DNA of 37,450 bases from an uncultured SAR86 cluster bacterium (GTDB lineage: Bacteria; Pseudomonadota; Gammaproteobacteria; Magnimaribacterales; D2472): positions 1-37,450 of the forward strand of contig CACBPT010000008.1 of the NCBI GenBank assembly GCA_902541245.1. The letters are read 5' to 3'. Positions 1 through 37,450 of the stretch are shown piece after piece. The first letter of the stretch is position 1, and each line of letters starts with the position of its first letter. Under the pieces are notes generated by a model that saw only the letters and a list, made by a program, of their open reading frames with translations, searched no databases and was not told where the DNA came from. A program made the position numbers and the translations under genes.

Positions 1-165
1 ATATCTATAATCCTAGGAAGCAAGGATAAGTTGGTTGATTTAAAGGCCGTTGAATCATTTTCAAATATAGTGCCATGTAAAACTCACACTGTTGAAGAAG
101 CAGGGCATTTCCTATTTTTTGAGCAACCCAATGAGCTTAGTAAACTAATTTCTCAACTTGCTTAA
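1..165 (+). CDS. Alpha/beta hydrolase, C-terminal fragment (5' end outside window)
   Basis: Frame 1 open from base 1 to TAA at 163-165; ...VEEAGHFLFFEQPNELSKLISQLA*, typical C-terminal catalytic-His region of alpha/beta hydrolases. Confidence 0.65.
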   Translation: MSIILGSKDKLVDLKAVESFSNIVPCKTHTVEEAGHFLFFEQPNELSKLISQLA

Positions 166-173
166 TAATTAGC

Positions 174-1940
174 CTAAGTCCAAATAAATAAAATCATTGG
201 AATTGAAATGGCAACAATGACACATTCCAATGGCAGACCCAAACGCCAATAATCTCCAAATTTATAGTTACCAGGAGCCATCACCAAAGTATTGCATTGA
301 TGCCCAATCGGCGATAAAAATGCACAACTTGCCCCAACAGCTACTGCCATTAAAAAGGGTTCAACCGGCTGCCCCACTTGGAGAGCAAGATTTGCTGCAA
401 TAGGAGCCATGATCACTGCAGTTGCCGCATTATTGACAATATCTGATACAAACATTGTGATCACCAAGATCATCAAGATCAACCATGGAAGAGCCATGCC
501 ATCAGTAGTTGTAGATATGAAATTGGCAATATTTAGTGAGATTCCAGAAGTCTCGAGCGCCTGCCCAACAGGAATCATAGCTGCAAGCATAACAACAACA
601 GGCCATTCAATGTTTCTATAAAGATTGCCGTTTAGAACTCTTATTGAGATAAAAGCTATGACACATAGCAAGAAGGCTACAACAATATCAACGACATTAA
701 ACGCAGTTAGGCCTATTGCTAAACTAAAGAAGACCAAGCTTTTTAAAAGGCGACTCCTGCTTGGAATGGTTTGAAGATCTCTTTCCATTAGAGGCATTAA
801 TCCTAAATGTTTAATCCGTTCTTTGACACCCTCATCATCAATTGTTCTGACTCCTAACAACAAGACATCTCCAACTTTAAATGCCTCCCTAGCCAGCCTG
901 GTTCTAAATTTTGCACCTTGTCTCCACAAGCCAAGTAAGGCTAAATCTTCTGATGCAAGTCTTTTAAGAAATTCATGCTTTCGTCCAATTAGTCTTGAGC
1001 CAGCGGTTACCATGACTTCAATTTCAGCTAAATCAGATTCTTTGACAGTTATTAAATCATCTGCAATTTCAAATCCGAGGGCTTCTTGGATTTTAGAAAT
1101 ATCATCAGGCGATGTTTTTATTACTAAAGTTTGCCCAGGTTGAATTTTTCGACCCATCGAAACTCTTGATACGCTTCCACTTTCATTGACCAAGCCCATA
1201 ACTTCAGTCTCTTGGCCTGAAATCTTTTTAATTTCGGACAGTCTCATTCCAATTGCTTTACTGTCTTCTTTGACCCTAACTTCAAAAAGATAGTTTTTTA
1301 GATCAATGAGTCTTGTTATATTGTTGGTGTTTTCTCTGATCTTAACCAGTTTAAATCCAATAACTGCAATGAATATAACGCCCAGTATGCTAACCGCTAG
1401 GCCAACGAATGAATAGTCAAAGAAATTAAACGCCACGCCTGTGTAATCTTGTCTATACTGCGCAATGATAATGTTAGGAGGGGTACCAATAACAGTATTC
1501 ATTCCTCCAAGGATGCTGGCAAAAGCTAATGGCATAAGAAATTTTGAAGGATTCCACTCCATTTTTTGACACAGTGAAAGAGTGATTGGCAATAACAATG
1601 CCATGGCACCAATGTTGTTCATAAACGAAGATAAAAATGCTGCAACGATCATGATTAATATCAGATATTGATTTTCGCCTAAAGTGAGTCGAGAGATAAG
1701 ATTACCTGCTAAACTGACCATTCCAGCCTCTTGCAAGCCTCTGCTGATTAAGAGTACTAAAGCTACCGTAATGACAGCTGGGTGTCCAAAGCCTGAAAAT
1801 GCATTTTCTGCAGGCACAATTCCAAGTAAAACTAATGCCGCAAGACATACAAGAGTAACAGCATCATATCGCCACTTTCCCCAAATAAGCAGACCTATCA
1901 AAACACCTATGGTTAACGCAAGAATCGTTTGATCAGTCAT
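174..1940 (-). CDS. SLC13-family permease (DASS-like) with central TrkA-C/RCK_C domains
   Basis: 588-aa ORF; many TM segments; TVIGTPPNIIIAQ and SPIGHQCNTLVMAPGNYKFGDYWRLGLPL motifs; two central soluble TrkA-C-like segments. Confidence 0.9.
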   Translation of the reverse strand: MTDQTILALTIGVLIGLLIWGKWRYDAVTLVCLAALVLLGIVPAENAFSGFGHPAVITVALVLLISRGLQEAGMVSLAGNLISRLTLGENQYLILIMIVAAFLSSFMNNIGAMALLLPITLSLCQKMEWNPSKFLMPLAFASILGGMNTVIGTPPNIIIAQYRQDYTGVAFNFFDYSFVGLAVSILGVIFIAVIGFKLVKIRENTNNITRLIDLKNYLFEVRVKEDSKAIGMRLSEIKKISGQETEVMGLVNESGSVSRVSMGRKIQPGQTLVIKTSPDDISKIQEALGFEIADDLITVKESDLAEIEVMVTAGSRLIGRKHEFLKRLASEDLALLGLWRQGAKFRTRLAREAFKVGDVLLLGVRTIDDEGVKERIKHLGLMPLMERDLQTIPSRSRLLKSLVFFSLAIGLTAFNVVDIVVAFLLCVIAFISIRVLNGNLYRNIEWPVVVMLAAMIPVGQALETSGISLNIANFISTTTDGMALPWLILMILVITMFVSDIVNNAATAVIMAPIAANLALQVGQPVEPFLMAVAVGASCAFLSPIGHQCNTLVMAPGNYKFGDYWRLGLPLECVIVAISIPMILFIWT

Positions 1941-2068
1941 ATCTAACTTTTACACCTTTTATGTGAAACATCTAAGGACATCCTAACCAAAAAAACACAA
2001 CATGTAATTACTATTTGAGTTTATAGATAAGAATTTTTTATATCTGTTATGCAAGTTATACTGAACCA

Positions 2069-3097
2069 ATGAAAAGATTACTGGATATCATGAATAATTT
2101 ATTTGGGTTAGTCATCGCTCTAAATATTTTTCATCAAATTGTCTCAAGCACAGGGTACCTTGCTTTAAGCATTCCAATCATCAAAATACTTTACTGGGCG
2201 TCAATCATCATTTTTGCAATAGAATTAATACTCCGAATAGGTAGTGAAAAAAAACTCTCTTTTTTAATTTCAATCGATACCCTTGTTCTAATTAATCAAC
2301 TCTTTTTTTCTGTATATGATTTAAGAATTTTAAGATTATTCAGACTATTCGATATTTTCAGCCAATCCAAATTTTTATCGCCTACAAATACTCTCATTAA
2401 GACAATTGTTAAACAAAAAAATGCTTTGCTGGGATCACAGATTATGGTGATTTCAATATTATTAATTGTTTCAACATTTATCTACTTTCTTGAATCAGCT
2501 GTCCAACCGGAAGTTTTTGGCAGCATACCCTCAACCATGTGGTGGGGCATAGCAACTCTTACAACTGTTGGCTATGGAGATGTAGTGCCAATGACAGATT
2601 TAGGCAAGTTATTGGCAAGCTTTACGATGCTAGTGGGTATTGGTATGTTTGCATTGCCGGCAGCAATTCTAGCCTCTGCATACTATGAGGAAATTCAAAA
2701 GAAAAACTTTTTGGTCAGCTTTGAAGCTATTGCTTCTGTGCCTCTATTTCAAGAGCTCCCAATTGGAGCTGTTGGAAAAATTAATGAAAAACTACAAGTA
2801 ATTCTTTTGGCAGAGCATGAAACAATATTTTCAAAAGGTGACGAGGCTGACTCTATGTTTATCATTGAATATGGCAAGGTCAAAGTTGAAATAGACAATC
2901 CAGTTTTTTTAGTAGCAGGAGATTTTTTTGGAGAAATGGGTCTGCTGGGTAATGCACCTCGAAATGCAACCATTACAGCCGCTGATGATACAAAATTACT
3001 TGAATTAACAAAAGCAGATTTAGAGGAACTTTCAGAAGAACATCCTGGGCTGTTTAAAGAATTAGAGTTAAGCGCTTCTTCGAGAACTTCTAGTTAA
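2069..3097 (+). CDS. 6TM voltage-gated K+ channel with C-terminal cyclic nucleotide-binding domain (MlotiK1-like)
   Basis: S4-like LRILRLFRLFDIF; selectivity filter TLTTVGYGD; C-terminal cNMP fold with FFGEMGLLGNAPRNATI phosphate-binding cassette. Confidence 0.93.
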   Translation: MKRLLDIMNNLFGLVIALNIFHQIVSSTGYLALSIPIIKILYWASIIIFAIELILRIGSEKKLSFLISIDTLVLINQLFFSVYDLRILRLFRLFDIFSQSKFLSPTNTLIKTIVKQKNALLGSQIMVISILLIVSTFIYFLESAVQPEVFGSIPSTMWWGIATLTTVGYGDVVPMTDLGKLLASFTMLVGIGMFALPAAILASAYYEEIQKKNFLVSFEAIASVPLFQELPIGAVGKINEKLQVILLAEHETIFSKGDEADSMFIIEYGKVKVEIDNPVFLVAGDFFGEMGLLGNAPRNATITAADDTKLLELTKADLEELSEEHPGLFKELELSASSRTSS

Positions 3098-4260
3098 TCA
3101 TCGCCCTTATCAGGGGCAGCAGAATGAGAAATATCTTTTGATTTTAAGCCATCTGAAGAATATTCAGATATGTCTAATGGATCTGTATTTTCGACGTAAA
3201 CCGAAGTAGAAGGGTAAGCAAATTCAGAACCATTGCTACGCACTATTTTAATTATTTCAAAAATTAGATTTTGTTTTATTTTAGAAAAATCAGTTAGTCC
3301 AACAGGGTCTGTATAACATAAAACACGCAGATCAATGGAGCTAGAAGCTAGCTCTTCAGTTCTGGCAAATGACTCTTGGCCAGGATTTATTGCAAATTCT
3401 TCGGAAGTATTGATGAAGGTTGAAATCTCCTCACAGATTGTTGCTAGCTGCTCTTGGGTAGTTGAATAGATCAAGTTTATCGTCCAGCTAATTCTGCGAT
3501 ACTCCATGTTGCCATGATTGATAACCTTTACATCGGAAAGATCTTTATTAGGAACAAGCATAGGAGCCGTATCAAACATTCTGACTAAAGTTGATCGAAA
3601 GCCTATATCTTCAACTATGCCATGCAACGAGCCAGGAACTTCAATTCGATCACCTGGCTGAAATCTATTTTCACCAATAATTAAAAGACCTGAGATTAAA
3701 TTTTTAAATAAATCTTGCGCACCAAGCGCTACAGCCACTGAAAACAACCCAAGACCTGCGACTAGGGGGCCAATCTGTATGCCAAAAATATCTAAGATTA
3801 TCCCAAGACCAATGATCCAAATAATGATTCGCGCAGCTCTTTCAAGCCACATGGTCATGGATCTAGTTAAAACCGAGCTAGAGGTAAAAATTTGAAAAAC
3901 TGGAGCAATACTATTAGCTAAGGCACTAAAAATTGTAAAGGCTATCATGGCTTTAACAAGATTAGTTGCAAAGGTATCAGCAACGCCCGATAAAGGTAGA
4001 TAAACCGTTATAAAATAAAGAGCAACCGTTATAGGTATATAGCCCAAGGGTTTTTTTAAAGATTCTAAAAGGACATCGTCAATCTCTGAGTCAGTATTGG
4101 CGGTGAGAGTTTCCAACCATTTTAGTACTCTGCCAACAAAAAATGCTCTCCCAATGGCGCCAGCTATAAATATCAACAAAGAAACAATAATTTCTGTGAT
4201 ACCAATGCCTAGGAAACCTTCATCCCAAACATTCATAATAATCTCTGTTAATCCTTCCAT
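3094..4260 (-). CDS. MscS-family mechanosensitive ion channel
   Basis: 388 aa; Gly/Ala-rich pore helix VAGLGLFSVAVALGAQDLFKNLISGLLIIGENRFQPGDRIEV followed by typical MscS beta domain. Confidence 0.92.
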   Translation of the reverse strand: MEGLTEIIMNVWDEGFLGIGITEIIVSLLIFIAGAIGRAFFVGRVLKWLETLTANTDSEIDDVLLESLKKPLGYIPITVALYFITVYLPLSGVADTFATNLVKAMIAFTIFSALANSIAPVFQIFTSSSVLTRSMTMWLERAARIIIWIIGLGIILDIFGIQIGPLVAGLGLFSVAVALGAQDLFKNLISGLLIIGENRFQPGDRIEVPGSLHGIVEDIGFRSTLVRMFDTAPMLVPNKDLSDVKVINHGNMEYRRISWTINLIYSTTQEQLATICEEISTFINTSEEFAINPGQESFARTEELASSSIDLRVLCYTDPVGLTDFSKIKQNLIFEIIKIVRSNGSEFAYPSTSVYVENTDPLDISEYSSDGLKSKDISHSAAPDKGDD

Positions 4261-5021
4261 AGTTCACTCAAATTATATGAAAACATCGTTGAAATAGACT
4301 CATCTGATTTCTCTGCCAGCATCGGTGGATCCGAGTCGTGAAAAGATGAATATTGCAACATTATTTTAAAATCTTTATTTACCTTAAAATCTATGGCTAG
4401 AATCATACTTGTTTTGTAGTCATTCTCAAAATCATCAAGACTTGGTTGGAAATAGATTGTTGGATTAAAAGAAATATTTTCAGCTAGTTCAAAAATATTG
4501 TGAAGATAAAAACCAAGGCGATCTGTCTGCATGGATTTTCCCACAAGATCTGTCTCATCTTCGCCCAATAAACCGGCGCCAAATCGAGCAGTTTTTGACA
4601 GCTCATACCTTAATCCACCGCCAAACACCGATCTTTTTTTATAATTTCGAAAGGGATTTTCACTGTACTGAGCAAAGATTTCCCAATTAACTTGCTCCTC
4701 TCCAACTAAAATGTATCTGCCGTGCATGAAGGTTGATTCATCCATGGTAATTTCATTAGATTTTCTCTCACTTTGCTGCAGAATAAGAAAAGACTCTGCA
4801 TTTTCAGAGTTATTATCAAACCTGAGTTGAAGTGAGTAATAGTCTCTGTCTCTGTTTCCTCTAGATGCGTCAAGACTAGCTGAAATATTAGTAAAAAATC
4901 CTATTTCTCCTTCTCGTCTTAAATCTTCAATGTTTACAATAGCTTGTGTTAGAACGTTTGAAGATAAGGCACTAAAAACAGCAACAAAGATAAATTGAAG
5001 CTTATTTATTTTGTGCAACAT
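4248..5021 (-). CDS. Predicted outer-membrane beta-barrel protein (DUF481/YdiY-like)
   Basis: Likely start at internal Met (MLHKINKLQFIFVAVFSALSSNVLTQ, signal peptide); alternating beta pattern, GGGLRYELSKTARFGAGL. Confidence 0.65.
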   Translation of the reverse strand: MLHKINKLQFIFVAVFSALSSNVLTQAIVNIEDLRREGEIGFFTNISASLDASRGNRDRDYYSLQLRFDNNSENAESFLILQQSERKSNEITMDESTFMHGRYILVGEEQVNWEIFAQYSENPFRNYKKRSVFGGGLRYELSKTARFGAGLLGEDETDLVGKSMQTDRLGFYLHNIFELAENISFNPTIYFQPSLDDFENDYKTSMILAIDFKVNKDFKIMLQYSSFHDSDPPMLAEKSDESISTMFSYNLSELWKD

Positions 5022-7185
5022 AAACTCCCTCCCATCCAGCAGGTGGCGGATTAGTTGTAAATTCATCTATCCTTAATTTCATATGCTCGTAGTATAGTGC
5101 AAGCTCTTTAGATGATGAGATTAATTCATTGATTAAAATCTTGGCTTGCTCCCAGTCTTGAGAACGATATTTATCCAAGAAATTCATATGTTTTGTCAGG
5201 CAATCATTGGTTAATTTTGCATTTGATTCAAAACACGTAAAAATTGTTTCTGCAGCTGTCTTACCTTTAACTGCAATTTTATCTATTTCAATGATTTGAA
5301 AAGCAGAATTATTTAAAAAAGTATTTTCTCCTATGATCATGCTCAGTCCGTAGTTAGATGACTGGCTTTCAAGTCTAGAAGCTAGATTTACAGCATCGCC
5401 TAATACTGTATAGTCGAAGCGCTTATCAGATCCCATGTTGCCTACGATGCATTCTCCAGAATTAATGCCAATGCCTATTTCCAACTTGAAATTTAGACTA
5501 TCTTTCATCTCTTCGTTTAATTGAGACAAAGCTTTATTCATAGCATGAGCTGCCTTAATGGCTAATTCGCGGTGGTCAACTTGATCAGTAGGCGCATTCC
5601 AAAAGGCCATAATGCAATCACCCATGTATTTATCTATGGTGCCACCATGATCCAAAATTGCATTTGATAAAACGGTAAGTAAACGGTTAATGAGTTGCGT
5701 AAGAGCTTCAGGATCATCTTTGTATTGTTCTGAAATTTTGGTGAAACCTCTTATGTCAGAAAATAAAAAAGTCATCTCTTTTCTTTCCCCCCCTAGCACC
5801 AATGCATCGCTTGACTCAGCTAGGCGATTGACCATTTCTGGAGATAAATATTGCGCAAAGGCACCTCTAACTCGACTGCGCTCAAGTTCAGTGAACAAGA
5901 AATTAAAGAAAGTAATGGCTATATATGCAATCAATGAAATGATTAAAGGTGAAATTGGGTCTACCAAAAACAGTTTTGATTTAAAGAAATAGTAGCTTGA
6001 ACCAATAATTCCACCAGAACCCACTACAAAAATACTTAATCCTCCAATCGGGCCTAAAGCTTGGATGGCAAGAGTGATAAGTAAAGCCAAAACTAATCCA
6101 GCAACAAACTCGGCTCCAAATAACCAATCTGGTCTTTGTAAATATTCGTTAGCAAAGATTTGTTGAATAAATTGAGCAATGACAGTTACTCCAGGAATAT
6201 TTTTTTCAACTGGAGTTGAGCGGAGGTCTAATAATCCGGAGGCTGAGGTACCAACCAATGCAACCTTACCCTCAAAAAATTCTGGTTCAATAACTCCTGA
6301 TAAGACATCAGCAGCTGAAACAGTCTGAATATTTTTTGATGGAGCAAAATAAATCCAAGCATTTCCGCTTGCAGAGGTTGGAATAGTTAGGGAGCCTAAT
6401 TTGACATGATTGATGCCGGTTTGCGATCCAAACGCTTCTTCACTCGAAGCGTTTGAAGATTTTATTTGATAAGTCGATGCCCCAATAGCAACTCTTGTGA
6501 TTTCCAATGCAAGGCTTGGAATCAATTGATCACCAACTCTTTCAAAAGTAGGCAGTTGACGAACTATTGCATCATTGTTACCTATGCTCATTGACCCGAT
6601 ACCTTGGGCAGCATCTTCTAAAGACTTGATATTACCTTGAACGCCAAGATAGTTTGCAAGAAATTGTTTTGGATCATCGCCTTGAGTCACCAATCCATAC
6701 TTATTGCTGATACTTGATGATTGATTTTGATTACTTAAGGCTTGACCCAGCACAACTGTGCCGTGATTTGCAATGGCATCTGCAAATAATTGATCATTGT
6801 TGGGAAGGGCATTTAATTCTTTGCTTAGAATTTCGTTTTCAGGGTAGAGTGAAATTAAATTCTGTGGATTAGATCTATCAGGTTCAGCAAAGACTATATC
6901 AAAGCCCAAAGCTGCAGCTAAATATGCTTGATTGGTTAATTCAGCTAAGGTATTCCGTGACCAAGGCCATTGACCAATTTGGGCAAGAGAATTGTCATCT
7001 ATGTCAATTATTACAACAGGATCTTCAGCATAAATATTTCTTGGTAAGATTTCTTGAAAAGCATCAAAAGAAAAATTTTGTAAGTTCGTAAAAATTTGAA
7101 AAGGATTGATTAAGGGTAAAAAACTAATCAACATAGCGAAACCAAGCAAACCATAACGGATAAATTGTTTGCTGCCCTTTTTCAT
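5002..7185 (-). CDS. CHASE2-domain class III adenylate/guanylate cyclase
   Basis: N-terminal TM + CHASE2 (VIIDIDDNSLAQIGQWPWSRNTLAEL...; GKVALVGTSASGLLDLRSTPV), C-terminal cyclase with FLFSDIRGFT, TIDKYMGDCIMAFWNAP, DYTVLGDAVNLASRLE. Confidence 0.95.
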   Translation of the reverse strand: MKKGSKQFIRYGLLGFAMLISFLPLINPFQIFTNLQNFSFDAFQEILPRNIYAEDPVVIIDIDDNSLAQIGQWPWSRNTLAELTNQAYLAAALGFDIVFAEPDRSNPQNLISLYPENEILSKELNALPNNDQLFADAIANHGTVVLGQALSNQNQSSSISNKYGLVTQGDDPKQFLANYLGVQGNIKSLEDAAQGIGSMSIGNNDAIVRQLPTFERVGDQLIPSLALEITRVAIGASTYQIKSSNASSEEAFGSQTGINHVKLGSLTIPTSASGNAWIYFAPSKNIQTVSAADVLSGVIEPEFFEGKVALVGTSASGLLDLRSTPVEKNIPGVTVIAQFIQQIFANEYLQRPDWLFGAEFVAGLVLALLITLAIQALGPIGGLSIFVVGSGGIIGSSYYFFKSKLFLVDPISPLIISLIAYIAITFFNFLFTELERSRVRGAFAQYLSPEMVNRLAESSDALVLGGERKEMTFLFSDIRGFTKISEQYKDDPEALTQLINRLLTVLSNAILDHGGTIDKYMGDCIMAFWNAPTDQVDHRELAIKAAHAMNKALSQLNEEMKDSLNFKLEIGIGINSGECIVGNMGSDKRFDYTVLGDAVNLASRLESQSSNYGLSMIIGENTFLNNSAFQIIEIDKIAVKGKTAAETIFTCFESNAKLTNDCLTKHMNFLDKYRSQDWEQAKILINELISSSKELALYYEHMKLRIDEFTTNPPPAGWEGVYVAQNK

Positions 7186-7305
7186 ATGGCAATTATAACC
7201 CCCTAGATCCTTTCCTTATTGAAGGAAGGAATTTAAATGATAAATTGTCATCTTTTCATTATAATGTTGTAAATTTTTAATAGATACTATAAATCTATTA
7301 GTGAA

Positions 7306-8637
7306 ATGAAGTGTAAATTATGGGCCATAACTTTGGCATACCTTATCTTTGCATGCATTGATTTGTCTGCTCAGAATGTAGCTCCCACAATATCTGATCC
7401 TCAGGCGCTTGAGGCTATTGAGAAGAAAAAAGAAGAGGTTTTTCAGCAACTTTTTAAGGATCCAACCAATCTTTCACTGCTATTTGAATATGCCAACTTA
7501 TCAATAATAGTTGGAGATTTAGAGGGGGCTATTGGAGTTTTTGAGCAAATGCTAATTTATGATTCAGCTCTTCCCAGGATAAGATTAGAGCTTGGCGTTT
7601 TATATTTTCGTTTAGGCGCCTTTGCCTTAGCAAATAACTATCTTAAAAGTGTGAAGGAATACGATCCACCGCCAGCAGTTCTTGATAAAGTCGATCAATT
7701 CTTAGCTGCCATAGAGGATGCAGAGAATCCGATTCAATGGCAACAAAACATCAGCATAGGTTTTAAAAGAACCACCAATGGTAACTCAGGCATCAACGCT
7801 GATTTTATTGAGATTGGAGATTTTCTCTTAGATTTAGATTCAAGCTCAAAAAGGAAGAGTGATCGATCACGGCTCATGAATTATTCATTAAATATTACTC
7901 ATGATCTCAAACACCCCAGAGGTGACAATGCTCAGTACTTTTTTGCATATGGGGCAGATCGTTTGGATACATTCTCTCAATTTGATATTCAAACAAATAT
8001 CTTTTCAGCTAGAAGGAACTTTAATCTAGATGAAAATTATTTTTCTTTTTTTAATTTAGAAGACGCTGTTTTTGCCCCTAACATTAATTTTCTTAGGGTG
8101 GTGCTAAATAGGGAAGAGATTTTGCAAAGTATCAGAACCTCATTGGACTATAGCGGCCAGTTAGACAATGGATCTTCGATGCTTTTTAGTTATTATAAAG
8201 ATGCAAAAGCCTTTGATACCAGTTCACAAAAAAATGGCCACTTAACTGGCGTCAGCTTTGGTCAAAGCTTTGTTGGCATGGGCTCTCAAGCTCTAATAGG
8301 ATATAAATTATCCATAGAAAACTATAGAGCAAATGCTAAATATGAATATTTTGAAAATTATGGGATTGAATTTAGTTATGCTCAGCCCCTAGGTAACAAC
8401 TGGCAGTTTTCTTCCAAATACTCTTTTCAGGATAAGACTCATGATGATGATTATCCTTTATTTGGCGATCGACATGATCAGCTGGAAGCGTTGAGATTTA
8501 ATTTACTTAAACCCTATGGCAGCTGTTGGTCATTCAATTTTGGCATGGTTTTTTCAGATAGCAAAAGTACCATCAACATATATAAAAGACGATCTAATAA
8601 TTTTACTGCACAAGTTAACTATCAATGTTTCAAATAA
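7306..8637 (+). CDS. TPR + C-terminal beta-barrel outer-membrane protein, Slam (type XI secretion)-like
   Basis: Signal peptide, N-terminal TPR-like helices (EYANLSIIVGDLEGAIGVFEQMLIYDSALPRIRLELGVLYFRLGAFALANNYLKSV), then ~300-aa amphipathic beta-strand region; directly upstream of a TbpB-barrel-like exoprotein. Confidence 0.7.
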   Translation: MKCKLWAITLAYLIFACIDLSAQNVAPTISDPQALEAIEKKKEEVFQQLFKDPTNLSLLFEYANLSIIVGDLEGAIGVFEQMLIYDSALPRIRLELGVLYFRLGAFALANNYLKSVKEYDPPPAVLDKVDQFLAAIEDAENPIQWQQNISIGFKRTTNGNSGINADFIEIGDFLLDLDSSSKRKSDRSRLMNYSLNITHDLKHPRGDNAQYFFAYGADRLDTFSQFDIQTNIFSARRNFNLDENYFSFFNLEDAVFAPNINFLRVVLNREEILQSIRTSLDYSGQLDNGSSMLFSYYKDAKAFDTSSQKNGHLTGVSFGQSFVGMGSQALIGYKLSIENYRANAKYEYFENYGIEFSYAQPLGNNWQFSSKYSFQDKTHDDDYPLFGDRHDQLEALRFNLLKPYGSCWSFNFGMVFSDSKSTINIYKRRSNNFTAQVNYQCFK

Positions 8638-8639
8638 TT

Positions 8640-11600
8640 ATGAAGATTGTAAATAAAGTTACATTATTTCTTTTGCTTTTGAGTGTTAACTCTGCTTTTT
8701 CTCAAGAACAAATAGGCGTCGCATCTGCGGTTAATAAAAACACAACCGATCTTACACTTGAACAAGAACGTAAGCTCATTGATGCCGGATATGAAATCAT
8801 CCAAAACCATACCATTGAAACTGATGAAATTGGGCGTGCTCAAATGTTGTTATTGGACGGTACAGCATTTTCGGTTGGCCCAAATTCAAGCGTTATCTTA
8901 GATAGATTTATTTATAACCCGGAGACTGCTGAAGGTTCACTTGAGGTTACGGCCAGGGGTCTACTGAGGATAGTTGGTGGCAAAGTTACTAAAAAACAAC
9001 CTGCGCTTATTCGTACTAATTCTGCCACGGTTGGCATTAGAGGCGGCATAGGTATTGTAAAAACTGAGGGCACACAAACCACAGCAACTTTTTTATATGG
9101 TGACGAAATGACGGTCACACCCAACTGCGTTGACCTAGATTCTTTTGGCGACCAATGTTCAGCCGATTATCAAACCACTGTCACCGAACCAGGTTTTTCT
9201 GTAACTGTGGAGGATGAAGACTCTGAACCAAGCGAGCCAGTTGAAGTCACCGAAGAAAGCTTGGATGAAATGCAAGAGGACCTGGAAGCTTCTGATGAAG
9301 AGCCTGAGGATTCTTCTTCAGCCGAAGCTGACGAATCCGAAAATGATCAAACTGAAGAGGATTCTTCATCACCTGAGGCTGAAGAATCCCCAAACGAAGA
9401 TGCTAACGAAGAAGAATCTGCACCAATTTCTAGTGATGAAACTGAGGATAATAATGAACCTATTGAGGAGACTCCTTCTGCAGAAGAACCAGCAGATACC
9501 AATGACGATGCAGGTGATTCCAGCGATGTAGATGTAGATGAGAGCATGCTTGATTCTTCAGGAGTGTCTGAGGCCTCATCGGATGTGGAACCAGAGGATC
9601 TAGGCACAGCAGATGCGTATGAGGCTGAGGTAGAGGCAGAAACTGTTGAAGCAGACGACATGAATGAAGATCCTACTGAGGATATCGGTGAGGCAGCAAC
9701 AGAAAGTACTCAGGAGGCGGCAGCAGAAGTTGCGCCCATTTTTCAAGTTGACAATGCCGATCCTAAAGAATCCATCGATGAAAATATTAATAATGAAGTT
9801 TTAGCTGCGTTAACTTTTATTAATCCCGGTGATCTGTCTTTTACAGTTTCAATTTCTGGTGATGATGCAGATTTTGTGCAGTTTGATGATGAGAGTTTTT
9901 CTATCATGCTTACAAAGGCATTAGATTATGAAACCCAAACCAGTCTTAATTTTGTTGTCACCATTGAATCAGAAAATGGAGACACTTCTGAAATTTTATT
10001 CGACCTTAGTGTATCCGATATAGATGAACCCGTAGATCTATCATCTGCACTGACCGCTGATTCATTTGCAGAAAATCTTGATGTAGGCTCGGTCATTGCT
10101 GAAACTTCAGCTATTGATCCAGAGGGGGGAGAAATTACCTATTCACTTTCAGGTGAGGGTAGTGATGATTTTGAAGTGGATGCGGATGGAAATATTTCCA
10201 TTAAAAATCCTTTGGACTATGAGAGCATCACCGAATACTCATTAACTCTCTCAGTTAGTGATGGCAATAATATTTCAACTCAGGAAATATCGATTGTTAT
10301 CGCAGATATTAATGAAGCTCCAGTGGTTTCAAGCGTTATTAACTCAGACTCATTTGCTGAGGATATATCCACCGGCTTTGCCATAGCATCTATAGATGCA
10401 ACTGATCCAGAGTCATCTGACATTACTTTTTCCCTTTCTGGCGACGGCAGCGACTTATTTAGCATTGATGCAGAAGGTAACATCACATTAGCTGGTAATT
10501 TTGATTACGAAACTAGTGCTAGTTATAACATTACCATTTCAGCCAGTGATGGTGAGAATATAACTACTTCTGAAATACTCATTTCAATAAGTGACGTCAA
10601 TGAAGCACCTACCTTATCAGCGGCAACTTCTGCAGCTTCATTTGCTGAAGATATCACCACAGGTTCTCAAATCGCTACCTTCACTGCAATTGATCCTGAG
10701 GCTGGAGATATGACATATTCTTTATCTGGAACTGGAAGTGAGCTTTTTTCCATCGATGCTGCAGGAAATATCACCCTCAATTCAAATTTTGATTTTGAAA
10801 CAGCATCAAGTTACAGCTTAACCTTGACAGTGACCGATGGTGTTCATCAAGTGTCTGAGGTCATCTCTATAACAATTACAGATGTTAATGAGGCTCCTAC
10901 TTCCTCTATTGCAATGACTTCAAGCTCTTTTTCAGAGGATGTTGCAGTTGGGACAACCATTGCTAATGCATCCGCAACTGATCCTGAGGGTGGCAGCATT
11001 ACTTACACTTTAACGGGCGAGGGCAGTGATAAATTTACAGTTGATAGCAATGGCAACATTTCACTCAGCGGTGCCCTGGATTATGAGACAGTCTCATCAT
11101 TTTCATTTACTTTGACCGTTAGCGATGGAGTTAATTCAACCTCTGAAGTAATTAGTTTCTCAGTGCTTGATGTTGTTGAGCTCTCCATTGCACTTGCAAG
11201 TAGCACCATCTCGATAAGCGAAGGCGCTGCTTCAGGATCTGCCGTCACAACCACCACGACAACCACCGATGGCAGTGGCACAGTGACCTACTCTTTATCT
11301 GGAACTGGCAGTGATAAGTTTAGTGTTTCCAGCGATGGCACCATCACCACCAACGGTTCTTTAGATTTTGAGACGACTTCATTATACTCCATCACTTTAA
11401 CGGCAACAGATGGTACCAGCACAGTGACAGAGACATTTACAGTCAATGTTACCAATGAAGTAATCAATGGCCTGTCTGTAACCCTTGCCAACAGTGGTGC
11501 GGCGATAGGGGAAAGTTCAAGCTCTGGTAGCAGCGTGGCCTCATCAAGCATCAACAATCCAGATAGCGATTCTGTGACTTACTCTTTAAGTGGGACTGGC

Positions 11601-14600
11601 AGCAGTAATTTTAGTGTCGATAGTAGTGGTAACGTTATCACCAATGCAACTTTAGATTTTGAAACTGCAAAAAGTTATTCCTTAACGCTCACGGCAACCA
11701 CAGGAGATACGACTGTCACCGATACCTTTACCGTCAATGTGGGCAATGTAGAAGAGCTTGAATCAGCGGTGCTGCGTTATTCTGCAGCTTATAATTCAGT
11801 TTCTAGAAGTGGCTTTAGCGCCACTGCTACCCGTGGTCCATCTGGATCAAGCCTCGCTGCATACACTTTAGAGCAAGTCGGTACTACCAATTCAACTGTC
11901 ATTACCAGTGTGGATGATACGTCTAACAACTATGTTCCAGTGGAAATCAATTCTGGAACCGTATTAAATTGGCGCTATTATTTCCCCATAGATACTTCAG
12001 GCAATGGGGAGTTTGCTTTTGCACCAAATTCTTCTGCACTAGATGGCAAGTATTACAGCCCTTTAGGCACGGCAGTAACTACCACCATAGCCAATGCTGA
12101 ATTCCTGACTGCAGGACGACTAGAAGGCGCAGAATATTGGTTCATGACCACTGATAAGGCAGGTGCTAGCATTAGCTATGACTCTCAAACAGGTATCAGT
12201 GGCACAAATGCATATTTTTATTTTGGTGGGGCTACGGGATCTTTGGATGTTGTCGAACCTATAATTGATGATGATTTCACCACTTACAGTAATGGTGGAG
12301 GCAATTCTTTGGGATACACCTCTAATTGTATTTGGGCAAATCTAGGTTGTAATAGCCTTCTTTTTTCCGAAGACTTTAGCCTGCTATGGTTTCACTACCT
12401 TGGGAGCGCCTTCTCACCTGCAGGCTCCGATCGGCTTCAATCAATTACCACCGCACTTACAAACGGAGCAACTGTAGTTGTGCTTTTAGGTGAACATTCT
12501 GGTGGTTGTTGTGGTGGAACAACTAGTTGGCTTAATGCCACCAATATATTTGCCGCACTGGGTTGGAGCGGCTACTCATCAAGTCATTTAAGTGGTTCTA
12601 CAAGCTACAGAGATAATAGACACCCCATCACTAATCCATCCACTTCATACCCAAATTCATGGGTGCCCTACAGCAGTATGCCAACCCATATTTCTTGGGC
12701 TGCAGCAGGCTATTTAGACATTCCAAGCGTATGTACTGGCTTAACCGCAAATAACTCTCTATTTATCTGTGATCCATCAGCAACTGGATTGGCGGGCACA
12801 TTCATTGGATATGCTGATTTAAACGTAATCAATTACTGGAACAACTCCGATGGTACTGCGAAGAGCGTGGGCGCTAGTAGTTGCCCAACCCAAGTCAACT
12901 CTGAGCCCTGTGATAATACACCTATGTGGGATTGGTTTGCTGAGGTAGCAAAGGCAGGAGGCGGTAACGCAACCACATCCACCTATAACCTCTATGAGGA
13001 TCAAGTCACTATAGCAGGTAAGGTCTACACCGATGCTATCTTTCAAACTCATATTGACAGCTATGCCACTAACAAGCGAGTATATGGTTTTCTGGTCATT
13101 CCGATTGAAAACTTTGCTGCCAGTGGAACCAGCAACGATTATTTTTACCCTAACTTTATTCCAACAACGCTTTGGTCCTATGGCGATGTGGGGCACGATT
13201 ATTGTTTAGGCATGTCTAGTAATAGCGCCTCTGACTGTAATACCTATGACAATTACTATGACTTTTCTAGCATCGCCCTTTCTGAAGCAACTAACAGCGG
13301 CACTAAAAGGATTGATACATCCAGATTCACTGGGTCAGCCAATGATTTTCCTGAAGGTCAATCCATGTGGTGGCAGGTGCTAAATCCAAGTGGTACCTTC
13401 AATAAAGGAGTTGGGCTTTGGGCACAAATTTCTTTTAAAGATTCATACGACGGAGCATCCGGTAGCACCACTCGAGATGATCAAGAAAGTTTGCTTAATG
13501 TGGTTATTTCTAGCATTGATTATCGAAAAAATGATACGACTCGATACTCAGCTACAGATACTGGGTTGGGCATGGATGGTTATCATTATTGGTCCTATCA
13601 AGGTGCAACCAATGCCGATAATGATGGCTTAGGCATTAATTATGGTACTTCTCCAGTTGAGTGTGCAACCTCTACGGACACCGGTTGCTTTTGGGGTACC
13701 GACTCTGCCGAAACATTTCGTGGCGCCATGATCACATCCTCTGATCCATATAAGTCAGGTGATATGACTTTGGGAGTTAATTATAACTCCAATAATGACA
13801 CCTTCAGCACCGGCACCTTTAATCAGTCCATTGTTCAGGTAGATGCAAAAGACTCAGCTAGTGGTAATTACATGGTAAGTTTACAAGCAACTAATTTTAG
13901 ATCTACTTTTTATTCATCGAGTGCTACGGGTTACAGCGGATTTTTCAGCGGTATTTTAGAATTTGATGTCAGTGGCACAGGTAACTCTCAGCTTTCTTCT
14001 ATTCGCTCAAGTAGCACGCTTGCAACCTTTACGTTTGATGCCACCAACGATGATGTGCAAGTGGTGGTTCCGATGACCATTAGCGCTGCTCCATCAAATA
14101 ACTATACATCTAATTGGAGCACGGTGGATACCGGCTCTATGACTCTAAAGTTTGGTGATGCCACCAATGATGCAGCAAAATCAGCTTACATTTCACACGA
14201 AGTCTTTGGTGCTGAGATTCAAGACGATGGGGCGCAAATTGATGGAACTTCGGGAGGTTCAAATAATCTAGCCGGGGTTATGGTTTCCTATAACACTTTG
14301 GAAAAAGAGGACTCTGATCTATTTCACACAGGCGGCAATGATTCCATGCCGAACACTGCTTATTCGACTTGGGGTTTTTGGGCCATGAGCGCGGCTGATA
14401 TTTCTCCCAATGCTGGCACGCAAAATGCTTCAGTTCACTTGGGTACATGGGTCGGCGGTGAAGTGGTCGATCAAAGTGAGATACCAACCTCAGGCTCAGC
14501 TTCGATGAGTGGGGCTGCGGTGGTGAATGTGGCTTATCGTTACAATCAAACCGGCACCAACTATGATGTGCATAAATACACCACTAGCGCCGATGTGGCG

Positions 14601-14927
14601 GCAACCTTTAATTGGGGCTCCAGCGGCTATTCTGGAACCTTAGCCTTTACCAATTTTGATGATAAAAATCCTATTGTCTCAAACGCTGGCTTTACATCCT
14701 TTAATGTTGCCATCACTGGCACAACCAACACTTACACAGGCAGTTCAACTGACAGTCTCAGTAATTCTTGGCTGGGTGGGGCATCGGTTGCCGGTGCTTT
14801 GTATGGTGGCTCATCACCGGATGAGAGTGGTGGTAGAGTGAATGTCAATTTATATAAATCAGGCGATACAGGCACAGCAGGCGCTAATGATTTTTACATG
14901 GCTGAGGGAATTTATCTTGTTGACTAG
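8640..14927 (+). CDS. Giant secreted FecR-domain / acidic linker / 7x cadherin-like repeat protein with C-terminal TbpB-like barrel
   Basis: Likely start MKIVNKVTLFLLLLSVNSAFSQ (signal peptide, no lipobox; ORF as given starts at 8625); FecR domain (ALIRTNSATVGIRGGIGIV); Glu/Asp/Ser-rich linker; 7 repeats with [LF]D[YF]E; C-terminus GTWVGGEVVDQSEIPTSGSASMSG ... GALYGGSSPDESGGRV. Confidence 0.9.
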   Translation: MKIVNKVTLFLLLLSVNSAFSQEQIGVASAVNKNTTDLTLEQERKLIDAGYEIIQNHTIETDEIGRAQMLLLDGTAFSVGPNSSVILDRFIYNPETAEGSLEVTARGLLRIVGGKVTKKQPALIRTNSATVGIRGGIGIVKTEGTQTTATFLYGDEMTVTPNCVDLDSFGDQCSADYQTTVTEPGFSVTVEDEDSEPSEPVEVTEESLDEMQEDLEASDEEPEDSSSAEADESENDQTEEDSSSPEAEESPNEDANEEESAPISSDETEDNNEPIEETPSAEEPADTNDDAGDSSDVDVDESMLDSSGVSEASSDVEPEDLGTADAYEAEVEAETVEADDMNEDPTEDIGEAATESTQEAAAEVAPIFQVDNADPKESIDENINNEVLAALTFINPGDLSFTVSISGDDADFVQFDDESFSIMLTKALDYETQTSLNFVVTIESENGDTSEILFDLSVSDIDEPVDLSSALTADSFAENLDVGSVIAETSAIDPEGGEITYSLSGEGSDDFEVDADGNISIKNPLDYESITEYSLTLSVSDGNNISTQEISIVIADINEAPVVSSVINSDSFAEDISTGFAIASIDATDPESSDITFSLSGDGSDLFSIDAEGNITLAGNFDYETSASYNITISASDGENITTSEILISISDVNEAPTLSAATSAASFAEDITTGSQIATFTAIDPEAGDMTYSLSGTGSELFSIDAAGNITLNSNFDFETASSYSLTLTVTDGVHQVSEVISITITDVNEAPTSSIAMTSSSFSEDVAVGTTIANASATDPEGGSITYTLTGEGSDKFTVDSNGNISLSGALDYETVSSFSFTLTVSDGVNSTSEVISFSVLDVVELSIALASSTISISEGAASGSAVTTTTTTTDGSGTVTYSLSGTGSDKFSVSSDGTITTNGSLDFETTSLYSITLTATDGTSTVTETFTVNVTNEVINGLSVTLANSGAAIGESSSSGSSVASSSINNPDSDSVTYSLSGTGSSNFSVDSSGNVITNATLDFETAKSYSLTLTATTGDTTVTDTFTVNVGNVEELESAVLRYSAAYNSVSRSGFSATATRGPSGSSLAAYTLEQVGTTNSTVITSVDDTSNNYVPVEINSGTVLNWRYYFPIDTSGNGEFAFAPNSSALDGKYYSPLGTAVTTTIANAEFLTAGRLEGAEYWFMTTDKAGASISYDSQTGISGTNAYFYFGGATGSLDVVEPIIDDDFTTYSNGGGNSLGYTSNCIWANLGCNSLLFSEDFSLLWFHYLGSAFSPAGSDRLQSITTALTNGATVVVLLGEHSGGCCGGTTSWLNATNIFAALGWSGYSSSHLSGSTSYRDNRHPITNPSTSYPNSWVPYSSMPTHISWAAAGYLDIPSVCTGLTANNSLFICDPSATGLAGTFIGYADLNVINYWNNSDGTAKSVGASSCPTQVNSEPCDNTPMWDWFAEVAKAGGGNATTSTYNLYEDQVTIAGKVYTDAIFQTHIDSYATNKRVYGFLVIPIENFAASGTSNDYFYPNFIPTTLWSYGDVGHDYCLGMSSNSASDCNTYDNYYDFSSIALSEATNSGTKRIDTSRFTGSANDFPEGQSMWWQVLNPSGTFNKGVGLWAQISFKDSYDGASGSTTRDDQESLLNVVISSIDYRKNDTTRYSATDTGLGMDGYHYWSYQGATNADNDGLGINYGTSPVECATSTDTGCFWGTDSAETFRGAMITSSDPYKSGDMTLGVNYNSNNDTFSTGTFNQSIVQVDAKDSASGNYMVSLQATNFRSTFYSSSATGYSGFFSGILEFDVSGTGNSQLSSIRSSSTLATFTFDATNDDVQVVVPMTISAAPSNNYTSNWSTVDTGSMTLKFGDATNDAAKSAYISHEVFGAEIQDDGAQIDGTSGGSNNLAGVMVSYNTLEKEDSDLFHTGGNDSMPNTAYSTWGFWAMSAADISPNAGTQNASVHLGTWVGGEVVDQSEIPTSGSASMSGAAVVNVAYRYNQTGTNYDVHKYTTSADVAATFNWGSSGYSGTLAFTNFDDKNPIVSNAGFTSFNVAITGTTNTYTGSSTDSLSNSWLGGASVAGALYGGSSPDESGGRVNVNLYKSGDTGTAGANDFYMAEGIYLVD
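9756..11755 (+). repeat. Seven tandem cadherin-like protein repeats, period 95-97 aa
   Basis: [LF]D[YF]E codons start at 9921, 10212, 10500, 10788, 11076, 11361, 11652 (intervals 291, 288, 288, 288, 285, 291 nt); D[IV]NEAP linkers in the early repeats. Confidence 0.9.
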
Positions 14928-14974
14928 TTTAAAAGTTGTAAAAAAGAAACATATCTTTATGATGAGGTGCTTAT

Positions 14975-15709
14975 ATGAATAGTTTTGTAGAGTTCTTTCT
15001 TACTATAAGAAACAGCAAAGTCTTCAGTACCATCGTCATTGCTGTTATTGTTGCCTCTGCCGTGTATGCGGGTGTCAGCTCTTATAACATAGCTCCTGAA
15101 TACACCATTTATCTAGATCTTTTTGACTATGCGATCACCTTATTTTTTCTCATAGAGATTATCATTCGGATAATTTCAGAGCGCTCATTGAAGAAATTCT
15201 TTAGCGATGGGTGGAATGTGTTTGATTTTTTAATTGTGACCATATCCCTGGTACCAATTAACAATGTTGAAAGTGTCTTTGTAGCAAGGCTCCTCAGAAT
15301 TATTCGAGTCCTACGAATCATAACAGTGGTACCAGCGTTTCGTCATATCATTGATTCTTTAATTAAAACCATTCCAAGGGTCGGCTTTATTGCGCTGCTC
15401 ATGTTTATCTTTATGTATGTTTGGGGCGCAATTGGCACCATGTTTTTTGGGAGAGTCGATCCAGAAAACTGGGGTAACATAGGCCTGGCCTTGATTACCC
15501 TTGTTCAAGTTGCAACTTATGATGATTGGGCTGCAATCATGGGGCAAGTCACAGAAGTTTATCCATTTGCGTGGATTTTCTTTGTGTCTTTTATCATTAT
15601 CAATGCTGTCATACTTTTAAATATGGTCATAGGCGTAATCGTTGATGTTATGACAGGTGGCAGTGGAATCGATGATTTAATTAAAGCAGAAGAAAATTCT
15701 ACGGATTAG
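14975..15709 (+). CDS. Single-domain voltage-gated cation channel (BacNav/NaChBac-like ion transporter)
   Basis: S4 RLLRIIRVLRIITVVPAF; pore LVQVATYDDWAAIMGQV; S6 FIIINAVILLNMVIGVIVDVM. Confidence 0.93.
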   Translation: MNSFVEFFLTIRNSKVFSTIVIAVIVASAVYAGVSSYNIAPEYTIYLDLFDYAITLFFLIEIIIRIISERSLKKFFSDGWNVFDFLIVTISLVPINNVESVFVARLLRIIRVLRIITVVPAFRHIIDSLIKTIPRVGFIALLMFIFMYVWGAIGTMFFGRVDPENWGNIGLALITLVQVATYDDWAAIMGQVTEVYPFAWIFFVSFIIINAVILLNMVIGVIVDVMTGGSGIDDLIKAEENSTD

Positions 15710-16688
15710 CTTTAGCCAAGCACTCAGAAAAAGTTTTTTGATCAACGTTGCCACCAGAGAGCATGACCAAAGTTCTGGAACCTTTAAATTTTTCTTTGTT
15801 TTGCAATAAACAAGCCAAAGCTACGGCACCGCTGGGCTCTAGCTTTAAATTAAGTCGATTAAAAGCAAAGCGCATTGCTTCACATACTGCCTGATCGGAG
15901 GCAGCCAAGCCCTTAACGCCAAAATGTGTATTAATGGCAAAAGGTATTTCACCTGGCATTGGAGTTAGCAAACCATCACAAAGTCCGCCACGATTAGTAT
16001 CCATGGCAACCCTCTCATTTTTTTCAAAAGACAATTGATGATCATTCCATTCCTCTGGCTCAGCAGTAAAGACACTGCATTCGGGATTAATATGTTTAAT
16101 TGAAATGCATGAGCCTGCTGTAAGACCGCCACCACCAGCGCAAATGATTGCGTTATCAAGCTTGGGATTATTGGCATCATTGATAACTTCATAGGCCGCG
16201 GTGCCCTGACCATAAATGGTTGCAAGGGCATCGTAGGGATTAATAATGACCAAATCTCTTTCTTTAGCAATTTGTACACTCATTTCTTCTCTACTTTCGG
16301 TGCGTCGATCATAAAATATTACTTCTGCACCCAGAGCTTGAGCATTAGCAATCTTTCTTGCCGGAGCATCTTTGGGCATAACCACAGTTGCAGGAGTGCT
16401 AAAAACCTTGGCTGCATGGGCAACCCCTTGAGCGTGATTGCCAGACGAATAAGCTATCACTCCGCGTTTGAGTTCTTTTTTAGAAAGCCTTGATATAGCT
16501 GAAAGGGCGCCCCTGACTTTAAAAGAACCTGTGATTTGTAAAGATTCAGGTTTGAAAAGATACATGCCATCCAATTCCTCATTTAAATCAGGGCAAGTGA
16601 CCAGTTGAGTGTGGTGGATATGTGGTGAAATGAGGTGATAAGTTTTTACGACCTCATCAAACCAAACATTTGGCTCGAGTTTTATCAT
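15699..16688 (-). CDS. PLP-dependent threonine/serine dehydratase (threonine ammonia-lyase / serine racemase-like)
   Basis: KPESLQITGSFKVRGA (PLP Lys), SSGNHAQGVA, GGGGLTAG motifs. Confidence 0.92.
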   Translation of the reverse strand: MIKLEPNVWFDEVVKTYHLISPHIHHTQLVTCPDLNEELDGMYLFKPESLQITGSFKVRGALSAISRLSKKELKRGVIAYSSGNHAQGVAHAAKVFSTPATVVMPKDAPARKIANAQALGAEVIFYDRRTESREEMSVQIAKERDLVIINPYDALATIYGQGTAAYEVINDANNPKLDNAIICAGGGGLTAGSCISIKHINPECSVFTAEPEEWNDHQLSFEKNERVAMDTNRGGLCDGLLTPMPGEIPFAINTHFGVKGLAASDQAVCEAMRFAFNRLNLKLEPSGAVALACLLQNKEKFKGSRTLVMLSGGNVDQKTFSECLAKANP

Positions 16689-16690
16689 GC

Positions 16691-17419
16691 TTATTTGTTA
16701 TTTAATTTATCTTTAATTTGAAATGGTAAATAGGCAATATAAAACAGAATGACAGCCAATGGAATCACTGCTATTAAATGTAGCGGAGGATCTGGGAAGT
16801 AATCCATTAAGGTGCCATCAACTGGTCTATCAACAAGGTACCAATAATTTGCAGGAGAGCCTATTAAAAGGTTGGCTATGTAAACCAGAATTAATAAGCC
16901 CAGGGTTACTCCGATAACTTTGAGGATATCTACAAGGTAGGGCCTTTCTTTGAATACCATCACAACATACAAAACAGCCAAAAGAATAAAGCTGTGACCC
17001 CAAAAAAAAGGAGAGTATTCGCCATGAGGAAATCCGTATTCAAGATCTGGGGTAGCTAAAGCCATGGACGCACCACAAATTCCCCAAAAATAAGCACAGT
17101 TAAAAAGAATTTTAGGTGCATTATCTTTAAGTAAATAAATAATCATAGCAATCATTGAAAAGTCACACATGTGCAGAGGAAACTCACCCTGCCATGGCAA
17201 ATCAAACAACATAACATCATAAATCGGCTGGGTTAGCATGTGGATAATGATAATGCTAGCAACTATTTTTCCACCCAAGATTTGTCTAGATTCATTTTGA
17301 ATCTGGAAGTACTTGATGTAGCTATAGATTAAGGCAGCACATATCGATAGAGTAATAAGATGCTGGGTCCCAAATACTTCAAATGCTGGATAATTCATTT
17401 TATTAAATAAATTTTTCAA
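16691..17419 (-). CDS. TIGR02206/YwaF-like integral membrane protein
   Basis: FGTQHLITLSICAALIY N-terminus, HMCDFSMIAMI and multiple TM helices. Confidence 0.8.
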   Translation of the reverse strand: MKNLFNKMNYPAFEVFGTQHLITLSICAALIYSYIKYFQIQNESRQILGGKIVASIIIIHMLTQPIYDVMLFDLPWQGEFPLHMCDFSMIAMIIYLLKDNAPKILFNCAYFWGICGASMALATPDLEYGFPHGEYSPFFWGHSFILLAVLYVVMVFKERPYLVDILKVIGVTLGLLILVYIANLLIGSPANYWYLVDRPVDGTLMDYFPDPPLHLIAVIPLAVILFYIAYLPFQIKDKLNNK

Positions 17420-17543
17420 CTATGTTATATCAGAGTCCCAAAAAAATACATGGTAAGCAATTAATGTTACAAATCTGTCATCTTAATAGGGTTTTTATTT
17501 ACACAAATTAATGTAATATTTAATACAATATTAATAAAAATTT

Positions 17544-18062
17544 ATGTCTCAAGATTGTTTACTTTTAAATGGAAATGGCCGCCCGGTTAGTTACCTTCCA
17601 TTGTCAGTTTTAAATTGGAAAACAGCTATAAAACTTAGCATTACAAGAGATGTAATAGTTATTAAAGAACATGCTGATTGGGTGGTGAGATCGCCTTCAG
17701 TAGAGATGAAAGTCCCGAGTATTTTGATGCTGCAAAGCTATCATCCTTTTCACAGTTACGTTAAATTTTCTCGAACCAATGTTTTTTTGAGAGATCTTTA
17801 TACTTGTCAGTATTGCTTTGATATCTTTGAAAAGAAAGATTTAACCATGGACCACGTTGTACCCAAGTGCAGAAATGGGGGCTCCAATTGGGAGAATGTT
17901 GTCACAGCATGTAAACGATGTAATTTGCAAAAAAGTGATAAAGATATTCGGCCTAAAGTTGAGCCCATTAAACCCACATTAAGACATTTAATTCGTGGCC
18001 ATCAAATTGATAAGAGTAATTTTCCAGACAGGGAATGGAACAAATATATCTTTCAGTCGTAG
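17544..18062 (+). CDS. HNH endonuclease family protein
   Basis: CQYCFDIFEKKDLTMDHVVPKCRNGGSNWENVVTACKRCNLQKSDK: two CxxC pairs and DHVVP core. Confidence 0.93.
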   Translation: MSQDCLLLNGNGRPVSYLPLSVLNWKTAIKLSITRDVIVIKEHADWVVRSPSVEMKVPSILMLQSYHPFHSYVKFSRTNVFLRDLYTCQYCFDIFEKKDLTMDHVVPKCRNGGSNWENVVTACKRCNLQKSDKDIRPKVEPIKPTLRHLIRGHQIDKSNFPDREWNKYIFQS

Positions 18063-18685
18063 TTATATTTAACGCTGCAGCCATAGGCAACTGTTGTGCT
18101 TATTTCTAATTGGCGGTTATCTTTGACATCATTTAGTTGATTTGCAACGTAATTGATTGCATCTTTTAGCGAGGCTGAGAAAAACTGCATCCCCTTGCCA
18201 ACATCATCAATTGCGCCCTTGTATCTGAGAATTCCCTCGCTATCAATCATGTACATATGAGGCGTAGTTTTGGCTCCGTATTTCATCCCAATGTCTCCCG
18301 ATTCATCGAGTAAAACATGAGACGGATAAGCACTTCTTGATTCAGTTAATTCATTAGCTTTGCTTGGCTTTACATGGCCTTGATCTCCTGGAGTGGAGGA
18401 AATAATACTTAGCCAAATAAAATCCTCTCTTTTAGCCTGTTCTTGGACCGCTTGCATGTTATTTTCATCATAATGTTTAGCCACATATGGACATTCATGA
18501 TTGGTCCACTCAAGAATCACGGGTTGTCCTATAAAATCTGATAAATTGATCGTATTGCCATATGAATCAATTCCTGAAAAAGCAGGCGCTTGTTCATTGA
18601 CTTTGGGATTTTGTAAAACGATTTCGGCAGCCATTAAATTTGAACTGAGGATTAGAAAAGTTACAAAACTGAGCATTAATTTCAT
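18053..18685 (-). CDS. Periplasmic redoxin (AhpC/TSA/thioredoxin-like) protein
   Basis: Signal peptide; WTNHECPYVAKHY active-site region; ...KTTPHMYMIDSEGILRYKGAIDD. Confidence 0.88.
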   Translation of the reverse strand: MKLMLSFVTFLILSSNLMAAEIVLQNPKVNEQAPAFSGIDSYGNTINLSDFIGQPVILEWTNHECPYVAKHYDENNMQAVQEQAKREDFIWLSIISSTPGDQGHVKPSKANELTESRSAYPSHVLLDESGDIGMKYGAKTTPHMYMIDSEGILRYKGAIDDVGKGMQFFSASLKDAINYVANQLNDVKDNRQLEISTTVAYGCSVKYNYD

Positions 18686-20664
18686 CTTAGATACCTTATC
18701 AAAATATCGTCGGTTAAAACAGCAGGCAAAATTTTAGACTGATTCATGCCAGGCTTCCAGAAAATATAAAGGGGGATGCCGGTTCGATTGTACTGAGCTA
18801 AGCCTTCAGCGATGTCTTCATTTCTATTGGTCCAATCAGCTTTAATGTATCGAATGTCTTCTTTCATGAGATATGCTTGTATCTCATCTCTACCCAAGGC
18901 AGCTTTTTCGTTGGTTTGACATGTAATGCACCAGGCAGCAGTAAAATTGATTAGATATGCTTGATTGTTGGATTGCAACTCTGCTTCAATTGTAGGAGTC
19001 CAGCTGGTTGAATTAGCATCTGCTTGCATGACTGAAGGGGTGGGCAGGTTATTAAAAATTTGAATTGAAAGCATGATTGTTGCCAGTAAACCAAACCACC
19101 TCCATTTTTTCTCAAAGGTAGCTATCAGCCATATAGCTAGTCCCAAGCAAAGACCTAAAATTAAAAGTTGGATTAATGCATCTCCTGAAGTTTGTACCAT
19201 GAATACCCACATTAACCACAAAGCGGTTGCAATCATTGGGAATGCGAAGAACTGCTTCAATGTTTCCATCCATGCTCCTGGTTTAGGAAGGGCGCCTATC
19301 CATTCAGGTTTGATTGCAAGAATTAAGTATGGACCTGCAAATCCAAGCCCTAAAGATAAAAATATTGGCAAAGTTGCAAACGAGGGTTGGAGAAGTGCAT
19401 AGCCAACAGCCGCACCCATGAATGGAGCTGTGCATGGTGAAGCTACAACAACGGCTAATACTCCAGTAAAAAAAGAGCCTGAGTAATCATTTCTTGATTG
19501 AATGTTTGTGCCCAGGCTCGTTAAACCTGAGGCAATATTGATATTTGTGAGTAGGATTAAACCAATGCCTAACATAATCAAAGTTAAAATACCCACCACC
19601 ACAGGGGATTGAAGTTGATAACCCCAACCAATCATGGAGCCAGTTGATCTAATAATCATCAGGGCTGTCGCAATTGAAAGAAAAGTAGACATTACTCCTC
19701 CGACAAAGGCCAATGCATGATTGCGAATTTTTGTATGATCATCACCGCCCATTGAAACAAAGCTTAAGACTTTTAATGATATGACCGGAAAAACGCAGGG
19801 CATGAGATTTAGAATTAGACCTCCTAGTAAAGCAAACATTAAAGCCTGCCATAATGACATGCCACCTGTTGCGGATTGAAGTTCTTCTTTAACTAAAAAA
19901 CCTTCGCCATCTAAACTTAGAATTCCTGAGAATGATTCTAAATTTGCGCTCACCAAAGGAATTGAAATTTCATAGATGTTATCAGCCACATTTTCTAGCT
20001 GTTGAGTTTCCGGATATGAAAAATAGTTATCTTCTCGAGGAAACAAGTATGCATTTAAAAAGGGTGCATCGCGTCGAAAACGAACCACTAGGCTGCCGCC
20101 TTTAATTAAACTTTCTGTAGAGATTAGTTTTGTTGGTAGAGATCTTATCTGCTTGTCTAAAATTTCACTAGGAGCAATGACTGATAAGTCCAAAGATAGT
20201 GATGCTGATTCAGGAATACAAATATCAGCGCAAATTAAAAAATTAAAATCTACCTTTATTTCCTTAAGGTTTGTTTCTTGGGAACGAAAAATTTGAAAAG
20301 GAAATACAATATCTCCCTCATAACCGTAAGTCATCAAAGGAGGATAGGGAATGGTTATTGGTGTTGGCCATTGAACATTTTCAACTATAACGCCCTCGTC
20401 AGTTGCCCAAACAGCATCAAAGGGACTGCCAGAATCTCCAGGATTTTCCCAATAAGTATGCCAACCTTCTTGCATTTGAAGTCGGATGCCAACGTAAAAT
20501 GATTCTTGATTTGGGTCTTGAAGATTTGTTATCAGGCTTGCTTTTGCGTGCCCAGTTTCTACAGGATTTGCTAAAAGCAATGAGCTTATAAATATAGCGC
20601 AGCTCAATAAGATATTTTTCATGAAGCTCATGTTAAACCATTGTAATAAAAAAAGGGGAGCCAA
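18682..20664 (-). CDS. DsbD/ScsB-like thiol:disulfide interchange protein
   Basis: N-terminal DsbD-alpha-like domain, TM domain with LMPCVFPVISLKVLSF and VVASPCTAPFMGAAVGYAL, C-terminal thioredoxin TAAWCITCQTNEKAAL. Probable start at internal Met (MKNILLSCAIF). Confidence 0.9.
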   Translation of the reverse strand: MAPLFLLQWFNMSFMKNILLSCAIFISSLLLANPVETGHAKASLITNLQDPNQESFYVGIRLQMQEGWHTYWENPGDSGSPFDAVWATDEGVIVENVQWPTPITIPYPPLMTYGYEGDIVFPFQIFRSQETNLKEIKVDFNFLICADICIPESASLSLDLSVIAPSEILDKQIRSLPTKLISTESLIKGGSLVVRFRRDAPFLNAYLFPREDNYFSYPETQQLENVADNIYEISIPLVSANLESFSGILSLDGEGFLVKEELQSATGGMSLWQALMFALLGGLILNLMPCVFPVISLKVLSFVSMGGDDHTKIRNHALAFVGGVMSTFLSIATALMIIRSTGSMIGWGYQLQSPVVVGILTLIMLGIGLILLTNINIASGLTSLGTNIQSRNDYSGSFFTGVLAVVVASPCTAPFMGAAVGYALLQPSFATLPIFLSLGLGFAGPYLILAIKPEWIGALPKPGAWMETLKQFFAFPMIATALWLMWVFMVQTSGDALIQLLILGLCLGLAIWLIATFEKKWRWFGLLATIMLSIQIFNNLPTPSVMQADANSTSWTPTIEAELQSNNQAYLINFTAAWCITCQTNEKAALGRDEIQAYLMKEDIRYIKADWTNRNEDIAEGLAQYNRTGIPLYIFWKPGMNQSKILPAVLTDDILIRYLR

Positions 20665-20672
20665 GGCTCCCC
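20648..20672 (-). terminator. Rho-independent terminator of hsp20 transcript
   Basis: GGGGAGCCAAGGCTCCCC perfect inverted repeat (20655-20672) followed on the minus strand by 7 T. Confidence 0.92.
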
Positions 20673-20690
20673 GATCACATTATGAATGAG

Positions 20691-21143
20691 TTATTTGCTA
20701 CCTAAAACCTTAGGTGTCTTAATATCAATCATGCGTGGCTTTTGAGCATCAGGAATGATTTTTTCTAACTCTAAAGTTAACATTCCATTAGTTAGGTCAG
20801 CACCATGAACTTCAACATTTTCAGCTAAAGTAAATTGTTGCTTAAATGCTCGCTGAGCTATGCCTTGATAGACAACTTCATTCTCACCATTTAACAACTC
20901 AGCTTTTGGGCCTTTGTGCTCAATGGTTAATACGCCTTCTGCCAATTCTATGTTGAGATCTTCTTTTGCAAGACCAGCAACTGCAACATCGATGAAGATC
21001 TTATTTTGATCTCTTCTAATGTTATATGGCGGATAGCTTGAAGATCTTTCTGTAGATTCAGAAAATCTTTGCAATCTATCAAACAGGCTTTCAAACCCTA
21101 ACACACGAGTTGTTAGGAACGGATCGGTAAAATTAAGTACCAT
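20691..21143 (-). CDS. ibpA: Small heat shock protein Hsp20/IbpA family
   Basis: YPPYNIRRDQNKIFIDVAVAGLAKEDLNIELAEGVLTIEHKG; alpha-crystallin domain; ROSE-like 5'UTR. Confidence 0.93.
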   Translation of the reverse strand: MVLNFTDPFLTTRVLGFESLFDRLQRFSESTERSSSYPPYNIRRDQNKIFIDVAVAGLAKEDLNIELAEGVLTIEHKGPKAELLNGENEVVYQGIAQRAFKQQFTLAENVEVHGADLTNGMLTLELEKIIPDAQKPRMIDIKTPKVLGSK

Positions 21144-21147
21144 AATA

Positions 21148-21227
21148 TAGTCCTCCTTAGTAGCGACTAAATGTGCATACCCAAATGGCGTATGCGGTTA
21201 ATATACGTAGACCCTAATGGCATCTAC
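21148..21227 (-). promoter_or_regulatory. ROSE-type RNA thermometer in hsp20 5'UTR (three hairpins)
   Basis: Minus-strand hairpins 21227-21207, 21195-21175, 21169-21148; last has UCGCU paired with AGGA of the AAGGAGGA Shine-Dalgarno with the G of UCGCU bulged. Confidence 0.85.
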
Positions 21228-21236
21228 AGTACTTAT

Positions 21237-21262
21237 ATATGTACCTTTAAAAGGATTTCAAG
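21237..21262 (-). promoter_or_regulatory. Sigma32-like heat-shock promoter
   Basis: Minus strand CTTGAAA (21262-21256), 11-nt spacer, GTACATAT (21244-21237), partial match to CCCCATNT. Confidence 0.6.
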
Positions 21263-21277
21263 TAAGGAATAAAAGAA

Positions 21278-21838
21278 TTATTCGTTCCAGTGAGTCACAA
21301 ATTTATCTAGATTAAGCTCGGGTATCTTCTTTGCAGTTCCTGATGGAGTTCCTACATATAAATAGCCAATCACTTCGTGGTCAGAACTTAAATTTAAGTA
21401 TTGCGCTAATTTTTCATGAAACGCAAATTTTCCAGTTCTCCACATTCCTGCAAAGTTCTTCGCATGCAACGCAAGCAGGATATTTTCAGCTGCAGTAGCT
21501 GTTGAGAGCATCTGTTCAACTTTTGGTACCTTTGGATGTTCTGTCACTTTGGTGGTTAAGATAATAATCATGGGCGCTCTAAATGGAGCAGCTCGATATT
21601 TTTCCAGTTGCTCTGGCGTCACATCTTCAAATTCGTTTTTAGCAAACTCAACAAAAATCTTTGATAGTTTTTCCAAACCTTTACCAGTAACTTCTATAAA
21701 GCGTGAAGGCCTGAGCCACGCGTGATCAGGAGCTCTTAGGGCAGCTTGATAGATTTCCTGCATTTCTGCACACGAAGGTATTGGGCTAGTCAATTCTCTT
21801 GGAGAATTTCTAGTTAGAATGTTTTGCATTGCTTCCAT
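21278..21838 (-). CDS. Nitroreductase family protein (YdjA-like)
   Basis: RNSPRELTSPIPSCAEMQEIYQAALRAPDHAWLRPSRFIEV; NILLALHAKNFAGMWRTG. Confidence 0.9.
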   Translation of the reverse strand: MEAMQNILTRNSPRELTSPIPSCAEMQEIYQAALRAPDHAWLRPSRFIEVTGKGLEKLSKIFVEFAKNEFEDVTPEQLEKYRAAPFRAPMIIILTTKVTEHPKVPKVEQMLSTATAAENILLALHAKNFAGMWRTGKFAFHEKLAQYLNLSSDHEVIGYLYVGTPSGTAKKIPELNLDKFVTHWNE

Positions 21839-21931
21839 AAAGGATATCTTAGTTGAAAAAGCCTTTATTTGAGAAAAAATAAAATATTTTGCATGATAAG
21901 ATTAATTTAACTTTCTTAAAATTTATTAATT

Positions 21932-22315
21932 ATGGAAATTACACTTTTATACACATCTTTGCTAACAATTCTTGCTATTTTTTTAGCAATAAAAGTAGGA
22001 ATGAACAGAACTGAAACAAACACGATGCTAGGTGAGGGAGAGTCCTCAGTGCTTCTTCAATCAATTCGCGCTCATGGCAATCTTATAGAATATGCGCCTT
22101 TTGCTTTGATTTTATTAGCATTACTTGAAATGCAAAATACTTCTGATTGGGTACTGCATCTTTGTGGGTCATTATTTTTTCTTGCAAGAATCTTACATGC
22201 ATATGGAGTTTCCATTTCTCGTGAAAGTACTCCTTATCGTCTCGTTGGCGCATTGGGAACTTGGTTAATTATGTTGGTAATGAGTGTGCTGGGAATATAT
22301 ATCTATGTTTCATAA
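21932..22315 (+). CDS. MAPEG family membrane protein (YecN-like)
   Basis: VGMNRTETNTMLGEGESSVLLQSIRAHGNLIEYAPFALILLALLE; RILHAYGVS. Confidence 0.9.
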   Translation: MEITLLYTSLLTILAIFLAIKVGMNRTETNTMLGEGESSVLLQSIRAHGNLIEYAPFALILLALLEMQNTSDWVLHLCGSLFFLARILHAYGVSISRESTPYRLVGALGTWLIMLVMSVLGIYIYVS

Positions 22316-22364
22316 AATCAAAAGCATGCATGAACTTATTAGCTTGAAAAATGTCAAAGCTTAT

Positions 22365-22781
22365 ATGTTTAAAAGAATATTTTTATTAGGATTGTTTGTA
22401 ATCATTCCTTTTGCTCTGGGATTTGAGAAGGATGAATCAGAGTATCCTCAAACCGGGAGTATTTGGCACTTAGTAAAAAATGGATCTCCTAATTTATCCT
22501 CAGGGCCTGGACAAGTAGTCTATTTTTTCTCAAGTGATGCATATCAAACTTACAGAAGCAGGAAATTTCAAATGTGGGATCAATTTTCGTCTGTGGATAG
22601 TAGGAACTTAGTCAGATTGCAGAAGAAGGATGCTATAAAAATACTTGATTATAAATTTGAAGGAGCTATATATAAAGTAGAGCTGTTAGATGGTTTCCAC
22701 AAAGGCAAAAAATATTATCTTATTGGTGAAGAATTAAAAAAGAATTTTGAAGAGGAGAATAATCAGGATGAGAATGTCTAA
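22365..22781 (+). CDS. Hypothetical exported protein, possibly SH3-like
   Basis: ORF 22284-22781; likely start MFKRIFLLGLFVIIPFALGF (signal peptide). Confidence 0.55.
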   Translation: MFKRIFLLGLFVIIPFALGFEKDESEYPQTGSIWHLVKNGSPNLSSGPGQVVYFFSSDAYQTYRSRKFQMWDQFSSVDSRNLVRLQKKDAIKILDYKFEGAIYKVELLDGFHKGKKYYLIGEELKKNFEEENNQDENV

Positions 22782-23232
22782 AAATATCATAGCAATTACT
22801 TTTGCATTGTTAATGGTAAGTTGCTCATATAGTTCATTGAGACCTGAAGTGGTTGATAGAGCAGATGCACAAAGAATGCAAACTGTTATCTTTGCAACTG
22901 TTGTTTCTATTGATAGAGTTATCTTATCTGGTGATGGAGACACTGGAGCTGTTGCGGGTGCAATTATTGGCGGCGTTGCAGGATCTTCTGTGACTGATTC
23001 TGAAAAAGAGTCTGATATTGCAGGCGTTTTGGGAGCTCTAGTGGGCTCAGCTGTTGGCTCAAAAGTTGGCGATGCTGCTACCAGGAAACCTGCAATTGAG
23101 CTTTTACTAGATTTAGATTCTGGAAAAACAATTTCTATCATTCAAGAGGAAGGTGACTATAGTTTTGCTGTTGGACAAAGAGTTAAAATTATAAAAAATA
23201 GAGGCAAGTCAAGGGTGCTGCCTTTGCAATGA
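22774..23232 (+). CDS. Glycine-zipper outer-membrane lipoprotein (SlyB-like)
   Basis: Lipobox LLMVSC; GDTGAVAGAIIGGVAGSSV...GVLGALVGSAVGSKVGDAATR glycine zipper. Confidence 0.82.
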   Translation: MSKNIIAITFALLMVSCSYSSLRPEVVDRADAQRMQTVIFATVVSIDRVILSGDGDTGAVAGAIIGGVAGSSVTDSEKESDIAGVLGALVGSAVGSKVGDAATRKPAIELLLDLDSGKTISIIQEEGDYSFAVGQRVKIIKNRGKSRVLPLQ

Positions 23233-23669
23233 CCTCAGAAGCATTTACTGTAATATATAACAAAGCTCTTGATTTGGTTTCGAGGCGAGAGCACTCTCAA
23301 TACGAGCTTATTCAAAAACTTAATAAGCGTTTTCCTGAAACAATGCCCATTATCGAAGAGGTAGTTAAAAAACTAGCTGTAAATAATATTTTAAATGATG
23401 AGCGTTTCGCGGAGATGTATCTTAATTCAAGAGCTAGAAAGGGATTTGGACCCAAAAAAATTGAGATGGAATTAAATTTTAAAAAAGTAGATTCTTCATT
23501 CATTGCTATTGCCATAGCAGAGTATGAAAGCTGGACTGAGAATGCGCAAAATGAATTATTGAAGAAATTTAAAGGGGTCAAACCAACTGATTACAATTCA
23601 AAAATGAAGCAGAAACAATTTCTGTTTAATAGGGGGTTTAGCTCGCAAATTATTGAACGGATTTTATAA
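23229..23669 (+). CDS. recX: Regulatory protein RecX
   Basis: ALDLVSRREHSQYELIQKL...; LNDERFAEMYLNSRARKGFGPKKIEMEL. Confidence 0.88.
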   Translation: MTSEAFTVIYNKALDLVSRREHSQYELIQKLNKRFPETMPIIEEVVKKLAVNNILNDERFAEMYLNSRARKGFGPKKIEMELNFKKVDSSFIAIAIAEYESWTENAQNELLKKFKGVKPTDYNSKMKQKQFLFNRGFSSQIIERIL

Positions 23670-23693
23670 ATTGACATGGTATGATTTACTATT

Positions 23694-25331
23694 ATGTCCT
23701 TTCAGGTTCTTGCTAGAAAATATCGACCCGCTACATTCTCTGAAGTGGTTGGACAAGAGCATATCTTAAAAGCTCTAGAAAATAGTATTCATCACAATAA
23801 GCTGCATCAAGCGTATATTTTTAGCGGTACTAGGGGAGTTGGAAAAACAACTATTGCAAGGGTTTTTGCTAAATGCCTTAACTGTCAAAAGGGAGATGCA
23901 CCGCAACCAGAGCCATGCAACGAATGCACCGCCTGCTTAGAAATTAAAGCAGGGCGCCACATTGAATTTTTAGAAGTTGATGCAGCATCAAGGACTGGTG
24001 TTGATGATATGAGAGAGTTACTTGAATCTGTTCAATACAAGCCTACAAATGCAAGGTATAAAATTTATCTCATTGATGAGGTGCACATGCTATCTAAAAG
24101 CAGCTTTAATGCTTTGTTAAAAACTCTAGAGGAACCACCGGCTCATGTAATGTTTTTAATGGCAACTACTGAGATAGAAAAAGTTCCTAAGACCGTTTTA
24201 TCACGTTGTTTACAGCTGAATCTTAAGATTATTCCAGAACATCAAATAAGAGATCACATTAAGTCTTTGCTTGATCTTGAGGGTATAAAATATGATGAGG
24301 AATCATTAGTTCTCATTGCAAACTCAGCCCAGGGATCCATTCGCGACGGATTAACATTATTAGATCAAGCTATTGCTCATGGCAATGGAATGCTGGACTC
24401 TGATCAGGTAAAAGCATTGTTGGGAACTATTGATCAATCTTATATCATTGAGCTCATAAATTATGTGGCTAATTCTGATGGAGATGGAGCTTATTTAGCG
24501 TTAAATAAAATTACTGAACTAAACGTTGAGTATGAACAAGTACTGAAAATTATTATTTCTGTTTTCCATAAAATTTCATTGCATCAACACCTTCAGGATA
24601 GTGAAGATGAAGCTATAAAACAATTAGCGGAAAATATTGATCCTCAGATCATTCAATTGCACTATGAGATCTCTCTTAATGCTTTAAGTAAATTTCATGT
24701 TCATCCTCACCCTAAACAAGCTCTTGAATTATGCATTTTACGTATGCTTGCTTTTCAACCTCTTTCAGAGAGTTCAGCTCCACAAATAGAAAAAAAAAAT
24801 CTTAAATTAGCATCTGAGTCAAAATTATTAAAAAAGAATATTGTTAAATCTGACGTGCCCTCGCAAGATGGGCATAAGTCAAGAGACGCAATAACTATTG
24901 CGGCTGCCTCAGAGGAATTAAGTGCCGAAAATACAGCTAAGCTTAAAGATCTTGATATGCAAAGTTGGAACTCGATATTTAATTCACTTAATTTATCTAT
25001 GTTTGTCAGTCAAGTGTTCTCAGAGTTTGAGTTTGTAAGCTTTGCTGACAATGAATTGACGCTAAAAAAATCTGATGAACTTATCAATCCAACTGAGGGA
25101 TTAAAAACCGAATTTATAGAGGCTATTGCCGTTCAACTGGGCCAAAGGATCTCATTGGTCATAGAAAGTGGAGAGGTGAGAGAATCACCTGCAGCTTTTG
25201 AGAAAAAAATGGCTCAAAATCAGCTTGATGAATATAAAGATGCTCTTTTAAAGAATGCAGCTGTCAAAGACATTCTTGATACATTCGGTGGAAAAATTAT
25301 TGATGAATCTATTAAAAAGGCTAGCTCATGA
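23694..25331 (+). CDS. dnaX: DNA polymerase III subunits gamma and tau
   Basis: MSFQVLARKYRPATFSEVVGQEHILKALENSI; GTRGVGKTTIARVFAKCLNC; zinc-binding cysteines; VHMLSKSSFNALLKTLEEPP. Confidence 0.98.
   Translation: MSFQVLARKYRPATFSEVVGQEHILKALENSIHHNKLHQAYIFSGTRGVGKTTIARVFAKCLNCQKGDAPQPEPCNECTACLEIKAGRHIEFLEVDAASRTGVDDMRELLESVQYKPTNARYKIYLIDEVHMLSKSSFNALLKTLEEPPAHVMFLMATTEIEKVPKTVLSRCLQLNLKIIPEHQIRDHIKSLLDLEGIKYDEESLVLIANSAQGSIRDGLTLLDQAIAHGNGMLDSDQVKALLGTIDQSYIIELINYVANSDGDGAYLALNKITELNVEYEQVLKIIISVFHKISLHQHLQDSEDEAIKQLAENIDPQIIQLHYEISLNALSKFHVHPHPKQALELCILRMLAFQPLSESSAPQIEKKNLKLASESKLLKKNIVKSDVPSQDGHKSRDAITIAAASEELSAENTAKLKDLDMQSWNSIFNSLNLSMFVSQVFSEFEFVSFADNELTLKKSDELINPTEGLKTEFIEAIAVQLGQRISLVIESGEVRESPAAFEKKMAQNQLDEYKDALLKNAAVKDILDTFGGKIIDESIKKASS
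24789..24880 (+). promoter_or_regulatory. dnaX: Candidate dnaX frameshift/slippage region
   Basis: A10 run (24790-24799) and in-frame A AAA AAG (24830-24836); -1 stops at 24803-24805 and 24845-24847; GC-rich hairpin 24852-24880. Confidence 0.6.
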
Positions 25332-25915
25332 GTAAAGATTTATTATATGAGCTTATAGAAGCTCTTACTATTTTGCCTGGAGTTGGTAAGAAGTCTGCTC
25401 AACGCATGGCTTTATTTTTGCTTGATAAAAATAAAGATGGCGCTTTACATTTAGCGCAAACGTTGCAAGAGTGTCTTGAATCTATTCAACGATGTGAGGT
25501 ATGTAGACAATTAACTTCAGAACCCATTTGTAGAATTTGTAGTGATAAATCCCGGGATGCATACAGTTTGTGTGTAGTTGAAAGTCCTTCAGATGTTTTA
25601 GCCATAGAATCAACTGGAGGTTTCAAGGGTAAATATTTTGTTCTGATGGGTCGTCTTTCACCAATTGACGGAGTATCGCCTGATGATCTCGGCATTCCAG
25701 ATTTATTACGTCATATAAAAGGCGCAAAAATCGAGGAAGTCATTCTTGCAACCAGTTCAACCGTTGAGGGCGATGCAACAGCATCTTTTATCAATGATCA
25801 TCTTGAGAGTGTTAAAGTTTCAAGAATTTCCTATGGTATTCCTATTGGTGGAGAGTTAGAGTATGTCGACGGCAACACTATTGCGCGAGCTATCCAAGGG
25901 AGGATCGAAATTTAA
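25328..25915 (+). CDS. recR: Recombination mediator RecR
   Basis: [17 protein letters not shown]; zinc finger [16 protein letters not shown]; Toprim region. Confidence 0.97.
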
Positions 25916-26484
25916 TGTCTATTAAACCGGATGTGTGGATTAAAAAAATGGCTGAATCAGAGGGGATGATTGAGCCTTTCTCTGAAAACCAGGTGAGAGT
26001 AGATGAAAAAGGTGAAAAACTCATTTCATATGGTGTCTCAAGCTTTGGTTATGATGTTCGTTGCGCCAATGAGTTTAAAGTTTTTACAAACATCCACTCA
26101 GCAACAGTTGATCCTAAAGTTTTTGATGATGATAGTTTCGTAGATATAACCTCGGATGTATGTATTATTCCTCCAAATTCTTTTGCTCTAGCTAGAACAG
26201 TTGAATACTTTCGGATTCCGAGAAACGTTCTAACAATATGTTTAGGGAAGTCAACATATGCAAGATGCGGCATTATCGTCAACGTTACACCACTAGAGCC
26301 TGAATGGGAGGGTCATGTAACCCTTGAGTTTTCAAATACCACCAATCTTCCTGCAAAAATATATGCCGGAGAGGGCGTTGCACAAATGATTTTCTTTGAA
26401 TCCGATGAAGAATGCGAAGTTAGTTATAAGGACAGGGGAGGAAAGTATCAGGGACAAACAGGCGTCACTCTCCCAAAAACCTAA
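25915..26484 (+). CDS. dcd: dCTP deaminase
   Basis: [54 protein letters not shown]. Confidence 0.97.
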
Positions 26485-27161
26485 TACAATTTCTTGAGTT
26501 CAAGCGAGGTATCGCCATCTTGGTCCTCATCCTCAACCTTAATTATTAAATAGTCTAGATCAGGTGCTAAAAAATAGCGGGTAGTTCTATCATCCTGCAG
26601 TCTGATGCGCTCAACAATGATACATGGAAAATTTGTGCCTTCTACTTCAAATTCTCCATTCTCAACAACCTTATAATTATTTGCTTCAATTGCTCCTGTT
26701 TTTAAATCTGGAAGCATTAATGAAAATTCTTTCATGCCAGCAATAATATTTCTTCTAATTTGAATTTGAACATTCAAAGGATCGAATACATTTTCATTTA
26801 GTGGCAAATCTTGGCTCCATTCAAACTTTCCTGTTGAAGTTAACAGTCTTGAAACTTGATCAAAATTTAAAGTCCTTTTATCAGTAATTAAAGTCCACTT
26901 AACATCAACAAAATATTTAATAGAAGTCATGAGATTATTTTTTTCATAGAAATCTGAAATTATTTTAATTTTTCCAAGTGGAAATTTTGCATTAAATTGA
27001 ATTGTTCTTTTGCCAGCCTCTTGATGAGTTATTAGCTCTCTAATTCCTTTCATGGAAAGTCGTGAGTTAGTAAAAACATATTCACCTTTGTAGTCAGGAA
27101 TCTCTTGAGCTGCTAGATTATAAGCAATCAAAACAAACAAAATTCCAAGATATTTATACAT
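26481..27161 (-). CDS. DUF3108 domain-containing exported protein
   Basis: Likely start [20 protein letters not shown] (signal peptide); Y.....S..G.....[16 protein letters not shown] pattern; purN neighbourhood. Confidence 0.75.
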
Positions 27162-27801
27162 TAAAGAACTCCATATGATTAGGACTAAAATAACTTTCAG
27201 ATTCAAATTTGACTTGATCGCCTTGAAGTGAGATGTATCCTTTTGCTATATCTGCAATGACTTTTGGATAAACCGCGTGCTCAATTTTATGAATTCGATT
27301 AATTAGTTTTGTCTCAGATTGTGAGGGATCAATTTTTAAAGCGCCCTGAGTAATTATTGGCCCACCATCAAGCTCATTATTGACATAATGCACAGATATA
27401 CCATGCATTAAGTCTCCATTTTCAATAGCTTGCTTATGCGTATTTAATCCAGGATAGTTGGGCAATAATGAAGGATGGATATTGATTAGTTTTCCACTTA
27501 AAGCGTCTGTAAAATCCTTTGAAAGAATTCGCATAAATCCAGCAAGCACAACTAAGTCTGGTTCTATGGGAAGTATCTGTTCTAATAAAGCCTGATCAAA
27601 TTCTTCTCTTGAATTATATTTTTGATGTTCAATCACCTTGCTCATCAAATGAAATTTTTTAGCACGTTCCAAACCTTTGACATCAGTTTGATTTGAAATT
27701 ACAAGTTCAACGGAAGCTGGTATGTTGCCTATTTTACATGCTTTCGCAATGGCTTCTAAATTGGAGCCACCGCCTGAAATTAGCACCACTATTTTTTTCA
27801 T
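27154..27801 (-). CDS. purN: Phosphoribosylglycinamide formyltransferase
   Basis: VVLISGGGSNLEAI; LAGFMRILSKDF; INIHPSLLPNYPGLNTHKQAIENGDLMHGISVHYVNNELDGGPII. Confidence 0.98.
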   Translation of the reverse strand: MKKIVVLISGGGSNLEAIAKACKIGNIPASVELVISNQTDVKGLERAKKFHLMSKVIEHQKYNSREEFDQALLEQILPIEPDLVVLAGFMRILSKDFTDALSGKLINIHPSLLPNYPGLNTHKQAIENGDLMHGISVHYVNNELDGGPIITQGALKIDPSQSETKLINRIHKIEHAVYPKVIADIAKGYISLQGDQVKFESESYFSPNHMEFFNV

Positions 27802-27803
27802 TA

Positions 27804-28823
27804 TTAATAATATCGAATTTGTTCTTTGAGATTACTTTCAGTAATTGAGCCAATTTCAAAGGTACGCAACTTATGAATTGATAAAATTTTTTGTGCTTTT
27901 GCTAGATCTGTTTTGTCTATGATATATATCATTCCGATCCCGCAATTAAATATCCTCAACATGTCTGCTTGAGAAATTCTTCCTTTTTCTTGAAGCCACT
28001 TGAAAGCCTTAGGAAATTTCCATGATGATAAATTTATATCTGCCACCAATCCACTTTTAAGAATACGAGGAATATTTTCTGTTAAACCGCCTCCAGTAAT
28101 ATGTGCCATACCTTTGACATTAATTTTTTTAATTAGTTCTAAAATAGGCGCAGTATACAAATGAGTCGGTTTGAGCAATGCATGCAGTATTGAGTCAGGA
28201 GCTTTATGTTTTTTAATAATTGAGCGTATTAATGAATAGCCATTTGAATGAGGACCACTAGATTCAATTCCAATAATTATATGTCCAGACTTTATATTTT
28301 TTCCATCAATTATTTTGCTCTTCTCAACAACGCCAACAGAAAAGCCAGCTAAATCAAAATTATTCTTTACATAATGGCCTGGCATCTCAGCAGTTTCTCC
28401 TCCTAGAAGGGCGCAATTACTTTTTTTACATGCTTTAGCAATGCCCTTTACAATTTTTGCAGTTGATCTAGGTTCGAGTTTTGAGGCAGCAAAGTAATCT
28501 AAGAAAAATAAGGGTTCTGCACCACATGTGATCATATCATTAACACACATAGCAACTAAGTCTTGCCCAGTGAGATGTATTTTATTGTGTATTTGACTCA
28601 GAGACACTTTAGTTCCAACGCCATCGGCGCAACCTACCAAAACAGGATTTTTATACTTGGATCCAAGTTGAAAAAGACCTGCAAAACCTCCAATCCCTCC
28701 AAGGACTCTTTTATCATGAGTTGCATTGACACTAGCTTTAATAGATTTAACTAACTTATTTCCTTTTTCAATATTTACGCCAGCCTTTGCATAAGGATCT
28801 GTAGGTTTTGTTTTACTAGTCAT
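27804..28823 (-). CDS. purM: Phosphoribosylformylglycinamidine cyclo-ligase
   Basis: YAKAGVNIEKGNKLV; GCADGVGTKV; CALLGGETAEMPGHY; HITGGGLTENIPRIL. Confidence 0.98.
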   Translation of the reverse strand: MTSKTKPTDPYAKAGVNIEKGNKLVKSIKASVNATHDKRVLGGIGGFAGLFQLGSKYKNPVLVGCADGVGTKVSLSQIHNKIHLTGQDLVAMCVNDMITCGAEPLFFLDYFAASKLEPRSTAKIVKGIAKACKKSNCALLGGETAEMPGHYVKNNFDLAGFSVGVVEKSKIIDGKNIKSGHIIIGIESSGPHSNGYSLIRSIIKKHKAPDSILHALLKPTHLYTAPILELIKKINVKGMAHITGGGLTENIPRILKSGLVADINLSSWKFPKAFKWLQEKGRISQADMLRIFNCGIGMIYIIDKTDLAKAQKILSIHKLRTFEIGSITESNLKEQIRYY

Positions 28824-28836
28824 TTACAATAAAAAT

Positions 28837-29856
28837 ATGAATCAAAAATTAAAAATCTTATTTTTGCTGAACTTCCTTTTAATTAATCTAGTATCTAGCA
28901 AAGAGTTACCAACATTGTTTGAAATAACGATTTCTTCTGATCAGTATACCAATACTAACGATGGATTGAATAAAGCTTTCAATAGATTGATTCAAAAACT
29001 TTCTGGATCAAGAAGTAAAAAATTTTTATGGAGAATTGGTGATGCTGAGCTAAAAAAGATTGATTTTGTTTCTTCTTATTCTACTCAAATGATAGAGGAC
29101 AAAGAATATTTATCAGTTTTGTTTAATAGTGATTTGCTTATTCCACAATTACGTCAATTAGACATACCCCTAATAGGTTTTAATCGGCCAGTTATTCTCT
29201 TTTTAATTAAGCTTGACACTGGTGAATCATCTCCAATTTACATAGACGGAAGCCAATCTGCTAATTCATTTGCAGTTGAGATAAAACAAATGTTTGAGGA
29301 TATATCTCGAGATAGAGGAGTTTATCTTGAGCTGCCTGAATTTGACTTAGAGGATCAAAATTTACTTAAGCAAACAAATATACTTTTCTCTCCATCAACC
29401 CATATACAAGAAAAATTTTATAACGATGCTTTTTTATCCATTGAGATGATAAGAATTGGTATTAATCAATGGACCATTAGTGGAGACTTGAAAACTCTTT
29501 CAACTATTCAAGAGAAGGAGGTATTGAATTATCTCCAAAATGACGTTCAGAACTTTTTAGATAATTTTCTAGAAGTTCAGCAGCTAGAACCTGGAAAATC
29601 AGGAGAAAAGATTATCATTTCTGTTGCTGGTTTAAATAATTTTAAGGATTTTCAATCAGTTGAATCTGAGCTGGATAAAATTTTTGCTATTGAATCTAGA
29701 ACTTTTCGCTCATTTGAGCCAAAGAGGATTGATTACAGCGCTCAATTATTCCAAACAAAAGAATCATTAATTAAGGAACTTCGAGGCAGCACTAATTTCT
29801 TAATCAAAAAATATAAAGAAGAGAATAATCAATTAGAACTAGAATATTTAAATTAG
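28837..29856 (+). CDS. DUF2066 domain-containing protein
   Basis: Divergent from purM, upstream of CDP-alcohol phosphatidyltransferase and hda (conserved gammaproteobacterial order); signal peptide; LNKAFNRLIQKLSGS. Confidence 0.78.
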   Translation: MNQKLKILFLLNFLLINLVSSKELPTLFEITISSDQYTNTNDGLNKAFNRLIQKLSGSRSKKFLWRIGDAELKKIDFVSSYSTQMIEDKEYLSVLFNSDLLIPQLRQLDIPLIGFNRPVILFLIKLDTGESSPIYIDGSQSANSFAVEIKQMFEDISRDRGVYLELPEFDLEDQNLLKQTNILFSPSTHIQEKFYNDAFLSIEMIRIGINQWTISGDLKTLSTIQEKEVLNYLQNDVQNFLDNFLEVQQLEPGKSGEKIIISVAGLNNFKDFQSVESELDKIFAIESRTFRSFEPKRIDYSAQLFQTKESLIKELRGSTNFLIKKYKEENNQLELEYLN

Positions 29857-29858
29857 CA

Positions 29859-30410
29859 ATGAGTAAATATTTTATATTTTTACCGAATTTACTCTCCATA
29901 ATTAGAATTTATCTGATGTATCCATTGCTTACTTTTATTTTAGAGGAAAATTATATTTTTGCTTTATATGTATTTATTGTTGCCGCTGCTACTGATGGGC
30001 TCGATGGTTATCTAGCAAGAGTTATGAATTGGCAAACTGACTTGGGCAAGATTCTTGATCCAGTTGCTGACAAGGTTTTGTTAATTGGAACTATATTAAT
30101 CTTATGGATTAATAACCATATCCCAATATACGTACTCATTGTTTTTGTGCTTCGAGATTTCATCATCATCATGGGAGCAGCGTTTCATATGACGGTGTAT
30201 GAGACTGCAACTCCTAACCCAAATATTTTTGGAAAAATTACCACCTTCGTTCATATTGGTTATTTAGTGGGTGTTTTTATAGATATTATTTTTGCACTTA
30301 ATATTATCAACTTTTTTATAGATGTGTTCGTAGCCTTGATAACTATAACTAGTTTACTTTTATATGGTTACAACTGGTTCAAACTCACCGCTGAGTTAAA
30401 TCGTGGATAA
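29859..30410 (+). CDS. CDP-alcohol phosphatidyltransferase family protein
   Basis: ATDGLDGYLARVMNWQTDLGKILDPVADKVLL matches the family D-x2-DG-x2-AR-x8-G-x3-D-x3-D motif. Confidence 0.95.
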   Translation: MSKYFIFLPNLLSIIRIYLMYPLLTFILEENYIFALYVFIVAAATDGLDGYLARVMNWQTDLGKILDPVADKVLLIGTILILWINNHIPIYVLIVFVLRDFIIIMGAAFHMTVYETATPNPNIFGKITTFVHIGYLVGVFIDIIFALNIINFFIDVFVALITITSLLLYGYNWFKLTAELNRG

Positions 30411-31107
30411 TCCAAAGCAACTAATTTTTCCATTTCAGCTTAATCAAAAGGCATCTTTTAATAACTTTTTTTGCTCATCAGATAATCGCAACCTAATAAC
30501 TCGACTTAGTGACATTGTTTCAAGTAATGATGTGCATGAAATAATAATTAGTGGGGAGAAAAGCGCAGGAAAATCTTTCTTGATACAAGCCATTTGTAAC
30601 GAGCTAGGCCTAAAGGATAAAAAATTTGCTTTTGTTCCTATGAATAAAGTCATCAATATGGGCATTGAAATTTTCCAAGATTTAGCATACTTGGATGCGA
30701 TCTGTATTGATGATCTGCAACTAATATTATCAAGCGAAGACTGGGAAAAAGCTCTATTTAATTTAATAAATGAGTGCCAGCAATCTTGTTGCAGTCTAAT
30801 ATTCTCTCTTGGTGATACTCAATCATTAGATAAAGTCACTAAATTGCCTGATTTGCTATCAAGAATTAAGCGAATGGAATTTATGACCTTGCAAGCAGTG
30901 CAAAATGATGAACTTAGGCAAGCACTAGATTTTGTGTCTGACAAATTAGAAATCAAAATAGAAAAAGCTGAGTTAGATTTTTTATTAAAACATCAGACTA
31001 GGAAGTTTTCACTCCTAGTTAAAAATCTTCTTTCGTTGGATCAGCAAGCAGCCTCTCTAAAAAGAAGGATAACGATTCCCCTGATTAAAGAGACTCTAAA
31101 ACTTTAA
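30403..31107 (+). CDS. hda: DnaA-family regulatory inactivator Hda
   Basis: GTG start; IFPFQLNQKASFNNFF; Walker A GEKSAGKS; CIDDLQLI Walker B; DnaA-like without DNA-binding domain. Confidence 0.9.
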   Translation: MDNPKQLIFPFQLNQKASFNNFFCSSDNRNLITRLSDIVSSNDVHEIIISGEKSAGKSFLIQAICNELGLKDKKFAFVPMNKVINMGIEIFQDLAYLDAICIDDLQLILSSEDWEKALFNLINECQQSCCSLIFSLGDTQSLDKVTKLPDLLSRIKRMEFMTLQAVQNDELRQALDFVSDKLEIKIEKAELDFLLKHQTRKFSLLVKNLLSLDQQAASLKRRITIPLIKETLKL

Positions 31108-32933
31108 TCAAGATCAATCATGCAATCTTGACAAGTAAAAAGTGCTTTAGGCTGTTGGATTTCTTCGAGTGTTTCATACAGATTTGCTATACCATCAAGG
31201 GCAGATAAAACTTTTGATTTTGGGATTGAAATATCAAAATTCTCAAGAAGTTCTTTAATAATTAGCTCTTCCGGAGATAGTTTTTGACCATAATATTCAA
31301 CCTGATAATCATCCAATTCAGCCATCTTAGCAGCATAAGCAATTGCATTCTCAATGCCCCCAATCTCATCTATCAAACCTATCTCTTTTGCGCTTGTAGC
31401 GATCCACACTCTACCGCCAGCAATTTTATTTATGTCTTCGTATGATTGAGATCTTGAATCAGCTACAAAGTTAACAAATCGATCATATGCATCAGCTCCC
31501 CATGCAGAAAATATTTTATCCAAGTCATCATCGATAGCCTGAGTTAGATCCCAACCGCCATGCTTAGAAGTAACCACACCATCATAATTAATTCCAATAT
31601 AATCCATTGCGTCTTCTAATGTTGGTATTGCAATTGCTACACCTATAGATCCAGTGATCGTTGTTGGTTCAGCAAAAATATAATCTGCTGGAGTTGAGAT
31701 ATAAACTCCTCCAGATGCTGCATAATCCCCCATAGATACCACTATATTAATGCCTTTTTTCTTAGCTGCAGATAATTCATCTCTCATCATTTCACTGGCA
31801 ATGATAGAGCCACCTGGGCTATTAACTCTAAATACAATAGCTTTTGTATTTTCGTCTTCGTGAGCAGATCTAATTTGTTTTACAACACCATTTGCACCAG
31901 CAACACCTGGAGCTATGTCACCTGGCATAATTGCACCTTCTGCTGTAATTACAGCAATTTGATTATCGCTATCAAAGATGTCCTTATCTAACTGCTTAAA
32001 ATATTCCTTGAAAGAAATAGTTTTATAAGTTTCTGTATCAGCTCCCTCATCTAGACCAAATTCTTCAATCATGTATTGACGAAATTCAGGAAATGATTTT
32101 GTGCCATCAATAATATTATTTGCTTCGGCGTAGGCGATATTTCCCATTGCCGCTTCACCAAAAAATCCTACATAGTTGTCAGCAAATGCCTGAATATCAT
32201 TAGATTTAACTCCGCGTCCCTTAGCCATTAGAGATTTCATTTCACTCCAAATTGGGTTGAGCAACGCTTCTCTTTGCAGCCTATCATTTTCTGACATGTC
32301 AGTTCTTGTATTTCCCTCTACCGCAGATTTGAAATCACCTTGAGAATAATTGTGAAAATTGATTTTTAAATTTTCATATAACTCTTTTTGATACGGTCGC
32401 ACGCCTCCGAGACCTTGAACGCTAACACTTCCTACTGGATGAACCCATACCTCGGAGGCTTGAGATGCCATTAGATATGAACTTGTTGTCATGAGATCAC
32501 TATATGCTATGACTCTTTTACCGGATTCTCGAAGTGCCTTTAATTCTTTTGCTATGTTAATTGCCGTTGTTGGACCTGCAAATCCTGTAGATGAGAAATC
32601 GATGAATACAGCAGGGATAGCTTCATGATCGGCCACTTCTCTGATTATTTTTACTAGATCTCTTGCTTGAATTTGATCTGATGATGGGCCAGCAGCAAGG
32701 CTAGCAAGAAAATCTGATCCAAAAACTTCTTGATCAACCACAATCCCTTGAGGATCAATGAAGAGAACTCTGCCACTTGGATCTACAGCTTTTGGTCCAG
32801 ATGATGTAAGGGCACCAATAATCAAGACTGTAAAGAATATTAAAACAATTGCTGTTCCAAGATTAAGCATTATTGTCCTAGCTTTATCTAAAAATCTTCC
32901 AAGCCAAGCAAAAATTGATCTAAGTGCGTTCAT
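31104..32933 (-). CDS. sppA: Signal peptide peptidase SppA, 67 kDa type
   Basis: VFRVNSPGGSIIASEMMRDELSAAKKKGINIVVSMGDYAASGGVYIS; duplicated S49 domains; N-terminal TM. Confidence 0.97.
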   Translation of the reverse strand: MNALRSIFAWLGRFLDKARTIMLNLGTAIVLIFFTVLIIGALTSSGPKAVDPSGRVLFIDPQGIVVDQEVFGSDFLASLAAGPSSDQIQARDLVKIIREVADHEAIPAVFIDFSSTGFAGPTTAINIAKELKALRESGKRVIAYSDLMTTSSYLMASQASEVWVHPVGSVSVQGLGGVRPYQKELYENLKINFHNYSQGDFKSAVEGNTRTDMSENDRLQREALLNPIWSEMKSLMAKGRGVKSNDIQAFADNYVGFFGEAAMGNIAYAEANNIIDGTKSFPEFRQYMIEEFGLDEGADTETYKTISFKEYFKQLDKDIFDSDNQIAVITAEGAIMPGDIAPGVAGANGVVKQIRSAHEDENTKAIVFRVNSPGGSIIASEMMRDELSAAKKKGINIVVSMGDYAASGGVYISTPADYIFAEPTTITGSIGVAIAIPTLEDAMDYIGINYDGVVTSKHGGWDLTQAIDDDLDKIFSAWGADAYDRFVNFVADSRSQSYEDINKIAGGRVWIATSAKEIGLIDEIGGIENAIAYAAKMAELDDYQVEYYGQKLSPEELIIKELLENFDISIPKSKVLSALDGIANLYETLEEIQQPKALFTCQDCMIDLD

Positions 32934-32951
32934 AAATTATCTCCTGTAAGT

Positions 32952-33185
32952 TTAAAAATTAAAAAAAAATATTGAGGCGAGGGTTTTTAGCAACATCAAC
33001 AATACAAGTATCAAAAGAGCTGAAGATGTTACGATAATTAAAACTAGGGACAATAAAAAAGTAATTAAAGCTAGAATGATTGAAATTATTTCTGAAAGAA
33101 AAAAACTCATGCATATTGCTAATCCTGTAACTGCGATTATTAATAATGCAAGTGCAATCATCTTAATCGTTATCTTCAAAAACAA
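32952..33185 (-). CDS. Small, highly hydrophobic membrane protein (77 aa)
   Basis: ORF overlaps the end of the XRE regulator by 23 nt, same strand; almost entirely hydrophobic. Confidence 0.5.
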   Translation of the reverse strand: MFLKITIKMIALALLIIAVTGLAICMSFFLSEIISIILALITFLLSLVLIIVTSSALLILVLLMLLKTLASIFFFNF

Positions 33186-33363
33186 AAATTTTTTCTAAAT
33201 CTACTTTAAAATATCTCGTCATCTTCATAACCAATTTTAATGATGGATCAAATTTACCTGTTTCAATAGAGTTAATTGTTTGTCTGCTTACTTTTAAAAT
33301 TGATGCAAGCTCATCTTGACTAATATTATTCTTATTTCTAAGACTCTTAAGGTGATTTTCCAT
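33163..33363 (-). CDS. Small XRE/YozG-like HTH transcriptional regulator
   Basis: LKSLRNKNNISQDELASILKVSRQTINSIETGKFDPSLKLVMKMTRYFKVDLEKIF. Confidence 0.93.
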   Translation of the reverse strand: MENHLKSLRNKNNISQDELASILKVSRQTINSIETGKFDPSLKLVMKMTRYFKVDLEKIFVFEDND

Positions 33364-33821
33364 TAATCAGCTATATACTTTTTATAAAATAAATACCCAC
33401 CGATGCAAGCGCCAGCTGTAAATGCTAAAAAAAATTCATAAAAAGTGGGCTGAAAATTAAAGTATGGTGAAAATACACTGACCAAAGTTCCAAAAACCAC
33501 AAAACCATACGCCCCGCCTGCAAATGCTGAATTGTGATAGCTTTTAAAAAAGTCATCTTGTGTTTGATAGAACATTTTGTAATAGATTGATGCAGTAAGA
33601 AAACAAGCTATTACCAATAATCTAATTATTAATATAAATGGCTTTGCGGAGTCACGAACCTCTATAGGCTCGCCACCTACAAATCCTGTAAATGCTAAGT
33701 GAATGCCTAGAAAAAAACCCCCAAGCGCAAAGAAAATAATCGATCTAATGTAATTTTTTTTGTCTTTTGGATTCAAGGAGGCTACTTCTATCCAAAGACC
33801 CTTATATGTAATTTTTGCCAT
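33363..33821 (-). CDS. Hypothetical multi-TM membrane protein paired with XRE regulator
   Basis: 152 aa with four likely TM helices; 1-nt overlap with the HTH gene; strong promoter upstream. Confidence 0.75.
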   Translation of the reverse strand: MAKITYKGLWIEVASLNPKDKKNYIRSIIFFALGGFFLGIHLAFTGFVGGEPIEVRDSAKPFILIIRLLVIACFLTASIYYKMFYQTQDDFFKSYHNSAFAGGAYGFVVFGTLVSVFSPYFNFQPTFYEFFLAFTAGACIGGYLFYKKYIAD

Positions 33822-33849
33822 TTTAATATTTAAAATTTGGTCTTAATGA

Positions 33850-33886
33850 ATCATATGTAAAGTTTACTTGACTGTCAAGTTTACTT
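33850..33886 (-). promoter_or_regulatory. Sigma70-type promoter overlapped by two operator-like repeats
   Basis: Minus strand TTGACA (33878-33873) - N17 - TATGAT (33855-33850); AAGTAAACTT at 33886-33877 and 33869-33860. Confidence 0.82.
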
Positions 33887-34207
33887 TACATTTAGTTTTT
33901 CCCTTGCAGCGTAGACTCCAACAAAAAATAAAGAAACTATTAATAGTAGCTCTAACAAATTCAAAAGACCGGGATTGGGTAGCCCAAAAACAACGAGACA
34001 TGAACTCATAAAATAGATCAGAATAATGAAACCAAAGACTTGATAAACCTTTGCGGTAGGATTTGTATATGCTTTGTATTCAAAAATCATTAGAGGTAGG
34101 GACCAAATCAATAATCCTATCCAAGGAGTTCCAATAAGCACACCTTTTATTAGGTGATTAAAAATAAGTAATCCATTAAGTATGAGAAAACTTTTTCTAA
34201 GATTCAT
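33881..34207 (-). CDS. DUF2069 family membrane protein
   Basis: Likely start MNLRKSFLILNGLL; PWIGLLIWSLPLMIFEYKAYTNPTAKVYQVFGFIILIYF; located next to wrbA. Confidence 0.82.
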   Translation of the reverse strand: MNLRKSFLILNGLLIFNHLIKGVLIGTPWIGLLIWSLPLMIFEYKAYTNPTAKVYQVFGFIILIYFMSSCLVVFGLPNPGLLNLLELLLIVSLFFVGVYAAREKLNVK

Positions 34208-34802
34208 CGCTATTAAATTTAAAAATGAGGTCAGCCATTCGCATACCGGTTGCTTCAGCAATTTCTTTTTCGGAGGAAGTTATGCCTCCGGATTGATTAG
34301 TGTTTGCAACATGTGATGGTCCATAAGGCGTACCACCACTTTTTGTGATGGAAAGATCAGAAATTGAGTATGGTGATCCAACAAAGATAACTCCTTGATG
34401 CAATAGATAGGTCATAAGGTTAAATAAAGTAATTTCTTGTCCACCATGCATTGATCCAGTCGATGTAAATACGCAACCAAGTTTATTTTCTAGTTCATTA
34501 TTTGACCAAATATCACCAGTTGAATCTAAAAAATATTTTAAAGGAGCGGCCATAGATCCAAATCTAGTTGGAGATCCTAGCGCTATTCCAGCACAATTGA
34601 TTAAGTCCTCCTTAGTGCAATATATAGGTCCATCATCGGGAATGTTTGGCTCAACCGCCTCAGCTACCGAGGAAACCTTTGGCACAGTTCTAATTCTAAC
34701 CTCAAGACCTTTTTTTTCAGCTCCATCGGCAATGGCATGAGCAAGATTCTTTACAGCTCCAGATGCAGAATAAAATAAGATTAGAAGATATTTTTGATGC
34801 AT
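34197..34802 (-). CDS. wrbA: NAD(P)H:quinone oxidoreductase, WrbA/flavodoxin family
   Basis: LLILFYSASGAVKNLAHAIADG; GSPTRFGSMAAPLKYFLDSTGDIW; FTSTGSMHGGQEITL. Confidence 0.92.
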   Translation of the reverse strand: MHQKYLLILFYSASGAVKNLAHAIADGAEKKGLEVRIRTVPKVSSVAEAVEPNIPDDGPIYCTKEDLINCAGIALGSPTRFGSMAAPLKYFLDSTGDIWSNNELENKLGCVFTSTGSMHGGQEITLFNLMTYLLHQGVIFVGSPYSISDLSITKSGGTPYGPSHVANTNQSGGITSSEKEIAEATGMRMADLIFKFNSDES

Positions 34803-34831
34803 AATAGTTTCCTTTTGCATTACTATAAAAC

Positions 34832-35284
34832 ATGAAAATTAAATTACCATTAACTTTATTTTGTCTTTTTCTTATATCATGTGAAAAGGGTGACATAGAG
34901 ATTTTTGATTCTAAGCCTATTTTTAGTTCAAGCCTTAACGGAAAATGGGTTTTAGTAAATTACTGGGCTGATTGGTGCCCGCCATGCATTAAGGAAATAC
35001 CCGAAATCGTTTCTTTTTCAAAAAAAAATCCAGAAGTTAAAGTTTTTGCATTTAATTTTGATCGACTTGATGCAGAGGACTTAAGACCGCAGATTAAAAA
35101 GTTTGGTATTAGCTATCCTTCAATGATCACTCATCCTAAAACATTATGGGGTATCGAAACACCAAAAACCCTACCTGCGACTTATTTTATTTCGCCTACT
35201 GGAGAGATTGTCTTCGCAAGTTTACAACCTCAAAATGAAGCAAGCCTATCATTAATCTATAGAGATTTACAGAATGGAGTTTAA
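34832..35284 (+). CDS. TlpA-like thioredoxin-fold lipoprotein
   Basis: Lipobox FLISC; WVLVNYWADWCPPCIKEIPEI; ETPKTLPATYFISPTGEIVF. Confidence 0.93.
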   Translation: MKIKLPLTLFCLFLISCEKGDIEIFDSKPIFSSSLNGKWVLVNYWADWCPPCIKEIPEIVSFSKKNPEVKVFAFNFDRLDAEDLRPQIKKFGISYPSMITHPKTLWGIETPKTLPATYFISPTGEIVFASLQPQNEASLSLIYRDLQNGV

Positions 35285-36061
35285 ATAATCTTTTTGGATT
35301 AAAGATTCAGGATTAACTTTATTACCATCAAAGTATACGGTCCAATGAAGGTGTGGCCCTGTCACTCTTCCTGTTGATCCAACCTTTCCAATTGGATCAG
35401 ATTGCTCTACAAGATCACCAAATTTAGTTTGTATTTCGCTCATGTGGGCATAAGAGGAAAAGAGCCCATAACCGTGATCAAGAATTACAGTTAGACCTGT
35501 ATAAAAATAATCACCTACTAGTACAACTTTTCCTTTTAATGGAGCGATAATTGGAGTTCCAATTGCACCACTTAGATCTAATGCTAAATGAGCTGATCTA
35601 GGTAAATCATTTATGAATCTCTGTTTACCAAATGGAGATGTTACTCGTCCAGGGACAGGCGGTATAAAGTTAAAGGAGGGTGTAATTTCAGTTGTTGACG
35701 ATTTTAAGGCTTCTTTAATCTCTAATGCTTCTCTGTTCGCCCTTGCTTGATCGCTATCGTTAAGGGTTACTTTACTAGTATCTGTAATTGTAATTCTTGA
35801 TTCACCGAAGTTAACCCAATTAACTTTTATATCTACATGATGTCTTGTTATCAATAAATCTTGCTTAACAAATGGCAAGCTTACTAATTGTTTTACACCG
35901 GAAGGAGTTTTGAAAGTAAGCTGACTTGTAGATAATTTTTGCGGAGCTGGGATAGAAATAATTTCACCGCTTTGGCCTTCAATTAAGTCTAATGCGCAGA
36001 CTTGAAGACTTGTAAATCCAATAAGCAGAATACTTAAAAAATTAATTTTTTTTTGACACAT
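35267..36061 (-). CDS. M23-family metallopeptidase
   Basis: SPFGKQRFINDLPRSAHLALDLSGAIGTPIIAPLKGKVV...; VILDHGYGLFSSYAHMSEI; GRVTGPHLHWTVYFDG. Confidence 0.95.
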   Translation of the reverse strand: MCQKKINFLSILLIGFTSLQVCALDLIEGQSGEIISIPAPQKLSTSQLTFKTPSGVKQLVSLPFVKQDLLITRHHVDIKVNWVNFGESRITITDTSKVTLNDSDQARANREALEIKEALKSSTTEITPSFNFIPPVPGRVTSPFGKQRFINDLPRSAHLALDLSGAIGTPIIAPLKGKVVLVGDYFYTGLTVILDHGYGLFSSYAHMSEIQTKFGDLVEQSDPIGKVGSTGRVTGPHLHWTVYFDGNKVNPESLIQKDYLNSIL

Positions 36062-37400
36062 TTGAAATTAATTCCCCATCTGCAAGACGAGTTTTTAATA
36101 TATCCCCAACCTTTACTTCTTTTGAAGATTTCAGGGCTTGACCTTTATTATTCATGACTATTGCATAACCTCTATCAAGGACTGCCAAAGGGCTTACTGC
36201 TTTTAAATTAGAAGACATACTTTGCAGTGTTAATTTTCTTTTTTCAATCAAATTTGCTTGCTGAACTTTTAAGGACTTAAAATTATTATTTAATCGGTCT
36301 TTATAGATACGAAATTTTTGTATAGCACTTGATTGATACATTTGGCTCGTCAATATCTGAAAATTTTGTTTAGCATGCGTTGCTATGCTTTGAATTGCTA
36401 CTGATAGACGAAGTTCAAAATTATCCAGGGATTGTGATTGCTCCTTAAGTAAAGTTAATGGACTTTTGAGGCTTTGAGCCGAAAGAAGAATTTTTTGGCT
36501 ATTTTCAGCTAAAAGTCCTTGCATAAGATTACTAAGATTTGTTTTAACTTCTTGAAGTTTATCTGTGAGTTGAAAATAATTCTCAGTAACTAACTCTGCA
36601 GCTGCAGTAGGAGTTGGAGCTCTCAAATCAGACACAAAATCTGTAATCGTAAAGTCTATTTCATGACCTACACCAGAGATAATTGGCAAAGGGAAGTCAA
36701 ATATTTCTCTGGCTAAACTTTCATTATTAAATGCCCACAAATCTTCAATAGATCCACCGCCTCTGCATATTATAATTACATCAAAAGGATTAGGGTTAAG
36801 ATCATTAAATTCTAAAACGCTCCGTAATGCAGCAATAAGAGCCCTTGGCGCAGTATCTCCTTGAACCATGGCTGGAATGAGAGTGACTTGACTAATTGGA
36901 GCACGCCTTTCTATGGTGGTCAAAACGTCCTGAAATGCTGCAGTTGATTCTGAGGTAATGATACCAATATGTTTAGGCTGTTTTGGGAGATTTTTTTTGA
37001 TTGCTTGATCAAACAATCCTTCCGCATCAAGCTTTTTCTTAAGTTCTTCAAATTGGTGCATTAAATTGCCAGCACCAGCTGGTTGCATTGAGCTTATAAT
37101 TAACTGATAGTCACCTCTAGGAGCATATAAGCTAACTTGTCCTTTAAGAACACATTGATCCCCATTTTGTGGCTCAAAATTTAATCTCAAATTTTGACTT
37201 CTAAACATTGCACATCGTATAGCTGCATCTTCATCTTTAAGTGTGAAGTAGATATGCCCAGAGGAGGGGCGAGCAATGTTGGATATTTCCCCTAAAACAG
37301 AAACTCCTTTAAATTGATTTTCAAGGAGTTTTTTTGCTTGTTGGTTTAGTTGTCCAACAGAGATAATTTCATCTCCATGTTCTACAATGTCAGCACACAT
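36042..37400 (-). CDS. xseA: Exodeoxyribonuclease VII large subunit
   Basis: VLGEISNIARPSSGHIYFTLKDEDAAIRCAMF; IITSESTAAFQDVLTTIERRAP; ICRGGGSIEDLWAFNNESLAREI; SGVGHEIDFTITDFVSDLRAPTPTAAAELV. Confidence 0.98.
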   Translation of the reverse strand: MCADIVEHGDEIISVGQLNQQAKKLLENQFKGVSVLGEISNIARPSSGHIYFTLKDEDAAIRCAMFRSQNLRLNFEPQNGDQCVLKGQVSLYAPRGDYQLIISSMQPAGAGNLMHQFEELKKKLDAEGLFDQAIKKNLPKQPKHIGIITSESTAAFQDVLTTIERRAPISQVTLIPAMVQGDTAPRALIAALRSVLEFNDLNPNPFDVIIICRGGGSIEDLWAFNNESLAREIFDFPLPIISGVGHEIDFTITDFVSDLRAPTPTAAAELVTENYFQLTDKLQEVKTNLSNLMQGLLAENSQKILLSAQSLKSPLTLLKEQSQSLDNFELRLSVAIQSIATHAKQNFQILTSQMYQSSAIQKFRIYKDRLNNNFKSLKVQQANLIEKRKLTLQSMSSNLKAVSPLAVLDRGYAIVMNNKGQALKSSKEVKVGDILKTRLADGELISNVSKKN

Positions 37401-37417
37401 AAAAGAAGTATATAACT

Positions 37418-37450
37418 ATGTCATCACAATTAAAGTCAGCACAGAATTTT
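37418..37450 (+). CDS. Possible start of a divergent gene running out of the window
   Basis: ATG TCA TCA CAA TTA AAG TCA GCA CAG AAT TTT, open to window end; only 11 codons visible. Confidence 0.3.
   Translation, partial: MSSQLKSAQNF

Follow-up and report, generated by a model that had tools for sequence, protein, structure and literature searches.

What could a CHASE2 nucleotide cyclase be doing beside a cyclic-nucleotide-binding K+ channel in a SAR86 genome? Bacterial cAMP usually acts on gene expression, and prokaryotic cyclic-nucleotide-gated (CNG) K+ channels, heavily used as structural models, have to our knowledge no established cellular function. Both genes lie in the 37,450-nucleotide stretch of an uncultured SAR86 cluster bacterium analysed here (the window), at a locus that an earlier note had read as one circuit: contact or osmotic input would act on the cyclase and the cyclase on the K+ channel, the membrane potential would change and cations would enter through a voltage-gated channel, all tied to display of a giant exoprotein, with MscS as the osmotic part. 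In our analysis the pairing of cyclase and channel is strongly supported by their co-occurrence, joint loss and the status of the channel as sole intact receptor, while the seven-part circuit is not. We conclude, with considerable confidence, that the locus is a self-contained cAMP pathway with K+ conductance as its output, running from the CHASE2 cyclase to the adjoining channel. The evidence is that both proteins have their domains and key residues intact, that their genes occur one to one, lie close together and were lost jointly, and that an alternative receptor of CRP type is lacking.

Gene content of the locus

All seven genes that the earlier note had placed at 2069-15709 proved to be intact open reading frames at those coordinates, with domain content supported by Pfam (Table 1). 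Across the order, the core is formed by the TPR/beta-barrel protein, the cyclase, the DUF481 barrel and the K+ channel. Two further components, the giant FecR/cadherin protein and a TetR regulator, are additions of particular lineages. MscS and the voltage-gated channel adjoin the cassette, and both persist without it. The DUF481 reading frame overlaps the 3' end of the cyclase gene, and its translation likely starts at an internal Met near 5021, with the signal peptide MLHKINKLQFIFVAVFSALSSNVLTQA; the gene is linked in every SAR86 cyclase locus examined that reaches that far. In the majority of g1 and g8 relatives, and in some f2 loci, a TetR-type regulator gene (201-212 aa) separates the intergenic region from the cyclase; this gene is deleted in the window and in one further genome (G059).

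Table 1. Features of the locus, in window coordinates
Feature	Position	Strand	Basis
MloK1-like cyclic-nucleotide-binding 6TM K+ channel, proposed effector	2069..3097	+	Pfam, nearest solved chain
MscS/YnaI-like mechanosensitive channel, neighbour outside the unit	3094..4260	-	Pfam
DUF481 outer-membrane barrel protein	4248..5066	-	Pfam 9e-15
CHASE2 class III nucleotide cyclase	5002..7185	-	Pfam CHASE2 3e-50, cyclase 2e-23
Divergent intergenic region, 120 bp	7186..7305		
TPR + outer-membrane beta-barrel protein, Slam-like architecture	7306..8637	+	TPR by Pfam
Giant exoprotein, FecR + cadherin, 2100 aa	8625..14927	+	Pfam FecR 7e-6
Voltage-gated 6TM channel, flanking gene	14975..15709	+	Pfam Ion_trans 1e-40

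The cyclase has the expected architecture, an N-terminal CHASE2 and a C-terminal cyclase domain with the key residues of a class III adenylate cyclase, which bears out its original description as a CHASE2 nucleotide cyclase. We take D477 and D523 to be the metal ligands, K519 and T593 the adenine-type purine pair and N600/R604 the Asn/Arg pair of this class; all six are present and invariant in 28-29 sequences.

The reading of the first gene as a 6TM K+ channel with an apparently intact cNMP-binding domain likewise held. Pfam finds Ion_trans/Ion_trans_2 and cNMP_binding (PF00027, 1.5e-18), and the closest solved chain is the cAMP-binding MloK1 (2zd9, 2.4e-46), with which the protein is colinear from S6 into the CNBD. 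With its 6TM core, K+ filter and C-terminal CNBD bearing the FGE...R cassette (phosphate-binding cassette GDFFGEMGLLGNAPRNAT), it has the make-up of a prokaryotic CNG K+ channel of the MloK1 type, and opening by cAMP or cGMP is predicted. The filter TTVGYGD is invariant in all SAR86 orthologs covering it, and the CNBD motif FGE...R is kept in all those having that region, in both cases including loci at 56-57% identity. The ligand Arg is followed by Asn (RNA), against Ser in MloK1 (RSA) and the Thr typical of cGMP sites, so that the preferred ligand may be cAMP or cGMP. Since S4 carries three spaced Arg (LRILRLFR), voltage may also gate the channel. These two traits, the regularly spaced S4 arginines and the RNA cassette, would be compatible with a cyclase whose product is a different nucleotide, or is cAMP read by a receptor that has escaped recognition, beside a mainly voltage-gated channel whose CNBD has a constitutive or assembly role. 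The conservation of FGE...R, the colinearity with MloK1 and the one-to-one occurrence of channel and cyclase make such an arrangement highly improbable.

Shared inheritance of cyclase and channel

Among 200 genomes of the SAR86 order, the cyclase is present in 50 and the K+ channel in 47 of these, the three remaining cases (G080, G166, G193) being contig ends; no intact K+ channel was found in the cyclase-free genomes of this survey. In the 47 genomes the two genes lie within about 2 kb of each other; the single exception, with a distance of 2.9 kb, comes from a contig end that is scrambled. Matching presence and absence and tight linkage thus extend across three families of the order, and the linkage survives both the absence of MscS (L168, L169, L171, L174) and reordering (L175). 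The gene of the TPR-barrel protein also co-occurs with the cyclase and is linked to it in all three families. Of the proposed seven-part circuit, conserved linkage is decisively borne out for cyclase and K+ channel, with which the TPR-barrel protein belongs, and does not hold for MscS, the voltage-gated channel and the giant.

Losses follow the same pattern. At the empty sites of G037, G065 and G093, the channel, DUF481, cyclase, TetR, barrel and giant genes are all gone, and MscS and the voltage-gated channel are kept. Channel and cyclase were lost jointly, with the intervening MscS retained, in at least three separate events, and the tree of flanking genes forces four changes. A further candidate for joint decay, with frameshifted cyclase, barrel and channel (G168), was not used: PurU and other adjacent genes are frameshifted too, which makes assembly indels the likelier cause.

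Could the genes simply move and vanish as one cassette or island, the channel not being the target of the cyclase? The patchy distribution (6 of 22 genera) and the small number of losses, each removing several genes together, would fit such hitch-hiking. The losses are discontinuous, however, and take the genes on both sides of a retained MscS; the linkage withstands reordering and loss of MscS; both proteins keep their catalytic and ligand-pocket residues down to 56% identity; and the searches revealed no further intact cNMP receptor. We regard hitch-hiking as very unlikely, and favour a functional pair.

The sensing half of the locus, in which FecR and TPR-barrel genes adjoin a CHASE2 cyclase, represents an association of long standing in proteobacteria. 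Its coupling to a K+ channel appears to be specific to SAR86: among the best 80 CHASE2-cyclase loci, none from outside this group paired the cyclase with a 6TM-CNBD channel. In one alphaproteobacterial locus (L227) two stand-alone CNBD proteins follow the cyclase. We found no paper on cyclase-channel pairing in SAR86 in the open-access literature.

Other receptors and enzymes of cAMP

In the survey of 100 genomes of the host family, PF00211 occurs only as the CHASE2 cyclase, in 18 genomes with one copy each, and PF00027 only as the K+ channel, apart from two regulators of FNR/CRP type in which the ligand Arg is missing. Two other families contributed 23 cyclase-bearing genomes, and there too the channel is the only CNBD, bar one FNR-type protein. 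These CRP-like exceptions (G047, G083, G165) were rejected as cAMP receptors: their CNBD lacks the ligand Arg, and two carry FNR-type cysteines. The PF00027 search thus returned no CRP from the host family, and a CRP-family output like that of the Sinorhizobium meliloti pathway is missing, with the K+ channel and rare Arg-less regulators accounting for the domain. No class I cyclase was found in 19 genomes by a search that recovered the E. coli enzyme as control, and a search for a CpdA-type phosphodiesterase returned nothing. Receptors that bind cAMP through a different fold would escape detection.

The cyclase thus shares its location, its inheritance and its losses with the one cAMP receptor that can be recognised. 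This suggests a direct action of cAMP on ion flow in SAR86, and not on gene expression. Probably, cAMP signalling here has no transcription-factor arm, and a dedicated envelope-sensing adenylate cyclase addresses a single receptor, the cyclic-nucleotide-gated K+ channel.

Neighbouring genes

What is the part of the remaining genes? MscS is kept at empty sites (L153, L154, L164, L160) and missing between DUF481 and the K+ channel at a number of others (L168, L169, L171, L174, L304, L306, L308, L309). Persisting after loss of the cassette and absent from several loci with cyclase and channel, it does not behave as the osmotic component of a circuit.

The last gene, claimed as a BacNav-type channel, does encode a voltage-gated 6TM channel, with the S4 segment RLLRIIRVLR, but the BacNav label is doubtful because the filter TYDDWAA carries an Asp pair in place of the NaChBac-type Glu-Ser filter (TLESW). 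The motif T[YF]DDW recurs in 28 of 28 SAR86 orthologs checked. Asp at HFS+1 marks Ca2+ selectivity (PMC10120453), and the filter predicts a channel permeable to Ca2+, not Na+. The gene adjoins the giant, yet also persists without it; it occurs in 35 of the 100 family genomes, many without the cyclase. In four genomes (G023, G031, G041, G051) it seemed to be unlinked, but the cause proved to be either a contig end or an extended giant-gene region containing duplications. Voltage-gated entry as the output of the circuit conflicts with these occurrences and with the gene staying at the empty site, and Na+ entry is not supported, given the Ca2+-type filter.

The giant, as originally described, is a FecR/cadherin exoprotein of about 2,100 aa: a signal peptide, a FecR domain (63-159), an acidic linker and 6-8 cadherin repeats precede a C-terminal region of about 1,060 aa with no assigned fold. 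A TbpB-type 8-strand barrel suspected there by eye was dropped, having no Pfam, PDB-sequence or structural support (model pLDDT 28). Among the ten genes at window positions 174-17419 there is no ECF sigma factor or TonB receptor to accompany the FecR protein, and the arrangement is not that of a FecR anti-sigma regulator system. The f3-family loci examined lack the giant although the cyclase, barrel, DUF481 and K+ channel genes are all retained there. Display of the adhesin, to which the circuit had been tied, therefore cannot be what the signal serves in general. The giant does not belong to the core; in some lineages it forms an accessory part of the surface, possibly as a ligand or cargo.

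The full circuit draws on the adjacency of all its genes in the window and on the giant and the voltage-gated channel remaining together even when relocated to another contig (G015, L247). Set against the distributions of MscS, giant and voltage-gated channel just described, we give it very little credence.

The TPR-barrel protein, claimed as Slam-like, has TPR and a TPR-barrel architecture, but neither the Slam TPR (PF24575) nor the SlipAM/DUF560 barrel matches it in Pfam, and a Thalassospira homolog matches PF24575 at 8e-5, below the cut-off. Its model shows TPR helices and about 13 strands at low confidence (pLDDT 54), with CymA as the nearest solved barrels. Membership of Slam was rejected on sequence, a Slam-type fold is at most suggested by the model, and 'Slam-like' denotes architecture only.

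Possible mechanism and known systems

How might the pathway work? A signal at the envelope would reach the periplasmic CHASE2, with the outer-membrane TPR/beta-barrel protein (and the DUF481 barrel) as the most likely relay, and switch the membrane-bound class III cyclase, which would produce cAMP. By binding the CNBD of the MloK1-type channel, cAMP would alter K+ permeability, and K+ content, membrane potential or both would respond with no transcription factor involved. That cAMP is the nucleotide and the barrel the sensor is our inference, as are the gating and its sign, the direction in which K+ flows and the stimulus.

Parts of this scheme have precedents. The CHASE2 class III cyclases CyaD1/CyaD2/CyaK of S. 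meliloti raise cAMP via an outer-membrane beta-barrel, NsrA (PMC13001267, PMC7529298); their output is the CRP-type regulator Clr, whereas SAR86 has a K+ channel and no CRP, and NsrA would be comparable to the SAR86 barrel as an outer-membrane component of the pathway. A Burkholderia operon likewise encodes a CHASE2 sensor, a histidine kinase, with a FecR-LysM envelope protein, but its output is the kinase and a response regulator, without cyclase or channel (PMC5192318). Slam proteins of type 11 secretion (PMC8406197, PMC12282271) share with the SAR86 protein an N-terminal TPR, a barrel of about 13-14 strands (by the low-confidence model) and an adjoining gene for a surface-type protein; the SAR86 protein lacks the Slam Pfam match, and its giant neighbour a recognisable TbpB-type barrel. 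MloK1 and SthK have the same 6TM plan, TVGYGD-type filter and C-terminal CNBD with intact phosphate-binding cassette; the SAR86 channel differs in its three spaced S4 Arg, in its genetic tie to one dedicated cyclase and in being the only intact cNMP receptor found. A photoactivated cyclase combined with SthK (PAC-K) is sufficient to drive K+ current (PMC6218482), the same logic of a cyclase driving a cAMP-gated K+ channel; PAC-K is engineered, while the SAR86 pair is natural and has an envelope sensor.

At this locus a prokaryotic CNG channel is paired with a dedicated cyclase, in genomes where little else recognisable can read cAMP. The pair is small and therefore directly testable in E. coli lacking K+ uptake or cyaA. 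If the proposal is true, SAR86 would possess a natural bacterial two-protein switch from messenger to membrane potential (or K+ uptake), and a prokaryotic CNG channel would gain its cognate cyclase and a physiological context. SAR86 are among the most abundant bacteria of the surface ocean, and electrical or ionic signalling in them would for that reason be ecologically broad.

Genes of the locus and linkage of its core

The genes described in the earlier note were borne out: each is an intact open reading frame at the position claimed, in one contig of a 951-kb bin that is 58% complete, with Pfam support for CNBD, ion-channel, MscS, DUF481, CHASE2, cyclase, TPR, FecR and cadherin domains. The K+ channel and MscS genes are convergent and overlap at their 3' ends; the overlapping cyclase and DUF481 reading frames lie upstream of MscS, and the TPR-barrel and giant FecR/cadherin genes read divergently away from a 120-bp intergenic region. 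An imperfect ATGA...TCAT dyad is present within the latter. Most close relatives carry an extra gene between this region and the cyclase, a TetR-type regulator of 201–212 aa, which is deleted in the window genome and in G059 while the intergenic region is retained in both.

Coordinates of features at the locus and at other loci read
Feature	Location	Strand
K+ channel	2069-3097	+
MscS	3094-4260	-
DUF481	4248-5066	-
CHASE2 cyclase	5002-7185	-
Intergenic region	7186-7305	
TPR-barrel	7306-8637	+
Giant FecR/cadherin	8625-14927	+
Voltage-gated channel	14975-15709	+
Tandem giants (G051)	L029:10409-19501	
Second TPR-barrel copies (G080, G051)	L114:1-3068, L115:1-1355	
Alphaproteobacterial CHASE2 cyclase with CNBD proteins	L227:4474-7768	

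The cyclase retains both metal Asp residues and its catalytic Asn and Arg, together with the Lys/Thr pair that in class III cyclases is typical of adenylate specificity; all are invariant in 28–29 SAR86 sequences. The K+ channel has the filter TTVGYGD and the phosphate-binding cassette GDFFGEMGLLGNAPRNAT; its alignment with MloK1 (2zd9, E 2.4e-46) begins ahead of S2 and runs through the whole CNBD.

Among 100 genomes of the host family the cyclase occurs in 19 (one partial only), the channel adjoining it in 17 and the TPR-barrel protein present in all 19, in G015 on a separate contig. The cyclase lacks a channel in G080 and G098 and has only a channel fragment in G068, all three being contig-end cases. 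A twentieth listed match, in G025, was rejected as a spurious 18-bit hit. Profile searches of 200 genomes of the SAR86 order found the cyclase in 50 genomes, spread over 6 of 22 genera; 47 of the 50 also have the channel, at most about 2 kb away save in G035 (2.9 kb, at a scrambled contig end); in G080, G166 (a 2,250-bp contig) and G193 it is missing only because the contig stops short. None of the 200 has an intact channel without the cyclase. Several neighbouring genes in L301 (G168), PurU included, are frameshifted, probably through assembly indels.

The core unit consists of the barrel, cyclase, DUF481 and K+ channel, because these are kept in the loci read from family f3, where the giant and TetR genes are absent, because MscS is missing between DUF481 and the channel in genus g16 and in f2 loci, and because in L175 the channel has moved and changed orientation, yet remains inside the cluster. 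The earlier note, listing MscS among the genes of the locus, had envisaged a circuit of cyclase, K+ channel and voltage-gated cation entry tied to display of the giant adhesin. This interpretation is supported in part. Its cyclase/K+-channel pairing stands, through this linkage and the joint losses described below, on far stronger support than could then be known, while MscS, the adhesin and the voltage-gated channel do not belong to the core.

Losses of the cassette

The site is closed in G037, G065 and G093 and reads CitMHS-MscS-(voltage-gated channel)-PALP: the genes for channel, DUF481, cyclase, TetR, barrel and giant are missing there, but MscS, which in other genomes separates channel from cyclase, is still present. 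G010 is also cassette-free, but retains DUF481 besides MscS. The four are scattered in a tree of five flanking genes, whose well-supported branches force four changes; therefore at least three losses occurred within the genus, as far as incomplete bins show, each taking genes from both sides of a retained gene, and G010 may reflect either a loss or original absence. Exchange of an empty allele between lineages is a less likely alternative; the cassette-free genomes do not cluster by their flanking genes.

No second intact cyclic-nucleotide receptor found

In the 100 family genomes a PF00211 search returned nothing besides the CHASE2 cyclase, and PF00027 only the K+ channel and two regulators, one in G047 and one in G083, that both lack the ligand arginine. 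Two other families contribute 23 genomes with the cyclase, among them G103 (one contig, 95% completeness); there too the channel is the sole CNBD protein, except for an FNR-type protein in G165. No class I cyclase was found in 19 genomes (an E. coli control was detected), and no CpdA phosphodiesterase above the search cut-off.

Peripheral genes

The voltage-gated channel occurs in 35 of the 100 family genomes, many of them cyclase-free. Its filter in the window is TYDDWAA, and T[YF]DDW is found in 28 of 28 SAR86 orthologs examined. Asp at HFS+1 marks Ca2+-selective channels such as the engineered CavAb and CatSper1 (PMC10120453), and judging by this motif the SAR86 protein may be a Ca2+ channel native to bacteria, with a filter of the CavAb-like class. 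It is a neighbour of the cassette, yet merits separate study. Homologs with TLEGWPD occur in other SAR86 genera (L087-L089).

The 1,060-aa C-terminal region of the giant protein has no recognisable fold. Two giant genes stand in tandem behind the TPR-barrel gene in G051, an apparent duplication of the exoprotein. Second TPR-barrel copies in G080 and G051, with a divergent TetR-type gene and without cyclase or channel, are a paralogous surface module; the L114 copy has a FecR gene alongside.

Origin and proposed mechanism

At 60 CHASE2-cyclase loci from outside SAR86, mostly alphaproteobacterial, a FecR-domain gene lies within three genes of the cyclase in 23 (examples confirmed by Pfam) and a TPR-barrel relative in 8; a 6TM-CNBD channel occurs in none. 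FecR is enriched near the cyclase: it accounts for 24 of the 301 near genes and, at these loci, for 1 of the 414 more distant ones (Fisher p ~1e-8). CHASE2 histidine kinases accompany FecR proteins in Burkholderia (PMC5192318), and CHASE2 cyclases of S. meliloti work with the outer-membrane barrel NsrA (PMC13001267, PMC7529298). At one alphaproteobacterial locus, L227, the cyclase gene precedes those of two stand-alone CNBD proteins, of 146 and 142 aa, and a FecR gene lies close by; here too a CHASE2 cyclase has a CNBD partner, though one different in kind from that in SAR86.

The neighbours and precedents elsewhere therefore suggest that the envelope-sensing association is old and that in SAR86 a K+ channel is its likely output, an addition that appears specific to this group. 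Most likely, the outer-membrane barrel would signal to CHASE2, and cAMP made by the cyclase would act on the K+ channel. In lineages with the giant protein, this may be a ligand or a cargo, or may regulate the sensor. Membrane potential and external K+ would decide the direction of K+ flow, into SAR86 cells or out of them. In the engineered PAC-K pair, a cyclase and a cAMP-gated K+ channel are enough for electrical control of a cell (PMC6218482).
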